Part shown: piece after piece, positions 1 to 64,000 of the stretch
Numbering within the stretch: position 1 is the first letter of the stretch
Layout: every line of letters starts with the position of its first letter
Assembly (NCBI RefSeq): GCF_019448085.1
Contig: NZ_JAGFNZ010000001.1
Location: 1 to 64,000 of the forward strand
DNA: 64,000 nucleotides
Reading direction: 5' to 3'
Source: Caproiciproducens faecalis
GTDB lineage: Bacteria > Bacillota > Clostridia > Oscillospirales > Acutalibacteraceae
Position numbers and translations under genes: made by a program
The notes under the pieces: model-generated
What the model was told of the DNA's origin: nothing
Databases searched by the model: none
Seen by the model: the letters and a program-made list of their open reading frames with translations, nothing else

Positions 1-78
1 CGAACACGGAAGTTAAGCTCACTGGTGCCGAAGATACTTGGCTGGCAACGGCCCGGGACAATAGGAAGGTGCCAACAC
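1..78 (+). rRNA. rrf: 5S ribosomal RNA, 3' part
   Basis: The first bases match the conserved middle and 3' half of bacterial 5S rRNA, beginning inside the CGAACACGGAAGTTAAG stretch and ending around GGTGCCAACAC. The 5' part lies outside the window. It is followed seven bases later by tRNA-Asn, the usual end of an rRNA operon. The exact 3' end is estimated. Confidence 0.9.
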
Positions 79-84
79 AAATAT

Positions 85-160
85 TCCTCAATAGCTCAGC
101 CGGTAGAGCATGCGGCTGTTAACCGCAGGGTCGTTGGTTCGAGTCCAACTTGGGGAGCCA
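85..160 (+). tRNA. tRNA-Asn (GTT)
   Basis: This 76-base cloverleaf has a seven-pair acceptor stem (TCCTCAA with TTGGGGA), the D-loop sequence AGCTCAGCCGGTAGAGCA, anticodon GTT in the loop CTGTTAA, the T-loop GGTTCGAGTCC and an encoded CCA. The GTT anticodon reads asparagine codons. It follows the 5S rRNA directly and is followed by a terminator hairpin. Confidence 0.95.
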
Positions 161-165
161 GAAAG

Positions 166-194
166 CCGTCCGTGAAACCGGACGGTATTTTTTT
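166..194 (+). terminator. Terminator of the rRNA/tRNA operon
   Basis: A seven-base stem (CCGTCCG with CGGACGG) around a short loop is followed by a run of T residues. It lies five bases after the tRNA-Asn CCA end. Confidence 0.8.
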
Positions 195-265
195 GTCTGG
201 CAGGACTCGAACAGGGCGTTAAGAAAACAGTCCTGTGTACTGTTTTTAGCCCGCGGCCCGCAGGG

Positions 266-290
266 CGAGTCCAACTTGGGGAGCCAGAAA
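266..290 (+). repeat. Duplicated 3' end of tRNA-Asn
   Basis: Twenty-five bases repeat positions 140-164 exactly: the T-arm 3' side, acceptor stem, CCA and three following bases. No D-arm or anticodon arm precedes this copy. It is followed by its own terminator, as the real tRNA is. It is either what remains of a second tRNA gene after deletion or an old attachment-site scar. Confidence 0.75.
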
Positions 291-320
291 ATCACTTATC
301 GAAAGATGAGTGATTTTTTT
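289..320 (+). terminator. Second terminator after the tRNA remnant
   Basis: The stem AAATCACT / AGTGATTT is followed by a T run. It sits just after the duplicated tRNA 3' end, copying the layout at 140-194. Confidence 0.7.
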
Positions 321-511
321 GTATTATTCTGCAGCATTTTCAGATCCTGCCGGATTTTCAACCGCATGGTCGCTTTTGGGGGAAAACTTTTAAAACATTC
401 GATGGAACATTCTTAAAATCCTCGATGACTGCAAGTAAATGGGAAAAGGCGGGATCAAAAACGGCGTATCTTCCACATTGATTATAAATTATCAAACTGT
501 CCCCGTAAAAC
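321..511. other. Gene-free spacer
   Basis: I see no convincing gene, RNA fold or repeat between the second terminator and the promoter at 512. Short reading frames here lack ribosome-binding sites. Confidence 0.5.
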
Positions 512-540
512 TTGACAGATATCACTCGCATCCCTATAAT
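512..540 (+). promoter_or_regulatory. Consensus sigma-A promoter for the phosphatase gene at 615
   Basis: A perfect TTGACA (512-517), a 17-base spacer and a perfect TATAAT (535-540) are visible. Transcription would start near 547, leaving a leader of about 68 bases before the gene at 615. No riboswitch-like fold was recognised in that leader. Confidence 0.85.
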
Positions 541-614
541 GAGGGTACAAGAATATAAAATATTGCTGGTACGGACGGACCTACCCAAACGAACAACTGA
601 TTTAGAAAGGTAAT

Positions 615-1238
615 ATGCTGATGAATTATACTCATATCGTTTTTGATGTTGACGGAACTTTACTCGACAGTGAGGATACGGTTCTTCTCTCTTTTCAAAA
701 AATGCTTTTTATCATACAGGGTAAGATGTATCCGTTGGAGGAGCTTCGCTTCTGCCTCGGAATTCCCGGGCATGACACACTGGAAAAGATGAAAGTGGAA
801 CCGCTTGAAGATGCTTTCCGTATGTGGGGCGAATTCGAGCAGGAATTTTCTTATACGATGAAACTGTTTAAAGAAATTCCTTCGGTGCTTCTGCAGCTGA
901 AGAAGAACGGAATTGAGATGGGAATTATTACTTCACGCACGCGGGAAGAGTTTGAGGCCGTGGTTACTCCGTTCGGCGCCAACCATTATTTTAAACATAT
1001 TATCTGCGCGGAGGACTCGCCCGGCCACAAGCCGGATCCCGCGCCGATGCTCAGGTATCTGGAGCTTACCGGAGCAAAAAAGGATAGGGTACTGTATATC
1101 GGAGATTCTATTTATGACTGCAGATGCGCACAGGGGGCGGGCGTAGATTTCGCGCTGGCTTTGTGGGGCTGCCGTTCTCCGGAGGGAATCTGCCCGGAGC
1201 ATGCTTTGAAAAATCCGCAGGACATTTTTTCTTTATAA
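615..1238 (+). CDS. HAD-family hydrolase, phosphoglycolate phosphatase-like
   Basis: The 207-residue protein has the HAD motif I (DVDGTLLD, nucleophile Asp near residue 11), motif II Thr/Ser in the GIITSRT stretch, and the C-terminal DSIYDC acidic motif after a conserved Lys (HKPDP). This is the Gph/PpaX-like layout with a helical cap after motif I. Such enzymes remove phosphate from small phosphorylated metabolites in the cytoplasm; the substrate cannot be read from sequence. An AGAAAGG ribosome site precedes the first of two close ATG codons (615 and 621). It is the first gene after a perfect promoter and probably shares a transcript with the two following genes. Confidence 0.85.
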   Translation: MLMNYTHIVFDVDGTLLDSEDTVLLSFQKMLFIIQGKMYPLEELRFCLGIPGHDTLEKMKVEPLEDAFRMWGEFEQEFSYTMKLFKEIPSVLLQLKKNGIEMGIITSRTREEFEAVVTPFGANHYFKHIICAEDSPGHKPDPAPMLRYLELTGAKKDRVLYIGDSIYDCRCAQGAGVDFALALWGCRSPEGICPEHALKNPQDIFSL

Positions 1239-1281
1239 ATGATAAAATATGAAATTTAGTCAGGAAAGTGCTGGTGTAGAT

Positions 1282-1971
1282 ATGATTGGAATTATCGGTG
1301 CCATGTCGGTGGAAGTGGAAAACCTAATTGCGGTAATGACGGATAAAAGTACGCAGACAATCAGTGAAGTGGTTTATTATTCCGGAAAAATAGAAAATAT
1401 TGACTGCGTTGTCGCCAAATGCGGAGTTGGGAAGGTCGCATCCGCGATTTGTGCGCAGACAATGATCCTGAATTATCACCCCGGCGCGGTAATCAATGTT
1501 GGCGTTGCGGGCGGTATCGGTGAGAATATTCATATCGGCGACATTGTCGTTTCCAGCGGTCTGGTGCAGCACGACATGGATACCACCGCTATTGGGGACG
1601 AAAAAGGGCTGATTAGCGGACTGAATATTGTCATCGTCCCTGCGAGCAGCAGGCTGGTCGATTTGGTTGTTTCAACGGCAAAGCAGATTTACGGTCAAGG
1701 CGTGCATGTCGGGGTCATTGCGACGGGTGACCAGTTCATCAGCAGCGGCGACAGGCTGAAGGAAATCGCGCGGGAATTCGGCGCTTCCGCGTGTGAAATG
1801 GAAGGCGGAAGCATTGCGCAGGTTTGCTACATCAACCATGTGGATTTTGTGGTGATCCGCGCAATTTCAGACAACGCCAACGAGGCGGCGAACATTGATT
1901 TTGCCGCTTTTGCGATTTCCTCCGCGCATAAGACCGCGGAACTGATTATGAAAATATTGCCCTCCATCTAA
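1282..1971 (+). CDS. mtnN: 5'-methylthioadenosine/S-adenosylhomocysteine nucleosidase
   Basis: The protein cleaves adenine from methylthioadenosine and S-adenosylhomocysteine, by-products of polyamine synthesis, methylation and quorum signalling. From Met at 1282 it has about 229 residues, the usual size, starts with the typical MIGIIGAM and keeps the catalytic acids at E11, E174 (in CEMEGG) and D197 (in RAISDNA). Residues 74-79 give the GVAGGIG loop of the PNP/UDP fold. An upstream ATG at 1249 is in frame but has no ribosome site and adds eleven residues not typical of the family. An AGGAAAG sits 13 bases before 1282. It lies between the phosphatase and the cyclase gene in one direction. Confidence 0.9.
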   Translation: MIGIIGAMSVEVENLIAVMTDKSTQTISEVVYYSGKIENIDCVVAKCGVGKVASAICAQTMILNYHPGAVINVGVAGGIGENIHIGDIVVSSGLVQHDMDTTAIGDEKGLISGLNIVIVPASSRLVDLVVSTAKQIYGQGVHVGVIATGDQFISSGDRLKEIAREFGASACEMEGGSIAQVCYINHVDFVVIRAISDNANEAANIDFAAFAISSAHKTAELIMKILPSI

Positions 1972-1986
1972 AAAGGAGTGTAAGAC

Positions 1987-2586
1987 ATGAAGATGATCGA
2001 CGTGTCGCGTGAGCTTTTTTCCACACCGGTCTACCCGGGGGATCCGGAGCCTTACCGTGATCCTGTGCGCCGGATGGAGCTGGGGGACGTCTGCAATCTT
2101 TCAGGTTTTTACACGGGGTGCCACAGCGCCACCCACGTTGATGCACCGCGTCATTTTATAGAGGACGGCGATACCATCGATCAGATCGACCCGGCGCGTC
2201 TGATCGGCTCCTGTACCGTTGTAGAGGCACGCGGCGTCATCACCGGCTCTGACATTGACGAGATCGTACCTTGTGCTCAGAAAATGATTTTGTTTAAGGG
2301 GCAGGCATTTCTTTCCCAGAGCGCCGCATTTGCGCTGACGGCTGCGGGTGTTACTTTGGTGGGTACGGACGCACTCAGCATTGAAACAGACAAAGACGAT
2401 GCTTTTCCCGCACATAAAGAACTGCTGGGAGCGGGTGTACTGATTCTGGAGGGACTGGAGCTTTCAGAAGTGGAACCCGGTGATTACCGGCTGATTGCTC
2501 TTCCGCTTCTTCTGGGCGGAGCAGAGGCTTCTCCGGTAAGGGCGGTTCTGATTAGTGAAGAGAAGCTCGATTTTGACAGGTCATAA
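1987..2586 (+). CDS. Cyclase-family / kynurenine formamidase-like metal hydrolase
   Basis: The 199-residue protein has the signature metal-binding pattern of the cyclase family: H46-SAT-H50-V-D52-AP-R-H56-F, matching HxGTHxDxPxHF with Ser in place of Gly. Members include KynB arylformamidase and related amide or lactone hydrolases. No tryptophan-degradation genes are nearby, so kynurenine formamidase activity is only one option. A strong AAAAGGAG site sits seven bases before ATG, sixteen bases after mtnN, so the two are probably co-transcribed. It ends just before a terminator shared with lexA. Confidence 0.85.
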   Translation: MKMIDVSRELFSTPVYPGDPEPYRDPVRRMELGDVCNLSGFYTGCHSATHVDAPRHFIEDGDTIDQIDPARLIGSCTVVEARGVITGSDIDEIVPCAQKMILFKGQAFLSQSAAFALTAAGVTLVGTDALSIETDKDDAFPAHKELLGAGVLILEGLELSEVEPGDYRLIALPLLLGGAEASPVRAVLISEEKLDFDRS

Positions 2587-2590
2587 ATAA

Positions 2591-2634
2591 AACAGGGAGG
2601 AAATCGATTTCGATTTCCTCCCTGTTAATTTTTT
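2591..2634. terminator. Bidirectional terminator between the cyclase gene and lexA
   Basis: A long near-perfect palindrome (AACAGGGAGGAAATCGA and its complement) is flanked by A-rich and T-rich runs. It lies between two convergent genes and can serve both. Confidence 0.9.
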
Positions 2635-2638
2635 CTGG

Positions 2639-3220
2639 CTAATAATATCGGAAGACGGCGACGACTTTTCCCAGAATCAAAACATCCCTGGTATAAATCG
2701 GCTGGTAGTCCGGGTTTTCCGGCTGAAGGCGGATTCTGTCCTTTTCGCGGAACAGACGCTTTACCGTTGCTTCGTCTTCAATCAGGGCAACCACGATTTC
2801 TCCGTCAAGCGCGGTTGGAGTTTTCAGAGCAACCACGATATCTCCGTTGAGGATACCGGCGTCCTTCATACTTTCGCCGCGTACGTTCAGCGCAAAATAT
2901 TCCTCGCCGGTGTAATGGATGGGTGCGAAGGGAACATATCCCTCGACTTCCTCAACAGCCAGAATCGGCTGACCGGCGGCAACCTTTCCCACGATGGGAA
3001 CCTGTATGGTGCTCTGCTCCCCTGCAAGATGAATTGCGCGGTTCAGACCCGCGTCACGGCTGATATAACCGGCGCGTTCCAACGTTTTCAGGTGAGCGTG
3101 TACGCTGGAGGTTGACTTCAGCCCGGTTGCGCTGCAGATTTCGCGCACAGTCGGCGGAAGCCCGTTTTCGGCCCGGCTTTTTAAATAATCGTATACTTTT
3201 TGCTGGCTTTTGGTTAACAT
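2639..3220 (-). CDS. lexA: LexA SOS repressor
   Basis: LexA represses DNA-damage genes and cleaves itself when RecA filaments form. The 193-residue protein has the N-terminal winged helix (residues 1-65, with TVREICSATGLKSTSSVHAHL), the cleavage site Ala82-Gly83 in KVAAGQP, the catalytic Ser117 in RGESM and Lys154 in DEATVKR. All are at the expected spacing, so it should be active. Upstream lies a palindromic LexA-box overlapping its own -35 region, consistent with autoregulation. The gene stands alone and converges on the cyclase gene. Confidence 0.97.
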   Translation of the reverse strand: MLTKSQQKVYDYLKSRAENGLPPTVREICSATGLKSTSSVHAHLKTLERAGYISRDAGLNRAIHLAGEQSTIQVPIVGKVAAGQPILAVEEVEGYVPFAPIHYTGEEYFALNVRGESMKDAGILNGDIVVALKTPTALDGEIVVALIEDEATVKRLFREKDRIRLQPENPDYQPIYTRDVLILGKVVAVFRYY

Positions 3221-3255
3221 TCCGCAGCCCTCCCGTGTGTTTGGCTTTTATAGAC

Positions 3256-3294
3256 ATTATACCACATTTTTTCAAAAAATCAAACAAATGTTTG
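3256..3294 (-). promoter_or_regulatory. lexA promoter with LexA box
   Basis: On the minus strand a TATAAT (3256-3261) is preceded by TTGATT or TTTGAT at 16-17 bases. The palindrome CAAACAAATGTTTG (3281-3294) fits the Gram-positive SOS box CGAACRNRYGTTYG apart from A for G at the edges, and it overlaps the -35 region. Repressor binding here would block lexA transcription. Confidence 0.75.
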
Positions 3295-3365
3295 GGATAT
3301 TAAAAATTCATAAGATATTCATAGCTATGTAACAACTGAATTCCGCCACGCGATATAATAAAGAC

Positions 3366-3476
3366 GTAATCAAGGATATGGAGCCGCACCATTACTTGAT
3401 ACATGTTCTACCCTCCTCAATATACCCCTCAAGCTAATGAAAAAGGACCCAGTCGAGTTGGATTGGGTCTTTTTTC
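3366..3476 (+). ncRNA. Candidate small RNA with CCCUCCU loops
   Basis: A TATAAT at 3354-3359 precedes about 110 bases with no good reading frame, ending in a terminator hairpin (GACCCA/TGGGTC, 3446-3469) and a long T run. The 5' part can fold by pairing ATCAAG with CTTGAT. The unpaired middle contains ACCCTCCTC and CCCCTC, which are complementary to Shine-Dalgarno sequences, as in several Firmicutes trans-acting small RNAs. The -35 box is weak. It could instead be a leader of the following LytM gene, but the terminator argues for a separate RNA. CsfG-type sporulation RNAs are a comparison to test, not an identification. Confidence 0.5.
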
Positions 3477-3559
3477 TTTTTTATATTTTTCTCATAAAAA
3501 TGTCATACGCCGAATATAACGTTTCATTTGTGGCCAAAATATATTCGGAGGTGGCACGA

Positions 3560-4288
3560 ATGAGTAATTTACATCTGTTAAACAACAAATCACAAAAGAA
3601 TAACTCCAAGGGATTTTATATTGCGCTTGGTGTGTGCTTAATTGCGGTTGGTGTTGCGGCCTGGACTACCTATGACAGTGTGGTCAACTATGCGGCTCCC
3701 GATGAGGGAACGACAAGCAGTGCACAGGCACAGCATACAAATGAAACGGTAAGCGGAATCAAGGTGATCGCAGGGGAGACTTCTTCCACCGCAGAACCCG
3801 CCCAGTCGGAACCGGCAAAGGAAGAGCCTTCTCAGGCGCCGTCCGCTCCGCCGTCATCCGCAGTTCCGGCCAAACAGACCACGGCCAGCGTTCTGACCTT
3901 TACCAGTCCGGTTGAAAAAACCGTGGCGCTGAAATTCAGCGGCGAAAACCCTGTTTTTTCCACGACGATGAAGGACTGGCGTGTGCATAACGGCACTGAT
4001 TTCAGCGCTAAGACGGGCACCGCCGTAAAAGCGATTGCAGACGGTACGGTCAAAAATGTTTATACGGATGACCTTTACGGCGTAACGGCGGTCATTCTGC
4101 ACGGCAGCTACGAGACGTATTACTGCGGTCTGGACGCTGTGAGCGTTAAAAAGGGCGCGGCAGTCAAACAGGGCCAGCAAATCGGCACGGTCGGAACGAT
4201 TCCGTGTGAAAGCGCAGATGCCGCTCATCTGCATCTTTCCATGAAAAAGGCCGGAAAGTATGTTGATCCCCTTTCTGTCATAAAATAA
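3560..4288 (+). CDS. M23/LytM-domain membrane protein, SpoIIQ-like
   Basis: The 242-residue protein has a short cytoplasmic N-terminus, one membrane segment (about residues 19-36), a Ser/Pro/Glu-rich linker (50-110) and a C-terminal LytM domain. The zinc ligands H143-x3-D147 and H223-x-H225 are present, so the peptidase could be active. Clostridial SpoIIQ proteins have this layout and retain the zinc site, unlike Bacillus subtilis SpoIIQ. That makes a role in forespore engulfment plausible, though other envelope LytM proteins look alike. The start at 3560 is chosen for the CGGAGGTGG site seven bases upstream; an in-frame ATG at 3437 lies inside the terminator of the preceding RNA. Confidence 0.75.
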   Translation: MSNLHLLNNKSQKNNSKGFYIALGVCLIAVGVAAWTTYDSVVNYAAPDEGTTSSAQAQHTNETVSGIKVIAGETSSTAEPAQSEPAKEEPSQAPSAPPSSAVPAKQTTASVLTFTSPVEKTVALKFSGENPVFSTTMKDWRVHNGTDFSAKTGTAVKAIADGTVKNVYTDDLYGVTAVILHGSYETYYCGLDAVSVKKGAAVKQGQQIGTVGTIPCESADAAHLHLSMKKAGKYVDPLSVIK

Positions 4289-4325
4289 CTTGCCCCCGAA
4301 CCCTTACGATTAGGGGCGAAAGAAG

Positions 4326-4358
4326 GCTGCAGAACAAATGGCTTCTGCAGCTTTTTTA
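4326..4358 (+). terminator. Terminator after the LytM gene
   Basis: The stem GCTGCAGAA / TTCTGCAGC is followed by a T run. Confidence 0.85.
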
Positions 4359-4559
4359 TTTTATCTCAGTTTTGAGATTTGTAAAATCCGACATTTTGTG
4401 ATATTATGATAGCGGAAGTGATAGATCTTACAAAAAATGTCGAAATTTTATTTAACACTTTGTTAATGATTTATACACTTTCTGTTACCATAACAGTAAT
4501 CGATTCCAACTATACTAAGGATGGTTGGAAAATACGAAATTCGGAAGGGAGGCACAGTA

Positions 4560-4997
4560 TTGAAAGACAGGAACACAACCCTCGTGTGCGTAACGGGTCA
4601 GCGTGACTGTGACAGACTGATTCGGGCCGGCAAAAAAATTGCCGAAGAGAGTTCCACTTCTTTACAGGTACTTTGTGTGCAGCCAACCTCTGCGGGATTT
4701 GAAACCAGCTGTGAAGAGCTCGAATATCTGCGTCAGACTGCGCGTGACGCACAAGCGGAAATGACCGTTTATTTTAATGACGAAGCGGCATTAATCGCTG
4801 TAGGGTTTGTAAAACAAATCGGTGCAATCCATATTGTAACAGGAATGGCGGAAGCACCGGTTAACGGATTTGTAGAAATGATTCACAGGCTTTTGCCCAA
4901 GATTCCGATCTCAATGGTGGCAAAAGAAGGAACGATTTATAATATTTGTCCCTCGGGCAAAAAACAGCAGACGGTTAAACTTTTAGTCCAGAATTAG
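4560..4997 (+). CDS. Universal-stress-protein-like protein
   Basis: The 145-residue protein resembles the UspA-like fold as found in KdpD sensor kinases (opening TTLVCVTGQRDCDRLI, later IHIVTGMAEAP). No other domain is visible. Usp proteins bind nucleotides and appear under stress, but the glycine-rich ATP loop is not obvious here. The start is taken as TTG at 4560 because GGGAGG lies nine bases upstream; an ATG at 4521 in the same frame has no ribosome site. It stands alone between two terminators. Function beyond the fold is not known. Confidence 0.6.
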   Translation: MKDRNTTLVCVTGQRDCDRLIRAGKKIAEESSTSLQVLCVQPTSAGFETSCEELEYLRQTARDAQAEMTVYFNDEAALIAVGFVKQIGAIHIVTGMAEAPVNGFVEMIHRLLPKIPISMVAKEGTIYNICPSGKKQQTVKLLVQN

Positions 4998-5011
4998 TAC
5001 ATAGACGGGTG

Positions 5012-5042
5012 CCGGGGCTCTTGCTCCGGCGCTCTTTTTTGT
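5012..5042 (+). terminator. Terminator after the Usp-like gene
   Basis: The stem pairs TGCCGGGG with CTCCGGCG-type bases around CTCTTG and is followed by a T run. Confidence 0.75.
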
Positions 5043-5162
5043 CTGTTTCTATGGACTGTTTCCGTTCGGAACGGCTTTGGGGACTAGAAAAGGCTTGCAA
5101 ATTGTTACAAAAATGTTTATTATTATAAATACATTTGTTATTTTGAATTGCAGGGTGATTGT

Positions 5163-5837
5163 TTGTATAAGGCATGTATTTTTGATTTGGACGGAACGCT
5201 GGCAAATACGCTCGCTTCCATCGCCAATTTCGCGAATACCGCAATGGAACAGTGCGGCTACAAGCCGATTGAGGTGGAAAAATACAAGTATCTTGTCGGG
5301 AACGGGACGGACAGGCTGATGCACGCCATGCTGGACACTGCGCTGGGAGCTCAGGCCTACACAGAGGACGACATCCTCAAAATGAGGCGGATCTACGATG
5401 ATCTGTATGAAAGTGATCCTACCCGCCTTGTTACGAACTACAGCGGGATGCATGAGACGCTGGAAAAGCTGAAAGCCGAGGGAATCCGTATGGCGGTGCT
5501 TTCCAACAAGCCGCACAACTGCACCACCGCGATTATTGACGCGCTGTTTCCACAGGGAACCTTTGACCTGTGCTACGGTCAGCGGCAGGAGGTAGCGCGC
5601 AAGCCTTCCCCGGAAGGCGCTCTGCTGATTGCGGACGAGCTTTCTGTCCGCCCGGAAAACATCCTCTATATTGGGGACACCAACACGGATATGAAAACTG
5701 GTGCCGCCGCGGGTATGGATACGGTGGGCGTGCTCTGGGGCTTCCGGACTGAAGAGGAATTAAAGGAAAATAATGCGAATTATATTGTTGACAGACCGGA
5801 ACAAATTTATGATATTGTTGCTGGCCGCATGAGGTGA
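5163..5837 (+). CDS. gph: HAD-family phosphatase, phosphoglycolate phosphatase type
   Basis: The protein (about 224 residues) has motif I FDLDGTLANT (Asp8, Asp10), motif II LSNKP, motif III Lys in ARKPSPE and motif IV GDTNTDM, with a helical cap domain between I and II. This is the Gph/PGP layout that dephosphorylates 2-phosphoglycolate or related sugars. TTG at 5163 is preferred because AGGGTGA lies five bases upstream and MYKACIFDLDG is the typical family start; a TTG at 5148 is the alternative. The following membrane-protein gene begins four bases after the stop, so they form an operon. Confidence 0.85.
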   Translation: MYKACIFDLDGTLANTLASIANFANTAMEQCGYKPIEVEKYKYLVGNGTDRLMHAMLDTALGAQAYTEDDILKMRRIYDDLYESDPTRLVTNYSGMHETLEKLKAEGIRMAVLSNKPHNCTTAIIDALFPQGTFDLCYGQRQEVARKPSPEGALLIADELSVRPENILYIGDTNTDMKTGAAAGMDTVGVLWGFRTEEELKENNANYIVDRPEQIYDIVAGRMR

Positions 5838-5840
5838 CCG

Positions 5841-6671
5841 ATGAAGTGGCTGATAAATCTTCTTAAGACTGAGCACCGGCTTGGATTCCGGGTAGTCAAA
5901 ACGGGCATCGCCGTTACCTTGTGCGTGGTGGTTTCTGTTTTTTTAAAGCTGGACGAGCCTTTTTTTGCCGTAATCGCCGCCGTTGTGACAATGGGGAAAT
6001 CCATTGACGCGTCCATTAAAATGGGAAAAAACAAGCTGATCGGCGTATTGATCGGCGCTGCGGTCGGGTATGGTTTTGTCATGGTTTCGCCGGGAAACGC
6101 CGGACTCTGCGGAGTGGGGATTATCCTTACTCTGTATCTCTGCCATCTGTTTAAGCTGTATGGAGCCGCGACCCTGTCCTGCTTTGTGTTTGCCGCCATG
6201 ATGTTTCAGGTCGGCACCGCTTTTAACTGTATTGCGGGCAGTGTGATCGGTATTGTGATTGCAATTCTTGTCAATCTGGTAATCATGCCGCCGAACTATG
6301 CGGAAGAAATCAAAAAATCTTTTGTTCAGCTGTGCGCTCAGGTGGAGCAGGCGATGGAGAACGCCGCTTCGTTCTGGCAGATTGACACCTGCGCGGTGGA
6401 CAGCGCGATTCAGAAGCTGAGTTACAATGTCAAAATGTATATTGCGCAGGCAAAATTTCTGCGTTGGAACGATGATGAGGTTTTTGCAATTTCCTGTAAG
6501 ATTTCCACTTATAAGATGATTCTGGACGAGCTCAAGGCACTGGAAGTCATGGAGCTGACGGAAGAGTCCGTAAAGTCCGGCGGGGAAGCGGAAATCGTTT
6601 ACCGCTACCATATGGATCGAATGCAGAAGCTTTACGAACACGCACTTTCCGAAACGGAGGAAGCCAAATAA
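5841..6671 (+). CDS. Aromatic acid exporter family (FUSC/ArAE-like) membrane protein
   Basis: The 276-residue protein starts with four to six membrane segments (about residues 15-150, including the conserved FFAVIAAVVTMGKSIDASIKMGKN region) and ends with a cytoplasmic helical domain (160-276). This is the layout of the DUF939/ArAE_1 family, related to the fusaric-acid-resistance and AaeB efflux proteins. The substrate is unknown. It is translated directly after the HAD phosphatase gene and ends at a terminator. Confidence 0.8.
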   Translation: MKWLINLLKTEHRLGFRVVKTGIAVTLCVVVSVFLKLDEPFFAVIAAVVTMGKSIDASIKMGKNKLIGVLIGAAVGYGFVMVSPGNAGLCGVGIILTLYLCHLFKLYGAATLSCFVFAAMMFQVGTAFNCIAGSVIGIVIAILVNLVIMPPNYAEEIKKSFVQLCAQVEQAMENAASFWQIDTCAVDSAIQKLSYNVKMYIAQAKFLRWNDDEVFAISCKISTYKMILDELKALEVMELTEESVKSGGEAEIVYRYHMDRMQKLYEHALSETEEAK

Positions 6672-6672
6672 A

Positions 6673-6700
6673 AAAATGACCTGGAAAGGTCATTTTTTTA
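6673..6700. terminator. Terminator between the ArAE gene and the PBP gene
   Basis: AAAAATGACC/GGTCATTTTT forms a symmetric stem with A and T flanks between two convergent genes. Confidence 0.85.
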
Positions 6701-6704
6701 TTGC

Positions 6705-8090
6705 CTATTTGATTGTTTTTGCCGCCGCGGTCATCAGTGCGGAAGCAACCTGCCCGGCGGAACTCATGCCGCTTTTTGAATTTTCCACCACGACCGCAAA
6801 CGCAAGCGGCGTTTTTTCATTGGAGGAGAATCCGACCATCCAGCCGTTCGGCTTTTTTCCTCCGCCCACTTCCGCCGTACCGGTTTTGGCACAGACGGCA
6901 AGGCCGGGGAAGAGTCCGTCTCCGTAATAGCTGGTCACATTGTAGCGCATATACGCTTTCAGTTTTTCGGCGGTTTCCGCTTTGAGAAGCCGGCTATCCG
7001 TCTGGGTGTGCCCGCTGCGGACGGTCAGGCCGAACGGAGCCGTAATGCTGCCGATCATATACGGTCTGACCGGTACGCCGTCGTTCGCGATGGCACCCAT
7101 CATCACCATCATGTGGAACGGATTGGTCAGGTCGGTGTACTGCCCGACACCGGACCAGCCCAGCTCGTTCGGCTGCGCGCCGTCCACCTTGTAAATGCTT
7201 TTGCTGGTGGAGATCCCGTCCAGGTCAAAGCTGCGGTTAAAGCCCATGGAATTTGCCATGGCGGTCATTTTGTCCGCGCCGAGCTCGATGGCAATCTGCG
7301 CAAATGCAACGTTGGAAGATTTCGCCAGCGCGTTTTTAAAGTTGAGCTTTCCGTAGGAGGCGACGTCGGTAATCTTATTGCCGTTGATGGTAACGCTGCC
7401 GTTGCATTCCCAGGAGCGGCTGTCCAGATCGGCAATATTTTCAATTGCCGCGGCGGAGGTCACCAGCTTGAAGATGGAGCCGGGGGTATAGGAGGAGGAG
7501 AGCACACGGTCAAGATAGACCCCGTCGTATTTTCCGGTTTTATCCGTGTCCAGATCCTTTGGCGGATTGGAAGGATCAAAATTCGGTGTGCTGACCGAGC
7601 AGAGCATTTCTCCGGTTTTATAGTTGTAGATGGCGACCGCTCCGCTGCTGCTGCCCAGTTTCTGCAGCGCAAGCTTGCAGAGCGTGCTGTCCAGTGTCAG
7701 CCTGATGTCGCTGCCTCCGCTTTTCCCGGTTGGGGTGGCCAGCCCGGTGATGAGATTGTACCCTGAAAGCTCGGAGCGGTAATTGTACTGAATGCCGGTG
7801 GAGATATAGCCGTTGCTGTCGCCTACGGTGTGGAGCATCGCGCGGCGGACGGTTTCATCATTATTGTATACCCGTTTGCCATTTTCGCTCTTGGCAAGCA
7901 CAACATTGTTCCGGTCAAGGATTTTTCCGCTGTTGGCAAGCTGGCCGCCGGTGGTCAAATGCTTGTTAAACGGCTGCATGGCCCAGTTGCCGCCCTCTGT
8001 GACGATCCCGTACAGGAATACGCCAAGACCGAAAAGAAAAGCCATGCCCAGAATATAAAGAATTAAAGAACGGGAACCCGTTGTTTTCAT
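6705..8090 (-). CDS. Class B penicillin-binding protein (transpeptidase), PbpA-like
   Basis: The 461-residue protein cross-links peptidoglycan. It has an N-terminal anchor (about residues 9-30), a short PBP dimerisation region and a transpeptidase domain with S205-IF-K208, S258-S-N260 and K402-T-G404. It is shorter than FtsI and lacks PASTA domains, like PbpA partners of SEDS proteins in clostridia and actinobacteria. Its start overlaps the stop of the FHA-SEDS gene, so the pair is translationally coupled and probably forms one glycosyltransferase-transpeptidase complex. Confidence 0.92.
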   Translation of the reverse strand: MKTTGSRSLILYILGMAFLFGLGVFLYGIVTEGGNWAMQPFNKHLTTGGQLANSGKILDRNNVVLAKSENGKRVYNNDETVRRAMLHTVGDSNGYISTGIQYNYRSELSGYNLITGLATPTGKSGGSDIRLTLDSTLCKLALQKLGSSSGAVAIYNYKTGEMLCSVSTPNFDPSNPPKDLDTDKTGKYDGVYLDRVLSSSYTPGSIFKLVTSAAAIENIADLDSRSWECNGSVTINGNKITDVASYGKLNFKNALAKSSNVAFAQIAIELGADKMTAMANSMGFNRSFDLDGISTSKSIYKVDGAQPNELGWSGVGQYTDLTNPFHMMVMMGAIANDGVPVRPYMIGSITAPFGLTVRSGHTQTDSRLLKAETAEKLKAYMRYNVTSYYGDGLFPGLAVCAKTGTAEVGGGKKPNGWMVGFSSNEKTPLAFAVVVENSKSGMSSAGQVASALMTAAAKTIK

Positions 8091-9766
8091 CAGCTTTTCC
8101 TCCTTGCCGCGTAGGTGCGCTCATCGCTCGCCTTGATGAAGGCCAGCAGCCCCCAGACTGCCACCATACTGGAGCCGCCCATGCTGATAAAGGGCAGGGT
8201 GACGCCGGTCATAGGCAGAACATCCGTCGCGCCAAAGACATTCAGACAGGTCTGGAACAAAAGCATGCCGCCCGCGGCGCAGGATGAGATGGAGTAGAAG
8301 GTGGAGCGGCTGCGCGTAACGTCCGAACGCGCGTAGAACATCAGGAAGGCAAGCGTCAGCACGATGATGACTGCCAGAAGCATGCCCAGTTCCTCACAGA
8401 CCATACCGAAAACAAGGTCGCTGGTGGACGCGAACACACTTTTCAGGGAACCGTTTCCGATTCCCAGTCCGAACAGCCCGCCGCTGGCGGAGTAGCTCAG
8501 CACGCGCGTCTGCTGGTAGCCGGATTCGTTCACATGCTCCCAGACATGTCGCCATGCCTCAAAGCGCTGCGCGACATAGGGCTTGAACTTCAGAATCAGG
8601 AACGCGCCGAATACCGCCACCGCGCAGATCAGCGCGATGGTGCGCACGCTTCCGGAACGCATGAAGGCAATAATAAGAAAAGTGACGAAAAAGACACAGG
8701 CAGTGCCGAAGTCGCGCATCAGAAACAGCGAGCCCATGCACACGGCGGAAAACCCGATAAACCCCGTCAGGTTTTTTGCCGTCTGAAGTCTGTCCAGTGT
8801 GGAAGTGCCGACAAAGACAAAGGCGATTTTAATAAATTCCGACGGCTGTATGCTGACGGGCCCCAGGCTGATCCAGTTCCGGGAGCCGTTGTGCTCCCGG
8901 GCAAGAACCAGATTGGCGGCAAAAAGCAGCACGGCTAGAATTCCGATTGCCAAACGCCAGCGCATGACCCTGTCCAGATCGCTGAGAAACCAGATCATGG
9001 TACAGAACAAAAGAATGCCGCCGAAAAGCGCGCCGAGCTGAAGGTAGGTGTTTTCCACTCCGGTACCGGAAATCAGAAGAATACCGATGCTGCTCAGCAG
9101 GAACGCGATGGTCTCCAGCTCAAAGCTGACATGTCCCAGTCCCTTCATGGAAAACAGGTACAGCAGCCATTCCATTGCGAAGATTGCACCGAACGGCACA
9201 GCGGGAAGATAACTGAATTTCCCGCCCCCAAAGCATGCCTGTATACACAGAAGCAGCTGCACAAAGGTCGTGGCGGCCAAAAGTCCGGCCGGCGACGCGG
9301 CGTGCCGAACCGTGCGCTTGGGCTTTTTGCTGTTTTTGACATCGCTTGTCCGCTTCAGCATCAGCGCGGTGGAGCCCATGGCAATCGAGTCCCCCGGCAG
9401 GATCTGCATTTTGTCCTTGACTTTGGTGCCGTTGACAAAGGTGCCGGATTTTGACCCCGTGTCTGTGACAATCCAGCCGCTTTCCCGGCGCATCAGGACG
9501 GCGTGGTCGCGGCTGACGGTGGGATCCTGCAGAACAATGTCGCAGCTTTTGCTGCGGCCGATGGAATTTTCCCAGTACAGTACGGGAATTGCTTCATGTG
9601 ACACCATGTCTTCCAAAATCACAACGGGGTCTTCCCGTCTGCGGCCGCGTTTCATGGACGTAAAAGATCTCCAGATGACGATGATCGAAATCAGCGGGAC
9701 GATGATTCTGAAAATATATAGAATCAGTTGAATGATATTTTGGACAACAGGATTGTTCAGCGTCAA
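8090..9766 (-). CDS. FHA-domain SEDS protein (FtsW/RodA/SpoVE family)
   Basis: The 558-residue protein polymerises glycan strands from lipid II. An N-terminal membrane helix (10-33) is followed by an FHA domain (about 55-135) with IGRS (R71, S72), SRDH (S85-H88) and N112, the phosphothreonine-binding set. Then come about ten membrane segments (160-545) of the SEDS fold with the conserved GPVSIQPSE and YQQTRVLSYSASGG regions. The FHA part suggests control by Ser/Thr kinase signalling. The TTG start at 9766 is supported by AAGGAGG. It heads the operon with the PBP gene. Confidence 0.92.
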   Translation of the reverse strand: MTLNNPVVQNIIQLILYIFRIIVPLISIIVIWRSFTSMKRGRRREDPVVILEDMVSHEAIPVLYWENSIGRSKSCDIVLQDPTVSRDHAVLMRRESGWIVTDTGSKSGTFVNGTKVKDKMQILPGDSIAMGSTALMLKRTSDVKNSKKPKRTVRHAASPAGLLAATTFVQLLLCIQACFGGGKFSYLPAVPFGAIFAMEWLLYLFSMKGLGHVSFELETIAFLLSSIGILLISGTGVENTYLQLGALFGGILLFCTMIWFLSDLDRVMRWRLAIGILAVLLFAANLVLAREHNGSRNWISLGPVSIQPSEFIKIAFVFVGTSTLDRLQTAKNLTGFIGFSAVCMGSLFLMRDFGTACVFFVTFLIIAFMRSGSVRTIALICAVAVFGAFLILKFKPYVAQRFEAWRHVWEHVNESGYQQTRVLSYSASGGLFGLGIGNGSLKSVFASTSDLVFGMVCEELGMLLAVIIVLTLAFLMFYARSDVTRSRSTFYSISSCAAGGMLLFQTCLNVFGATDVLPMTGVTLPFISMGGSSMVAVWGLLAFIKASDERTYAARRKS

Positions 9767-9836
9767 AAAAACGCCTCCTTCCGTTTTGTGGGGGAAAACC
9801 CCTTTGTATCCAGATAAGAATAGTATTTACTGCTAT

Positions 9837-9865
9837 ATTATACAATTATTTATTGGCAAAGTAAA
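9837..9865 (-). promoter_or_regulatory. Promoter of the FHA-SEDS/PBP operon
   Basis: On the minus strand TTTACT (9865-9860), a 17-base spacer and a perfect TATAAT (9842-9837) are seen about 70 bases before the TTG start. Confidence 0.65.
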
Positions 9866-9890
9866 CGGAGGGAACACAGTGTCCCCTCCG
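9866..9890 (-). terminator. Hairpin downstream of the pyridoxal kinase gene
   Basis: CGGAGGG and CCCTCCG pair around ACACTGTG thirteen bases past the kinase stop. The following T-tract (TTTACTTT) is interrupted, so termination may be partial. The T-tract also overlaps the -35 box of the SEDS promoter. Confidence 0.55.
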
Positions 9891-9903
9891 CGGTTTTGGC
9901 TGT

Positions 9904-10758
9904 CTATTCCGTTATTCCCAGTTCGCCCATGAATTTCAGGAGCCCTGCTTCAAAGTTGACGCCGTACCGGGGGTCGGTTCCGGCTTCTCTGGTTCGCCGG
10001 ATGCAGCCCGCCGTAAAGTCGGCGGCGATCTGCAGAGCAATTTCCAGATTTTTTCCGTTCAGCAGACCGGACAGAAGGGAACTTGCAAAAATGTCGCCCG
10101 TTCCGTAATAATGTCCGTGAATTTTTTGGGAAAATGCGTAGCTGACTTTGTCCGTGCTGCGGTTGTAGCCCGCCGCGCCCAGAAGGTCGGGGCTGAACCA
10201 GACCCCGGTGATGACGACCTGACGCGGGCCCAGTCCGCTTAAGCGCCGCAGCAGGTTTTCCACATAATCGCGGGTATAGGGCCCTTCGTGGTATTTTTCA
10301 CCCAAAAGAAACGCCGCTTCCGTAAAATTCGGTATAATCAGGTCGGCCTTTTTGCACAGGTTTACCATTCCCTCCGCCATCCGGGGAGTGATCGTCTGGT
10401 AAAGCCTGCCGCCGTCCGCCATGACAGGGTCAACCATAATAAAGGTTTCCTCTGTTTTAAACGCGTCAAAAAAATCCGATACAATGGAAATTTGTTCATA
10501 CGACCCCAAAAAGCCGCTGTAAAGCGCTTCAAAGCTCAGGCCGAGCTGCTTCCACTGTTTCTCGAACCCGGGCATGTCGTCTGTCAGATCGCGGTAGGTA
10601 AAGCCCTCAAGATCCCCCGTATGAGAGGAAAGCACGGCGGTCGGGACGGGACAGACCTCGATTCCTGCGGCAGAAAGAATAGGGAGTGCAACCGTTAGGG
10701 AGCATTTTCCAAATCCTGAAAGGTCGTGAATCGCTGCGATCCTTTTTTGTTTGTTCAT
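9904..10758 (-). CDS. pdxY: Pyridoxamine/pyridoxal kinase (PdxY-like)
   Basis: The 284-residue ribokinase-fold protein phosphorylates pyridoxal or pyridoxamine for vitamin B6 salvage. It starts with IAAIHDLSGFGKCSLTVALP, has the substrate-loop LSSHTG, MVDPVMADGG in the middle, IPNFTEAAFL and the catalytic GTGDIFAS region (anion hole and Asp) near residues 214-221. The length fits PdxY/PdxK. It is a single gene with its own ATG and modest AGGTGA ribosome site. The preferred vitamer cannot be read from sequence. Confidence 0.88.
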   Translation of the reverse strand: MNKQKRIAAIHDLSGFGKCSLTVALPILSAAGIEVCPVPTAVLSSHTGDLEGFTYRDLTDDMPGFEKQWKQLGLSFEALYSGFLGSYEQISIVSDFFDAFKTEETFIMVDPVMADGGRLYQTITPRMAEGMVNLCKKADLIIPNFTEAAFLLGEKYHEGPYTRDYVENLLRRLSGLGPRQVVITGVWFSPDLLGAAGYNRSTDKVSYAFSQKIHGHYYGTGDIFASSLLSGLLNGKNLEIALQIAADFTAGCIRRTREAGTDPRYGVNFEAGLLKFMGELGITE

Positions 10759-10827
10759 TCTATCACCTCACAAGTATTACATTAATCATATGGAATTTCG
10801 GGGTGAAAAATGTAAAAATCCCGGCAA

Positions 10828-11496
10828 TTAAATTTTATTGGCGATCTCGCCGGCATGTTTGTAGATACTTCTTGCGGGAATGAATCCGCGTACCATGGAG
10901 AGGGGGTAGACGGTACTGTCCTTTCCCACAACGGTGCCGGGGTTCAGTACGGAGTTGCAGCCCACTTCCACGCGGTCGCCCAGCATGGCGCCGATCTTTT
11001 TCAGCCCGGTTTCCACCCGGTCGCCGTCGGCGCTGATGACGACGGGCGTCTTGTCGGATTTAATGTTGGAGGTAATCGAGCCCGCGCCCATGTGGGATTT
11101 GTAGCCAAGAATCGAATCCCCCACATAGTTGTAGTGCGGTACCTGAACTCCGTCAAAAAGAATGACGTTTTTCAGCTCTGTGGAGTTGCCCACCACACAG
11201 CCCGCGCCTACCAAAGCGTTGCCGCGGATAAACGCGCACTGCCTGACTTCGGTGTTCGGCCCGATAATGGCGGGGCCGTTGATGTAGGCGGAATCAAATA
11301 CCCTTGCGGTCTTCGCAATCCATACGTCATCGCCGCGCCGGTCGTATTCCTCCGGGGAAAGAGCGGCGCCAAGCTTTACAATAAACTCGCCGATTTTCGG
11401 AAGCGCTTCCCATGGGTAAGTCAGTTTATCAAGCAGCGGGGCCGCTGCTGTGTGAGTCAGGTCATACAGACCATGAATGGATATTTTGTCAGTCAT
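10828..11496 (-). CDS. Left-handed beta-helix (hexapeptide repeat) protein, GlmU C-terminal-like
   Basis: The 222-residue protein has imperfect hexapeptide repeats from about residue 58 to the end (IAKTARVFDSAYINGPAIIG and following), including NYVGDSILGYKSHMGAGS, which resembles the acetyl-CoA binding face of GlmU. No uridylyltransferase domain is present. It may be an acyltransferase or a nucleotide-sugar binding protein; the substrate is unknown. ATG at 11496 is preferred over an upstream in-frame codon at 11559 because AAGGAGC lies seven to eight bases before it and the promoter lies between the two. Confidence 0.75.
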   Translation of the reverse strand: MTDKISIHGLYDLTHTAAAPLLDKLTYPWEALPKIGEFIVKLGAALSPEEYDRRGDDVWIAKTARVFDSAYINGPAIIGPNTEVRQCAFIRGNALVGAGCVVGNSTELKNVILFDGVQVPHYNYVGDSILGYKSHMGAGSITSNIKSDKTPVVISADGDRVETGLKKIGAMLGDRVEVGCNSVLNPGTVVGKDSTVYPLSMVRGFIPARSIYKHAGEIANKI

Positions 11497-11530
11497 TATA
11501 AAATGCTCCTTCGTCTCTATTATTACATCC

Positions 11531-11559
11531 ATTATATTTTGATTTAGAGACAAGGTCAA
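11531..11559 (-). promoter_or_regulatory. Promoter of the beta-helix gene
   Basis: TTGACC (11559-11554), a 17-base spacer and TATAAT (11536-11531) stand on the minus strand, about 35 bases before the chosen start. Confidence 0.75.
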
Positions 11560-11569
11560 TCGTACAAGG

Positions 11570-12673
11570 TCATTTTATGAGCTTTTTTATTTTCAGCAAA
11601 TCGCCGGTCTGCAAACCGCGGCCGCTTTTGTCCGCAAGGCTGTCGTCACTGATTTTCGCCGCTTCCAGGTATGGCCCGGAAAGGGTTGGAGTCCCTCCCA
11701 CTTCGGTTTGCGTAAAGTATTCGTACAGCAGGCGGCAGTCGTAGTCCGTTATGGTGCCGGAGCCGTCCAGGTCACCGGGAATGACCGCGGTGCAGGCGCT
11801 GACCGTTTTTCCGTCCTTCATTACGACGACGGTGTGACCCGTACCGATAGTTCCGCTTTTTATTTCTTTTTGATTACTGGAAAAAACACGAAGGTTTTGG
11901 TTCAGGCCGTTCGCGTCGAGTTCGCTTTGCAGGCCTTCCACAGTCACGGGGCCGGGGTAATCGTAGTTTTCGATTTTGGACGGTAAATCCGCGGGCATCT
12001 CATTCACGGAGGAAGATGTGGGAGCGGAGGATTCCGGAGCAGAAGATTCCGGAGCGGAAGAAGCCGGGGCTTCTGGTTCGGAAGAGCTTGGTTCCGGGTC
12101 AGGTGCCTGCGGGCTGATGACGCCGTTGTTGTGCGCTGCATCAAAAAGAAACGCCGCTGCGGGGGTGCCCGCATTGATCTGCTCCCCGGCGGGGACGGTG
12201 ACAAGAGTTACCCTGTCCCGGTCGTCCGCACTGAAATCCCGTGAAAAGTCACAGCGGACATTCAGCACCTGATTGAGGATGCACTTTCCGGTGCTTAAAT
12301 CCAGACGCCCAATCAGCGCACAGTTTTCCGTGACAGGGGAGTTTCCGGCCAGATACAGGTAATTCCCGCACAGGCAGGCGGCCTCGTAGGCAAACTTAAT
12401 GGAGGTTGGTCCGCGGACGGAGCTGTAATCAAGCTTTCCGCCGCTGTCAAGAAGGGCGGCCTTCGTGCTGGATAATGAATCCGTACTGATTAAAACGAAC
12501 CCGGTTCCCGGTCTGTGAAAAAACTGCTGCCTGTCCGCATAGTACAAACTGGGTTCAACAGCGCTGATGTCAGGGTAATCCTCCGCATAGCAGGCAACGG
12601 TCAATGGCACCAGTATTGCCGCGCACAGGCATACCAAGCCGAAAATCATCCGTCTTAGCCGCCGAATTTTCAT
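11570..12673 (-). CDS. Secreted protein with C-terminal dockerin-like module
   Basis: The 367-residue protein has a signal peptide (KIRRLRRM then a hydrophobic stretch ending near VACYAED), a region of unknown fold (30-190), a Ser/Pro/Glu linker with PESSAPESSAP repeats (190-230), a further domain and a C-terminal dockerin-like region. The first dockerin repeat is clear (GDLDGSGTITDYDCRLLYEY, calcium-loop acids in place). The second is degenerate (LADKSGRGLQTGDLLKIKKL). Dockerins bind cohesins on cellulosomal scaffolds. No catalytic domain was recognised. ATG 12673 is chosen for its signal peptide and the GAGGAGT ribosome site. Confidence 0.75.
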   Translation of the reverse strand: MKIRRLRRMIFGLVCLCAAILVPLTVACYAEDYPDISAVEPSLYYADRQQFFHRPGTGFVLISTDSLSSTKAALLDSGGKLDYSSVRGPTSIKFAYEAACLCGNYLYLAGNSPVTENCALIGRLDLSTGKCILNQVLNVRCDFSRDFSADDRDRVTLVTVPAGEQINAGTPAAAFLFDAAHNNGVISPQAPDPEPSSSEPEAPASSAPESSAPESSAPTSSSVNEMPADLPSKIENYDYPGPVTVEGLQSELDANGLNQNLRVFSSNQKEIKSGTIGTGHTVVVMKDGKTVSACTAVIPGDLDGSGTITDYDCRLLYEYFTQTEVGGTPTLSGPYLEAAKISDDSLADKSGRGLQTGDLLKIKKLIK

Positions 12674-13071
12674 ATTTCTACACTCCTCGACAAATTTATT
12701 TCTTAAATGCATTATACAAAAGAGAAATACCGAAGAGGAATAATGTGAAAATATTTCAAGAGACTGCGCGTAAAAATAAAACAGGAACCGATATGCACCG
12801 GTTCCTGTTTTTGGGGAGGAGTTGTATTGAAAAGGTCGTGACAAATCCTTGCCACAGTCTTGTAAACTATTTTATATTGGATTCATTTCTTTTTCTGTGA
12901 TTTTATTATAGTACCCGCGTTTCTAAGTGTCAATCAATAGATAATCGATTTGTCAACAATCTCTTTATTGTATAAAACGCAGTTTTTTGCAGTTCATATT
13001 TAGTTATTATTGACGATAAATTTTCGTGAATTATCGTAAAATGAATCCTGCAAAATTTATATCGCCGTATT
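12674..13071. other. AT-rich intergenic region
   Basis: About 400 bases hold the upstream region of the dockerin gene (TATAAT on the minus strand near 12708-12713), the terminator at 12780-12812 and an AT-rich stretch with an inverted repeat ACGATAA/TTATCGT (about 13013-13037). No gene is supported. Confidence 0.5.
12780..12812 (-). terminator. Terminator downstream of the trpB-like gene
   Basis: ACAGGAACCG and CGGTTCCTGT form a ten-pair stem with T-rich flanks on both strands. It is the first strong terminator after the trpB-like gene, about 260 bases past its stop, and could work in either direction. Confidence 0.75.
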
Positions 13072-14457
13072 TTACTGCTCCTGAATCCCGGGAATTGTTG
13101 GTAAAGAGTCAAAACCGGGCTTCAGATCCTCGTCTGTCGGAATATAATCCGTCATGGTGTGCTCCAGATAGGCGGTATAAGCAGCCATATCAAAGTAGCC
13201 GGTTCCGGTCAGCCCGAACAGGATGGTTTTTTCCTCGCCGGTCTCCTTGCATTTGACGGCTTCATCAATCGCGCAGCGGATAGCGTGCGCGCTTTCCGGA
13301 GCGGGGAGGATGGTTTCCAGTTTGGCAAACTGTACGGCTGCGTCAAATACCTTGGTCTGTTCCGCGGAGCGCGCCTCGTCAATGTAGCCGTCGTGGTACA
13401 GCTTGGAGATAATCGGGGACATGCCGTGGTAGCGCAGGCCGCCCGCGTGGTTCGCCGAGGGAATAAAGCCGCTGCCCAGCGTATACATTTTTGCCAGCGG
13501 GGTGACCTTTCCGGTGTCGCAGAAATCATAGGCGTAGCGGCCCCGGGTCAGGGATGGGCAGGAGGCGGGTTCCACCGCGATAAAATACGGATTCTTTTTG
13601 CCCAGCAGCTTATCCTGCATGAACGGTGCGATCAGTCCGCCAAGATTGGAACCGCCGCCCGCGCAGCCGATGACAATGTCCGGGTATTCCCCAAGCAGTT
13701 CCATCGCTTTTTTGGATTCCAGGCCGATAATCGACTGGTGCAGAAGAACCTGATTCAGCACCGAACCCAAGACATAACGGCGGTTAGGGGTGGAGACCGC
13801 TTTTTCAATGGCTTCTGAAATTGCGCAGCCAAGACTGCCGGTAGTATCGGGGTCCATTTCAAGGATTGCGCGGCCTACCTGAGTGGTATCGCTGGGGCTG
13901 GCGACCACATTGGCACCGAAGGTCTGGATAATCGCCTTGCGGTACGGCTTCTGGTTGTAGGAGGCCTTTACCATGAAGACATCCAGATCCATTCCGAAAT
14001 AGGAGCAGGCTTCCGCCAGCGCGGTACCCCACTGACCGGCACCCGTTTCGGTCGTCAGGCCGGTCAGACCCTGTTTCTTTGCGTAGTAAACCTGCGCAAC
14101 GGCAGAGTTGAGCTTGTGACTGCCGGAGGTATTGCTTCCCTCAAACTTGTAGTAAATCTTTGCCGGGGTATCCAGATACTTTTCAAGAGCATAGGCCCTG
14201 CAGAGCGGAGAAGGGCGATAAGCACGGTAGACATCCAGAATTTCTTCCGGAATATCGAAATAAGGGGTGGTACTGTCCATTTCCTGTTTTGCCAGATCTT
14301 CGCAGAAAATGGGGTAAAGCTCCTCCGTCTGAATCGGCTTTAAGGTGCCGGGGTTCAGCATCGGGTCGGGCAGGGACTTCATGTCCGCGCGGAGATTGTA
14401 CCATTGTTTAGGCATCTGCTCCTCGGTTAGAATCAGTCTGTGCGGGATGTTTTTCAT
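13072..14457 (-). CDS. trpB2: TrpB-like PLP enzyme (tryptophan synthase beta chain 2)
   Basis: The 461-residue protein belongs to the longer TrpB2 branch, with extra N-terminal residues compared with TrpB1. The PLP lysine is K115 in SGSHKLNSA. A phosphate loop GCAGGGSN and the catalytic-site stretch TTETGAGQWG are present. TrpB2 joins indole and serine to make tryptophan and usually does not pair with the standard alpha subunit. No trpA or other trp genes are nearby, so indole salvage or a stand-alone role is likely. Expression is controlled by a Trp-type T-box leader immediately upstream. Confidence 0.92.
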   Translation of the reverse strand: MKNIPHRLILTEEQMPKQWYNLRADMKSLPDPMLNPGTLKPIQTEELYPIFCEDLAKQEMDSTTPYFDIPEEILDVYRAYRPSPLCRAYALEKYLDTPAKIYYKFEGSNTSGSHKLNSAVAQVYYAKKQGLTGLTTETGAGQWGTALAEACSYFGMDLDVFMVKASYNQKPYRKAIIQTFGANVVASPSDTTQVGRAILEMDPDTTGSLGCAISEAIEKAVSTPNRRYVLGSVLNQVLLHQSIIGLESKKAMELLGEYPDIVIGCAGGGSNLGGLIAPFMQDKLLGKKNPYFIAVEPASCPSLTRGRYAYDFCDTGKVTPLAKMYTLGSGFIPSANHAGGLRYHGMSPIISKLYHDGYIDEARSAEQTKVFDAAVQFAKLETILPAPESAHAIRCAIDEAVKCKETGEEKTILFGLTGTGYFDMAAYTAYLEHTMTDYIPTDEDLKPGFDSLPTIPGIQEQ

Positions 14458-14494
14458 GGTGATTCTCCTTTCAGGTAAAAAATATTATGAGCGA

Positions 14495-14775
14495 AAAGGG
14501 TATAAAAAAACGCCCTTGCCCCTAAAACTTAGGGACAAGAGCGATTGCTCCTGCGGTACCACCCAGATTGCGCGAAAGCGCCTCTTTTTCCGCGCACCAT
14601 CATGCGCGCTCCCTTGGTAACGGGCGGAGTTCCCGTCAGCGGCTACTCGTTCCCTTTCGCGCTGCCCTCGTAAGTCCATTCCGCAGACCCCGCCATACCG
14701 CAATCACACCGCCTGCGGCTCTCTGAAAAAGCGCTTTGCCTGTTTACTACTCTTACTCATCGGTTTTTTATCTTG
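14495..14775 (-). promoter_or_regulatory. T-box riboswitch, tryptophan specifier
   Basis: The transcribed minus strand contains the T-box core TGGGTGGTACCGCA (about 14564-14551), an AGAGAGCCGCAGGCGGTG Stem I motif, and a terminator hairpin (GTCCCTAA / TTAGGGGC within a longer stem) followed by seven T residues near 14512-14506. In the Stem I specifier position GAATGGAC gives TGG (14678-14676), a tryptophan codon. Uncharged tRNA-Trp would pair with TGG and with the T-box loop and prevent termination, switching on the trpB-like gene when tryptophan is scarce. Confidence 0.92.
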
Positions 14776-14781
14776 TGCATT

Positions 14782-14810
14782 ATTATATGCGGGTATTTGT
14801 CACTTGTCAA
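14782..14810 (-). promoter_or_regulatory. Promoter of the T-box/trpB-like transcript
   Basis: A perfect TTGACA (14810-14805), 17 bases and a perfect TATAAT (14787-14782) precede the T-box leader. Confidence 0.9.
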
Positions 14811-14922
14811 GGATTGTTTTTATATTTTGCGAATTTTCAGCGGTATTGTTTTTATACGGGTATAATGTTAAAATAATGGAATTAATAAGGGTGGCTGAAT
14901 ATACGATTTTACGGGGGAGAAC

Positions 14923-16296
14923 ATGGAAATTAAAAAGAATGATATAGTAGATATGGAAATAACCGGATATACGGCGGAAGGAAACGGCGTAGGCCGCTAT
15001 CAGGACATAGCGGTGTTTGTGCCGCTTGCGGCGGCGGGGGATAAGTTGCGCGTAAAAATACTTAAAACGGCCAAAACTTATGCTTTCGGCCGTATTGATA
15101 AAATCGTGACCGCGTCCAAAGAGCGCGTACCGATGGACTGTGCCCAGTTTGCACAGTGCGGGGGCTGTGTGTACCGGCACATCGCCTATGGTGCGGAACT
15201 GAAGGCGAAGGAGCAGCGTGTGCGTGACGCCATCGAGCGCATCGGCGGATTCCATGATGTGGCGATCAATCAAATTGTCGGCGCAGAAAATCCCGACCGT
15301 TACCGCAACAAGACGCAGCTTCCCATTGGCCGGGGCCCCGGAAACGAAGTAAAGCTGGGCTTTTTTGCCAGCCACAGCCACCGGCTTATTCAATGCTCGG
15401 AATGTCTTCTGCAGCCCGATGAATTTACAGCGGCTATGGAGGGGTTTCAGGAGTGGGCGCGCCAGAGCGGTGAGGACGTCTACGACGAAGAAACCGGTAA
15501 GGGCAGATTAAGACATCTGTACCTGCGTCGTGCGGGTGCAACCGGGGAAGTGATGGTCTGTGTGGTTGTCAACGGCAACGGCGTACACTTTGAACCGGAG
15601 CTGGTGGAAATATTAAAGCAGAAAGTCCCGGGGCTGAAAAGCGTGATTATCAATGTCAACCGGGAACGAACCAATGTGGTTCTGGGTAAAAAATGCCGCA
15701 CCGTTTGGGGCGATGACTATATTACCGATACCCTGTGCAGGCTGAATTTTCATATTTCTCCCATGTCGTTTTATCAGGTCAACCGTGACCAGGCGGAGCG
15801 GCTTTATACGCTTGCGGGCGAATATGCGGGACTGACCGGAAAAGAAACCCTGCTTGACCTTTACTGCGGAACCGGAACCATCGGTCTTTCCATGGCTAAA
15901 AATGCCGCACAGGTAATCGGCGTGGAAATCGTTGAACAGGCGGTGGAAGACGCAAAAAAGAACGCGGAGCTGAACGGAATCACCAACGCGGAGTTTCTTT
16001 GTGCAGACGCCGCCAAGGCCGCGTCCATGCTGAAAAACCGCGGAACCCGCCCCGATGTGGTCGTGCTGGATCCGCCGCGCAAGGGCTGTGACGCTTCCCT
16101 GATCGACACCGTCGCGGAAATGGCACCGCAGCGCGTGGTCTATGTCTCCTGCGATCCCGCCACCCTTGCCCGCGATCTGAAGCTGTTCGCGCAGAAGGGC
16201 TACGAGCCGAAGATGGTTACTCCCGTAGATATGTTCCCAAGGACGGCACACGTTGAGACTGTGGTTCTGATGACGAAATGTGGTTTGGATGAGTAA
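14923..16296 (+). CDS. rlmD: 23S rRNA (uracil-C5)-methyltransferase, RlmD/RumA type
   Basis: The 457-residue enzyme adds a methyl group to a uridine of 23S rRNA using S-adenosylmethionine. It has an N-terminal TRAM domain (1-60), an iron-sulfur cysteine set (CAQFAQCGGC near 66-77 and a later Cys), the SAM motif LLDLYCGTGTIGLSMA, the DPPRKGC motif and the catalytic-Cys motif VSCDPATLARD. GGGGGAG lies before ATG. The C-terminal HVETVVLMTKCGLDE is the segment that reappears in variant form at 17217, suggesting that mobile DNA has entered the 3' end of this gene. Confidence 0.92.
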   Translation: MEIKKNDIVDMEITGYTAEGNGVGRYQDIAVFVPLAAAGDKLRVKILKTAKTYAFGRIDKIVTASKERVPMDCAQFAQCGGCVYRHIAYGAELKAKEQRVRDAIERIGGFHDVAINQIVGAENPDRYRNKTQLPIGRGPGNEVKLGFFASHSHRLIQCSECLLQPDEFTAAMEGFQEWARQSGEDVYDEETGKGRLRHLYLRRAGATGEVMVCVVVNGNGVHFEPELVEILKQKVPGLKSVIINVNRERTNVVLGKKCRTVWGDDYITDTLCRLNFHISPMSFYQVNRDQAERLYTLAGEYAGLTGKETLLDLYCGTGTIGLSMAKNAAQVIGVEIVEQAVEDAKKNAELNGITNAEFLCADAAKAASMLKNRGTRPDVVVLDPPRKGCDASLIDTVAEMAPQRVVYVSCDPATLARDLKLFAQKGYEPKMVTPVDMFPRTAHVETVVLMTKCGLDE

Positions 16297-16479
16297 TGAG
16301 GCAGATAACCACTATGATTTGGAATTGGAATGTGATTCCAATGTAGTAAAAAACCAAGGAGAATATTATAAAAGGCGTATAGTGACAGTTTATTAGAAAT
16401 TATAAGTAATAGCTTAAATGCCAGAAAATCAAGCCGAAGTTTTTCATTCACCACAGAATATAGCGGAGGTAAGAAAATT

Positions 16480-17088
16480 ATGGAAAAAAGATTTGAAAAT
16501 ATTCTGGTCATAAAAAGCAGAAAGAATGAAACCGCCTTTTTGATAATTGCACTGCTATTAATATTAATATCTAGCGGTTTGGTTGGATGTGCAAGTAAAG
16601 AAGTTAAAAGTGAAAGCAATTCCCAGGCGTCAATAGTCAAAAACACTAGTACCCCAACGAATAAATTGCCAAGTGAAAATATTACTGATAAACCGGGTAC
16701 AGAAGTAAACCAGTCAACTCTAACGCCTGAAAGCCATAGTAATAGTTCGCAAGAGCGCAACCTCAGCGATTATTTAAATAGCGTTGATTCAGTAAGGTTT
16801 CAGGAAACAGTTTGGCAATTCGCTAAAGCATATTTTTCCTCTGATAAGGATGAAATAAAGAAATATTTAGCAGACGGAGTAAAGCCGGAGGTTTGGAAAG
16901 TCAATGCTTATGATAAATTGACCCGCTTAATCTTGAAGTGGAATCCAGAAGAATTATCAAAAGATAAAATAATGGATGTTCAATATGAGTTTTTATTTAA
17001 AGGCGATGATTCCTGTATGTATTTAGGAATGGTATTGAAATATCAAAATGATAAGTGGCTGGTTCAAGAGTATTATCTGGAAAAATAG
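16480..17088 (+). CDS. Putative lipoprotein of unknown function
   Basis: The 202-residue protein has a lipoprotein signal: charged N-terminus, hydrophobic core (about 18-34) and lipobox LVGC with the modified Cys near residue 37. It is followed by a Ser/Thr/Asn-rich tether (40-90) and a small C-terminal domain (95-202). It would be anchored on the outer face of the membrane. I do not recognise the C-terminal domain. GGAGG lies upstream of ATG. It is AT-rich, unlike the chromosomal genes to its left, and sits between rlmD and the rlmD fragment at 17217, so it may have arrived on a mobile element. Confidence 0.65.
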   Translation: MEKRFENILVIKSRKNETAFLIIALLLILISSGLVGCASKEVKSESNSQASIVKNTSTPTNKLPSENITDKPGTEVNQSTLTPESHSNSSQERNLSDYLNSVDSVRFQETVWQFAKAYFSSDKDEIKKYLADGVKPEVWKVNAYDKLTRLILKWNPEELSKDKIMDVQYEFLFKGDDSCMYLGMVLKYQNDKWLVQEYYLEK

Positions 17089-17216
17089 CATTTATTGTAG
17101 TTTCGGGTGAATTGCTAACAGGCTAAAAAAGCTTGAGCTTTTAGATGAGTTTTTCGAAAATATGCCCCCGCCAAGGCCTTACCAGCTAAAGCGGCATCTT
17201 TTTTGACCGTTCAAGC

Positions 17217-17279
17217 CATGTTGAGACGGTAGTATTGATGTCAAGAGTAAAAGAGCGAGAGTGTGAAAAAACCTTATAA
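17217..17279 (+). pseudogene. Displaced 3'-end fragment of an rlmD-type gene
   Basis: Read in frame, 17217-17279 gives HVETVVLMSRVKEREC and ends at TAA. This matches the last residues typical of RlmD/RumA and the intact rlmD end at about 16249-16275 (HVETVVLM). The DNA shares GTTGAGAC and flanking bases but differs at third positions, so it is not a recent copy. There is no upstream coding region. It is best read as the gene end left behind when an element inserted into rlmD and supplied a new tail. Confidence 0.7.
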
Positions 17280-17382
17280 ATCAATACTTTTGACACACAT
17301 GGTTGTGAATCCCATTGATTGAAAACAAGATTTTTTCACTTCGCGGGAATAAGTCCATAATGGCCGTGTTTGATAGTTAAGT

Positions 17383-17500
17383 GGTCAGGTTAGATGTCAG
17401 CGCTTTGTGACTGTACAGGTTAGATGTCAGCCTTCGCGAGTGGACGATTTAGATGTTTTTTCAGAATATTTTAAGGTTGTGTGGTTAGGTTGGATGTTAG
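17383..17500 (+). repeat. Four spaced direct repeats (GGTTAGATGTCAG type)
   Basis: Two copies of CAGGTTAGATGTCAG start at 17386 and 17416; weaker copies (GATTTAGATGTT and TAGGTTGGATGTTAG) lie near 17446 and 17486, giving spacings of roughly 30, 30 and 40 bases. They stop 28 bases before the RES gene. They may be operator sites for that gene or a leftover insertion-sequence end, since IS21-type ends carry multiple short repeats. No transposase gene is present. Confidence 0.6.
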
Positions 17501-17527
17501 ATAAATTCATTTAATGAAGGAGGTTTT

Positions 17528-18388
17528 ATGTCACAAATTTTTGATTTTAGCAACCGAGAATCTGTTGAATCAACCATGAAAAAAACATGGAATGATTTTA
17601 GGACTGCTTTTGCACGGGGTGATTTAAAATACGATGAAGTTGAAAAAGCAAAAAAAGTAACTTTTCTAAAGGTGTTTGACGATCTCTTTTGTAATCATGG
17701 CGGAATAAACTATTTGACAAAATCATTAGGTGATATTAGTAAATATTCTCTTGGACGTGGTGCAAAACTAAAAAAAGATGAGCGTATTGATTATGAAAGG
17801 TTTATACCGAAAAATGAGTATATTACAGTTGATAACCGATTTAGCCCGGCAGGTATAGAATGGTTATACTTAGCATTAGGAAGTCAAGACTCTATTCAAG
17901 ATGTTGCAAAACGCGAAATAGGAATTTTATCTGGAGATCGTTTTGGTTTTTGCTACTTCAATATAAGTAATTCGTTTTATGAGAAAAAGGTTGTTGACTT
18001 AACAGTGGCAAACGAGATTGAATTTGATGACATTAATCGCAGTTTAGAAAATTTTGCTAGTAATTGTATGCAAGAAGAAATTAAACAAACCCTTATGACT
18101 AGAAAAATTACTACGACAACGGAAAAAGATGAGTTAATAAAAAAACTTATGAAATGGTGTGTATTTACATACAGCAAATTGTTATCTGAGCAAATCTTTT
18201 TGCCAGTTGAAACTAATGAAAAAAAGTTAGAATATACACCTTTTCAAGCTATGGCGAAATATTTTATTACATTAGGTTATACTGGTATAATATATAGTAG
18301 TACCGTTTACCCAGACGGCAAAAACATAGTCCTATTTGACAAAAATATGGCATATCCTGTAGACACAATCATTGATATCATAGTATAA
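17528..18388 (+). CDS. RES-domain protein (probable NAD+ phosphorylase-type toxin)
   Basis: The 286-residue protein carries a RES-like signature: an Arg in SLGRGAK (R77), NRFSPAGIEWLYLALGS (R104) followed by the conserved Glu of AKREI (E130), and near the end LGYTGIIYSSTVYPDGKNIV with the conserved Ser (S257/S258). Studied RES toxins such as MbcT break NAD+ by phosphorolysis and stop growth. The N-terminal 70 residues form an extra helical domain, as in longer RES proteins linked to defence rather than the short Xre-paired toxins. No Xre/DUF2384 antitoxin is adjacent. AAGGAGG precedes ATG. Low GC suggests transfer. Enzyme activity is inferred, not shown. Confidence 0.7.
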   Translation: MSQIFDFSNRESVESTMKKTWNDFRTAFARGDLKYDEVEKAKKVTFLKVFDDLFCNHGGINYLTKSLGDISKYSLGRGAKLKKDERIDYERFIPKNEYITVDNRFSPAGIEWLYLALGSQDSIQDVAKREIGILSGDRFGFCYFNISNSFYEKKVVDLTVANEIEFDDINRSLENFASNCMQEEIKQTLMTRKITTTTEKDELIKKLMKWCVFTYSKLLSEQIFLPVETNEKKLEYTPFQAMAKYFITLGYTGIIYSSTVYPDGKNIVLFDKNMAYPVDTIIDIIV

Positions 18389-18391
18389 AAG

Positions 18392-18425
18392 AATCCTGTT
18401 AACCGTTATGGTGGCAGGATTTATT
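18392..18425 (+). terminator. Probable terminator after the RES gene
   Basis: AATCCTG and CAGGATT pair just after the RES stop codon; the T-tract is short (TTATT). Confidence 0.5.
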
Positions 18426-18553
18426 CATTAACCTACCGTTGGTTCGGACTCGTCGTATAAATTGCTCGCCTGTAATTTATTTATACATTACGGGTCGGTG
18501 TTTAAAAACAAGACACAATATATAGTATAAATCGGGTTGCTGTGCACTAAATA

Positions 18554-18582
18554 TTGACATTTCGCTAAATGAACTATATAAT
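18554..18582 (+). promoter_or_regulatory. Perfect-consensus promoter in the accessory strip
   Basis: TTGACA (18554-18559), a 17-base spacer and TATAAT (18577-18582) match consensus at every position. Transcription would start near 18589 and run into the hairpin-rich stretch before the gene at 18820. Confidence 0.88.
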
Positions 18583-18588
18583 ATAATT

Positions 18589-18704
18589 ACTGACAAAAGC
18601 AAATGAAAAAGCCTCATTGAGCTTTGGCTCTCAATAAGGCTTTTGGGAAACAATTTAAAGTGCTATTGTTTCAATCAACGTATAACCATTATAGCACTTT
18701 TTAG
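18589..18704 (+). ncRNA. Hairpin-rich leader or small RNA
   Basis: Three structures are visible. A 15-base stem with one mismatch pairs 18607-18621 with 18630-18644. GAAACAAT (18647-18654) can pair with ATTGTTTC (18665-18672). AAAGTGCTAT (18657-18666) can pair with ATAGCACTTT (18691-18700), giving a stem that ends in TTTTT like a terminator. The second and third use overlapping bases and largely exclude each other, the pattern of an attenuator. It could also be a free small RNA ending near 18702. No reading frame is supported. Confidence 0.6.
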
Positions 18705-18819
18705 GCAGCACGTCAATGTTTCTTGCTAAATTATTGCCAAAAAGGATGTGTAGTATTTCTTGGCACAGCTCTTTTGCTTTGTGTATATATAGATATTTAC
18801 AAAGTAATGGAGGAGTTAA

Positions 18820-19758
18820 ATGTTAATAAAACAAAAAAGAATTAATTCTTTAAGGCACTTTTCGTTACTAGAAAAAGAATCAACGTTTAGGCTAATAGTT
18901 AATAATGTGGAGCGTTTCCCAGAAAAACTTATAGAGTTTGGGTTTAAATCTGATTCAAAAGCTGGTACAAAAATACTTCCCGCTGTTGTTAACAGATATG
19001 CACTAAAAAACGCTGAGCAGTACACTACAATCAATAGATCGCTCCCTAAGGAGGACTATTACCAAACAGTGTATTGGACTAGAACAGAATGGGCGGGACG
19101 AGGGGAAACCCGTGAAGTAACAGAGTTTACTGACATTAAGCGCCAGAGATACCATCGCGATTTTCACTTGCCTTTTTCCGTGGAATTTACTCTTAGTGAA
19201 GATAATGGGAATAAATTTATTTGCTCTGATGAAATAATTCTAACTGATGATAATTCAGATAAAATTATTAATACTGTTAATTTGTTGTTATTGTTCTTTG
19301 GAGAATGTGAAATTACATCTAATCAAATTGCATCCAATAGTAAAGTCATTTATGTATCATGGGATATTTTACCCGCAGGAAAATATCCTTGGAGTAAGGT
19401 TAAATCTGACATCGAAACGATAATAGAAAATAGAAATACTACACAACAGCATATGATGCTCAGAAATTGCGAAGCAATAAATAATCTTGGTCCAGATTTC
19501 GTAGCATATGGTCGTGCTGGGTTTAAAGGGTATGCAGTCTTTGGATTTACTAAAAAAAACTTATACATTTTAGAAAGTGTTATTCCTAATAATGCAACTT
19601 ATATTTTTGAAAATGATTGGGAAGAGCTATCGAAACTATCTAAGGCTGAAATACTTAATTTTAAGTTGCATAAAGCTCGAATTGTTCATAATGCAAATTG
19701 GGAAAAAGAATTTGAAAAAATTGTGGAGGAATTAAAATGGGAAAAAATCAGCATGTAA
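18820..19758 (+). CDS. Unknown 312-residue protein, accessory strip
   Basis: I do not recognise this protein. It is soluble, without signal peptide or membrane segments, rich in Lys, Asn and Ile, with an acidic-basic C-terminal helix (ELSKLSKAEILNFKLHKARI). The middle has a conserved-looking beta-rich part (RYHRDFHLPFSVEFTLSEDNG). TGGAGGAG lies eight bases before ATG. Its last 22 bases overlap the start of the DUF2188 gene, so the two are translationally coupled. A possible promoter (TTGGCA-18-TATATA, 18760-18789) stands close upstream in addition to the strong one at 18554. A role as a two-gene defence or toxin unit is inference from position only. Confidence 0.65.
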   Translation: MLIKQKRINSLRHFSLLEKESTFRLIVNNVERFPEKLIEFGFKSDSKAGTKILPAVVNRYALKNAEQYTTINRSLPKEDYYQTVYWTRTEWAGRGETREVTEFTDIKRQRYHRDFHLPFSVEFTLSEDNGNKFICSDEIILTDDNSDKIINTVNLLLLFFGECEITSNQIASNSKVIYVSWDILPAGKYPWSKVKSDIETIIENRNTTQQHMMLRNCEAINNLGPDFVAYGRAGFKGYAVFGFTKKNLYILESVIPNNATYIFENDWEELSKLSKAEILNFKLHKARIVHNANWEKEFEKIVEELKWEKISM

Positions 19759-19961
19759 CACCTCATCCGGGCGGTGGATGGCAAGTTAAAGGTGCCGGTA
19801 ACGAGAAGGCAACGGTAAGAACCTCCCGGCAATCTGATGCTATTACCGTTGCAAGAAATATCGCTATAAACCAGCAATCAGAAGTTGTTATTCATCGGCC
19901 TAATGGACAAATAAGAGAAAAAAATTCTTATGGGAATGACCCGTTTCCGCCTAAAGGCTAA
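19737..19961 (+). CDS. DUF2188-domain small protein
   Basis: The 74-residue protein fits DUF2188 along its whole length: HVTPHPGGGWQVKGAGNEKA, then SDAITVARNIAINQQSEVVI, then the strongly conserved ending IREKNSYGNDPFPPKG. The function of this family is unknown; such small proteins are spread across many bacteria, often in mobile regions. Its start lies inside the 3' end of the 312-residue gene, giving translational coupling and suggesting that the two work together. A terminator follows. Confidence 0.8.
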   Translation: MGKNQHVTPHPGGGWQVKGAGNEKATVRTSRQSDAITVARNIAINQQSEVVIHRPNGQIREKNSYGNDPFPPKG

Positions 19962-19965
19962 GGAG

Positions 19966-19999
19966 TAGCAGGTGTCTTCAAAGGCACCTGCTATTTTAT
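19966..19999. terminator. Terminator between the accessory operon and the recombinase operon
   Basis: TAGCAGGTG and CACCTGCTA pair around TCTTCAAAGG, followed by ATTTTAT. It lies between convergent genes and may serve both. Confidence 0.75.
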
Positions 20000-20002
20000 C
20001 AG

Positions 20003-21577
20003 TTAGTCGCATCCACCTACATCCACCGTCAATCCGGACTTGAACTCCACAGTAAACATATCCTCGTAGACTGTGACCTTCTCAATCAGACGCCGGACAA
20101 GCTGCTCGTTGTATTTGGCGAGGGCTGTGGATTGCTTCTTTAGGAATGTGCTCATATCGGCCATACGCTTCTTTAGCTCATCGCGGTTGGCGTTATCGAG
20201 GAGTAGCTTTTGCTTCTGGTCGCGCAAACGGTGTATTTCGTCGCCAACCTTTTCATAATCCGCATTTGAAGTGGCCAGCTTCAGAAGCTCCGTCTGCAGT
20301 TCTTCGAGCCGCTTGTCGATATCCGTCAGTTCCTTGTCACTTTCGCGGCTTATGACGGCAGCGATGTTGTCCCGCAGAGTAGTGAGGAAGCTGTCCTTGT
20401 CGCAGAGCGCATGATTGATAGCGGTGACGATTACCTGTTCAATTTGACTTTCCGGCACTGTCCTAGCATCACAGAAAAGACCGGTGTTTTCCAGTCGGCT
20501 GGCACAGCGCCAGACGATAGACTTTTTGCCTCGGTTGTTCCAATGTACCCTGCGAAAAACCTCGCCGCATTTGCCGCAGATGATTATCTGTGAAAAGACG
20601 TGGTTGCTGCTGAAGGTTCTTTTCTTCCCGCTCGGGCTGGTGTGGACAATTCGGCGGCGGATAAGCTCCTCCTGCACCTGCATGAATACTTCACGCGGGA
20701 TGATGGCCTCATGGCTGTTTTCTACATAGTACTGTGGAACGATGCCGTTGTTCTTGACCCGCTTCTTTGTAAGAAAATCGACTGTGTATGTTTTCTGCAA
20801 AAGAGCATCACCAGTGTACTTTTCATTCCGCAGAATATTGTTAATGTTGCTGGTGTGCCAGCGCTCATTGCCTGCTCCGTTCAGGATACCGTCAGCCTCT
20901 AAGCCACGGGCAATCTTTAACATGCTCGCGCCTTCAAGGTATTCCCTGTAGATGCGCTTTACGATTTCGGCTTCTTCCGGCACAACCACCAACCGCTTAT
21001 TCTCATCCTTGGTATAACCGAGGAACCGTGCGCAGTTAACTTGAATTTCGCCCTGCTGGTAACGATACTGCAAGCCCAGCTTCACGTTCTGACTTAAGGA
21101 CTGGCTTTCCTGCTGAGCGAGGGAGGCCATGATGGTGAGCATAACCTCGCCTTTAGAATCCATGGTGTTTATGTTTTCCTTCTCAAAATAGACCGGAATG
21201 TTCTTGTCCTTTAGTTGGCGGATATACTTCAAACAATCCAGTGTGTTTCGAGCAAAGCGGCTGATGGACTTTGTGATGATCATATCGATATTGCCGGCCA
21301 TACACTCGTCAATCATGCGGTTGAATTCTTCGCGCTTCTTAGTATTGGTACCGGAAATGCCGTCATCCGCAAAGATTCCCGCCAGCACCCAGTCAGGGTG
21401 TCCTTGTATGTAAGCGGTGTAATGTTCTATCTGTGTTTCATAGCTTGTAGCCTGCTCTTCACTGTCCGTTGAAACACGACAGTAAGCAGCCACTCGGAGC
21501 TTCGGCTTTTCTTCATCTTTACTCTTGAGCGCGTGCTTCCTTGCTGGAATCACAGTGACACTCTTACTTACTGTCAT
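20003..21577 (-). CDS. Large serine recombinase (third of tandem set)
   Basis: The 524-residue protein has an N-terminal resolvase domain (about 28-175) with the catalytic Ser36 in YCRVSTDS, the Arg set in SRFARN, a recombinase domain (185-300), a zinc ribbon ([10 protein letters not shown] ... WRCASR ... CDAR, about 335-375) and a coiled coil (400-480). Such enzymes integrate and excise phages and conjugative elements. Its ATG overlaps the end of the small recombinase gene by 14 bases. It is intact and should be active. It is more distantly related to the first recombinase than a simple duplicate would be. Confidence 0.93.
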
Positions 21578-21995
21578 TCTTGTTCACCTCCATTTCGATT
21601 AAACTATAGGCGTATTCCGCCTGACCGAAGGGGTCGTCGAGTTCCTCTGTTCCTTCTTTCATGCGGAAGGTGGTAGGATAGACGACCTCCTTTACTTGTT
21701 TGGACTTTTTGGTACGGCCGAGTCTTTCCGCCCGCATAATTCGTTCCGCCTCGGCAGTGTTGAAAGTGTCTTTGTCAATTATAGCCGGATAAAACTCATC
21801 ACCTAAATATCGTTTGTTGCGGAGAATCCTGCCAATGCCAGAATGGAAGCCTTTAATACCAGCTTTCTTGGCGGCTGTTGCCAATGAATCGCCGCTCAGG
21901 TAAGATTGGAACAATGTTTTTATCTGCTCTGCAGCTTCTTCATCAATTACGGCTTTTCCGTTCTCAATGCGGTATCCGAATGGTGTGTGTCCCAT
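21564..21995 (-). CDS. Short recombinase-domain protein without catalytic domain
   Basis: The 143-residue protein starts [20 protein letters not shown] and matches only the recombinase (DNA-binding) domain of large serine recombinases: [18 protein letters not shown], then [18 protein letters not shown]. The resolvase domain with catalytic Ser and the zinc ribbon are absent. An in-frame ATG at 22031 has no ribosome site; ATG 21995 overlaps the upstream recombinase stop. Translation is coupled to both neighbours and the frame is clean, so it looks like a maintained gene rather than debris. It may assist the two full enzymes or set recombination direction. Confidence 0.8.
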
Positions 21996-23557
21996 TATTT
22001 CACTATCCTTTCTTTCAGCGTAATGCCACATTTTAGTTCAAATCCAATTTCCGTCCTCGAATATACATGAATCCGATCTACAAAGCGGGTAAAAATTTCA
22101 CCGTCAAAGCTCGTCAACATTGATGTCCTGGATGTAAACTGCAGCAGAGCGCTGACCTCGCTTAGGTTCTGAAAGTCGTTATTTAGAAATCGTGTTATGG
22201 ATTCCTTCTGACGGCGTAGCCGTTCTGCCTCCTGCAGCAGTTCATTATTGCTCTTATTATAAATGGCTGGCTCAAGATAGCCTTTGGTCATCAGCCCAAC
22301 CAGTACATTTCGCTGTTCCGCGTTTTCTTCTAGCTTCTTGTCAAGGGCGCGGATATTTTCCAGAGTTTCATCGGAATTTATTCCGCGCAAGCTAATGAGT
22401 AAAGGCTTCAGGACAGTTTCATGTCCGAAAATGAGCTTGTTCATCATGGTGACAAAGGCATATTCAATATCGGACTCCGGAACGTATTTCATTGAACATT
22501 TTTTGATGTCTGCTATATGAGTGGAGCAGCACCATGCGTATGGATGCTTGCCACTCGTATGAGTCCTTCTTTTGAAGGTTCCGCCGCACTGACCGCAGAT
22601 TATTTTGCCTGAAAATGGATAACGGTTTTGATATTTCTTACTTTGCTTCTCCAGCCGTTTTTCTTTACCGCGTTGTTCGATAATATCCTGTGCGGCTTCA
22701 AATTCCTCATGACTGATAATCGCCTCGTGATGATTCCGAATTAGGTATTGATCTTTTTCTCCATGGTTGTTATGGCGGTTGAAGTGCTCGTCAGTATAAG
22801 TCTTTTGGAAAACGACATCGCCAGTATATTTTTCGTTACCGACCATCCCGCGTATCGTTGTTGAAGTCCAGTGACCACCTTTTTTGGTTGGTATCTTTCG
22901 CCTGTTTAGGTCGTCAGCAATTTTGTTGGTACCTTTACCGGCTAAAATCTCAGAAAAGATAAGACGGACAATTTTAGCTTGAGATTTATTGACAACCATT
23001 TCTCCGTCCACATTATCGTAGCCGTAAGGTGGATAGGAAATTTTATAGGTGCCATTCTGAAACCTGCGCTTTATCGACCATTTGTTGTTTTCGGCAATGG
23101 AGAACGATTCATTTTCAGCCAGTCCACTCAGGATTGACAGCATGAGTTCGCTTTCCATTGACCCCGTGTTGATATTTTCTTTCTCAAAGTAAATGAAAAC
23201 GCCAAGGTCGAGCAGTTTTCTGACCAGTTCCAAGCAGTCTGTCGTGTTCCGGGCAAAGCGGCTGATAGACTTCGTTACAATGAGGTCTACTTTTCTATTT
23301 TCACAGTCGGCAATCATTCGTAGTAACTCAGGCCGCTTTTCCTTTTTGGTGCCGGTGATGCCCTCGTCATAATAAAGTCCGGCGAACTCCCATTCAGGAT
23401 TTGCATTGATATAGGACTCGTAGTGCTTTATTTGAGTATCCAGACTTTCGAGCTGCTCATCGCTGTCGGTTGACACACGGCAGTAGGCCGCAACACGTAG
23501 CTTGGCCTGCTCAGTTAAATCAGTTGTGTTTTGAGCTATTTTCGTTACCTTTTTCAA
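21995..23557 (-). CDS. Large serine recombinase (first of tandem set)
   Basis: The 520-residue protein has the resolvase domain (20-170) with catalytic Ser29 in YCRVSTDS and SRFARN, the recombinase domain (about 178-300), a zinc ribbon (CGQCGGTFKRR ... WCCSTH ... CSMK, about 335-375) and a C-terminal coiled coil. GGAGG lies before ATG. It opens the three-gene recombinase operon, downstream of the SHOCT-like small gene. It probably catalyses integration or excision of the prophage, alone or with the other two. Confidence 0.93.
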   Translation of the reverse strand: MKKVTKIAQNTTDLTEQAKLRVAAYCRVSTDSDEQLESLDTQIKHYESYINANPEWEFAGLYYDEGITGTKKEKRPELLRMIADCENRKVDLIVTKSISRFARNTTDCLELVRKLLDLGVFIYFEKENINTGSMESELMLSILSGLAENESFSIAENNKWSIKRRFQNGTYKISYPPYGYDNVDGEMVVNKSQAKIVRLIFSEILAGKGTNKIADDLNRRKIPTKKGGHWTSTTIRGMVGNEKYTGDVVFQKTYTDEHFNRHNNHGEKDQYLIRNHHEAIISHEEFEAAQDIIEQRGKEKRLEKQSKKYQNRYPFSGKIICGQCGGTFKRRTHTSGKHPYAWCCSTHIADIKKCSMKYVPESDIEYAFVTMMNKLIFGHETVLKPLLISLRGINSDETLENIRALDKKLEENAEQRNVLVGLMTKGYLEPAIYNKSNNELLQEAERLRRQKESITRFLNNDFQNLSEVSALLQFTSRTSMLTSFDGEIFTRFVDRIHVYSRTEIGFELKCGITLKERIVK

Positions 23558-23617
23558 ATTCTCACCTCCTTGGTCAGTGTGTCATATTACCTCTGAAACG
23601 AAGTTATATCAACGATT

Positions 23618-23830
23618 TCAAGGCATAATCTCAGCAAATAATGGTGAGAAAGTTTTGCGGTTCAATTCGGTTATCTTGTTGAATTCCGACAAGGTAATTA
23701 AACCTTTCTCAAGCATAGAAGTGAGTATTTGCTGTGCTCTCACATAATCAACCTCACGCTGCAATTGCTCCTGTGGAACAGGTTTCTTCTCATAATTGAT
23801 TTCTGGTATTGCACAAGTAACATTAGTCAT
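23618..23830 (-). CDS. Small SHOCT-like protein upstream of the recombinases
   Basis: The 70-residue protein has a C-terminal short helical motif of SHOCT type: YVRAQQILTSMLEKGLITLS and EFNKITELNRKTFSPLFAEI. Similar small proteins often precede recombinase sets on clostridial elements; their function is unknown. ATG 23830 is chosen for TGGAGGAG eight bases upstream. The 41-bp repeated element at 23864-23904 sits in its leader and contains a stretch complementary to that ribosome site. Confidence 0.7.
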   Translation of the reverse strand: MTNVTCAIPEINYEKKPVPQEQLQREVDYVRAQQILTSMLEKGLITLSEFNKITELNRKTFSPLFAEIMP

Positions 23831-23863
23831 GTATTTCTCCTCCAGTCTGTGAATCTCTGTCTT

Positions 23864-23904
23864 CACTACCCACTGGAGGTGAGAGAGCCTTTTTGACGAA
23901 AAAT
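23864..23904 (-). repeat. 41-bp conserved intergenic element, copy A
   Basis: On the minus strand it reads TTCGTCAAAA, eight variable bases (AGGCTCTC), then TCACCTCCAGTGGGTAGTG. The same blocks with the same 8-base gap occur at 53144 and 57672. It lies between the amidase stop and the SHOCT-like gene. CCTCCAG can pair with CTGGAGG, the ribosome site of the next gene. Confidence 0.85.
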
Positions 23905-23962
23905 AAGCAAAAAAATAACGCCGATTAAAGGACAGAACCCTCAATCGGCATCATCATGTGTG

Positions 23963-24688
23963 TTATTCGCTGTATTTGATGAAGGCATCGGTGAAGCCAG
24001 CCGCCTTGACCTTGCTGAGCATAGCATCGGCATTCGCCTTGACAGAAAACGCGCCAAGCTGGATACGGTAGTATTTCTTCGGTGCAGTCGATGTGACGGG
24101 AGCGGGTGCTTCCGTTGTTACCAGCCCAGCTTTTACATCAGCACGAAAAATAACCATGTTCTTGCCGTGCTTCGGGAACCAGTGCATCACATCGCCGTGG
24201 TTGCTGGCAATCCCCAGCTTGTAACCCTCACTATGGCAGATGATGTCCTTTTCCGTCAGTCCGTACTGTTTGCAGAGATATACACAAAGCTCGACTGCCT
24301 CTGTGTATACTTTATTGAAATAAGCCACATCAGTCAGGCTGTCCTCACAGATCTCAAATGAGATATGCGTGTCGTTGCCGGAGCCCTTGGAACCGCTGCC
24401 GCAGTGCCAGCCGCGCATATTCCACGGCAGGGTCTGATATGTGGCAATGGAACCATCCGCCAGCTTGCCGATAAAGGCATGGACACAGACCTGCCGACCG
24501 TCCGGTGTGTTCTGGTTCCAATGGTTGCCGTACTGGTTTTTGCCCAGCAGTCCGTCATCCGGTCCGACGTAACGTTTCAGATTCGGGTTATTGGCTCCGG
24601 TGGAGTGGACCATAATTCCTTTTGGGTTAATTGATCTACCTGTTTTGTAGCAGGCGTTATTCGTCAGAATGAGTTTATGCAGGTTCAT
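23963..24688 (-). CDS. N-acetylmuramoyl-L-alanine amidase (endolysin) with SPOR domain
   Basis: The 241-residue endolysin cuts the amide bond between muramic acid and the stem peptide to release phage progeny. Residues 15-165 form an amidase-2/PGRP domain with zinc-site and catalytic features (MVHSTG, ISFEICED, CHSEGYKLGIASNHGDVMHW). Residues 195-241 form a SPOR-type peptidoglycan-binding domain (YYRIQLGAFSVKANADAMLS). ATG 24688 is preferred over 24727 because GAGGTG lies close upstream. It follows the baseplate gene and is in the lysis block with the holin. Confidence 0.9.
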   Translation of the reverse strand: MNLHKLILTNNACYKTGRSINPKGIMVHSTGANNPNLKRYVGPDDGLLGKNQYGNHWNQNTPDGRQVCVHAFIGKLADGSIATYQTLPWNMRGWHCGSGSKGSGNDTHISFEICEDSLTDVAYFNKVYTEAVELCVYLCKQYGLTEKDIICHSEGYKLGIASNHGDVMHWFPKHGKNMVIFRADVKAGLVTTEAPAPVTSTAPKKYYRIQLGAFSVKANADAMLSKVKAAGFTDAFIKYSE

Positions 24689-24710
24689 GAAAAGCACCTC
24701 ACAGTTCAAA

Positions 24711-26183
24711 TTAGTTATCAGCCGCAAGTGCGGCTGGATACAGATGATACGTAAACTTCAAGTCGCAGTAGGCAGTGGCCGACGTGCCATTGCTGCCAAT
24801 ACGGATGTACAGTCCATAACCGGCAGGCACACGGCTTTGCCGCATGGCGATCTGAACGTGCTGAGCCTCAGCGGAACTGTCCGAACCAATAGGCGTGCTC
24901 CTTGAGATTCGAGTAAATGTCTGCTCGTCGTTTGAAATATAAAAATCCAGCTCTTTTTCGCTTGTATCCGATTGACGGCAGATAGTGACCAGGTGGCAAT
25001 CATATGGCACTGGGATAAGAGGGTCGTCTTGACCGCCGATTACCACACTACCTATGGGCAGAATTGTGTGCAGAGGGCCTCTGACGCTGTTTGCACCACC
25101 CGATCCGGTGGTATTCCCCGACAAGACATACCGCAGGTGTGGCATACGAGTGAAAGCGTTGATGGTTGACGTCGCGGTGGAGGTGAACGTCAGGGCGGTG
25201 TTGGTGTCCTCGGACTTTTCCAACAAAAACAGGCTTTCTCCGGGGACAATGGATATATCACCTACGGAAAACCGCTGTTTTGTCCAGTAACCCGTACAGG
25301 TAGGATGCGGATTTGTTCCGCTGCCATAGGTAATGTTCGCCGCATCCTGGACACCCCTTATGGCTTCGGCCAACTTTTTCACGGTGCTGCTGAGATTGCT
25401 CTGAACCAGTACCTGCACGGTATTTGCCGCAGGGATGCCCAAAGCTGAAACAAACGTATAGGTCACGCTGTCCAAGACCATATTGTTGCCCGCCGAGATG
25501 CCAGTAAAGGTGATGGACGCTCTCCGGCTCGCCATGTCCGGTGCTGAGGCTGTTTCAACCGGGTGCAGATGGTTGAGGATAATTCCAGTTCGGGTATACA
25601 GCTTGTCGCGCATGCTCAACATTTCGTTGTGCGTAGTATTAAGAAGTGTATGGCTGTCATTTAGCAGCCCGTGTGAGGTATTGAGCAACGTATAATTGTC
25701 GTTCAGTAATCCGTGCGTAGTGCCAAGCAAGGTGTAGTTATCATTTAACAGGTTGTAGGTGAGATTGAGCAGCGCATAAGCGTCGTTCACATCGATTGCC
25801 GCAAGGGCAGAAAGCACCTGATTCAGCCATTCTTGTGCGGGAGGCTCCGGCGGTTCGGCAATACCGTCCGAAAGAGCCTCCTCCACGATGGTGAGCACTC
25901 GCGCGCTTTTCCCGACCACATCTTCATGGGTAACCCTGATTTCCAGCTGTCCCACACCGACGATTTCGGTTTCAGCCGTGCCGGGTGACCAGGTCAGCAC
26001 GCCGTCTGAGTAGCTTGTGACCACGGGATAGGCAATACCGTCCGGCCGTTTATATATGGCAGTCAACGTCTCGCTGGGATATTCGTTGCCAAGCAAACCG
26101 GAGACATCAAACTCCAGCTTGCGGAAATGGTTCTCTCCACGCCGACCGATGAACACCGTTGCAGACTTTTTCAAATCAATCAT
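24711..26183 (-). CDS. Baseplate/fibre protein with BppU-like N-terminus and heptad repeats
   Basis: The 490-residue protein starts with a domain like the BppU N-terminus (about 1-115: TVFIGRRGENHFRKLEFDVS), followed by a helical repeat region (130-190) in which LLNDNYTLLNTTHG-type 14-residue units recur about four times, fitting a trimeric coiled-coil stalk. The C-terminal half (210-490) is beta-rich, as in receptor-binding or carbohydrate-binding heads. It overlaps the holin start by four bases. It probably decorates the tail tip and binds the host surface. Confidence 0.75.
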   Translation of the reverse strand: MIDLKKSATVFIGRRGENHFRKLEFDVSGLLGNEYPSETLTAIYKRPDGIAYPVVTSYSDGVLTWSPGTAETEIVGVGQLEIRVTHEDVVGKSARVLTIVEEALSDGIAEPPEPPAQEWLNQVLSALAAIDVNDAYALLNLTYNLLNDNYTLLGTTHGLLNDNYTLLNTSHGLLNDSHTLLNTTHNEMLSMRDKLYTRTGIILNHLHPVETASAPDMASRRASITFTGISAGNNMVLDSVTYTFVSALGIPAANTVQVLVQSNLSSTVKKLAEAIRGVQDAANITYGSGTNPHPTCTGYWTKQRFSVGDISIVPGESLFLLEKSEDTNTALTFTSTATSTINAFTRMPHLRYVLSGNTTGSGGANSVRGPLHTILPIGSVVIGGQDDPLIPVPYDCHLVTICRQSDTSEKELDFYISNDEQTFTRISRSTPIGSDSSAEAQHVQIAMRQSRVPAGYGLYIRIGSNGTSATAYCDLKFTYHLYPAALAADN

Positions 26184-26608
26184 GCTCCATCACCCGGCTT
26201 TGTTGAATCGTCGCTCCGCCCGTGAAGCTGTTCCAGAGCTGCCTTGAGCTTGTCGGGGATAGGTAATCCCAGGTGCGCCGCGTTCTCCAGCATGGACACG
26301 CCCTCATTGGAGCAGTAGAAAAAGATAACGGCGGTGCGAATAACCTCGCCGTTTCCGATGAGATAGATGTCCATGATATGCCCGACACCCACCATTGCGA
26401 AAATCAGCACCTTCTTGCAGATGCCCTTAAAGCCGACCTCGCTGGACAGCTTTTTGTCAGCGATGGCGCACATGACACCGGTAATGTAGTCCACGATTAC
26501 GAACACGAGCAGCGCGTAGAGGAAGCCATCAAAGCCACCGAAAAACCAGCCAAAAAAGCCGCCTATTGCTGCCACTAATACTTGAATCCAGTTCCATACT
26601 TCTTTCAT
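26180..26608 (-). CDS. Phage holin (phage_holin_4/TcdE-like)
   Basis: The 142-residue membrane protein has three to four hydrophobic segments (about 8-26, 28-48, 65-85, 88-105), the motif VDYITGVMCAIADKKLSSEVGFKGICKK typical of the toxin-secretion/phage-lysis holin family in its conserved spacing, and a charged soluble tail. Holins open the membrane so that the amidase reaches the wall. The amidase gene lies two genes downstream. Confidence 0.9.
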   Translation of the reverse strand: MKEVWNWIQVLVAAIGGFFGWFFGGFDGFLYALLVFVIVDYITGVMCAIADKKLSSEVGFKGICKKVLIFAMVGVGHIMDIYLIGNGEVIRTAVIFFYCSNEGVSMLENAAHLGLPIPDKLKAALEQLHGRSDDSTKPGDGA

Positions 26609-26639
26609 TTACAAAACCTCCGTATGTGAATTTTGGTAT

Positions 26640-26672
26640 ATAAAAAGCGCTCCCGCCGTAGCGAGAACGCTG
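26640..26672 (-). terminator. Terminator between fibre gene and holin gene
   Basis: On the minus strand AGCGTTCTCGC and GCGGGAGCGCT pair and are followed by TTTTTATATA. It would separate tail from lysis expression in part. Confidence 0.65.
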
Positions 26673-26686
26673 AAACATATATCCGG

Positions 26687-29041
26687 CTACAGGGACAGGA
26701 GCAGTTCCTGCAGCTGGATCATGACCGCAGCTTTTGGCCGGCCGGTCCCAATGGACAGCCATGTTACAGGCGGGACATCAAAGACTGATGAGGAATCAAA
26801 ACCGTTGATCACCGTAATGACAGGCTCGATGGCTTTTCGAAGCTCCGTAATATGGAACGGCCAGTTTTTGACCGTGGTTTTTCCAGCGGCAATGTCCTCA
26901 TTCCAAATTGTGGAGGATAGACCGTAATAGCTCCGCACTGTGTTTACAGCCATTCGGAGCGTCTTGATATGCGCTGCCTTAACATGAGTTTCGTTCGCGG
27001 TGATTGTCTCAAACGGCGTCGGCAGCACTGTAAAAGTCCGCACAACCTCCGGACTTGCCGACTCGATATCACTATCAAGGCAGCGGATAGTAATCGTGTG
27101 GTTTCCAGCTTCCAAAGTTTCTGCTTGATATATTGTTTTAGCACCGTTGCCGAGATAGCCGCTCGTGGAAAACCTCTCGGGATTGTCTACGCTGTTAACC
27201 CAAGCACCCGCATCGATTTTAACTTCTACAATCTGTGACTGTCCGTCCGGCTCGATGCCTGTTGTAATCATAAAGCGTGGAGTGGAATTATAGATGGAAC
27301 TGCCGGATATCGGACAGACGATAAAGGGAGCAGTCGGAGGACTGTTTTTCTTCACTGTTCCGCTGACTACATAAGAAGAAACAGCGTCTAAGGTATCGGT
27401 TACGCTGATTCGGTAGCGGGTATATGTTCCGATTATCTGAGAGGCATTCGCTGAATACGTCCCCGAGGTGGCACTTGAAACGACGGTAGTCAGTGCTTCG
27501 TATGCTGACCAATTCGTTCCGTCCGTGGAGGTGGCCCGCTGAATGACATACTGTTTAATGGTACTGGTTCCCGGCGCTGCTCCGCTCCACGCAAGGGTTA
27601 CGGTGTTTCCTTCATAGATCGCGGGCGCGGCGGTAAAGGATACCGGAGGCGTTGGAAGTGTATTTTTGCGAACAGTATTGCTGGACACTGTCCAATCAGA
27701 GTAGTAACTTTCACCGGCAGCGCCTTGTGTTCGCACTCTGAACTGACGGTAATTGCCCCTCGTGACGGGAGGACTGACGCTGACACTATTGCTTGTGGAG
27801 GTAGTGTTCACAGTCATCAGGGCTGTCCAATCTCCCCAGTTGATGTTGTTGGAAGAGTCACAATATTGAATTTCATAAGATGTTATAGCATTGCCTGCGC
27901 CGTCAGACGCACCGCTCCACGAGAGGGTTACGTTTCCTTCAGCCAATGCCGCGCTAACTGAGCATACTGTTGGCGCTCCACAGGCCGTGACGTCGCAGTA
28001 GATACTGTTGCTGATTTTTTCTACTGAATAAACATCAAATGTGTCTATCGTCCAAATACCAAATTGCGTATAAGTTCCCGGCGTGCTCGATACAGACGGA
28101 TTATAGCTACCTCCGCTGGCCGACAATGTCAGTGTGACAAGCACATTCCACGCGCTCCAGGTGATATTGTCCGTCGAGGTACGTCTGGCGATCTGGTAGC
28201 CCTTCACCGCACTGGTTCCTCCTGATGCACCGCTCCACGTCAGTGTAATTGTCTCGTTACTGTATACTGAAGGAGATGCAATGGCTGAAGTCGCCGGTTT
28301 TGGAGCGGTATTTCTGCGGACGGAGTTCGTGGATACCTTCCATGCGGAGTAGTAGCTTGCTCCTGCCGTTCCGCGTGTTCGCACTTGGAATCTACGGTAA
28401 TTGCCTCTTGTGGAAGGAGGAGATGTAGCCACACTGCCGCTTGTCGCGGTGGTGTCCACAGTGGCCAGCGCTGTCCATGCTCCCCATGTGGAATTATCTG
28501 TTGAATCGCTGTACTGAATCTCATAACTGGAAATTGCATTGCTTATGCCGCCCAACGCTCCACTCCATGAAAGTGTAACCCCGCCTTCCGAAAGTACAGG
28601 GCTTACCGAACAGGAAGTCGGTGCGGTGCAAGCTGTGGTAAGGAGCGCTGAACTTAACACCGTATAGCTTGAGTTGTCGATTACACCGGAAGAAAGCGAC
28701 ATTCTTCCGTCCGACACCACCTTAAAGCGCACACCCTGTGTGGCGTTTCCCGTTGTGGAAGCACAGGTGACTGTAACATACCTAAGCCTCGGAGTAGTCC
28801 CGTCCCAATCGTCTCCGTCCGCCGCCTTGATGCGCACTTGTGCAGATGAGCCGTTTACGGTCATGGTACAAAGCAAAGCATAACCGCTGTGGATGTATGA
28901 GCCCGAGGAACCCAGCGCAGCGGAGATGGTGAAGTTATAGGTCATCTGGCTGTTGTTCGGACGGCTCTTCGTATAGGTTATGGTGTAATGCACGGTCGGG
29001 CCTGAACCCGCCTGCAATGATATGCCATTAATATCTGCCAT
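26687..29041 (-). CDS. Large tail-fibre protein with fibronectin type III repeats
   Basis: The 784-residue protein contains about five tandem beta-sandwich units of roughly 95-100 residues resembling fibronectin type III domains, marked by recurring CSVSPVLSEGGVTLSWSGA, SYEIQYSDSTDN and RRFQVRTRGTAG stretches (about 140-600). The N-terminal 130 residues form a separate beta domain and the C-terminus (690-784) is helical (HVKAAHIKTLRMAVNTVRSY). Such proteins help phages stick to cell-surface sugars. Domains two and four are close copies of each other. Confidence 0.8.
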   Translation of the reverse strand: MADINGISLQAGSGPTVHYTITYTKSRPNNSQMTYNFTISAALGSSGSYIHSGYALLCTMTVNGSSAQVRIKAADGDDWDGTTPRLRYVTVTCASTTGNATQGVRFKVVSDGRMSLSSGVIDNSSYTVLSSALLTTACTAPTSCSVSPVLSEGGVTLSWSGALGGISNAISSYEIQYSDSTDNSTWGAWTALATVDTTATSGSVATSPPSTRGNYRRFQVRTRGTAGASYYSAWKVSTNSVRRNTAPKPATSAIASPSVYSNETITLTWSGASGGTSAVKGYQIARRTSTDNITWSAWNVLVTLTLSASGGSYNPSVSSTPGTYTQFGIWTIDTFDVYSVEKISNSIYCDVTACGAPTVCSVSAALAEGNVTLSWSGASDGAGNAITSYEIQYCDSSNNINWGDWTALMTVNTTSTSNSVSVSPPVTRGNYRQFRVRTQGAAGESYYSDWTVSSNTVRKNTLPTPPVSFTAAPAIYEGNTVTLAWSGAAPGTSTIKQYVIQRATSTDGTNWSAYEALTTVVSSATSGTYSANASQIIGTYTRYRISVTDTLDAVSSYVVSGTVKKNSPPTAPFIVCPISGSSIYNSTPRFMITTGIEPDGQSQIVEVKIDAGAWVNSVDNPERFSTSGYLGNGAKTIYQAETLEAGNHTITIRCLDSDIESASPEVVRTFTVLPTPFETITANETHVKAAHIKTLRMAVNTVRSYYGLSSTIWNEDIAAGKTTVKNWPFHITELRKAIEPVITVINGFDSSSVFDVPPVTWLSIGTGRPKAAVMIQLQELLLSL

Positions 29042-29055
29042 TGTCCTTCGCCTCC

Positions 29056-29559
29056 TTATTCATAGAATGCCGTCACAAGAGAGTTGACCAGCCCGCAAAG
29101 GCTGGTGTTCAACCTGGTATCGGTAATGTTATTCGCGGCGATCGACGTGGCGGCAGCTGGTATCAGTACATCTGCGATACCAAGTTCATAAACATCACTG
29201 GTCCTTGTCAGTGCCGGAGCCGATGGTGTAGCAGCGGGTGTACCAACGACGACGGCAAGCTGCATATTCCGGCTGACCTTGCTTAATCGAACCACAACCC
29301 GGTCAATTCGGGGATTGCTTCCGTTTGCCGTGGTGAGCGGTATATTTAAGGTGTCTGTATTCTCATACCGATACCCATTAATCCACGCGCTGCCAGCTGC
29401 TACGCTCACCGCCAATCCGCTTCCCGGAGACACTTGAAGATTTGTAGCCACCGCATAAAATACACCGTTTGAGACAAGGCTTCCAAAATACGATGCAAAA
29501 TCCGCCGCGTCATAGATTCTGTCTCCATCCGATGAGTTGAAAAATCCGCTTTTCTCCAT
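29056..29559 (-). CDS. Tail-tip/baseplate protein
   Basis: The 167-residue protein starts MEKSGFFNSSDGDRIYDAAD and has a beta-rich body with GSGLAVSVAAGSAWINGYRY and IDRVVVRLSKVSRNMQLAVV. This pattern is common in small structural proteins at the tail tip of Firmicutes siphoviruses (adsorption apparatus). Its exact role is unknown. It sits between the hub gene and the fibronectin-type fibre gene. Confidence 0.7.
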   Translation of the reverse strand: MEKSGFFNSSDGDRIYDAADFASYFGSLVSNGVFYAVATNLQVSPGSGLAVSVAAGSAWINGYRYENTDTLNIPLTTANGSNPRIDRVVVRLSKVSRNMQLAVVVGTPAATPSAPALTRTSDVYELGIADVLIPAAATSIAANNITDTRLNTSLCGLVNSLVTAFYE

Positions 29560-29574
29560 ATTGATTTCCTCCCG

Positions 29575-31509
29575 TTAAGCTCTTGCGTAAGAGCAGGATA
29601 TTAGATAATAGCCAGTGGGTAGCGTGGATGCGGCGGCATTCGCCACAACCCCGCTCGCATTGATTGTAATCGGCATATTGGTACCATTGCCACCCACCGC
29701 AGTCGCTACCGAGCGTACCGTCGAATAGGGGTAAAAGTTAGCGTTCGTGATTGTTAGAATTGTGCCGCCGGAGGCAACACCTGAAGAACCCACATTGATC
29801 TGCATTCCGATTGAAACAACACCCTTATTCACAAATGACATATTATAGCCCATGCTCACGTCGCTACCAAGCGAGTAAGTGAGGGATGTATCAGCTTCCT
29901 GAGCCATCTTTGCAGTAGTGACACCACCGTTTGCGATCCTCGTGCCTGACACCGGTGCGTTATAGACGTTGTTAATGCTGGCAGCAAATGTGCTCCCCCG
30001 AACTGCGGCAGCTATGTCTGTAAGTGTGCCGAGCGGGAAGCTCAGCCAGTTCGCAGTGCCCGACGGATTGTTGTATACGAACAGGGAAATTACATAAAAC
30101 GTCATGGTATTGCGAGATATAAAGAAACCCATTGCTCTCTGGTAACCGGTCCCCGTGCTGTCACCGTTGTGTTTTACCAGAAAGACATGCCCGTCATCAC
30201 TCGGCTGGTCGCTGAATTTATTGCCGCTCCATGAAGTGAAATAAAAGGCTTCTCCTGCTGCCATGTTGTGAAGAGCATACTGGCCGGCCGATATAGTACC
30301 CGCACCCACGTTGATTTCAAGCGCGGGTAGCTTTCCGAACAAATTGTTCACAGTAGCAGTAAAGGTTTCTCCTTGAATATCCGGGTCCACCTCCGACAGA
30401 TCTCCCAGCGTTTCCGCTACCTGAGCTATACCGGTCGGGGCCGATAACGCCGTTTTGACCGCACTCATGTCGGAACGGATCTTCTGTGCGATTGTAAGCT
30501 CAGCCTTTCCGAATACAACGCTGATGTTCAAACCGTCTGCGTCATAGTTTTCTTCAACTTCGGTGATGCGCGTCGTCATCGATACGCCCCATGCCTTGGA
30601 GATTACTTTGACGGTCTGTCCAAGGTCGAAATCAGTCTTGTAGGTTAAGTTGCCGTGGGGGTTCACAGAGGTATCGAACGAATAACGAATTCCCTGTTCG
30701 CTCAGCTTGCTCTGTCCCCGGAAAATCAGTGCATCATTATAACCTGTACCGAAGTCAGCCTCCTGCAGGTCTTTAGCGTCCACAAAAATTTCGCGCCGGG
30801 TCTCGCCGGAGCCGCTTGTAATGGCGGCAAATGTTCGGCTTTCTCCCTCGCCTTCGCCGCCGATTAGAGCAGTGTTGGCATAATCTGTCGCGCTCTCTGT
30901 ATAGCTCTGTTCCGTCAGGTTCTCATATTCCTTGGAGAACACTGCTTGAGAATTAACGCCCTTATACAGCGTCACGGTAAAGATACGTGTAGCCGGAGTA
31001 AATACGGTTTTAATTCCGATATCCGAGGCACCGCATAGCTCCGTCACTGTATCCATCAGGTTCCGGTACGATATCTGGGTGCTGACGGACACGCCCAGAT
31101 TCGGGGACGAGAAGACGATGCCATCGATTTTCCTTGCCGCATCAGAGGGGCTGAGGAGGTTATGATTTATTAGCTGCTCAACGCAGTCGGAGAGATCTCC
31201 GGATAGTACTTCGGTTTGCCATAAAATACGGCGGGAGAGTAATGATGTAGCAAAGCGGCCGCTTGCGGTAATGATTTCTTTTTCCGCCTGAGCCATTTCA
31301 AGATGCTCAATGATACCGGCTTCCTCATCATCGTTCTTCCAGATGAAGTTTCCTTCTTGTAGAAGTGCAGTGTTTTCCGGCGTCGCGATAGCCTTCAGTT
31401 CAAAGGAGCCGCACTGTGAGTAACGTCTCGTCCATCGCAGGTATTCAAAGGACTCTACGATACCTGTAAGCTCCCGGTTTTGGTTGTAGATATACAGTTC
31501 CATACTCAC
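29575..31509 (-). CDS. Tail hub protein, ReqiPepy6 Gp37-like
   Basis: The 644-residue protein has the N-terminal region of the siphovirus Gp37-like tail-associated family (about 1-380: LYIYNQNRELTGIVESFEYL, RRYSQCGSFELKA, WQTEVLSGDLSDCVEQLINH), which forms the hub ring below the distal tail protein. The C-terminal part (400-644) is beta-rich and Ser/Gly-rich. The start may be GTG 31509, overlapping the upstream stop, or ATG 31503 with GGGGGTG before it. Confidence 0.8.
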   Translation of the reverse strand: MSMELYIYNQNRELTGIVESFEYLRWTRRYSQCGSFELKAIATPENTALLQEGNFIWKNDDEEAGIIEHLEMAQAEKEIITASGRFATSLLSRRILWQTEVLSGDLSDCVEQLINHNLLSPSDAARKIDGIVFSSPNLGVSVSTQISYRNLMDTVTELCGASDIGIKTVFTPATRIFTVTLYKGVNSQAVFSKEYENLTEQSYTESATDYANTALIGGEGEGESRTFAAITSGSGETRREIFVDAKDLQEADFGTGYNDALIFRGQSKLSEQGIRYSFDTSVNPHGNLTYKTDFDLGQTVKVISKAWGVSMTTRITEVEENYDADGLNISVVFGKAELTIAQKIRSDMSAVKTALSAPTGIAQVAETLGDLSEVDPDIQGETFTATVNNLFGKLPALEINVGAGTISAGQYALHNMAAGEAFYFTSWSGNKFSDQPSDDGHVFLVKHNGDSTGTGYQRAMGFFISRNTMTFYVISLFVYNNPSGTANWLSFPLGTLTDIAAAVRGSTFAASINNVYNAPVSGTRIANGGVTTAKMAQEADTSLTYSLGSDVSMGYNMSFVNKGVVSIGMQINVGSSGVASGGTILTITNANFYPYSTVRSVATAVGGNGTNMPITINASGVVANAAASTLPTGYYLISCSYARA

Positions 31510-32357
31510 ACCCCCAAAAACTGCGGACGGTAATATATGCTGACCTCCAGCAGATCCATATTGACTGAAGCATCGTAGCGCAGAGTATTGACTCCAGCGG
31601 CGAGCTGAAAGAACGCTGAACCGGTATCCAAAAGTGAGAAAGCGTTTGTCACCGTTGTACCGTTGACGCTAACGACGCGCTTGCCTGCGAAATGGGTGTA
31701 TACCCGCAGCTCGTCTCCTGCACTCATCGTCGTAAGGAGACGGATGTACTCCCCAGTGTCCATGTTCAGCAGTTCAGGATTCGTCACCGTTCCCAAAGCT
31801 TGAAAAATGATCTCACAGCCACAAGAAACGTCGCCAATATTGTCTACCGTGATAATCTGACTGGGCTGGCGCATTCCAAATTCCATGCCGCTTTCGGGTA
31901 GCTCCAATTCAAATTCGAACATCGGTATCCAGGACGCCAGTTCTTCACGCACTTCATCCTGTGTCTCAAAGAAGGGCGACGGGCAGAGCAGACTGACAAA
32001 GAAGCTGGGTATCCGCTGCCGCGTGGAAATCGTAAAGCCCGCCTCCTCTACAACACAGGCAATTTGCCGCTCCCGGTACAGAAGCGTTCCACTCACCTTG
32101 GGGCTGAATATTTGAAGAAAGCGGTGCCTTTGCGCATAGGCTTCATCAGGCGTGCCTGCTATGACTGTACCTTCCAGCGTAATATTGCGCATATCCAGCG
32201 TAGAGGAGATGTAAAAAGCGCCGTCCTGATCCGGCGCTTTGAAAGTGTTAACGGTCTGGCGTATGTCGCCTATGCCGTCTATCTTTGTAAGGAAATACGG
32301 GCGGCCTTGTTTGAGCGTAATGCTTTTGCCGTCTGCATTAATATAAGTTAGTTCCAT
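31506..32357 (-). CDS. Distal tail protein (Dit family)
   Basis: The 283-residue protein follows the Dit/phage-tail family: N-terminal beta domain with DGAFYISSTLDMRNITLEGT and a C-terminal galectin-like domain (about 165-283). Dit forms a ring between the tail tube and the hub. It lies between the tape-measure and hub genes, the expected position. AAAGGAGG precedes ATG. Confidence 0.85.
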   Translation of the reverse strand: MELTYINADGKSITLKQGRPYFLTKIDGIGDIRQTVNTFKAPDQDGAFYISSTLDMRNITLEGTVIAGTPDEAYAQRHRFLQIFSPKVSGTLLYRERQIACVVEEAGFTISTRQRIPSFFVSLLCPSPFFETQDEVREELASWIPMFEFELELPESGMEFGMRQPSQIITVDNIGDVSCGCEIIFQALGTVTNPELLNMDTGEYIRLLTTMSAGDELRVYTHFAGKRVVSVNGTTVTNAFSLLDTGSAFFQLAAGVNTLRYDASVNMDLLEVSIYYRPQFLGV

Positions 32358-32370
32358 AGCCGTCCCTCCT

Positions 32371-35115
32371 TTAATATTCCAGTGCCAGCTTGCGTGAGAG
32401 GTTCTTGAATTCCCGCGCTAGTTCCTTTTCAGACAGCGCCTTGGGCGTGACCACGGAAATGCTCTGATTGATAGTGGTGCCGGCTGCGCTCAGTCCTCTG
32501 GCGTCCCGGGCAAGGGAGCCGGATAAGTTGAGCCCGGCATCCACATCGAAGTCAGTGGGAATAGCGTTCTTCATATCCTCGCCGACGCGTCCCATAGCCC
32601 GCTCGAAGCCCACACCGATGCCGAGGCCTATATTTTCACCGAGTCCGGCAAAGAGAGTGGACGGAGAATTGATGCCGAAGAATTTCTTGATCTTGCTCAT
32701 CACGTCCCCAAAGAAGCCGGATATCTTCTCCCACAGCCATGCGGCCGCGTCGTTGATTCCTTTCCACAATCCCTTGATCAGTTCAAGTCCGGCCTTGGCC
32801 AACTCGGGAACGCTTTTCACAATTGCCTTAACGATGGCAACGATGATCTGAGGTATGGCCTTTACGACCTCCACGATGATCGTCGGAAGGTTCGCAATCA
32901 GAGCCACCAGCAACTGCACACCTGCGAGAATAATCTTGTCAATGTTCCCAAGAATGGCACTTACCAGCGAAGTGATGATCTTGGGGATCGCCGCCACGAT
33001 GGTAGAAATAATCTTGGGTAGGTTATCAATGAGGGCGATGAACAGTTTGATGCCCGCGTCGACGATCAGTGGTATCGCTTCAAATACAGCGGTCAGGATA
33101 CTGTCGATGATTTTTGGTATAGCCTCTACAATCGCGTCGATGATTTCGGGCAGTGCCTCCACCAGAGCGGTCAGCAGGTCAATGCCCGCCTGTACAATCT
33201 GCGGCAGTGCGTCCAACACAGCACCAACGATTCCGTCGATGATCTGTGGCACAGCTTCCAATATCTGCGTGATGATAGTGGGGAGCGCCTGAATGAGAGA
33301 TACGAAAAGCGCCACACCCGCCTGCACGATTTGGGGTATATTCTCGGTGATCACCGTGACCAGCGCCTGAACTATTTCCGGAATAACTGCGACAATCTGA
33401 GGAATAGCGTCGGTGACAAACTGGACAAGCGCGTCTATGACGGCTGGCAGAGCCTCGATCAGCACCGGGATCGCATCGACGATGCCATTCGCCAGACCGA
33501 GCACCAGCTGAAGTGCCGCGTCAAGGAGCAGAGGCAGGCTTTCGATGAGGGCCGTCACGATCTGGGTTACGGCAGACACGGCGGCCGGGATAAGTTCGGG
33601 CAGCGCCTGCGCGATGCCGTTGACCAACGTAGCGATCATTTGCACGGCTGCTTCCACGATGGCGGGAAGATTGGCGATGATGCCGTCCACTAATGCCAGA
33701 ACAAGCTGGAGAGCGCCTTCTGTTATACCGGGTAAAGCGGAAATCAAGCCTTGAAGCAGGGTCATGACAATCTGTGACGCCGCATCTACCAACATTGGAA
33801 GATTGTCCATGATTGCTCCGCCGATACTGGATACGATGCTCATTGCCAGCTCGATGATCTGTGGGAGCTGCTCCATGATCATGTTTACCAGACCACCCAC
33901 TGTATTGCCGATCACCTCGCTGATCTTCGTCCAGTCGCCGTTGGCCTCATTCAACCCCCGCGTGAAATCACCCAGCAGGCTCACGCCGTCGTCAGCGAGA
34001 ATCTGCAGTTGTGGCAGGAGCACCATGCCGAGGGCGTTCTTGGCTGCTTCGCCGCCGGACTTGATCCGCTGCATGGAATCGTCGAACTTGGCGAGGGCCT
34101 CCAGCGATTCCTGGCTCATAACGGCACCCATCGACTTGGCTTCTTCAGTCAGCTGCTGGATTCCCTCCGACCCCTGTGCGATCAAAGGATTCAATTCCCG
34201 AGCAGATTTGCCGAAAAGCTGCATGGCAAGGGCATCCCGCTCGGTCTCATTGGACACATTCCCCAATGCATCAATAGCTTCCCAATATACTGTCTCCGAA
34301 TCGCGGAGGTTGCCGCTGGCGTCGGTGACGGATATACCCAGCGCTTTGTATGCTTTAGAAGCTGCACCGGTACCATCTCTGGCGGAGGTCATGGAACGGA
34401 CATTCCGGGCCATGCTGCCTGTCAGGGTTTCCATCGAGGTGTCTACCAGTTCGGCCGCGTACTGATACGCCTGAAGCGATTCGGTGCTCATGCCGGTGAC
34501 GGTAGACATGGTGATAATATCGTCTGCATACTGCGATGCGCCAACGGTCATATCCGTCAGGGCTTTGGCCGCTCCGACTGCAGCTGTACCCACTGCTGCA
34601 AACGCAGCTCCCATCGCAACTCCGATGCCTTTGAGCACCGAGCCAAGTTTTTCAAGTTTATCGGAGGATTTCTCCACATCGGTGGTTGACTCTTCGACAA
34701 TGTTTCCGAATTCATCGACTTTCTGTCCGGCATCGTTATAACCGCGATTAACATCCCGGAGAGACTTCTCGTTATCCGCAAGTTCGCCCTCCATACCGTT
34801 GAGTTCGGCCTGCGCCTTGTTCAGCTGTATCTGCCAGTTCTGCGTGCGCTTGTCGTTTTCTCCGAAAGAGGACGTGGCATTATCCAACGCAGCTTTCAGC
34901 GTGGATATTTTTTCTTTCTGGGCGTCGATTTCCTTGTTTAGAACCTCATTCCGTGAGGTGAGCGCTTGCACAGACTTGTCGTTTTTATCAAACTGACTGG
35001 TGACCAGCTGCATTTCCGAACCAAGAACCTTAAAGCTCTGGTTGATATCCGAGAGCGCTTTTTTGAACTCACGCTCGCCTTCGACACCGATTTTTAAACC
35101 GAAATTATCTGCCAT
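32371..35115 (-). CDS. Tape-measure protein with 44-residue tandem repeats
   Basis: The 914-residue protein sets tail length and passes DNA through the membrane. It has an N-terminal coiled coil (30-125), a TMP core with a Gly/Ala-rich hydrophobic stretch (about 155-185), and from about 400 to 840 a long row of hydrophobic helices with an 11-residue rhythm. At least four units of 44 residues recur (IVQAGVALFVSLIQALPTII, IVQAGIDLLTALVEALPEII and so on). The end is a small charged domain. It follows the tail chaperones, as expected. Confidence 0.93.
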   Translation of the reverse strand: MADNFGLKIGVEGEREFKKALSDINQSFKVLGSEMQLVTSQFDKNDKSVQALTSRNEVLNKEIDAQKEKISTLKAALDNATSSFGENDKRTQNWQIQLNKAQAELNGMEGELADNEKSLRDVNRGYNDAGQKVDEFGNIVEESTTDVEKSSDKLEKLGSVLKGIGVAMGAAFAAVGTAAVGAAKALTDMTVGASQYADDIITMSTVTGMSTESLQAYQYAAELVDTSMETLTGSMARNVRSMTSARDGTGAASKAYKALGISVTDASGNLRDSETVYWEAIDALGNVSNETERDALAMQLFGKSARELNPLIAQGSEGIQQLTEEAKSMGAVMSQESLEALAKFDDSMQRIKSGGEAAKNALGMVLLPQLQILADDGVSLLGDFTRGLNEANGDWTKISEVIGNTVGGLVNMIMEQLPQIIELAMSIVSSIGGAIMDNLPMLVDAASQIVMTLLQGLISALPGITEGALQLVLALVDGIIANLPAIVEAAVQMIATLVNGIAQALPELIPAAVSAVTQIVTALIESLPLLLDAALQLVLGLANGIVDAIPVLIEALPAVIDALVQFVTDAIPQIVAVIPEIVQALVTVITENIPQIVQAGVALFVSLIQALPTIITQILEAVPQIIDGIVGAVLDALPQIVQAGIDLLTALVEALPEIIDAIVEAIPKIIDSILTAVFEAIPLIVDAGIKLFIALIDNLPKIISTIVAAIPKIITSLVSAILGNIDKIILAGVQLLVALIANLPTIIVEVVKAIPQIIVAIVKAIVKSVPELAKAGLELIKGLWKGINDAAAWLWEKISGFFGDVMSKIKKFFGINSPSTLFAGLGENIGLGIGVGFERAMGRVGEDMKNAIPTDFDVDAGLNLSGSLARDARGLSAAGTTINQSISVVTPKALSEKELAREFKNLSRKLALEY

Positions 35116-35129
35116 ACATACTCACCTCC

Positions 35130-35728
35130 CTAAATGCCCGGCGGAATGATATCGTCTATCGTTCGGGTTTTCTTCGGCTTCTCAATACCGATAAACTGCT
35201 TATGGCAGGCCCATAAGTCCAGAAACAGGCCGATGGGCATGAGCCAGAAATCCTCCGCACCCATACCCATCTGTACTGTTCCGTAATAATAAAGCCGGGT
35301 AAAGACCTCTGCGTCCGTTACCCGACTTCCACGTTTTTTGATTGATTTTCCTCTTCGCTTTCTACATTGCGCTTGGTGCCCCGGAACATGGCTTCCGTGA
35401 TAGCGTTTTTGTATGCCGCCAGATCGAGGGGCGAGGTGAGAAGCTCAATCTCATCTTCTGTCAAAAGTTCCTGAAGGTCGTCCTTGTTTTTAAGGTTGTG
35501 AATCAAGATAGACTGGTTGGCAAGAAGAGTTAAAAGCCACACAATCTCATCCAGCGCCATCTCAAAATTTTCTGACTTCATAAGCTTTTCACCGAAGTTT
35601 TCAAGCCCGCCGTATCGGCCTGCAATCGCCTTTGTCGCGCGGGTGGTCAGTACCAGTTCATACGCCTTGCCGCCAATATTGATAGAAGCGCTTCTTTCGC
35701 CCAAATCTGATAAAATGACATTATTCAT
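35130..35728 (-). CDS. Tail assembly chaperone GT-type frameshift product
   Basis: The ribosome can shift back one base at A-AAA-AAC (minus strand, 35339-35333), placed in frame at codons 130-132 of the upstream gene. Translation then continues through 67 more codons, giving RGSRVTDAEVFTRLYYYGTV and ending IDDIIPPGI at the TAG of 35132-35130. The fused product has about 199 residues. This G/GT arrangement just before the tape-measure gene is universal in long-tailed phages. The extension has no start codon or ribosome site of its own. Confidence 0.8.
35318..35728 (-). CDS. Tail assembly chaperone (G-type)
   Basis: The 136-residue protein has a beta start (NVILSDLGERSASINIGGKA) and a helical body, with a charged tail rich in Glu and Asn. 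It covers the tape-measure protein during tail assembly. Near its end lies the slippery heptamer that makes the longer GT product. It sits between the tail-tube and tape-measure genes. Confidence 0.85.
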   Translation of the reverse strand: MNNVILSDLGERSASINIGGKAYELVLTTRATKAIAGRYGGLENFGEKLMKSENFEMALDEIVWLLTLLANQSILIHNLKNKDDLQELLTEDEIELLTSPLDLAAYKNAITEAMFRGTKRNVESEEENQSKNVEVG

Positions 35729-35740
35729 TCTGCATCCTCC

Positions 35741-36331
35741 TTACGGTGCCGGTGTGTAGACCGGTTCGTAAACCTCGGTAAACCAGCCGGTAATTGTAGC
35801 GGATGCGACTCCGGCGTCTCCTTCGGTAACCTCGGCTTTCCATGGGTGTTTGCCAAAGGCGTCCAGTTTGTTCCTGCGCATGACTGTTCCTTCAATAGTA
35901 GGCGTGGAGAAAGTGATGGAATCCGCCTTGGTTTGCAGGTTTGTCGCTGGTAAGCCGAATTTCACACGGTAAAGCCAGAAATAGCGGTATGTGCCGTTAG
36001 CCTTCTGCGCACGGAATCCTACCGCGACAGGTGTCCCCACATTTTCGCTTGCTGAGATAAGCACGCCGTTGTCGTCTGTGGACGCACCGGTCAGATCAGC
36101 TGCAGCCGCAGGACCGATGTCGTCTACGCCGAGGGTGAGCGTACCGCTGTTGAAGTCTTTCACTACCTCAGCTGCGCCATCATCGGCGTACAGTATAGCT
36201 TCCACCAGTTCCACCGAGAGTTCGGCGGTGATGGCTTTGGCGAGCACAAGAGGTGTGGAGTAGGTTTCTTCACCGTTGGAATCCTCGGTGATTTTTGAAT
36301 AGTACAGTTTGTCAAGACCGATTGTCGCCAT
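35741..36331 (-). CDS. Major tail (tube) protein
   Basis: The 196-residue protein starts MATIGLDKLYYSKITEDSNG and has the beta-rich composition of phi13-type major tail proteins (GTLTLGVDDIGPAA, RYFWLYRVKFGLPA). It polymerises into the tail tube. It follows the tail-completion gene with three bases between them and precedes the chaperones. Confidence 0.85.
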   Translation of the reverse strand: MATIGLDKLYYSKITEDSNGEETYSTPLVLAKAITAELSVELVEAILYADDGAAEVVKDFNSGTLTLGVDDIGPAAAADLTGASTDDNGVLISASENVGTPVAVGFRAQKANGTYRYFWLYRVKFGLPATNLQTKADSITFSTPTIEGTVMRRNKLDAFGKHPWKAEVTEGDAGVASATITGWFTEVYEPVYTPAP

Positions 36332-36334
36332 ATC

Positions 36335-36676
36335 TTAATCCTCCTTCAAATCACAATGTTTTGCCACATCAATGGCGTAATGGTGGTACCCGGTATCGTC
36401 CTCATGGCCGATATACCGGCGGTCGGTAATCGTAAATTCAGCTGCCAGAAGCAGCGCTGTTATCTGCTTTTTCCTTTGGATGTAATTGCCTTTGGAAAAC
36501 AGCGAAATCCGCACTTCAGAGATATCGAATAGCGGGGCGTTATCCCCAAACAGGGCAAATTCGTCTGTCAACGGTGTGAGTACGAGGTACTCATCGGGAG
36601 GAACGCCGGAGAAAACTCCCGTTTCCACAGGAAGGACAGGAGAAAGTAACGTGTTCAATTCTGTTAAAATGCTCAT
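36335..36676 (-). CDS. Tail terminator/completion protein (DUF3168-like)
   Basis: The 113-residue protein has the position and composition of the tail terminator: MSILTELNTLLSPVLPVETG at the start and YIGHEDDTGYHHYAIDVA near the end. It would cap the finished tail. It overlaps the upstream gp10-like gene by four bases. Family assignment rests mostly on position and length. Confidence 0.65.
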   Translation of the reverse strand: MSILTELNTLLSPVLPVETGVFSGVPPDEYLVLTPLTDEFALFGDNAPLFDISEVRISLFSKGNYIQRKKQITALLLAAEFTITDRRYIGHEDDTGYHHYAIDVAKHCDLKED

Positions 36677-37104
36677 ATTCCGTCGACCTCCTCCTGAAGC
36701 TTTGTCTTCATGGTTTCAATGCAGGCGTTTTTGCTCTGCGACTTTGCCGGTTTCAAAAAAGGCTTAGGCGGCTGACCGGATCTGCCGTATTCGAGGATGT
36801 TGGCGATTTTAGCGTTGGAGTCTCCGTCAGAGCGCGGCTCGGCAAAACCGATCTTCACATCCCAGTTGCCGTCCCGATTCTGCATGGCTGGAGAAAGTCC
36901 GAGGGAACGTTCCAATTCGCCTGTGGAGCGACTTTTTTCCTTTGTGCCGCTGCCGATTACGGCAGATAGATGGTCCTTTACTTTATCGAGAACGACATTT
37001 CCACCCTCCTCCAGCACCTTGGGGATAATCATATCTGTTTTCTCGGCAAGCTTCGAAACCTTAAGCATAAAGTCCTCGGGCATCTTAATTTCTGCTTTTG
37101 CCAT
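36673..37104 (-). CDS. HK97 gp10-like neck/tail-completion protein
   Basis: The 143-residue protein fits the HK97-gp10 family: helical N-terminus (LKVSKLAEKTDMIIPKVLEE), RSTGELERSLG and NILEYGRSGQPPKPFLKPA near the C-terminus. It acts in joining head and tail. It overlaps its neighbours by one to four bases. Confidence 0.85.
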   Translation of the reverse strand: MAKAEIKMPEDFMLKVSKLAEKTDMIIPKVLEEGGNVVLDKVKDHLSAVIGSGTKEKSRSTGELERSLGLSPAMQNRDGNWDVKIGFAEPRSDGDSNAKIANILEYGRSGQPPKPFLKPAKSQSKNACIETMKTKLQEEVDGI

Positions 37105-37439
37105 TACCTCACCGTTCCTTCCTGTTTTTCCGCAAGCACCTCAATGTACATTCCGCGCCCGCGAACATCCTCAACGCTGACAATGCGGTAACGCTCGTCG
37201 CCACAAACGATAAACACCGAGGTAGTGATTGCTACATTGGGTATCTTTCGGAAGCGGAAAAGGGACGTCGCTTGGCTAAATGCTGCCATATTTGCCCATC
37301 GTTCGTTTCCGTGGCGATCTTCTTTATATGCGCGGATGGAAGCAACAATTTGGTCACCCTTGGCAACAAATCCGTCCGCATCCTTAACCGGGGCGCTGGA
37401 GACGATATCAATAGAGGTATTCATTTTTCCATAGCTCAT
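37104..37439 (-). CDS. Head closure (head-tail joining) protein
   Basis: The 111-residue protein fits the phage head-tail joining family: MNTSIDIVSSAPVKDADGFV, then IRAYKEDRHGNERWANMA and DERYRIVSVEDVRGRGMYIE. It closes the connector after DNA packaging. ATG 37439 is chosen for GGAAGGTG upstream and because it removes an overlap with the connector gene. Confidence 0.85.
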   Translation of the reverse strand: MSYGKMNTSIDIVSSAPVKDADGFVAKGDQIVASIRAYKEDRHGNERWANMAAFSQATSLFRFRKIPNVAITTSVFIVCGDERYRIVSVEDVRGRGMYIEVLAEKQEGTVR

Positions 37440-37441
37440 TA

Positions 37442-37759
37442 TCACACCTTCCAATTCCGGTCAAGCCGAAGAAGCAGATTGACAGTATCCCATACCTGCT
37501 GGCCGGCCTGCACGCTATCCGCAAAAAAGCCGCCTGTGCTGCCGTCCCGGCTTTCGTAAAAGAAGGACGACAGCATGATGACGGCTTGCTCTGTGGTAGG
37601 CGGCATGGGAGTTTCCTCGTAATATCCCTTAGGAAAATGCTGGTAGCTTTCGGCATAGGAGACAGCGGCGGCAATATAACTGAGCAACAGGCTGTCGTCT
37701 TCGTCGTATGACAAAATGAGGTGTGCTTTGACTTTGGGGAGAAGGTTATTTGCCGTCAT
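37442..37759 (-). CDS. Head-tail connector (gp6-like DNA packaging) protein
   Basis: The 105-residue protein has the helical pattern of gp6-like adaptor proteins (NLLPKVKAHLILSYDEDD, LLSYIAAAVSYAESYQHF). It forms the ring under the portal. Its place after the capsid and head-fibre genes is standard. Confidence 0.85.
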   Translation of the reverse strand: MTANNLLPKVKAHLILSYDEDDSLLLSYIAAAVSYAESYQHFPKGYYEETPMPPTTEQAVIMLSSFFYESRDGSTGGFFADSVQAGQQVWDTVNLLLRLDRNWKV

Positions 37760-37778
37760 GCCATCCGCCTCCCTTCGG

Positions 37779-38138
37779 TCATTCTTCGTCTGGGACCATC
37801 AGACCCGCCGCTTTCAGCTTGGCGAGAAGAGCATTGAAGTCAGCGACCAGACCAGTGGCATCAGTGGCAGTGCTGTCCGCCTGATTTGCAGCCGCAGGTA
37901 TCTCGGGTACGACTGGATATGTTGGAACATAGAGGATTCCGTCTTCACCAATTTTGACGGGTACAGTGTCGGTTTCCTCCTTTGCAGCTGCTTTCACACC
38001 ACCGAGAGCGGTTGCTGAAGCGGGCGCAGCAGTGGAGGTAAGCCCCGTTACCGAGGCTCCCTCCTTAATTTCAAGCGTTCCGCCGATTACGGTTTTCTCG
38101 CCGCCCTGTTCGGTGTAGTTTTTCGTGTTATAACTCAT
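37779..38138 (-). CDS. Head fibre protein
   Basis: The 119-residue protein begins MSYNTKNYTEQGGEKTVIGG, the characteristic start of the phage head-fibre family related to phi29 gp8.5. A Thr/Ala-rich middle (33-60) is followed by a helix (ADFNALLAKLKAAGL). It would decorate the capsid surface. It lies directly downstream of the capsid gene. Confidence 0.8.
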   Translation of the reverse strand: MSYNTKNYTEQGGEKTVIGGTLEIKEGASVTGLTSTAAPASATALGGVKAAAKEETDTVPVKIGEDGILYVPTYPVVPEIPAAANQADSTATDATGLVADFNALLAKLKAAGLMVPDEE

Positions 38139-38150
38139 ACCGCACCTCCT

Positions 38151-39359
38151 TTAAGCCTTCTGCTGGAGTACCTTGATAGCCTCCGGCAGAATGAGTTTGC
38201 CGTCAACACGCTGCGTGGCAACAAAGCCTACCTGACCGGTTGCAGCGTAGAGCTCATTGAGTCTCTTAAACACACGCCCCTGGCGGTCGGCTACCCAGTA
38301 ATAGCTGAAATCTCCGAACACGATAGTCTTAGCGGTCGCAGCAATAGCGGGCACATATGCCGAGGTATACAGCGGACGGTTCAAAATGGTATCAGGAGTA
38401 CCGGCCTGCAGAGAGGGCTGCCAGAGATACTGACCGTTGCCGTCCTTCAGCTTGCGGATCGCCTTTACAGTGGCATCGTTCATGACGAACACCGCTTTGT
38501 TTCTATAAGGTGCTTTCAGCGAATAGAACAGGTCAAGCACCTCTTCAATAGTGATAGCCGCAGCGCCTGCTGTGGTCACACCGACTTGAGCACCACCGGT
38601 TACAGCGAGGATACCGGTCGGTTTACCGGAGCCGTCTCCCGTGAAAAAGGCTTCTTCTTCCTTGCTGCCTATACGCCTTGCGAACTCTCTTGAAATATAT
38701 GCTTCGAGCGGAAATACACTGTCGTTCAGCAGCTCCTCGGAAACCTTGATCATCGTTCCCAGCTTGTAAGCGCCGATGGAAACCTGACCGAAGCTGTCAT
38801 CACTATCGAGGATAGCGCCTTCCTCATCGATCCAGGAGGCTGTACCCTTTGAAGCTACGACCGGAATCTTACGATCCCCAGAGGAAGTAGTAATGACCTT
38901 TGCCAGTCTGCGGAAAATGTTCTCTTCATCAAGAGCCTCTACAAGGGTGCGTTCGAACTCGTCCGGGACAAGGTATCCGCCTTCAGAATCGGTGCCGATC
39001 TGCAGAGCATTTTTCACGATAGGATCAAGGCCCTCACCGGCGCGGGTACGCATTGCATTCCAGAATGCTTTTCTGTACTCATCAGATGCTCTGCCTGTTT
39101 TGGTTTCCATACCGGGAACGGCAGGCTTGCCCGTGAGAGGTGTGTTCAGAGGTTTTGAAAGCTCGCGGTCAAGGGCTTCCTGCTTTTCAAGGCGGTCAAT
39201 TTCTTTTCCGAGAGCGACTACGTCGGCTTCCATTTTCTCATAGGTAGCGGTGTCTTCAGGGGAAACCAGACCGTCAGTACCGCGCTTGGTATCGAGAAAA
39301 GCCTTAGCGGCTTCCCATGCCTTGGCGCGCTTTTCGCGCAGTTCAAGAATTTTGTTCAT
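38151..39359 (-). CDS. HK97-fold major capsid protein
   Basis: The 402-residue protein has an N-terminal helical scaffolding (delta) domain (about 1-90, EKMEADVVALGKEIDRLEKQ), removed by the protease encoded upstream, and the HK97 capsid core (GYLVPDEFERTLVEALDEEN, VSEELLNDSVFPLEAYISRE, AFFTGDGSGKPTGIL). ATG 39359 is chosen for GGAGGTAA upstream. Confidence 0.95.
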   Translation of the reverse strand: MNKILELREKRAKAWEAAKAFLDTKRGTDGLVSPEDTATYEKMEADVVALGKEIDRLEKQEALDRELSKPLNTPLTGKPAVPGMETKTGRASDEYRKAFWNAMRTRAGEGLDPIVKNALQIGTDSEGGYLVPDEFERTLVEALDEENIFRRLAKVITTSSGDRKIPVVASKGTASWIDEEGAILDSDDSFGQVSIGAYKLGTMIKVSEELLNDSVFPLEAYISREFARRIGSKEEEAFFTGDGSGKPTGILAVTGGAQVGVTTAGAAAITIEEVLDLFYSLKAPYRNKAVFVMNDATVKAIRKLKDGNGQYLWQPSLQAGTPDTILNRPLYTSAYVPAIAATAKTIVFGDFSYYWVADRQGRVFKRLNELYAATGQVGFVATQRVDGKLILPEAIKVLQQKA

Positions 39360-39379
39360 TAATATTACCTCCATAAAAT

Positions 39380-40102
39380 TTAGTGGGAAATTAAAGAGAG
39401 CCGCTTCTCAAGCCAATCTGCAGGAGTGGCTTTGGCGACATCAACGGGTGTTCCTTTGTTCTGTTTGGGTATCTTGGGTTTGACCTTGTTAAGCAGCGAG
39501 TTTGTTACTGCTCGACGACTGAAAGCATAGGTGATGTCGTCCGGCTGAATCCGCTTTTTCTCATCTTCCAGAATGCCGTCGGCAAAGCCTAATTCAATTG
39601 CTTTGTTGGCATTTAGCCAGGTTTCAGCATCCATAAGGTGAGAGAGCTTCGCCCGGGACTGTCCGGTTTTGATTTCATAGGCATTGATGATGCTTTCTTT
39701 GACTTCGTCCAGCATGGCGATGGCTTTCTGCATTTCTTCGCTGTCGCCGATTGCGATGGTAAGCGGGTTATGCACCATCATGAGGGCTGTTGGGGCCATC
39801 AACACCTCAGTTCCCGCCATTGCGATAACGCTTGCTGCCGACGCTGCAATACCATCGATTTTTACAGTGACTTTGCCCTTGTAATCCATGAGCATGGTAT
39901 AGATCTGACTCGCAGCGATACAGTCCCCACCGGGAGAGTTGATCCAAATAACAATGTCACCCTCTCCAGCATTAAGATCTGCTTTAAATGCTTTCGGGGT
40001 GACATCGTCGTCGAACCATGACTCTTCGGCAATTGTGCCGTCCAGATAGAGTGTTCTGACACCGGAATCTTCATCCCGTGCCCAGTTCCAGAATTTCTTC
40101 AT
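39380..40102 (-). CDS. ClpP-type prohead protease
   Basis: The 240-residue protein has the ClpP/SppA fold with the nucleophile Ser in GIAASAASVIAMAG, the His in MMVHNP and a following Asp region, plus the NSPGGD oxyanion loop. It matures the capsid by cutting off the scaffolding domain. Its ATG overlaps the portal stop codon. Confidence 0.93.
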   Translation of the reverse strand: MKKFWNWARDEDSGVRTLYLDGTIAEESWFDDDVTPKAFKADLNAGEGDIVIWINSPGGDCIAASQIYTMLMDYKGKVTVKIDGIAASAASVIAMAGTEVLMAPTALMMVHNPLTIAIGDSEEMQKAIAMLDEVKESIINAYEIKTGQSRAKLSHLMDAETWLNANKAIELGFADGILEDEKKRIQPDDITYAFSRRAVTNSLLNKVKPKIPKQNKGTPVDVAKATPADWLEKRLSLISH

Positions 40103-41358
40103 TTGGTTGTTTCCTCCATTCCTTTTGAATTTGCGAACGCACCCGCGTCCTGTAATTTGGTCATCGCACCGTTGATGAGGTAAAGATCGCCGCCAAGTTC
40201 AGCAGGGATGCGGTCGAGGTTTTCAAGTTCACGGATATCGTTCGCGCTCATCCATCCGTTTTGTCTTGCGGTCGCATAACCGCTCATACGGCTTTCGTAA
40301 TCGCCTCGCAGAAGTCCGTCTACGTTGAACTTGATAAACACTGTCGGTTTTTCGCTGTCGAAAAGCAGGGCGCGGCACATGGACTGCTCCCAGCGCACCA
40401 CCCACGGGTCGAGCGTGTATTTCACAAACTCAAGGCTCTGCTGCTCGATGTTGCTGAAGGATGATTTTTCAAGGTCAGCGAGCATATGCGGAGGCACTCT
40501 GAAAATACGGGCAATCTCATTGATCTGAAACTTCCGTGTTTCCAGGAACTGCGCCTGTTCCGGTGAAATCCCTATGGGCTGATACTTCATGCCTTCCTCG
40601 AGTACGGCCACCCTGTGTGAGTTGGCTGAACCTTGGTAGGCGGCATTCCAGGATTCCTTGACTTTCTGTGGATCCTTAATCGTGCCGGGATGTTCAAGCA
40701 CACCGCCCGGTGCGGCACCATTAGCAAAGAACTTAGCTCCGTATTCCTCTGTGGCGATTGCGAGGCCTACCGCGTTCTTTGCCATTGCGATGGGCGAATA
40801 GCCAACCAGACCGTCAAAGCCCAAGCCCGGAATATGCAGGACATCGGCAGGGGCAAGATAAACCTGGTTGTCTTTGCCGAATGAAGGTACATCCTCCGAG
40901 CTGCGCTGATATAAATAGAAAAGCCGGCCGTTTGCATCACGGTCGACTGTCATCTTGTTCGGCATCAGCGGATAGAGGGAAATGACCTCACCCTTAGCAT
41001 TACGTATAATCTGCGCATAGGCATTGCCCCATAATAAAAGATGACTCATCAGCGTTTCTCGGAACGCAAATGAAGTCATCTCCGGATTTGGCTCGTCATG
41101 GAGCAGCTTATATAACGGGTGCTTCAGGTATTTTTCTTTGCCGCCACTGTCGTTGTACTTATACACATGAAGCGGAAGACCCGCCAGTGTTTCGGAAAGT
41201 ATCCTCACGCAGGAATAAACAGCAGTCATCTGCATGGCAGTATGTTCGTTGACCGGCTTTCCTGAGCTTGTGCTCCCAAAGAAGAAGTCGTAGCGCCCGC
41301 CGCCAAGGGCATCCTTAGGCTTGTCACGTGCTTTGAATATTCCTTGAAAGATGTTCAT
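40099..41358 (-). CDS. Portal protein (HK97 family)
   Basis: The 419-residue protein forms the DNA entry ring. Family features are MQMTAVYSCVRILSETLAGL, LKHPLYKLLHDEPNPEMTSF and the Asn/Gln-rich AQFLETRKFQINEIARIFRV region. The start is set at ATG 41358 (MNIFQGIF) because GGAGGT lies eight bases upstream; an ATG six bases earlier is too close to it. It sits between terminase and protease genes. Confidence 0.95.
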   Translation of the reverse strand: MNIFQGIFKARDKPKDALGGGRYDFFFGSTSSGKPVNEHTAMQMTAVYSCVRILSETLAGLPLHVYKYNDSGGKEKYLKHPLYKLLHDEPNPEMTSFAFRETLMSHLLLWGNAYAQIIRNAKGEVISLYPLMPNKMTVDRDANGRLFYLYQRSSEDVPSFGKDNQVYLAPADVLHIPGLGFDGLVGYSPIAMAKNAVGLAIATEEYGAKFFANGAAPGGVLEHPGTIKDPQKVKESWNAAYQGSANSHRVAVLEEGMKYQPIGISPEQAQFLETRKFQINEIARIFRVPPHMLADLEKSSFSNIEQQSLEFVKYTLDPWVVRWEQSMCRALLFDSEKPTVFIKFNVDGLLRGDYESRMSGYATARQNGWMSANDIRELENLDRIPAELGGDLYLINGAMTKLQDAGAFANSKGMEETTK

Positions 41359-41374
41359 AGGCATTTACCTCCAA

Positions 41375-42985
41375 TCAAAAAACGAGCAGTCCGCGTGTGT
41401 CATACACGCTTTCGCTAGTAACATTGCCGCACCGTATTGCCCGGTCCAGTGCCATTATGGTGGCGACTGCACCATCGATTTTCTCTGTGGATTTTTCTTT
41501 GTCCGCTTTGATATTGCCCGCTGGGTCGGTGCGGATATAGATGTTATCCATCATCCAACGCAGTACCGGGTGACCGCCGTGAGCAAGTTTCTGTTCCAGA
41601 GTTAGTTTCATCAGTTCTTTTGTGGGCGGACTCATATCTTTGAAGCCCTGACCGAACGGAACAACTGTGAAACCCATGCTCTCAAGGTTCTGCACCATCT
41701 GCACAGCGCCCCAACGGTCGAAAGCAATTTCACGGATGTTGTATTTCTCGCCAAGTTGCTCAATGAACTTTTCAATGTATCCGTAATGGACAACATTACC
41801 TTCGGTGGTTTGCAAATGGCCTTGTTTTTTCCACACATCATAATTCACATGGTCTCTGCGTACACGCAAATCGATGTTGTCTTCCGGTATCCAGAAGAAC
41901 GGAAGCACGGCATACTTATCATCCTCGTCCATCGGCGGAAAAACCAGCACAAAAGCAGTAATATCGGTGGAAGAGGAAAGGTCAAGACCTCCGTAGCAAA
42001 CCCGGCCGCGTAAGGTTTCCGGGTTAACCGCAAAAGCACAGGCATCCCATTTGTCCATAGGCATCCAGCGTACAGCTTGTTTGACCCACTGATTCAAACG
42101 AAGCTGGCGAAAGCTGTTCTCCTCGGCGGGATTCTGTCTTGCTGATTCAAAAGCTGCTTTGACTTTATCCATGCTCACCGTAATGCCGAGAGAAGGGTTT
42201 GCTTTTTTCCATACCTTAGGGTCCGCCCAATCATCCTCTGGCGCTGCACCATAGATAACCGGGTAGAAGGTTGGGTCATGTTTTCTGCCGTCGATGATAT
42301 CCAGCGCCTTCTGATGCACCTCCCAGCAGATGCTGTTCTGGTTATCTCCGGCGGTGGTGATTAAAAAATACAGCGGCTGCATTCTCGCATCACCGCTGCC
42401 CTTGGTCATAACATCAAATAGTTTTCGGTTCGGCTGGGTATGCAGCTCGTCAAAAACGACACCGTGGGTATTAAAACCATGCTTGTTTCCAACGTCAGCG
42501 GACAGCACCTGATAGATGCTCCCGGTCGGTTGATAGATAAGCCGTTTCGTTGCATCAAGTATTTTGACGCGTTTGGAGAGTGCCGGACACATTCGCACCA
42601 TATCTGCCGCCACATTGAACACGATGGACGCCTGATTTCGGTCTGCAGCGCAGCCGTAGACCTCGGCGCGTTCCTCTCCGTCGCCACAAGTGAGCAGGAG
42701 TGCCACAGCAGCAGCAAGCTCTGATTTACCCATCTTCTTCGGAATTTCCACATATGCGGTGTTGAATTGTCGGTAGCCATTGGGCTTGAGTGTTCCAAAG
42801 ATGTCACGAATAATCTGTTCCTGCCAGTCGATAAGCTCAAAAGGTTTACCGGCCCACGTACCTTTGGTATGTGAGAGAGCTTCGATAAAAGCAACAGCAT
42901 AATCGGCGGCGGCTTTGTCGTAAATCGAATCTGTAGATTTAAATCGTGTCGGTTTGTATTTCTTAAGCTTCCGTATGCTGACCAC
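41375..42985 (-). CDS. Terminase large subunit
   Basis: The 536-residue motor protein packs DNA into the head. The ATPase half has Walker A IPKKMGKSE (81-89) and Walker B VVFDE (176-180); the nuclease half has GGLDLSSSTDITAFVL and later acidic residues. It belongs to the YmfN/phage terminase-1 type common in HK97-like phages. The apparent GTG at 42985 overlaps the AGGAGGTG sequence, so the exact start is uncertain. The small subunit gene lies further upstream, separated by seven or eight genes. Confidence 0.93.
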   Translation of the reverse strand: MVSIRKLKKYKPTRFKSTDSIYDKAAADYAVAFIEALSHTKGTWAGKPFELIDWQEQIIRDIFGTLKPNGYRQFNTAYVEIPKKMGKSELAAAVALLLTCGDGEERAEVYGCAADRNQASIVFNVAADMVRMCPALSKRVKILDATKRLIYQPTGSIYQVLSADVGNKHGFNTHGVVFDELHTQPNRKLFDVMTKGSGDARMQPLYFLITTAGDNQNSICWEVHQKALDIIDGRKHDPTFYPVIYGAAPEDDWADPKVWKKANPSLGITVSMDKVKAAFESARQNPAEENSFRQLRLNQWVKQAVRWMPMDKWDACAFAVNPETLRGRVCYGGLDLSSSTDITAFVLVFPPMDEDDKYAVLPFFWIPEDNIDLRVRRDHVNYDVWKKQGHLQTTEGNVVHYGYIEKFIEQLGEKYNIREIAFDRWGAVQMVQNLESMGFTVVPFGQGFKDMSPPTKELMKLTLEQKLAHGGHPVLRWMMDNIYIRTDPAGNIKADKEKSTEKIDGAVATIMALDRAIRCGNVTSESVYDTRGLLVF

Positions 42986-43107
42986 CTCCTTCCGAGCATA
43001 AAAATAGACCTGTCAAATGCAACGTTTGCAAGCGCAAGCCTTCAAGATTTCTGTACGAGATACAGCCCCATGCAGGGCTGAACCTCGGTTATTTTATTGG
43101 AGCGGGT

Positions 43108-43335
43108 TTAGTGGTTATCGCTGTGAAGGAGAAGCTCAAGGGCAAGCTGTGTAACAGGGTCGGTTGGCTTGATGTCCCAACCTCTATCGTAGTTGCAAAC
43201 AACCTCGCCGTTACGCTTGAGCATCAACTTGCTGATTCTGCCGCCTTCAATGCCAAATTCTGAACCCTCGTCGTATTGCTTCATCCAGTAATGAAAAACG
43301 CTGTCGTGAATTTTCAGGCTTCCTTCTTTCCACAT
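43108..43335 (-). CDS. Small phage protein, unknown
   Basis: The 75-residue protein (MWKEGSLKIHDSVFHYWMKQ ... DIKPTDPVTQLALELLLH) is of a kind found between terminase subunits in clostridial phages. It has mixed alpha/beta character and no known domain. AGGAGG precedes its ATG. Confidence 0.65.
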   Translation of the reverse strand: MWKEGSLKIHDSVFHYWMKQYDEGSEFGIEGGRISKLMLKRNGEVVCNYDRGWDIKPTDPVTQLALELLLHSDNH

Positions 43336-43347
43336 GGCTACGTCCTC

Positions 43348-43527
43348 CTAAAATCTCTTGATGCTGGCGTTGCCGTCGGCGTCAAAGCTCACGTTGTAGC
43401 GGATTTCATAACCGTCAGTATTCTTGGTAATCACCCGGATGCCGCCCTCAAAGGCGGTGTACATTCTGTCGATTTTCTCGCCCTGTGGCAGTTGGCTTTC
43501 GATTTGCTTAATTTGTTTTTCGGTCAT
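43348..43527 (-). CDS. Small phage protein, unknown
   Basis: The 59-residue protein starts MTEKQIKQIESQLPQGEKID and ends in a beta-rich part (YEIRYNVSFDADGNASIKRF). ATG 43527 is chosen for AAAGGAG upstream; a start at 43587 lacks one. Its stop is twelve bases before the next gene. Function unknown. Confidence 0.65.
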   Translation of the reverse strand: MTEKQIKQIESQLPQGEKIDRMYTAFEGGIRVITKNTDGYEIRYNVSFDADGNASIKRF

Positions 43528-43649
43528 GGTGGTGTGCTCCTTTCGTTTTTGTATGTGTATATTCGCTCTAAAAGCACACGATAGCAAGACAATTCAAAGA
43601 AATATTACGGCATATAAGCACCAAAAATCCGAGCCTAAAAATGTGTATA

Positions 43650-43826
43650 TTATGCTTCGCCAGTTAGGATGAAACGGGCATATTCCTTGCGGTTTTCTTC
43701 GAGATACACTACCAGCTCGTAGAAATCCATGTCGATTGCGATGCGCTGAACTGTGCTGACATCAAACATATTCGTCAGACCTGTGTCACGGATAGCCAGA
43801 ATCTGCTTACGTACTTTATCTGTCAT
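43650..43826 (-). CDS. DUF5049-like small phage protein
   Basis: The 58-residue protein (MTDKVRKQILAIRDTGLTNM, then FYELVVYLEENRKEYARFIL) matches the DUF5049 pattern known from Firmicutes phages. Function unknown. It overlaps the preceding DUF4314 gene by eleven bases, with CGGAGGTG inside that gene serving as its ribosome site. Confidence 0.8.
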   Translation of the reverse strand: MTDKVRKQILAIRDTGLTNMFDVSTVQRIAIDMDFYELVVYLEENRKEYARFILTGEA

Positions 43827-44052
43827 CGTCACACCTCCGGCAAATGTCCTCGCCATAAACTACTTGAAGCGTACTGCCGTTGTCCCACGCAACGCCCAAG
43901 CTGCCAATGTCATCGACATACCGAACGGTGCCTTTTGTGCCGATTGGCGGCGCTTGAGGATCGTCCATGCGTAGGAGTTCCACACGGCAACCAACCGGGT
44001 ACTGTTTGCGGATACGCTCAACGGTTTCTCTTGACGGAAAATTATTGCTCAT
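43816..44052 (-). CDS. DUF4314-like small phage protein
   Basis: The 78-residue protein has VERIRKQYPVGCRVELLRMD, a small SH3-like beta barrel with GTKGTVRYVDDIGSLGVAWD, typical of DUF4314. The ATG at 44052 overlaps the end of the upstream gene, so translation is coupled. A longer open frame running upstream to 44403 lies inside the neighbouring gene and is rejected. Confidence 0.8.
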   Translation of the reverse strand: MSNNFPSRETVERIRKQYPVGCRVELLRMDDPQAPPIGTKGTVRYVDDIGSLGVAWDNGSTLQVVYGEDICRRCDDDR

Positions 44053-45034
44053 CGTCGTTTCCTCCAAAAATGGTCTTAATTTCGGCGCGTACAGCAGGGT
44101 CGGATTTGGCTTTGTCGAGGTCTTCCTGCGAGAAGATTTTCTTCTGACCGCTCTTGAAAGCAGCACTGCCAGTAAGGTTGCGGAGCAGAATTTTTCGTTC
44201 ATCTTTGTACTCGTCGCCGATGAATCCAAGCCGCAGGAGAAAGCAGCGAAAAGCGTATTTGTCGTTGTCGGTTTCTTTTTCCTTGGCAGTGACACGCTTT
44301 TGCACCCTCGCCATCTCGCAGAGGGCCGTGACGAAATGCGAGTATGCCTTGACTGCGTCCGGGTCGGTGCCGTCCTCAAACCACGGGAATCTAACCTTGT
44401 CATCCGTTATTACAAGTTCAAGCATTTTCGTACCAAGCGCCTTTTTGATGAGGCTGTCTTTGCTTTCAACCAACCGCTTGAGGTTTTCAAGAGCGGTGTC
44501 GGTGAAGGAGGAGCGCGGTATTTCAATTACCAGACCGATGTTGTCATAGGGTTCGGGGACATCGCTTGCTTGCATACCGTTTTCTCCCTGAAAGTTTTCA
44601 TGTCGGGTGCGTCCAAGTCCCAGTTCTTCACGGCCATCCATCCTTAGGTCTTCAAAGGCAATCACCTCATCTATCTGTCTTTGCATGGTTTCGGTAATGG
44701 TTGAGTTTGGATTGACATACCGTCCGGGGTTGTGTTGGTCGATATCCGGAAACTCATCAATCGCACCCAAGCCGCCAAGTCCGCTCTCGTAGGTGTCGGG
44801 TTCATCGTAGAGGCGGCTTTCGCCGTCTGCAACAAAGCCCTGTTGGTGGAGTGCGTCTTCAAGTTCGAGGTTATCGGGACCAGTAAGCACTCCTGCCTTA
44901 TCGATGTGATATTTTCCGACCTCGTAGGCAAAGGTAGGAGCACCGAGGTAGTTAGTTGGAGCATCAAGCGCTGTACTGATTGTGCCAACCAGTGATTTGC
45001 GTTCACTGCCAGTAACATTATAATTGAGTTTCAT
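44042..45034 (-). CDS. Phage 'virulence-related' family protein, unknown role
   Basis: The 330-residue protein starts MKLNYNVTGSERKSLVGTIS and has an N-terminal part (ALDAPTNYLGAPTFAYEVGK) shared by conserved phage proteins often labelled virulence protein in databases. The C-terminal half is helical (DTALENLKRLVESKDSLIKK). No enzyme motif was recognised and the label should not be taken as function. It lies between the methyltransferase and DUF4314 genes. Confidence 0.7.
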   Translation of the reverse strand: MKLNYNVTGSERKSLVGTISTALDAPTNYLGAPTFAYEVGKYHIDKAGVLTGPDNLELEDALHQQGFVADGESRLYDEPDTYESGLGGLGAIDEFPDIDQHNPGRYVNPNSTITETMQRQIDEVIAFEDLRMDGREELGLGRTRHENFQGENGMQASDVPEPYDNIGLVIEIPRSSFTDTALENLKRLVESKDSLIKKALGTKMLELVITDDKVRFPWFEDGTDPDAVKAYSHFVTALCEMARVQKRVTAKEKETDNDKYAFRCFLLRLGFIGDEYKDERKILLRNLTGSAAFKSGQKKIFSQEDLDKAKSDPAVRAEIKTIFGGNDDEQ

Positions 45035-45063
45035 TTTTCAAACCGCCTTTCTTTAAACCGAAT

Positions 45064-45258
45064 TTATTCGGCTTCGGTACATACATTAATCACTCTGAAT
45101 CGCTTATATAGCAACGGTTTTATGCGATTTCTGTGTAGAATACTGTACCGATTATTTGGCGGTTTCTTGTGTAGATAAAACAATACCGGACAGGCAAAAT
45201 ATACAAATGGCATGGCATCCTTTCCGTCGAAAAGTGAGATGAGCAGATGTTTACTCAT
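45064..45258 (-). CDS. Possible small protein after the methyltransferase
   Basis: ATG 45258 overlaps the methyltransferase stop codon and opens 64 codons (MSKHLLISLFDGKDAMPFVY ... ). The overlap would allow coupling. No similarity is recognised and the late part is rich in Arg and Asn, so this may be chance. Confidence 0.3.
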   Translation of the reverse strand: MSKHLLISLFDGKDAMPFVYFACPVLFYLHKKPPNNRYSILHRNRIKPLLYKRFRVINVCTEAE

Positions 45259-46483
45259 CAACAGTTATATCCGCATATTTCATCGTGACACCATCGCGGA
45301 TAACAGAAACGGCATCAGCACTGCCAATCTGCTCAATATAACGTTTTACAATGACATCGCAGTATTTCTCATCAAGTTCTATAGTGAAGCAAATTCTGTC
45401 GGACTGCTCACAGGCGATGAGGGTGGACCCGCTGCCGCCAAAGGGGTCGAGCACGATGCAGTTTGTGAGGCTACTGTTCAAAATAGGATAGGCCACAAGT
45501 GCAATCGGCTTCATGGTGGGGTGATCGGCGTTTTTCTTTGGCTTATCGAACTCCCAGATGGTGGTCTGCTTACGGTCGGCGTACCAGTTGTGCTTGCCTT
45601 TTTTCTTCCAGCCGAACAACACAGGCTCGTGCTGCCACTGATAAGGAGAGCGTCCCAGTACCAAAGACGGCTTTTTCCAGATACAGCACCCGGAAAGTTG
45701 AAAGCCTGCATCCGCGAATGCCTTGCGGAAATTCAAACCTTCGGTGTCAGCGTGGAATACATAAATAGAAGCGTCATGTGCCATTACTGCCTCGGTGTTC
45801 GTAAATGCCGCCAGCAGAAAGTCATAGAACGCTTCGTCACCCATATTATCGTTTTTGATCTTGCCGGCCGTACCTTCGTAGTTGACGTTGTACGGTGGGT
45901 CAGTTACCACGAGGTTCGCGAGCTTTCCGTCCATCAGATTGGTGAAGGTGTCAGCCTTGGTTGAATCGCCGCAGGCCAGCCGATGCCGACCGAGAAGCCA
46001 CACATCACCGAGCTTTGTAATGGCTGGCTTTTTCAGTTCTGCATCAACATCAAAGTCATCGTCTTTAATGCCGTCCTTAAGTGAATCCTTGAAAAGGTCA
46101 TCGATTTCAACAGGATCAAAACCCGTGAGCGATACATCAAAATCTGCACCCTGCAAATCTGCAATAAGCAAAGCCAGCTTGTCTTTATCCCAGTCCCCGC
46201 TGATTTTATTGAGTGCAATATTGAGCGCTTTTTCCTTTTCAGTATCCATCTCGACCACCACACACTCGACTTCTGTAATACCCATGTCGAGTAGTACCTT
46301 CAGCCTCTGGTGTCCACCAACGACATGTGACGTGGTCTTGTTCCATATAACGGGTTCAACATACCCGAATTCCTCAAGCGAACGTTTCAACTTTTCATAT
46401 TCCATATCGCCGGGCTTTAGGTCTTTACGTGGATTATAGTCAGCGGGGATGAGCAGCGCAGTTTGTATTTTTTCAATTATCAT
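45251..46483 (-). CDS. ParB-like/DNA methyltransferase fusion
   Basis: The 410-residue protein has an N-terminal ParB/sulfiredoxin-like nuclease fold (about 1-130: PADYNPRKDLKPGD, VVGGHQRLKVLLDMGITEVE) and a C-terminal DNA methyltransferase of the beta class: DPPYNVNYEG first, then the SAM motif LDPFGGSGSTLIA. DPPY suggests N6-adenine methylation. Phage enzymes of this type may protect the genome from host restriction. It overlaps the terminase small subunit gene by four bases. The target sequence cannot be read from the protein. Confidence 0.9.
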   Translation of the reverse strand: MIIEKIQTALLIPADYNPRKDLKPGDMEYEKLKRSLEEFGYVEPVIWNKTTSHVVGGHQRLKVLLDMGITEVECVVVEMDTEKEKALNIALNKISGDWDKDKLALLIADLQGADFDVSLTGFDPVEIDDLFKDSLKDGIKDDDFDVDAELKKPAITKLGDVWLLGRHRLACGDSTKADTFTNLMDGKLANLVVTDPPYNVNYEGTAGKIKNDNMGDEAFYDFLLAAFTNTEAVMAHDASIYVFHADTEGLNFRKAFADAGFQLSGCCIWKKPSLVLGRSPYQWQHEPVLFGWKKKGKHNWYADRKQTTIWEFDKPKKNADHPTMKPIALVAYPILNSSLTNCIVLDPFGGSGSTLIACEQSDRICFTIELDEKYCDVIVKRYIEQIGSADAVSVIRDGVTMKYADITVDE

Positions 46484-47040
46484 GGCTTTTTGCCACCTTT
46501 CCGAGCATTAAGTAAACGTTCCATCACATCGTCCTGCGGATTCGTACCGCTGTACTCGCCGGTGCAGTTTTCCTTGACGATCTGAAAAATCTCCATCCAT
46601 AGGCGGTTTGTCTGATTCATATAGTTCTGGCCCATCGCCACATACGGACTTTGAATCGCATTGCCTGTTGTAGGGTGCTTTGCTAAAAAGCCGTATTCAG
46701 TAACAGATTCCTCGCATTGAATCCATCGAGCCACGCTCATGGCGTAGCGTTCAAGAAGCTGCGGAGAAACAAGCACCGCACAACCTCGCTCGTTCAGCCA
46801 CGTCCATGTGGATTTATATATCTCGCTTGCGACGAGTGTTTTGCCGTCCTTCTGTACAGCTTCAAGCATTTTATTTGGCTCAGGCATTTCAAGTCCTTTG
46901 AGATCTGCTGTATCCTGAAATTCCATCACGGTCAGTTTTCTGCCGCTTGGATTGCCTTCGGCTATTTTGTCGGCTAATGGCTTCTTTTTTGCGCCCGCGC
47001 CGATACGAGCACCGCCACGATTAGTACCGTCTTTTGCCAA
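46480..47040 (-). CDS. Terminase small subunit (P27 family)
   Basis: The 186-residue protein binds the packaging start site. It has a basic Gly-rich N-terminus (NRGGARIGAGAKKKPLADKI), NPSGRK, and the helical P27 core (YKSTWTWLNERGCAVLVSPQ, LLERYAMSVARWIQCEE). TTG 47040 is favoured because GAGGTGAT lies five bases upstream; the open frame continues to 47103 without a ribosome site. It lies upstream of the large subunit, separated by phage accessory genes. Confidence 0.88.
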   Translation of the reverse strand: MAKDGTNRGGARIGAGAKKKPLADKIAEGNPSGRKLTVMEFQDTADLKGLEMPEPNKMLEAVQKDGKTLVASEIYKSTWTWLNERGCAVLVSPQLLERYAMSVARWIQCEESVTEYGFLAKHPTTGNAIQSPYVAMGQNYMNQTNRLWMEIFQIVKENCTGEYSGTNPQDDVMERLLNARKGGKKP

Positions 47041-47136
47041 AAATATCACCTCACTTAGCGGGGTTGGGGCTATTCCCCCGTTTGAAACTGCGTTTTTCAA
47101 CACGAAGCCCCACGCCGCTGTCCGCTTAAAAAAGTT

Positions 47137-47505
47137 TTAGAGATTTGACCGGCCCCACCGGTCACCGCTCTCGACAGTGATTCGAGAGTGACAGGATTTA
47201 CAAAGAGCCATGAGATTGCTCTTCTCATTGTTGCCGCCTTTGGAGAGCGGAAGGATGTGGTGGACTTCCTCTGCGGGTGTCAGCTTGCCTTGCTTCTGGC
47301 ATCCCTCGCAGAGAGGGTGCATCTTGATGTAGCGATCACGGATTCGTTTCCAGCTTCTGCCGTAGCGCTTATTGGACTTGGGGTCACGCTCGTACTGGTT
47401 GTACTGTTTATCCATGACCTTCTGATGCTCGGCACAGTATTGCTCACATGCAGCGAGCCGACCGCAGCCGGGGTAGGCACAAGGACGTTTTGGCTTATAT
47501 GGCAT
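47137..47505 (-). CDS. HNH endonuclease
   Basis: The 122-residue protein has a zinc-binding N-terminal part (CAYPGCGRLAACEQYCAEH), then the HNH core with EEVHHILPLSKGGNNEKSNL and CKSCHSR. HNH enzymes next to terminase often make the nick needed for packaging. ATG 47505 is chosen for GGAGGTGAACC upstream. Confidence 0.9.
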   Translation of the reverse strand: MPYKPKRPCAYPGCGRLAACEQYCAEHQKVMDKQYNQYERDPKSNKRYGRSWKRIRDRYIKMHPLCEGCQKQGKLTPAEEVHHILPLSKGGNNEKSNLMALCKSCHSRITVESGDRWGRSNL

Positions 47506-47619
47506 TGGTTCACCTCCTTGGGTATATGAAAAGCCCTGCGGGATTGCTCCCACAAGGCTTACTACATTTTACTTCCGCATTATAATACTATCATAAGGAA
47601 CAGGTATCATGTGGTATCA

Positions 47620-48039
47620 TCAGGTATCACGATGGAGAATTGCATCACAAGTGTCTAATGCGCCAGTGTGTAATTTGTATAAATGGTGAATGCTGTAGTT
47701 CATATCGACAGCAATCTGCTCCCAACTCATGTAGCAAAGGTAGCGTTTTTCCAGAAGGGTCTGAAATTCCGTGTTTTCAACGGATTTCACTAGTGCAACA
47801 ATGTCTCGCTTAAGGTCAACAAGGCGGTCTATGTCACGGTTGATTTCCGCCTGTAAGTCAACAATCTTTGCAACAGCGTCTGCCATCGTGGAAGTAGCAC
47901 GGTTCGGATTACGCGGCATGCCTGTAAGAGTGGAGGTTGCTTTTGTAGCCAGCTCGTTCAGTGCTTGCACCTGCTCCAGCTTAGAGTTTATGCGCTGATC
48001 AAGGCGGTAGGCTTGGGAGAGGTATTCTCTTGCCCTCAT
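47620..48039 (-). CDS. DUF1492-like sigma-type regulator
   Basis: The 139-residue protein fits the DUF1492/late-regulator family: YRLDQRINSKLEQVQALNEL, a coiled coil (70-95) and a C-terminal sigma-4-like helix-turn-helix (YLCYMSWEQIAVDMNYSIHH). It probably turns on packaging and structural genes, and lies directly before the HNH/terminase block. Confidence 0.8.
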   Translation of the reverse strand: MRAREYLSQAYRLDQRINSKLEQVQALNELATKATSTLTGMPRNPNRATSTMADAVAKIVDLQAEINRDIDRLVDLKRDIVALVKSVENTEFQTLLEKRYLCYMSWEQIAVDMNYSIHHLYKLHTGALDTCDAILHRDT

Positions 48040-48040
48040 A

Positions 48041-48259
48041 CTACGCCACCTCCTTACGGAGCCTGTTCATAAGCATTTCAGGATCGATACCTGTCAGAAG
48101 CCCAAACCAGCCCGAACGGAAGAAACGCTCAACTTCATCTTTGCTGATGGCCGCATCCTTATCATGGGGACTGTATCGAAGGGTGCCAAGAGCCTCCCGA
48201 TAATCCTCAACGGCTCTCAGGATGATAGCATTTGCCAAGTTTTCATAGGGTGTGTTCAT
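48041..48259 (-). CDS. Small phage protein, unknown
   Basis: The 72-residue protein (ILRAVEDYREALGTLRYSPH ... VERFFRSGWFGLLTGIDPEM) belongs to a small conserved phage family seen beside the late regulator. GGAGGT precedes ATG. Function unknown. Confidence 0.7.
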   Translation of the reverse strand: MNTPYENLANAIILRAVEDYREALGTLRYSPHDKDAAISKDEVERFFRSGWFGLLTGIDPEMLMNRLRKEVA

Positions 48260-48332
48260 AATCTGTACCTCCGAATTTTTATTCCTCTCGGATTGGCACG
48301 GATTGTCTCAGGGACAATGTCCCTCATTGTCA

Positions 48333-49697
48333 TCAAATTTTCAAATTCGCCTTTACGGCATTAATCAGGGCTGTCTGAGTTCGATCCTTGGTGGAGAGTG
48401 CCTTCAGTATCCGACTGTCTATGGTGCCCTTCGTAATGATATGCTGCACTACAACAGTATCCGCAGTTTGGCCCTGCCTCCATAGGCGGGCGTTGGTCTG
48501 TTGGTAAAGCTCAAGAGACCAGGTCAGCCCAAACCATATGATGGTGGAACCGCCGCTTTGAAGGTTGAGTCCGTGTCCGGCAGAGGCGGGATGTACCAGC
48601 GCCACAGGCAGTTCACCGGCGTTCCATCTGCGGATGCTCTCCGGAGTATCAAGCTTGGAAAAAGGAATGTGGAGTTTGTGCAGTCGCTCGGAAATTCTGG
48701 CAAGATCGTGCTTGAACCAGTAAGCTACAAGCACTGGCTTGCCGTTCGCTGCCTCAATTAAATCCTCCAGCGCGTCCAGCTTGCGGTCGTGAATATAGAC
48801 TATTCCGCCAACATCGTCATAGACAGCGCCGTTAGCCATCTGGGAGAGCTTATTTGACAGGGCGGCAGCATTGGCAACGGTGATATCGCCATCCGGGAGC
48901 TGCAGTACGAGATCGTCCTTCAAAATGTTGTAGTGTTCCTGTTCTTCCTCGGAAAGCCGCACCTCATATTCGCTGCTGACGAGCTCCGGCATCTGTAGAT
49001 GGTCGGTGGACTTCATGCTGATGGTGATATCCGCGATTTTGCTGTAGATTGCTTTTTCTGCGCCGGGCAGCGGTTTGTAGGAGTATATAATCTGGCCGTT
49101 CCGCTTGTCCGGCATGAAATAGTTGGTGCGATACTGACCAATAAAGCGGCCAAGGCGCTGGCCCATGTCCAGAAGCCTGTACTCAGCCCACAGATCCATG
49201 AGACCATTCGCGGAAGGGGTGCCGGTCAGTCCTACAATGCGGCGGATGCGCGGGCGAACCCTCATCAGTGCCCGGAAGCGTTTTGCCTGATAGCTTTTGA
49301 AGGAAGACAGCTCGTCGACAACCACAGTATCGAAGTCAAAGGGTACACCGCTGTCCTCTATGAGCCACTGGATGTTCTCCCGGTTGATAATGCAGATGTC
49401 CGTCTGCTGTAGGAGCGCCGCTTTGCGTTCAGCTTCGGTCCCAACCGCTATGGAATAAGTCAACAGCGACAGGTGGTCCCATTTCTGAATTTCGGAAGGC
49501 CATGTATCTCGTGCCACACGCAGTGGCGCGATAACCAGAACGCGATGGGCCACGAAGCTGTCAAACAACAGGTTTTGGATAGCAGTAAGAGTAATGCTTG
49601 TCTTGCCAAGGCCCATATCCAGCACGACTGCCGCGATGGGGTGCGTCTCGATGTAATTGATGGCATAGGTCTGGTAGTTATGTGGCTCGTATTTCAT
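48333..49697 (-). CDS. SNF2-type DEAD/DEAH helicase
   Basis: The 454-residue ATPase has Walker A LDMGLGKTS (26-34), motif II VVDELSSFKS, GLTGTPSANGLMDLW (motif III) and C-terminal motifs V-VI (HPASAGHGLNLQSG, QQTNARLWRQGQ). Phage relatives act in replication restart or recombination. ATG 49697 is chosen for TTGGAGGG upstream; an open frame to 49838 lies within the VRR-NUC gene. It overlaps the VRR-NUC gene by 20 bases. Confidence 0.93.
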   Translation of the reverse strand: MKYEPHNYQTYAINYIETHPIAAVVLDMGLGKTSITLTAIQNLLFDSFVAHRVLVIAPLRVARDTWPSEIQKWDHLSLLTYSIAVGTEAERKAALLQQTDICIINRENIQWLIEDSGVPFDFDTVVVDELSSFKSYQAKRFRALMRVRPRIRRIVGLTGTPSANGLMDLWAEYRLLDMGQRLGRFIGQYRTNYFMPDKRNGQIIYSYKPLPGAEKAIYSKIADITISMKSTDHLQMPELVSSEYEVRLSEEEQEHYNILKDDLVLQLPDGDITVANAAALSNKLSQMANGAVYDDVGGIVYIHDRKLDALEDLIEAANGKPVLVAYWFKHDLARISERLHKLHIPFSKLDTPESIRRWNAGELPVALVHPASAGHGLNLQSGGSTIIWFGLTWSLELYQQTNARLWRQGQTADTVVVQHIITKGTIDSRILKALSTKDRTQTALINAVKANLKI

Positions 49698-49959
49698 CAA
49701 GAATCCCTCCAATCTGACCGGCGTCGTCCAGCACAAAAACCTTAAAGCCCAGGTTTCGCAGCATCCGGTGTCTGGCTTCCTGCAAAGGGCGCGGCGCCTT
49801 TCCTGGAGACTTGACTTCCACGAAGGCCATGCGGCCATCCGGTAAAAGTACGATGCGATCCGGCATGCCGCTCATGCCCGGCGAAACGAACTTCAGAGCC
49901 AGACCGCCCGCCTGCTTTACCATCAGGGTGAATTTTTGCTCGATTTCTTTTTCTCTCAT
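49678..49959 (-). CDS. VRR-NUC domain nuclease
   Basis: The 93-residue protein is a minimal VRR-NUC fold (PD-(D/E)xK superfamily): GMSGMPDRIVLLPDGR, then FVEVKSPGKAPRPLQEAR with the catalytic Asp, Glu and Lys. Related enzymes resolve branched DNA. ATG 49959 follows AAGGAG. It overlaps the helicase gene, and the pair likely acts together. A long inverted repeat lies in its leader. Confidence 0.9.
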   Translation of the reverse strand: MREKEIEQKFTLMVKQAGGLALKFVSPGMSGMPDRIVLLPDGRMAFVEVKSPGKAPRPLQEARHRMLRNLGFKVFVLDDAGQIGGILDEIRAT

Positions 49960-49976
49960 GACCGTTTTCTCCTTAC

Positions 49977-50074
49977 AAGTGACCTCGGTGTATGTCATTT
50001 ACTGAACTTTTTCTTATTGAGTTTTTTATACTCTTAAGAAAATTTTTTCTAATAGACCTTCGTCGAGGTCACTT
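49977..50074 (-). repeat. Long-range inverted repeat in the VRR-NUC leader
   Basis: AAGTGACCTCG (49977-49987) and CGAGGTCACTT (50064-50074) are exact complements separated by 76 AT-rich bases. The right-hand arm (in RNA order) ends a few bases before the ribosome site of the VRR-NUC gene. The RNA could fold into a large hairpin between the primase stop and this gene. Confidence 0.65.
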
Positions 50075-50085
50075 GATTATTTCTT

Positions 50086-52359
50086 TTACTGTAGAAAGTT
50101 CTCAAAATCTCCATTATCGATTTTGAGCCGAAGCCCGGTAAATAGACGTCTGCCATCACGGACAATCCGCTCAAAGCCAGCTTTTTCAAGTGCAAAGTAA
50201 AAATCTGCCGTGCTGCGGACATATTCGTTTGTGTCAATGCTGTAATTTCGATACGCCTGATACAATGCACCGGAGCTTTCACGGAAACTGGGATCAAGCT
50301 CACATTTGTCGTCGAGAAAATGGCCAAACCAATCGTTCTGCGCCCGATATTCATCAATTGCTTTCTGCACGCATTCCGGAACGGGAATATTGTAGTCTAG
50401 CGCGATAACCTTCTGAGCACCTTCAATGATCCACGACAGAATGCTCTCTCCGGCATTGTTATAAAGATATTCGCCGTAGTTCTTGATGTCGTTGGAGCCT
50501 TTAATTTTAGCATTGAACGGAATCACGATCAGCCTGCGCCAGATGCCGTCGTCGGAAGCGCTAACCTTAGGAAGATGGTTTGTATAGAGTACCAACGTAT
50601 GGCAGGGTGTAAAGCTGAACGGATCTTTATACTTTTTCTCTGCGAAAACGTCATCGGTAGAGCACAGCTGCTTGACAGTGGAATCGTTGAGTCGAGCGCC
50701 TTCCTGCATTTCGGCTGCGATTAACAGTCGCTTGCCCTTGACCTCGGCCAGTTCCGGCTTGATGTTGCGGCGACAGCCAACCGTCAAAGTGTCAGCTGAG
50801 ATGTTGCCGCTGTATAGGCCCAGCACACGAGAGACAGCATTCCAGAAGGTTGACTTGCCGTTGCGCCCGCAGCCATAGGCAATGATCAGCGCCTCAACAT
50901 AGACCTTGCCGATGGCGGCAAGACCGCAGATCATTTGCACATAATTGATGAGCTCCTGATCTTTGCAGAATATGAGGTCAAGGCTGTCATGCCAAAGCTG
51001 CTCACCTTTATTGCTGGGTGAGACTGAAGTGATTTTGGTGATGTAGTCAGCTGGCGAGTGTTCCCGTGCACCTGCTACACCTTTACGGAGATCGTAGGTG
51101 GCTTCCGGTGTGCAGAGGAGAAAACAGTCCGCGTCCAGATCACGCGGGGAGATCTCCAGCATCGGTCGCGCTTCTTTCAGCGTTGCGGTGATGTTCTTAG
51201 AGTCGCGGCGGCGAATCGCAAATGACTGATAGGCTTTAGCCGAAAGAAATTCGGCATAGGCTTCGGACTGCGCGTCGTTGAATAGGGCTTCAGCTTTTGC
51301 TTTGGAGGTCGTATCTAGAATGCTCTGTGCTCCACAGTCAGTCAGCTTCTTGGCGGCGGCCAGTAGGTCTTTCGTCGCTTCTTCCAGTTGTCGGCGGGTA
51401 AGCTCATGGGCGACCGCTTGTGCACCGGGCTCAGTTTCTTTCCAGTAATGTTCCGTGTAACGGATAAAATGCGTTGCCGGGGAATAGCGTAGCTCGCCGG
51501 AGAAGTGTTTCGCCAGCACCTCGGCTTGCCCGACGTCAGAGAAATCCCCAGGTTTATACGAGGTATCGTCGTTATAGACCTCCGGTGGAACATAACCGTC
51601 CTGCTGTTGTACTTTGGCGTAAAACCGCTGGGCACTGTGCCATATGGTTGAAAGCTCGGAATCCTCCAAAGGCGGTGTGCATTTAGCAGCTTCATCAAGG
51701 AAGCATTGGTATGCCTCCGCGCTGTCGCCATATTTCTTGATGACCCGACCGGCAAAGCGTGACATGGTGGCATTGCGGCTGCCTTCCGGGATTATCAGAC
51801 TGGCCCCATAGCCGCCAGCCATATCCGCGTCAAAGTCGTCGTTCTCCAGAAACTCGGTCAGATTCATGTTGCCGGGAAAGAGCTCAACCTCGACATTAGT
51901 GGTGCCGAAGAAGAAACGTGCCGCATCCAGCGCCTTGTTATCGAAGTACGGAAAGATTGAGTTGACCAGCTTCTTCATGTCGCTGTAAGCGGCCGCATCA
52001 GTCATACGTGTGATGGGGAAAAGAATATGGAACTTCGGCCGGGCGGGCTTTCCGTTTTTCTCGCGCATGTTGTAGCGGCTGTAATGGACTGCAAAGCAGA
52101 CATCTGGGAAAGCGGCGGCGACGTCAGTCGGCAGGACCCAATCGGCAGGGTCCTCTGAGTGGTCGTTGTCACAGTCGACTGGAAGGCAGTCCGCGCCGAG
52201 AAAGTTGTGGCCGCTTCGATAACTGTTTTTATACTCAGCGCAGACATAGTCGTGGCAAACTGCAGCTCGCAGGCTGTCCTCATCCGTGACCTCAGTTTTA
52301 TTGGGATAGGAGCAGTTGCCGGGGTTGCCGATGATATCGGCACTATACAGGGTGAACAT
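50086..52359 (-). CDS. Phage primase-helicase (D5/P4 type)
   Basis: The 757-residue protein has an N-terminal primase-like part (with DCDNDHSEDPADWV and FAVHYSRYNMR), a D5-N domain (about 385-470) and a superfamily 3 helicase with Walker A GCGRNGKSTFWN (about 495-505), then VKGKRLLIAAEMQEGARLND and LYTNHLPKVSASDDGIWRRL. It primes and unwinds phage DNA. Its ATG overlaps the upstream stop (TGATG). Confidence 0.92.
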   Translation of the reverse strand: MFTLYSADIIGNPGNCSYPNKTEVTDEDSLRAAVCHDYVCAEYKNSYRSGHNFLGADCLPVDCDNDHSEDPADWVLPTDVAAAFPDVCFAVHYSRYNMREKNGKPARPKFHILFPITRMTDAAAYSDMKKLVNSIFPYFDNKALDAARFFFGTTNVEVELFPGNMNLTEFLENDDFDADMAGGYGASLIIPEGSRNATMSRFAGRVIKKYGDSAEAYQCFLDEAAKCTPPLEDSELSTIWHSAQRFYAKVQQQDGYVPPEVYNDDTSYKPGDFSDVGQAEVLAKHFSGELRYSPATHFIRYTEHYWKETEPGAQAVAHELTRRQLEEATKDLLAAAKKLTDCGAQSILDTTSKAKAEALFNDAQSEAYAEFLSAKAYQSFAIRRRDSKNITATLKEARPMLEISPRDLDADCFLLCTPEATYDLRKGVAGAREHSPADYITKITSVSPSNKGEQLWHDSLDLIFCKDQELINYVQMICGLAAIGKVYVEALIIAYGCGRNGKSTFWNAVSRVLGLYSGNISADTLTVGCRRNIKPELAEVKGKRLLIAAEMQEGARLNDSTVKQLCSTDDVFAEKKYKDPFSFTPCHTLVLYTNHLPKVSASDDGIWRRLIVIPFNAKIKGSNDIKNYGEYLYNNAGESILSWIIEGAQKVIALDYNIPVPECVQKAIDEYRAQNDWFGHFLDDKCELDPSFRESSGALYQAYRNYSIDTNEYVRSTADFYFALEKAGFERIVRDGRRLFTGLRLKIDNGDFENFLQ

Positions 52360-52682
52360 CAGTCATGCACCTCCTTTGCGCCATCCTCCAGCACCTTGGT
52401 GATGAATTTGAGCGCAGTGATGATTGTTTCGAGCTCACAGTCGCCGCCGAGGGTAACTTCGAAACCTTCATCACCATAACGGCCAAGTGGACGCACTTGA
52501 ATATCTGTGCCACCTTCATTCTCAATTCGGAAATAGGTGCGGCTGCCATGTCCTGTATCGCCGCCCTGATAACCGTTCGTGCCGGCTTCGACTTCGAGAA
52601 CATTGGCGCTTACGATTTCACGTTTATAAGTAGGAACTTCTATGCCGCCGATGCGGCGTATACCTTCAGTGATTGCAAACAT
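52359..52682 (-). CDS. Phage protein of unknown function
   Basis: The 107-residue protein (MFAITEGIRRIGGIEVPTYK, GHGSRTYFRIENEGGTDIQV) is beta-rich with an acidic helical C-terminus. It sits between the DUF4406 and primase genes and overlaps both. I recognise no domain. Confidence 0.65.
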   Translation of the reverse strand: MFAITEGIRRIGGIEVPTYKREIVSANVLEVEAGTNGYQGGDTGHGSRTYFRIENEGGTDIQVRPLGRYGDEGFEVTLGGDCELETIITALKFITKVLEDGAKEVHD

Positions 52683-53103
52683 CTTGTACCTCCTCCAAAT
52701 CTTCTGTGAAGTAACGCAGGCGGTAGTTTTTCCACCTGGCTCTTTTGATCTCTACCTGCATGCCGGGAGAGATAGCGCTGCCGAACACCCACACTTCGGA
52801 GCATTTGCTCATGAGAGCATTTCCAAAGAACCATCCCAGTTCACGTTCCTGCGGGTCGGTGTCGTCCATAAACTGCGGAAAGAGCAGATGTGGTGCTACC
52901 GGTATGAACCCATTGTCCACAGCAAAACGGCAATAATCCCGCGCAGCTTTTACATTTTTTTCGATGTCTCCCGCATAGGGAGAGCAAATATATACGATTG
53001 GCCGGAATGCGCGGAGTGCGCGTTCCTCTTTCTCGATTAGCGACAAGGCTTCGTAGGCGGTTGGGTCAGGATAACCTTCGCTATTACGTTTATCAATACA
53101 CAT
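52666..53103 (-). CDS. DUF4406-like (nucleoside deoxyribosyltransferase-fold) protein
   Basis: The 145-residue protein has IVYICSPYAGDIEKNVKAAR, GFIPVAPHLLFPQFMDD and SEVWVFGSAISPGMQVEIKR. These match the DUF4406/DUF7768 group with a Rossmann-like fold related to nucleoside 2-deoxyribosyltransferases. It may alter nucleotides. The start is placed at ATG 53103 (AAGGAGG upstream). The repeated 41-bp element B lies in its leader. Confidence 0.8.
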   Translation of the reverse strand: MCIDKRNSEGYPDPTAYEALSLIEKEERALRAFRPIVYICSPYAGDIEKNVKAARDYCRFAVDNGFIPVAPHLLFPQFMDDTDPQERELGWFFGNALMSKCSEVWVFGSAISPGMQVEIKRARWKNYRLRYFTEDLEEVQDVCNH

Positions 53104-53143
53104 TGTGAGCCTCCTTTCACGATGGGCTGTCATCGCCCGTCTC

Positions 53144-53184
53144 TACTACCCACTGGAGGTGACAGCCCGCTTTTGACGAAAATA
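53144..53184 (-). repeat. 41-bp conserved intergenic element, copy B
   Basis: Minus-strand order is TTCGTCAAAA, eight variable bases (GCGGGCTG), then TCACCTCCAGTGGGTAGTA. GGGCTGTCA (53168-53160) can pair with TGACAGCCC (53132-53124), and CCTCC can pair with the GGAGG of the next gene. It starts directly after the DNA polymerase stop codon. Confidence 0.85.
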
Positions 53185-53185
53185 A

Positions 53186-55126
53186 TCAGTCTTTTTTATA
53201 GAAATTTATTTCGTACCCATCAGCACGGAGCAGAAGTCCCTTCGCCCACGGTGGTGTTCTGCCCATCTGTTCGCAAACTGCCTGAAGAGACATACTCGGC
53301 TCGGCTTCAATGACGATTTCGTCGTGGATGTGCATGACAATCGAGCAGTTCCGCAGTGTCTGCATGGCATAACTTAGAATGTCGCGCGATGTGGCCTGCA
53401 CAATGTTTTCCACGAATTTTGGACCGTAGGAATCGAGGCGTTCCCATTTCTTTGTGCCGCCGACGCCTTCATAGGTGATACACTGTCCGCCGAACTTGTT
53501 CTCGCCAATGCGCGGCTTCACATAAGATAGTCTCCGGCCGGAAGGCAGCGTGATAAAGAGCATCCCGCTTTGGCAGGAGAACATGATGCCATGCGTAATG
53601 TTGGTGTGCTTGTTGCGGACAACCTCAAGCGCAGCTCGGTCAACATCCCACCAAAACTTCACGATATTCGGGTTAGCCTGCCTCCACGCATCAACCAGCA
53701 GAGGAAGCTCGTCCTCGGTTAGTCCCATTTCCAGAGCGCCCATCGCTTTCAGTGCACCGACAGAACCGCCATAACCGAGCGCCAATTCTGCGATTTTGCC
53801 TTTTTGACGCAGGTGGCCGTTGACGCCATGTTTCTCAACTGAAACCTTGAACATCTGGCTGGCGCTGGCGCAATAAATGTCGCCGCCCTTGGCAAAGACA
53901 TTTTGACGCCACTGTTCGCCAGCCAGCCATGCAATCACGCGGGCTTCAATTGCCGAAAAATCAGAAACGATGAACTTCGCGCCGGTACGTGGAATGAACG
54001 CAGTACGGATAAGCTGCGAGAGCGTGTCCGGTACATCTTCATACAGAAGCTCCAGCGCATCGAAATCTCCGCAGCGTACAAGGGCACGGGCCTGCTCCAA
54101 GTCGGGAAGATGGTTCTGCGGCAGGTTATGCAATTGAATGAGTCTGCCTGCCCAGCGTCCGGTTCGGTTGGCACCATAAAACTGGAACATACCGCGAGCA
54201 CAACCGTCGGCACAGACGGCGGCTTCCATCGCCTGGTACTTCCGCACCGACGATTTGGCAAGCTGCTGTCGAAGGGAGAGGGCATGTCCGAGTGGTTCTG
54301 GTGCGGTTTTCAAAAGCTCTGCAACGGCTTTCTTTCCGAGCGTATCCGTTTCCAGCCCGTTATACGCAAGCCACTGCTTCATCTGCTGCACAGAGTTTGG
54401 ATTATCCAGTTCGGTCAGCTTTTTCATAGCCGTAGTGAGCTGTTGCCGAGACTTACTGTCCATGTCAATGGATTGTTTGACCATCACCATATCCAGGGCG
54501 ACGCCACGGTCGTTTATTTCCTGATCGAGGTGGTATTCATCCCACAGGCGATCTGGCACCGGAAACTTAGAGAGCTTCTCTTGAACGGACATTTCCGTTT
54601 CCACATCGCAGGTGTTATACCGCTTGAAGGTTACCCATTTGTCTGGTGCATGATATGGACGATTGCGGGTGCGGCCGTCATTAGATTTTGTAGGAGTGCA
54701 AGGCTGGCAGAAATATTTAATGAGGTCTTTGCCTTCGGTGAGTTTCTGCTTCTCGAGCCCCAGCACTGCACCTACACCTTCCAGCGACAGCGGCAGACCC
54801 ATCGTCGCAGCCCATACCATTGAGCAGCGCCACTGGGACGGGTCGAGATATTCACCGGTCGGCAATCCAAGGAAGCGGGAGAGGCAGATACGTTCGAAAT
54901 TGGCATTGAAGGCCCATTTTGTTACAGTCTCGTCAGTTAGTGCAGTCGTGATTACCTGTGGGAGCTTCTCCCCGCAGGCAAGGTCAATGACCTGAACAGG
55001 ACCACAATCTGCGCTAAAACCGAACAGAAGAATCTCGAAGTCAGGAGCTTCTACATATTTATAAACACCGCATTTGGAGAGCGGTGCGCTGCTGTAGGTT
55101 TCAATATCAATAGAGAGTGTTTTCAT
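53186..55126 (-). CDS. Phage DNA polymerase, family A
   Basis: The 646-residue protein has a 3'-5' exonuclease-like N-terminal domain (DIETYS at 6-11, then NANFERICLSR) and a polymerase domain with motif A SDFSAIEARVIAW, motif B RQKGKIAELALGYGG and motif C HIHDEIV. It is shorter than bacterial PolI and lacks the 5' nuclease, as in many Firmicutes phages. It would replicate the phage genome with the primase-helicase encoded downstream. Confidence 0.95.
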   Translation of the reverse strand: MKTLSIDIETYSSAPLSKCGVYKYVEAPDFEILLFGFSADCGPVQVIDLACGEKLPQVITTALTDETVTKWAFNANFERICLSRFLGLPTGEYLDPSQWRCSMVWAATMGLPLSLEGVGAVLGLEKQKLTEGKDLIKYFCQPCTPTKSNDGRTRNRPYHAPDKWVTFKRYNTCDVETEMSVQEKLSKFPVPDRLWDEYHLDQEINDRGVALDMVMVKQSIDMDSKSRQQLTTAMKKLTELDNPNSVQQMKQWLAYNGLETDTLGKKAVAELLKTAPEPLGHALSLRQQLAKSSVRKYQAMEAAVCADGCARGMFQFYGANRTGRWAGRLIQLHNLPQNHLPDLEQARALVRCGDFDALELLYEDVPDTLSQLIRTAFIPRTGAKFIVSDFSAIEARVIAWLAGEQWRQNVFAKGGDIYCASASQMFKVSVEKHGVNGHLRQKGKIAELALGYGGSVGALKAMGALEMGLTEDELPLLVDAWRQANPNIVKFWWDVDRAALEVVRNKHTNITHGIMFSCQSGMLFITLPSGRRLSYVKPRIGENKFGGQCITYEGVGGTKKWERLDSYGPKFVENIVQATSRDILSYAMQTLRNCSIVMHIHDEIVIEAEPSMSLQAVCEQMGRTPPWAKGLLLRADGYEINFYKKD

Positions 55127-55184
55127 AGGATTGTCCTTTCATGGAAACAAGGGCGGCAGAGAACGAGTCCCTGCCGCCGCGTGT

Positions 55185-55346
55185 TTACTCCGTTTTGATA
55201 GAAGTATCCTCGTCTTTCTGGCGTTTGCGGCGTTTTTCTTGGATCTCTCCTACGGCGAAGATGATAATCCCCACAAGGTTTCCGATTAAGTAGCCGACGG
55301 TGGCTCCGAAGCACACGGAAAGCATCATGCTTTGAATTTCAGACAT
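55185..55346 (-). CDS. Small membrane protein, unknown
   Basis: The 53-residue protein (MSEIQSMMLSVCFGATVGYL, then IGNLVGIIIFAVGEIQ) has one or two membrane segments and a strongly charged tail (KRRKRQKDEDTS). TGGAGGTGG lies seven bases before ATG. It sits between the DUF2815 and DNA polymerase genes. A longer frame at 55123-55314 in another phase has no ribosome site and is rejected in favour of this one. Function unknown. Confidence 0.7.
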   Translation of the reverse strand: MSEIQSMMLSVCFGATVGYLIGNLVGIIIFAVGEIQEKRRKRQKDEDTSIKTE

Positions 55347-55360
55347 GTCAGCCACCTCCA

Positions 55361-55936
55361 TCAGGACAAGAAATCGTCGTCGTTCCCGGACGCGAAATCG
55401 TTCTCAGCGCTGGTCTTGCCGCCAAGAGGCTCTCCGGCGCGGATGAGCTGCAGATTATTGAGGCCGCAGGCAATACCCTTGTTGCCGTTGCTGTTGAAGG
55501 CATAGAAATTAATGCTGGCGCGGCCGTACACACCGGAATACACCTCAGAGCGGGTTATGACAGGGTTGCGATCCGCGTCTACAATGCCGGGTGCTGTCGT
55601 GGAGTTGGCATTGATGAAGTAAGCGTTAGCATAAGCCGGATCATCAGGGCGCTCGACGTCACCGTCTCGAAGCGGGTTTTTGATTGCGGCCAGAGGCGGC
55701 ACAGTCTTGCCGTTGCCCTTGAGCTTGGACTCGCCTTCGCGATAAGCAGCTTCGATGGCAGCCTTCAGCTTGGCGACGGTCTTGGTGTCGGACTTTGGAA
55801 TAATGAGGCTGACACTGTATTTCGGAGTACCGCCGTTGATGGATTTCGGCTCCCAGACGTTGGCATAGGACCAGCGGGTATCGGGACCGGTGATAACTTT
55901 CATGGGGTTGTTGACCTTGTTCGCATTGTTAGACAT
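55361..55936 (-). CDS. DUF2815 family protein (ssDNA-binding type)
   Basis: The 191-residue protein fits DUF2815: KVITGPDTRWSYANVWEPKS, KYSVSLIIPKSDTKTVAKLK, SGVYGRASINFYAFNSNGNK, and an acidic C-terminus (NDFASGNDDDFLS), a tail typical of single-stranded DNA-binding proteins. A role in phage replication or recombination fits its place between the nuclease and the polymerase. ATG 55936 follows AAGGAGG. Confidence 0.85.
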   Translation of the reverse strand: MSNNANKVNNPMKVITGPDTRWSYANVWEPKSINGGTPKYSVSLIIPKSDTKTVAKLKAAIEAAYREGESKLKGNGKTVPPLAAIKNPLRDGDVERPDDPAYANAYFINANSTTAPGIVDADRNPVITRSEVYSGVYGRASINFYAFNSNGNKGIACGLNNLQLIRAGEPLGGKTSAENDFASGNDDDFLS

Positions 55937-55949
55937 ATGATTGTCCTCC

Positions 55950-57134
55950 TTAATTTTCATTAAAATCGGCTGCTGCCGTTGACATTGCCGGACGTTTATC
56001 GCTCTCCGGCACAAGTGTGGGTTTGCCTTGCGGCTTTTCAATGTAGGGACTTAAGAGTTCATCAAAGCGGGATTTTCCGAGCAGTTTCTGCATGGCTGTG
56101 ACACCGAGCACCTTTCGCTCATACGGATCGAAGCCTGCGCGCTCGACGACATCAGCGACAACCGCGTCGTTAACGTATTTCCTGTTGGAACGGCCCTCGA
56201 CCAACTTCCAGCCACTCCATTCTTTGCCGCTGATTGCCTGTTGCAGGGCGTATTCCTTGATGTCCGAGGCCCACGAGACAAGCTCATCCACCTTAGAGAG
56301 AATATCCTCGATGTCCTCATCTGTGAGGAGCGGCGGAAGCTTGAACTCATACTGCGCCAGAGCAAGATTCGCCTCGGCGCGGGCGCAGCAGTCGTTCTTT
56401 GCCTTACAGAAGCCGCACCACTCACCACAGAGGAAGTTGCCGTCACCAGCGAAAGCGAGCTCAGCGGTGGGCTTAAGGACTTCGTCAGCCCAGCGGTACA
56501 GGTTATCTTTGGATATTTCATAGGTGCTGACGTTGTCTCTACGCGGTTGGTAGATGGTCATGCTGACCGTTTTGATGTCGTAGATTTTGTCAAATAGTTC
56601 TAGTGCACCGAGGGCATAACACATGAGCTGCGGATTTTCCTCTGCTCGGACGAGCACGCCAAGCCCATGCTTGTAATCACAGATTTTTAGGGTGACATCC
56701 GCGATAATTAACGCATCCGCCGTTCCGAATCCGCCCTCCACCCAGCGTGAAAAGTCGACGCGCTGTTCGATGAGCACCACCGGATCGGTACAGACCTGCT
56801 TAGCGGCTTCGACCTGTTCAAGTACATAAGCGGCATAACCAGTGGCGCAGTCGTTCATTTCCTCATTGAACCATGTCAGGTTTTCGGTCGGATCATCGGC
56901 TGGGAGCCCCAGCGCCTTGCGGAGTTTGTACTCGCAAAGAGCGTGGGCATCGGTCCCTTCAGCGGCGTAATCGCTACCCTTGTCCTCGTAGCTTTCACAA
57001 AGCCGTGCGGAAGGCGGGCAATGGAGCCAGCGGTCAGCGCTGGATGCGGAGAGAATTGCATGTCCTTTAGGTGGCATCTCGTCGTCGCAAGCTTCATATC
57101 GCTCGCTTCCGTGAAAACACGAAAGCTCGTTCAT
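55950..57134 (-). CDS. DUF2800 family nuclease (Cas4/RecB-like)
   Basis: The 394-residue protein belongs to DUF2800, in the PD-(D/E)xK superfamily. It has an N-terminal LHCPPSARL Cys, GTDAHALCEY, the acidic nuclease stretch (GFGTADALIIADVTLKICDY with a following K), and a C-terminal Cys cluster (CGEWCGFCKAKNDCC), suggesting an iron-sulfur cluster as in Cas4 and AddB. With DUF2815 it probably forms a recombination pair, like exonuclease plus annealing protein. ATG 57134 overlaps the stop of the upstream gene and follows GGAGGAG. Confidence 0.85.
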   Translation of the reverse strand: MNELSCFHGSERYEACDDEMPPKGHAILSASSADRWLHCPPSARLCESYEDKGSDYAAEGTDAHALCEYKLRKALGLPADDPTENLTWFNEEMNDCATGYAAYVLEQVEAAKQVCTDPVVLIEQRVDFSRWVEGGFGTADALIIADVTLKICDYKHGLGVLVRAEENPQLMCYALGALELFDKIYDIKTVSMTIYQPRRDNVSTYEISKDNLYRWADEVLKPTAELAFAGDGNFLCGEWCGFCKAKNDCCARAEANLALAQYEFKLPPLLTDEDIEDILSKVDELVSWASDIKEYALQQAISGKEWSGWKLVEGRSNRKYVNDAVVADVVERAGFDPYERKVLGVTAMQKLLGKSRFDELLSPYIEKPQGKPTLVPESDKRPAMSTAAADFNEN

Positions 57135-57481
57135 TCCGCTGCTCCTCCTCTCCCCAAAGAATCTGTGGATTCTTCGGGGGCCCCGATATCCTCCACCTTG
57201 GCAAGTAGCGCCTTGTAGTTGGCAGGATCAAGCTGCGAGAGCTTATCCGCACCGAACTTTTGAAGCAGCAAGCGAATCTCGGCGGTGTGTCCTTTACGGG
57301 ATTTTTCTGCGAGCACGGCTCTCACTTCTTCCAGTGTCAGTAACGGCTCTGATGCGGGAGCTTCTTCGGCCGGCTCATTAGCGCTAAATGCCTCAGCCAG
57401 CCAGTTTGCCACGTCGCTAATAGCGGCAGCAGCGTTGCGCAGTTCTTCGATAGACGCAGCTATTTCGCTCATTTTGCTCAT
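57131..57481 (-). CDS. Small phage protein, unknown
   Basis: The 116-residue protein has a coiled-coil N-terminal half (AASIEELRNAAAAISDVANW), an acidic linker and a C-terminal helical part (LTLEEVRAVLAEKSRKGHTA, EIRLLLQKFGADKLSQLDPA). Such proteins precede DUF2800 in related phages. ATG 57481 follows GAAGGAG. Function unknown. Confidence 0.7.
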   Translation of the reverse strand: MSKMSEIAASIEELRNAAAAISDVANWLAEAFSANEPAEEAPASEPLLTLEEVRAVLAEKSRKGHTAEIRLLLQKFGADKLSQLDPANYKALLAKVEDIGAPEESTDSLGRGGAAE

Positions 57482-57626
57482 CTGCTTTTTCTCCTTCCAT
57501 GTGTTGACTCTGATCAGCAAGTATTATGAGTTTTCTTGCCAGACGTTTGGACACGACACTGATTGCGGTCAGAACTTCAATAAGCTCCCCGTCTACAGCG
57601 CGGGTCCGGGTATCGGTTCCGTTCAT
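57417..57626 (-). CDS. Small phage protein, unknown
   Basis: The 69-residue protein (MNGTDTRTRAVDGELIEVLT, AISVVSKRLARKLIILADQS) begins 46 bases after element C, with AAGGAGGTG upstream. Its last 65 bases overlap the start of the next gene in another frame. The N-terminal two thirds look coding; the end is less certain. The 41-bp element's TCACCTCC is fully complementary to its ribosome site. Confidence 0.55.
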   Translation of the reverse strand: MNGTDTRTRAVDGELIEVLTAISVVSKRLARKLIILADQSQHMEGEKADEQNERNSCVYRRTAQRCCRY

Positions 57627-57671
57627 CTCGTTCACCTCCTTGGAAGGAGCAGTTGTCGTTTTTGCTCTTTC

Positions 57672-57712
57672 CACTACCCACTGGAGGTGAGGAGGTCGTT
57701 TTGACGAAGAAA
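57672..57712 (-). repeat. 41-bp conserved intergenic element, copy C
   Basis: Minus-strand order is TTCGTCAAAA, eight variable bases (CGACCTCC), then TCACCTCCAGTGGGTAGTG. TCACCTCC is complementary over eight bases to GGAGGTGA, the ribosome site of the next gene. It follows the sigma-like gene. Confidence 0.85.
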
Positions 57713-57771
57713 ACGAAAATATTTTGAAAAATATCTCCGACCGTCTTATGGGGCGGCCGGAGATGTAGGAT

Positions 57772-58296
57772 TTAGAATAGGTCCGGGTATTCGCGCTGCA
57801 GGAGTTCTTTGGCCTTTTTCAGGCGGGAAAGAAATGTAGTACGTGGGACGCCAATTTTGTCAGCTATCTCCGCATCGGACAATCCAGACATACGCAGGTC
57901 GCCAATATGACGGGCTTCCGGCATGATTTCAGCGAGACGATGGAAGAGCATGTCCAATATGATCTGGTCGGTAACGACATCTTCGATGCTGTCGCTTGGA
58001 TCGGCGAGCTTGTCCAGCATGGAGAACTCCTCGCCGTCGCTATTTTGGTATGTAAGGTCAAGTGAAAGGTTGTCCCCCGGTGCGTGGAATTTACAGATGA
58101 GGCAGTCGCCGTCGCACATCCAGTGCTTGTCCTTGGGGCACATACACTGGCGATGCGCCTGGGCGCGTTTTCTGGTAGCCCAGATGTCGCGATAGTAGGC
58201 GTAGTACTGCGTCTCAGTGACTTCGACCCACTGCTTGTCATGGGGCAGGTAGATCTTGTAGATACGGGTTTGGCTCTGATTTGCTTCGTTTGTCAT
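57772..58296 (-). CDS. Sigma-70 region 4-like phage regulator
   Basis: The 174-residue protein has an N-terminal part with a Cys-rich stretch (CMCPKDKHWMCDGDCLICKF, possible zinc site, about 50-70) and a C-terminal sigma-4-type helix-turn-helix (GLSDAEIADKIGVPRTTFLS, RLKKAKELLQ). It probably controls early phage transcription. ATG 58296 follows CGGAGGAA; the frame continues upstream to 58464 and a longer form is possible. The ribosome site lies inside a strong hairpin. Confidence 0.8.
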   Translation of the reverse strand: MTNEANQSQTRIYKIYLPHDKQWVEVTETQYYAYYRDIWATRKRAQAHRQCMCPKDKHWMCDGDCLICKFHAPGDNLSLDLTYQNSDGEEFSMLDKLADPSDSIEDVVTDQIILDMLFHRLAEIMPEARHIGDLRMSGLSDAEIADKIGVPRTTFLSRLKKAKELLQREYPDLF

Positions 58297-58303
58297 TAAA
58301 AAT

Positions 58304-58335
58304 TCCTCCGTTTTTCGATTTCTCGAAACGGAGGA
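58304..58335 (-). promoter_or_regulatory. Hairpin masking the ribosome site of the sigma-like gene
   Basis: On the minus strand TCCTCCGTTTCGA pairs with TCGAAAAACGGAGGA, leaving a GAAA loop and a two-base bulge. GGAGGA, the ribosome site of the gene starting at 58296, forms the base of the stem. Translation would need this hairpin to open. Confidence 0.7.
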
Positions 58336-58551
58336 ATCTGCAGAGCTGACCTGAAAAATGGCAATGTTATGCCGTCCGCAGTCCTGACGGATTACTCCGT
58401 TTCGGATTGCAGCTTCCTGTTCAGTAGTCAGCCGTTTGTTATTCTTTTGTCCACCTCGTTGCACTGAACCATCTGTGATCAGCAGATGTACTACAAGGCG
58501 GTGTGGCCTCAGCCACTACAACAATTATCTCAGTATTTAACTCCAAAACCC

Positions 58552-58575
58552 CGGACATAGCTATGTCCGTTTTTT
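58552..58575 (+). terminator. Plus-strand terminator near the prophage right edge
   Basis: The 18-base perfect palindrome CGGACATAGCTATGTCCG is followed by six T residues on the plus strand. No plus-strand gene ends nearby, so it either ends an unrecognised RNA from 58,340-58,550 or insulates the following operon. Confidence 0.75.
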
Positions 58576-58626
58576 GTGCGCGTAAATAGAAAAGAATAGT
58601 ATGATAATATCAACAAATAACAGAAA

Positions 58627-58660
58627 ACCCATTGCAGTTTACATGCAATGGGTGTATTAT
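58627..58660 (+). promoter_or_regulatory. Operator-like promoter of the HTH/type I R-M operon
   Basis: TTGCAG (58632-58637), a 17-base spacer and TATTAT (58655-58660) form a good promoter. The inverted repeat ACCCATTGCA/TGCAATGGGT (58627-58636 and 58644-58653) covers its -35 box and spacer, a likely binding site for a repressor such as the small HTH protein it drives. Confidence 0.65.
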
Positions 58661-58714
58661 ATATTATTGAGTAGGTGTACTTACTGGCGATTTACAGCTT
58701 CGAGAGGTGGAAAA

Positions 58715-58912
58715 ATGGAAGAAATCTTAAATGATAAATGGATTAGCATCGAAGAGGCTGCGGATTACTTGGGTGTCAAGCCCGTTACCGTTCGCGGATG
58801 GATACGCAGTGGTAAAGACATACCCGCACATAAGATAGGAAAGCAGTGGAAATTTAAACGTTCTGAGCTTGATACATGGGTGAAAAGCGGAAAAAGTGCA
58901 ATTGAAAATTGA
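58715..58912 (+). CDS. Excisionase-like helix-turn-helix DNA-binding protein
   Basis: The 65-residue protein has a MerR/excisionase-type winged helix: WISIEEAADYLGVKPVTVRG, WIRSGKDIPAHKIGKQWKFK and RSELDTWVKSG. Small proteins of this kind often open type I restriction operons in Firmicutes and may regulate them; an excisionase for the prophage is the alternative. ATG 58715 is chosen for GAGAGGTGG upstream; an in-frame ATG at 58601 precedes the promoter. hsdM follows 48 bases later. Confidence 0.85.
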   Translation: MEEILNDKWISIEEAADYLGVKPVTVRGWIRSGKDIPAHKIGKQWKFKRSELDTWVKSGKSAIEN

Positions 58913-58960
58913 GCACAGCAAATCACTAAAAAACCCCGGTAAACGAAGGAGAATATAAAC

Positions 58961-61633
58961 ATGGCGGTTAAGAAAACAGAATTATACAGCTCCCTGTGGG
59001 CGAGCTGCGATGCGTTAAGAGGAGGGATGGACTCATCTCAATATAAAGACTACATATTGACGTTGCTTTTTATGAAATACGTCACTGATAAATTTAAAGG
59101 GCAGAAATACGGAGATCTTACTGTATTTGATAAAGCCCATGATCCAAATCCAGACCCAGAGAAAAGAACCGGTTGTTCTTTTGATGACTTTATCGCGCTT
59201 AAGAACAATAAAAATATTGGCGAAGGCATGGATAAAATAATCGCTCGGCTGGCTGAAGTAAACGATAGCCTGAAGGGTGTTATCGACATTGCCCATTTTA
59301 ACGACGAGCAAAAAATTGGTGTAGGACAGGAAATGGTAGATAAGTTGACAAAACTCATTGCTATTTTTCAGCGTCCAGAACTGAATTTTACAAAGAATAA
59401 GGCCGAGGGCGATGACATTATTGGCGACGCTTACGAATATCTGATGCGTAACTTTGCCAGCGAAAGCGGTAAGAGCAAGGGCCAGTTTTATACTCCGGCT
59501 GAAGTTTCTCGTATTCTTGCCAAGGTAATTGGTATTGACCGTTGTAAGAATCATGATGCTTCTATATGTGATCCAGCATGTGGCTCTGGATCACTGCTTA
59601 TTCGAGCTATGGCAGAGGCACCGTTTGATATAGATGGCTGTGGTCAAGAAAAAGATAGCTCGACTGCTGGCCTTGCCAAGATGAATGCTGTACTACATAA
59701 CAAGTCATGGATCACCATCCGTAGCGGAAATACATTCTCAAATCCTCGCTTTATAAAGGATGATGACGCTTCCGAGCTACGCCGCTTTGACTATATTGTA
59801 GCCAATCCACCATTTTCTATGAAAAACTGGACCGACGGTCTTCAGGAGTTCGGCCGTTTTGACGGTTATGGCGACAGACCACCAGAAAAGAACGGTGACT
59901 ATGCTTGGCTACTCCATATACTGAAAACGCTGAAGAACGACGGTAAGGCTGCTGTTATTTTGCCGCATGGTGTACTCTTCAGAGGAAACGCTGAGGAGAC
60001 CATTCGTCGTTCCATTATCGATAAAGGCTGGATTAAAGGTATTATCAGCCTCCCGGCAAACCTATTCTACGGTACCGGTATTCCTGCTTGTATCTTGATT
60101 ATTGATAAAGAAGGTGCCGCAAACCGTCAGGGCATTTTCATGATTGATGCCAGTCATGGCTTTGTTAAAGATGGAAATAAGAATAGGCTGCGCGAACAGG
60201 ACATTTATCGTATCGTCACTACCTTTAACAAGCAGATTACAGATGACCCGAAATATGCTCGGCTTGTGCCGTACAGCGAAATCAAGAACAAGAGAAACAA
60301 CTACAACCTTAATATCACAAGATACATTGATTCTTCTGATAGCGATGATGTACAAAATATCAATGCCCACATTAATGGTGGTATTCCAGCCGCTGACATT
60401 GATGGGCTGAGTAAATATTGGAAAGTATTTGACTCCCTGAGGGAATCTCTCTTTGCGGAAATGCGCCCCGGCTTCTATAAGTTGATTGCGGATAAAGACA
60501 AAATCCGGCATGTGGTTTATAGCAACGAGGCATTCGCCGCTTATGGCGAGCTGGTGGACAAGGCTTTTGTGCAGTGGAAGGAATATTCTTATCCTCAGCT
60601 TACCAGCATCGATGAGGAGCTTGAAATCAAGGAGATGATTGTTGACCTTGCTGAGGAGCTGATTACTCTTTATGAGCCGCTGGAGTTACTTGATAAATAC
60701 GATGTGTATCAAGTGCTTCTGGCGTACTGGAACGAGGTCATGAACGATGATGTCATCATGATCGCCACCGATGAAAAGGGCTATGCACTGGCTCGAGAGA
60801 CTGAAAACATCATGGGCGAATATACCTCCGGCAAAAAGAAAGGCGAAGAAAAGGTTGTTGGCTGGGAGGGCAAGCTTATTCCGAAGGCGATTATTGCTGA
60901 TGCTTTCTTTGCAGCAGAAAAGGCCGCCATTGAAGAGATGGAGGATTTGGTGGCACAGACAGAAGCAAGAATTACCGAACTTATCGAAGAAGCGGATGAG
61001 GACTCCGTCATTACAGAGATTGCCGAAGACGGCAAGATCAAAGCTAAAGATGTGGATGCCAAGATTGCCGAAATACTCAGTAGCGTTACCACACCGGAGA
61101 TAAAAGCGCTTGAAGCCATGTATGCCATATGGTCCGACATAAGTAAGAAAGCAGACTATACCGCTTACATTGCTAAGCATCCGCTATGCAGGTGTGTCCT
61201 TAACGATAAGGGCACTACCAGCAAGAGTGCAGTGTATGGAAAAATAAAAGAACTACGTGCAACGGCTCCTATTCCGGCAGCTTATACCGAGGATTATGAA
61301 ACACTGAGCGCAGTAAGCGGGCTGCTTTCCAAAGTTGATGAGTATACAAAAACGGTGAAAGCTCTTTATAAGGAACTGGATGAAAAGTGCAAGGCTCAGT
61401 ATAAAAAGCTGACCGATGAAGAAATCATTGATCTACTGGTAAACAAGAAGTGGTTTAACACTATCGCCAATGGTATCAATGAGCTATACACAGCCATCTC
61501 TCATAACTTAACAAATAGAATCGTCGTATTAGTTGAACGCTATGAACATACCTTACCGGAGCTTTCAAAAGACGTTCATGATTTCGATTCTAAGGTGAAG
61601 TCACATCTGGAAAGGATGGGATTCACATGGTAA
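58961..61633 (+). CDS. hsdM: Type I restriction-modification methyltransferase HsdM
   Basis: The 890-residue protein methylates adenine in the recognition site. It has the HsdM N-terminal helical domain (1-150, LWASCDALRGGMDSSQYKDY), SAM motif DPACGSGSLLI (about 204), the catalytic NPPF (about 281) and KGQFYTPAEV. It is much longer than the roughly 500 residues of classic HsdM: residues 500-890 form a mostly helical, charged extension (LDKYDVYQVLLAYWNEVMND). Its stop overlaps the hsdS start. Confidence 0.95.
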   Translation: MAVKKTELYSSLWASCDALRGGMDSSQYKDYILTLLFMKYVTDKFKGQKYGDLTVFDKAHDPNPDPEKRTGCSFDDFIALKNNKNIGEGMDKIIARLAEVNDSLKGVIDIAHFNDEQKIGVGQEMVDKLTKLIAIFQRPELNFTKNKAEGDDIIGDAYEYLMRNFASESGKSKGQFYTPAEVSRILAKVIGIDRCKNHDASICDPACGSGSLLIRAMAEAPFDIDGCGQEKDSSTAGLAKMNAVLHNKSWITIRSGNTFSNPRFIKDDDASELRRFDYIVANPPFSMKNWTDGLQEFGRFDGYGDRPPEKNGDYAWLLHILKTLKNDGKAAVILPHGVLFRGNAEETIRRSIIDKGWIKGIISLPANLFYGTGIPACILIIDKEGAANRQGIFMIDASHGFVKDGNKNRLREQDIYRIVTTFNKQITDDPKYARLVPYSEIKNKRNNYNLNITRYIDSSDSDDVQNINAHINGGIPAADIDGLSKYWKVFDSLRESLFAEMRPGFYKLIADKDKIRHVVYSNEAFAAYGELVDKAFVQWKEYSYPQLTSIDEELEIKEMIVDLAEELITLYEPLELLDKYDVYQVLLAYWNEVMNDDVIMIATDEKGYALARETENIMGEYTSGKKKGEEKVVGWEGKLIPKAIIADAFFAAEKAAIEEMEDLVAQTEARITELIEEADEDSVITEIAEDGKIKAKDVDAKIAEILSSVTTPEIKALEAMYAIWSDISKKADYTAYIAKHPLCRCVLNDKGTTSKSAVYGKIKELRATAPIPAAYTEDYETLSAVSGLLSKVDEYTKTVKALYKELDEKCKAQYKKLTDEEIIDLLVNKKWFNTIANGINELYTAISHNLTNRIVVLVERYEHTLPELSKDVHDFDSKVKSHLERMGFTW

Positions 61634-62856
61634 AGGAAGGTTACAAACAAACAGAAGCAGGCTTTATACCTGAGGATTGGGATACGATTACCTTTAGGGA
61701 ATGTTTTGATGTGCTTCCGAATAATACGCTTTCTCGTGCAGAGCTGAACTACAACAGTGGCAAGATAAAAAACATCCATTATGGTGATGTGTTGATTAAG
61801 TTCCCGGAGATACTGGACTGTGAGCGTGAAACGCTTCCGTTTGTAAACCCGGAATGTGTTTCCAAGCTCAGTACAGCCGTGCTTCAGGACGGCGACATTA
61901 TCATTGCGGATACTGCCGAAGATAATACTGTTGGCAAAGCAACCGAAGTCATCGGAATTGGAGAACAACGCATTGTATCTGGTCTTCATACAATTCCTTG
62001 CAGGCCAAAACAGAAAGATCGCTTTGCTCTGAAGTGGCTAGGCTATTATGTAAACCATCGTGTTTACCATGATCAGTTGCTGCCCTTTGTCACCGGCATT
62101 AAGGTTTCTTCTATATCAAAAGGGGCTATAGCTGATACGGTTATTGCCATACCAAAAAAAGATGAGCAAAAACACATTGTTGAGGTACTCTCTGATATGG
62201 ACAATCTCATTATTAGCCTTGAAGAACTTATTGTAAAAAAGAAGGCTATTATGGAAGGCGCAATGCAAGAGCTGTTGACAGGCCAGTGCCGACTTCCGGG
62301 ATTTGAGGGAGAGTGGAAGAACTTTGCTCTCAGTGACGTTGCCACAATCGTGATGGGACAGTCGCCAGATTCAAAATATTATAACGAAGTGCAAGGAACT
62401 CCCCTTGTTCAGGGAAATGCAGATATAGAGAACAGGAAAACCATTATTCGTTTTTACACTACTTGTGTTACAAAGCAAGCATACAAAGGCGATATTATTT
62501 TTACAGTTCGCGCACCCGTTGGGAATGTTGCACATGCGACATTTGACTGTTGTCTTGGCAGAGGTGTGTGTGCCTTTAGAAATGCATCGCAGTTTCTATA
62601 CCACCTTTTAGTATACAAACAAGAATCTTGGTCGGAACTGTCAACAGGATCAACGTTTGATTCTATTAACTCAGATAATTTAAGTAAAGTAGAGTTCAAT
62701 ATGCCAATAGATGAGGGTGAACGCGATGCTATCGCTGAGGTGCTAACCTCTATGGATTCCGAAATAGAATCCCTTCAGTTAAAACTTGAAAAATACAAAA
62801 AAATGAAATCTGGCATGATGGATGAGCTTCTCACCGGAAAGGTCAGGTTAGTGTAA
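61627..62856 (+). CDS. hsdS: Type I restriction-modification specificity subunit HsdS
   Basis: The 409-residue protein has two target-recognition domains (about 10-180 and 225-375), each followed by a conserved helix spacer (DEQKHIVEVLSDMDNLIISL and ERDAIAEVLTSMDSEIESLQ). The repeats KKAIMEGAMQELLTGQCRLP and KMKSGMMDELLTGKVRLV mark the two half-sites. It chooses the DNA sequence recognised by the complex. ATG 61627 overlaps hsdM by seven bases. Confidence 0.93.
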   Translation: MVKEGYKQTEAGFIPEDWDTITFRECFDVLPNNTLSRAELNYNSGKIKNIHYGDVLIKFPEILDCERETLPFVNPECVSKLSTAVLQDGDIIIADTAEDNTVGKATEVIGIGEQRIVSGLHTIPCRPKQKDRFALKWLGYYVNHRVYHDQLLPFVTGIKVSSISKGAIADTVIAIPKKDEQKHIVEVLSDMDNLIISLEELIVKKKAIMEGAMQELLTGQCRLPGFEGEWKNFALSDVATIVMGQSPDSKYYNEVQGTPLVQGNADIENRKTIIRFYTTCVTKQAYKGDIIFTVRAPVGNVAHATFDCCLGRGVCAFRNASQFLYHLLVYKQESWSELSTGSTFDSINSDNLSKVEFNMPIDEGERDAIAEVLTSMDSEIESLQLKLEKYKKMKSGMMDELLTGKVRLV

Positions 62857-62871
62857 AAGGAGGAATAGTAG

Positions 62872-64000
62872 ATGAGTATTGGCGAGCCTGAAAAAATTAC
62901 ACAAGCAAAGGTCACGGGTTTCTTCAAAGACAGAGAAATTTTGGATTACACTTACTTAGGCAATTTGGAAGATAAGGCAAACGCGAATATCAAAGAAGAC
63001 CTTTTACGCGCTTATCTCCATTCCTGTGGTTACGATCAAGTACTGATTGATGGCGCTGTGAATCAACTTGTCAAAGCGGCAGGAGATATGACTCGCGGTA
63101 TTTATGATGCAAATAAGACCGTCTATTCACTACTGAAGTACGGCGCAAAAGTGAGGCCATCACCGGAGATGGCACCTAAGACGGTTTATTTCCTGGATGC
63201 CGACCACCCGACAAACAACCATTTCGCAATTGCTGAAGAGGTAACGATTGTTATGACGCAAGAAAAGCGTCCGGACATTGTTATTTATCTGAACGGCATC
63301 GCTGTTGCGGTTATTGAGCTTAAAAAGAGCAGCGTCTCTGTTTCCACCGGTATCCGACAAAATCTTACCAATCAGAAGGACAGCTTCATCCAGCCATTTT
63401 TTTCTACGGTGCAGTTCTGCATGGCAGGCAACGAGACCGAAGGACTGCGTTATGGCACTTTGCTGACAAAAGAAAAGTTTTATCTGGAATGGAAGCCAGA
63501 TGGTTTCCATGACCATAAGGATGAGCGCACTGAAACCGACATCCGTATTGATGACGAGTGTGCAAAAATTAGTAATAAACTTCTGCGCCAGCTCTATGCC
63601 ATGTTTGATAAGGAACGGTTCATAGACCTGATTGAGAACTTTATCGTCTTTGATAAGGGAATTAAAAAAGTATGTCGCTATAACCAGTATTATGGAATCA
63701 AGCGGGCACAGATGCGCCTTGCCAAAGATAAGGGTGGTATCATTTGGCATACCCAGGGAAGTGGTAAGACTCTGACAATGGTCTGGCTCTCTAAGTGGTT
63801 GTTAGCACACGGTTACGGCAAAAATCCGCGTGTGCTGATTGTTACCGATAGAGATGAATTAGACGAGCAAATTGAAAAGACATTCAAAGGGGTCGACGAA
63901 AGCATCACCAGAACTACAAGCGGTCAAGATTTGATTGATAAACTAAATTCTTATGATGATTCACTTATTTGCTCCCTTGTCCATAAGTTCGGCAAGCGAG
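62872..64000 (+). CDS. hsdR: Type I restriction enzyme subunit HsdR (cut by window end)
   Basis: At least 376 codons are present and the frame runs off the window. The nuclease domain has RPDIVIYLNGIAVAVIELKK (PD-ExK pattern) and the motor domain starts with Walker A HTQGSGKTLTM (about residue 293) followed by VLIVTDRDELDEQI. AAAGGAGG lies before ATG 62872. HsdR cuts unmodified DNA after translocation. It completes the operon with hsdM and hsdS. Confidence 0.95.
   Translation, partial: MSIGEPEKITQAKVTGFFKDREILDYTYLGNLEDKANANIKEDLLRAYLHSCGYDQVLIDGAVNQLVKAAGDMTRGIYDANKTVYSLLKYGAKVRPSPEMAPKTVYFLDADHPTNNHFAIAEEVTIVMTQEKRPDIVIYLNGIAVAVIELKKSSVSVSTGIRQNLTNQKDSFIQPFFSTVQFCMAGNETEGLRYGTLLTKEKFYLEWKPDGFHDHKDERTETDIRIDDECAKISNKLLRQLYAMFDKERFIDLIENFIVFDKGIKKVCRYNQYYGIKRAQMRLAKDKGGIIWHTQGSGKTLTMVWLSKWLLAHGYGKNPRVLIVTDRDELDEQIEKTFKGVDESITRTTSGQDLIDKLNSYDDSLICSLVHKFGKR

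Follow-up and report, generated by a model that had tools for sequence, protein, structure and literature searches.

The window analysed here, a stretch of 64,000 nucleotides of Caproiciproducens faecalis, carries a prophage in which three intergenic sites, designated A, B and C, share one sequence element. Eight of the nine genes of the Ca. Heliusviridae gene set are present in the window, namely DUF2800, the Enc34 ssDNA-binding protein (which we take the DUF2815 protein to be), polymerase A, SNF2, terminase, portal, Clp protease and capsid, and VRR-NUC gave no match in the single candidate checked in the window. The phages carrying the element appear to belong to Ca. Heliusviridae, whose nine shared genes are listed in PMC9226167. 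The features at the three sites and beside copy C are as follows.

23914-23955, minus strand: terminator-like hairpin with T-run, immediately upstream of copy A (1 found, 0.2 expected)
23891-23900, minus strand: copy A, 5' block TTCGTCAAAA, CGTC type, proposed -35-like box of a phage sigma-like factor
23865-23882, minus strand: copy A, 3' block TCACCTCCAGTGGGTAGT, proposed core promoter half and 5' arm of a hairpin sequestering the Shine-Dalgarno sequence (SD)
23839-23846, minus strand: ACTGGAGG, 3' arm with the SD of the gene after A, complement of CCTCCAGT at 23879-23872
23618-23830, minus strand: SHOCT-domain protein gene, first after A, with serine recombinases (20003-23557) next
53171-53180, minus strand: copy B, 5' block
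53145-53162, minus strand: copy B, 3' block
53158-53168, minus strand: copy B, hairpin P0, 5' arm GGGCTGTCACC
53124-53134, minus strand: copy B, hairpin P0, 3' arm GATGACAGCCC, upstream of the SD at 53114-53110
52666-53103, minus strand: gene after B, DUF7768 / nucleoside 2-deoxyribosyltransferase-like, start moved from 53133
57699-57708, minus strand: copy C, 5' block
57673-57690, minus strand: copy C, 3' block
57632-57639, minus strand: GGAGGTGA, SD of the gene after C, complement of TCACCTCC at 57690-57683
57642-57672, minus strand: copy C, inner hairpin P2, arms 57672-57664 (GGAAAGAGC) and 57650-57642 (GCTCCTTCC), by eye
57417-57626, minus strand: small protein, first gene after C, opening the DUF2800 nuclease / ssDNA-binding / DNA polymerase operon
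57775-58296, minus strand: phage sigma-like factor gene, 174 aa, encoded next to copy C
58344-58501, minus strand: DUF2800 RNA (Rfam RF02960), just upstream of the sigma-like gene, from the Rfam scan

The pattern TTCGTCAAAA-N8-TCACCTCCAGTGGGTAGT occurs in three exact copies in the window, all on the minus strand (23900-23865, 53180-53145 and 57708-57673), with no match in 100 shuffles allowing up to three mismatches. A search of the 3.0-Mb assembly for the 18-base 3' block, tolerating two mismatches, gave no place other than A, B and C. The recurrent element of fixed spacing described in the initial annotation was thus confirmed, as was its position between a stop codon and the next gene: a stop codon precedes each copy, and by hand count the likely start codons follow at 34 (A, start at 23830), 41 (B, 53103) and 46 bases (C, 57626). 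For the gene after B, the start at 53103 is likelier than the first ATG at 53133 because GGAGG is found at 53114-53110. Upstream of copy A lies an amidase gene followed by the terminator-like hairpin, and a DNA polymerase gene precedes copy B; the terminator-like hairpin before C was seen by eye and not detected by program. The first protein after C (57417-57626) was without Pfam or PHROG match. A protein-coding remnant was rejected as an explanation of the element, because at none of A, B and C does its FVK...SPPVGS reading share the frame of the following gene (hand count).

Further features were recorded in the window. Downstream of copy A, 20003-23557 encodes two large serine recombinases separated by a small recombinase-like ORF, direct repeats with a spacing of about 330 bases occupy 27576-28576 within a large minus-strand ORF (26687-29041), and genes for type I restriction-modification HsdM and HsdS lie on the plus strand at 58961-62856, beside the prophage early region. 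A plus-strand sigma-70-like match, GTGACA-16-AATAAT, overlaps copy B (53159-53186; 10/12 positions, 0.2 expected).

The Rfam scan of the window gave only RF02960 and a tRNA, and copy A scanned with permissive filters gave two chance-level matches below threshold. The initial annotation had left open whether the element is the DUF2800 RNA; it is not, as Rfam places that family elsewhere and the copies remained unmatched; the two share the same phages, the RNA lying one gene upstream of C, but differ in sequence and place. In the window and in three of 11 further sources scanned (L059, 3712-3869; L069, 3482-3639; L106, 1912-2069), the DUF2800 RNA adjoins the sigma-like gene on its upstream side, and not DUF2800, and it may regulate the gene of the sigma-like factor.

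The element in related phages

The same sites are present in IMG/VR contigs, in three Ca. Heliusvirales phages from human faeces and in prophages of other genomes. The comparison covered 84 loci (80 viral loci around the polymerase, the window and the three named phages), with B sites in 52 and C sites in 58, the latter remaining from 64 candidates once five false matches (L060, L065, L072, L075 and L079) and L088 had been removed. Across relatives the 3' half is conserved and the 5' block varies by type, with more than ten box types among Ca. Heliusviridae-like gut phages, including CGTC-A, CGTTC, CGTCC, CGGCC, CGGTC, CGCTC, CGCC-A, TGTAC, TGTTC, GGACC, GGGCC and TTCCG. The 5' block had been regarded as fixed, which is correct within this genome but not between phages; it looked fixed because one genome was read. 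Its spacing is constant, with the block's G in the expected column at 105 of 112 sites and a one-base shift fitting better in seven.

The B and C 5-mers are identical in 36 of 38 non-identical phages (41 pairs before removal of three duplicates), compared with a mean of 5.5 and a maximum of 14 in 10,000 rounds of shuffled partners, although this and the other permutation values in this study overstate independence because the phages are related. In L082 and L102, the B site is present as a tandem pair, and the first copy was counted; taking the second instead gives a stricter count of 34 of 38. The mismatch in L066 is a partial one between two related box types. In L068 (IMGVR_UViG_3300029822_001164), the C box CGGCC fits the phage's own factor and the B box is TGTAC, and this is perhaps a recombinant or a chimeric contig. 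A matching unit was found at A, B and C in all eight phages readable at all three sites, i.e. the window, NatCom_21982, NatCom_11393, NatCom_35866, G324, two G292 prophages and G002. The two G292 prophages reside in one bacterium and have different box types (CGGCC and TGTAC), and at the A site of NatCom_35866 the matching unit is the farther of two, the gene-proximal unit being of the odd type.

Extra units of another type were observed within about 100 bases of A in one G292 prophage (L146, 5032) and in NatCom_35866 (L039, 5193). Additionally, a second conserved string, GTTGACATTTTTCCCATGTAAGT, was seen at the C-site position of L072 (~4489) and L079 (~4495), two loci in which the C-site search found no true element, and also inside the satellite arrays described below (L190, ~5529 and ~5744; L192, ~5747); it is possibly a promoter of another factor type.

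A sigma-like factor and its proposed boxes

The factor encoded at 57775-58296, which we propose as the reader of the 5' block, consists of a Cys-rich N-terminal domain, a linker resembling sigma region 3.2 and a sigma region 4 helix-turn-helix (HTH), with PRTTFLSRLKKAK as its recognition helix in the window. The linker and C-terminus align with region 3.2-4 of SigA and RpoS, the region 4 HTH has the fold of the sigma-70 family, and the structure matches listed for the factor, covering the C-terminal part only, belong to sigma factors or to holoenzyme chains numbered as sigma, their sigma identity being judged from titles and residue numbers. The window factor scores below the curated cut-offs (31.1 vs 42.9 bits for TIGR02937 and 17.0 vs 21.1 for Pfam Sigma70_ECF), and NarL-type response-regulator HTH domains score as well as sigma against it by sequence. 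Region 2, responsible for -10 recognition, was absent from the Pfam matches of eight factor members at E up to 0.1, and the N-terminal profile had no match among solved chains at E up to 10. The factor was found in 17 of 300 genomes of the host family (E up to 1e-10).

In a set of 39 proteins, the correlation between recognition region and C box, with the N-terminal part held constant, is 0.50, a value reached in none of 5,000 permutations (largest 0.25), and that between the N-terminal part and the C box, given the helix, is -0.08. The helices and their boxes include PRTTFLSRL with CGTC-A, PRSTFRSRL with CGTCC, RQSTINYKK with CGTTC, RNTFxYRRDK with CGGCC, QRTFADQMK with CGCTC, RKTFTDR with CGCC-A, DWYKSKAVYREK with TGTAC and ARSTFKRRW with GGACC; a counter-example is L100, which has PRTTYIYRRDK yet the box CGTCC. 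For 23 further proteins with the element, the box was predicted correctly by the nearest helix in 18 and by the nearest N-terminus in 13, or in 16 and 11 of 21, respectively, when L121 (the window itself) and L209 (the contig of L069) were left out; nearest-helix identity was at most 0.59 in four of the five failures of the helix. Four factor-like proteins had no element within 330 bases.

NatCom_21982 and NatCom_11393 share 95% of the N-terminal part of the factor and 27% of the recognition region, and all three of their boxes differ (TGTTC vs CGGCC). In 100-base blocks, edge blocks left out, the two are 86-99% identical around B and 89-100% around A, except for one block at 72% with an indel. 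As far as sequence comparison goes, this pair is the cleanest case of a helix-box code, and a natural one. By comparison across the phages, the box type follows the recognition helix of a sigma-region-4-like protein. Of the two forms that the initial annotation had offered for the element, a structured RNA or a bipartite protein site, the protein site is the better one; the box co-varies with the DNA-binding helix.

Arrays of the element in satellite-like elements

One early match, L006, has six units in a row with different boxes, and its neighbours encode a divergent Cro/C1 repressor, a D5-type primase, a Phage_capsid protein, TnpW and a large serine recombinase. A set of related primase loci was assembled, 30 from viral contigs and 19 from genomes, the latter including Anaeromassilibacillus senegalensis, Neglectibacter timonensis, Lacrimispora defluvii and Oscillibacter sp. 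ER4. Five viral and four genome loci were omitted because the primase match was incomplete or its start was missing, and the remaining 40 were scanned. Arrays precede the primase in 15 of the 40, comprising 14 of 15 genome loci and one of 25 viral loci (L006). The other 25 primase loci, 24 of them viral contigs, some with less than 140 bases upstream, were without a unit, and the primase relative in G292 had no array unit.

Of the array units, 68 point toward the primase and none lies on the other strand, with 0.5 expected from shuffles keeping single-base composition only. The arrays contain 2-7 units of 2-6 distinct box types, and 27 of 49 intervals measure 58-61 bases, with six more near two or three times that. 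In a set of 63 units without L194, a near-duplicate of L193, a box 5-mer known from phages occurs in 45 units vs 15 after column shuffling (largest 25, 2,000 shuffles). The nearest phage element by the 3' part alone shares the box in 11 of the 63, so the 3' half is not claimed to go with box type. Arm pairing is not significant in the array units (350/5000), and the hairpin was rejected as a property of every unit; the box and the spacing are kept without a nearby ribosome site, and the RNA layer described below therefore belongs to gene starts in phages.

In BLAST searches with the L006 proteins, the 15 array loci matched the primase and the recombinase in 15, the capsid in 14 and the repressor in 13, with Pfam names taken from L006 and L154. 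The array loci thus have the divergent repressor, primase and integrase-type recombinase of PICI-like phage satellites. No structural genes beyond the capsid were recognised by eye in the scanned part of two satellite ORF lists, cargo in four array loci comprises Shedu, type I and Eco57I-like restriction genes and a Bro-N protein, and no plasmid copies were found with the L006 array as query. In one genome (G269:C3), a prophage factor at 139202 and an array-bearing satellite-like element at about 178400-187900 were observed close to each other. Arrays of mixed type would let the sigma-like factor of any helper present switch on the primase-capsid operon of the satellite, and the satellites may listen to many helper factors via their arrays.

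Proposed promoter geometry

We consider it likely, from the sequence comparisons, that the three copies are promoters of one phage regulon, with an RNA layer and satellite arrays on top. The sites are read as promoters because box and spacing are kept in satellite arrays far from ribosome sites; promoter activity, start sites and induction are what we infer. The box would act as a -35 read by the phage sigma-like factor, the conserved TCCA(G/T)TGG...T..A half would form the core promoter and start region, and transcription would begin close to the A that lies at +15, counted from the T of TCCA, which puts the predicted starts near 23862 (A), 53142 (B) and 57670 (C). The Cys-rich N-terminal domain, or else a partner, would take the place of sigma region 2. 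With the box taken as -35, TCCA(G/T)TGG lies one canonical promoter spacing downstream, the conserved A near +15 offers a plausible start, and an A/T tract is aligned upstream in C sites at -40 to -32. The core half is G+C-rich, without a recognisable TATAAT-like hexamer, and a search of the 200 bases around each of A, B and C gave no sigma-70-type promoter on the strand of the genes.

Also considered was the block as an ECF-type -10 with an upstream -35, the box strings CGTC, CGTT and TGTA resembling ECF -10 motifs. This assignment was dropped because it is the region-4 helix that goes with the box and because the A/T tract, the sole upstream signal that aligns, does not lie at -35 spacing.

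Pairing with the Shine-Dalgarno region

The initial annotation had pointed out that CACCTCC in the element is complementary to the ribosome site, and at C this pairing is indeed kept between phages: over 36 C sites, the duplex between the 5' arm and the SD region of the same phage has -13.1 kcal/mol, vs -12.0 kcal/mol for mismatched partners (0/5000). In 34 B sites, counted with the window's own B merged with a similar site, the arm forms a duplex of -17.6 kcal/mol with the segment that precedes the SD in the same phage, vs -12.6 kcal/mol for mismatched partners (0/5000), and pairing with the SD is not above mismatched partners (2634/5000). C sites also have a weaker P0-like signal of the B kind (13/5000), and the box itself has neither pairing signal (3425/5000 and 1759/5000). 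The anticipated pairing with downstream bases thus reaches the SD at C but not at B, which pairs upstream of it instead. Similarly, the eight bases between the blocks are variable, as had been stated, but they are not free, because the surrounding segment pairs with downstream sequence.

For window A, the predicted openness of the SD is 0.002 in the read-through RNA, 0.62 in RNA from +15 and 0.22 with a shuffled 5' part. The mean over eight A sites goes from 0.12 in read-through RNA to 0.48 from +15 (shuffled 5' part, 0.22), and over 36 C sites from 0.16 to 0.34, with a clear rise in 21 and a fall in four; the shuffled value at C lies near that of native read-through RNA (0.21 vs 0.16), so much of the difference is RNA length alone. 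At window B the SD is predicted open either way (0.93 vs 0.96), and some B sites have, by eye, a hairpin followed by a T-run with a terminator-like look. Closing of the ribosome site is predicted at A and C. At these two sites, the untranscribed 5' half would be complementary to the downstream SD, so that, in a scheme like that of T4 gene e, silencing by folding is predicted for read-through transcripts from upstream only, and the promoter's own transcripts, starting inside the hairpin, would be translated. At B, the same 5' arm would make another hairpin.

Alternative explanations

The initial annotation had proposed a post-transcriptional switch, and its wider claim, a control element common to the recombinase, metabolism and replication operons, is borne out. 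As a structured RNA, such a switch would be transcribed from a start at or upstream of the 8-base segment, its leader would toggle between SD-sequestering (P1+P2) and open (P0) forms on a phage signal, and the 5' block would be a regulator's RNA or DNA site. The two pairing signals of the 5' arm (at C with the SD region, at B with the region before it) and the weaker P0-like signal at C agree with such a design, as does UCACCUCC, which we take to be a copy of the 16S anti-SD sequence. Yet the block spacing is constant where an RNA would permit variation, the box type follows a sigma4-type helix, array units hold both blocks far from an SD and without significant arm pairing, and at B the arm pairs no better with its own SD than with those of mismatched partners. 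As the main function the switch is unsupported, because the helix co-varies with the 5' block and the arrays keep block and spacing, which accounts for both; we regard it as distinctly unlikely. It is unlikely, too, that the HTH protein is a classical activator or repressor and the element its operator beside an ordinary host-type promoter. The scores below the curated cut-offs for full-length sigma, the failure to find region 2 and the equal scores of NarL-type HTH domains would suit an operator, but the linker and C-terminus also align with SigA/RpoS region 3.2-4, the listed structure matches are sigma chains, the 200 bases around A, B and C gave no gene-strand sigma-70-type promoter, and a simple operator needs no conserved second half at a constant distance.

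Far less probable is that the reversed box (TTTTGACG, TTTGAACG, TTTGGCCG) serves as the -35 of outward promoters that make antisense RNAs. The reverse complements of the box resemble TTGACA, and the plus-strand match described above overlaps the element at B, but A and C lack a match of this kind, and the first hexamer of the B match is not the box. A terminator-like hairpin, found for the gene strand, stands in the path at A, and at C by eye only; further, the conserved second half is found towards the gene, with constant spacing, and all array units run toward the primase. We give hardly any credence to a repeat spread by recombination or as a mobile repeat without a regulatory role: satellites do hold arrays of units of about 60 bases, but the element is found at the same three gene borders across phages, its box type matches the local factor and it has a single orientation. 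The preferred explanation thus remains a regulon of phage promoters with an RNA layer at some of its gene starts.

Comparison with known systems

Protection against read-through is known from the IS10 transposase. For T4 genes e, soc, 49 and I-TevI, PMC3014915 describes read-through RNA that hides the SD in a hairpin and late-promoter RNA without the 5' arm. Compared with that description of gene e, the likeness predicted here is that longer upstream transcripts hide the SD and a phage promoter in the 5' arm frees its own transcripts; the differences are another host phylum and another promoter type, the use of the same segment for several operons of one phage, and a different hairpin at B.

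Xpf of PBSX drives phage operons. PMC10141391 gives Xpf with sigma2 and sigma4 and describes SigO-RsoA as having the sigma regions divided between two proteins. SigO-RsoA, as described there, is a precedent for a sigma lacking a part, as in the phage factor here. Like Xpf in that description, the window factor is prophage-encoded, of similar size and has sigma region 4; unlike Xpf, it has no region 2 that was found, a Cys-rich domain precedes its region 3.2-4, and many recognition-helix types occur. SigO-RsoA is not known to have a Cys-rich domain comparable to that of the phage factor.

According to PMC8628076, P2 Ogr and its P4 homologue delta both promote P2 and P4 late genes. P4 with P2 Ogr is, on that account, the nearest recorded case to satellites answering helpers, unlike which the satellites here carry 2-7 promoter units of 2-6 box types in a row, and a homologue of the factor was not noticed in them.

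Capsid-encoding phage-inducible chromosomal islands (cf-PICI) have a divergent repressor, a primase, an HK97-like capsid gene, a recombinase and defence cargo. The satellites here share the divergent repressor, primase, capsid gene, recombinase and defence cargo, but have a large serine recombinase, TnpW and a mixed promoter array as control region. A literature search over titles and abstract openings, outside subscription journals and preprints, returned no description of this promoter, factor or array. The parts are of known kinds; against these titles and abstract openings, the helix-box code and the mixed arrays appear new.

Significance

PMC9226167 reports Ca. Heliusviridae from the bulk gut phage populations of one cohort, in 190 of its 196 members. 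With regard to the wider model, we lean slightly towards a phage sigma-like factor in which the Cys-rich domain replaces region 2 and the helix is exchanged among more than ten specificities, with satellites in the same hosts that carry polyvalent arrays, at least one unit per helper type, switched on by many phages, and with helix swapping and concerted box change as one escape from the satellites. The N-terminal domain of the factor poses the structural question of what opens the promoter, and the element would join promoter choice with read-through RNA silencing, a combination known from T4, in unrelated phages. If true, the helix-to-box relation would be a readable protein-DNA code by which regulons are predictable from sequence in uncultured phages, and a satellite's array would name its possible helpers.
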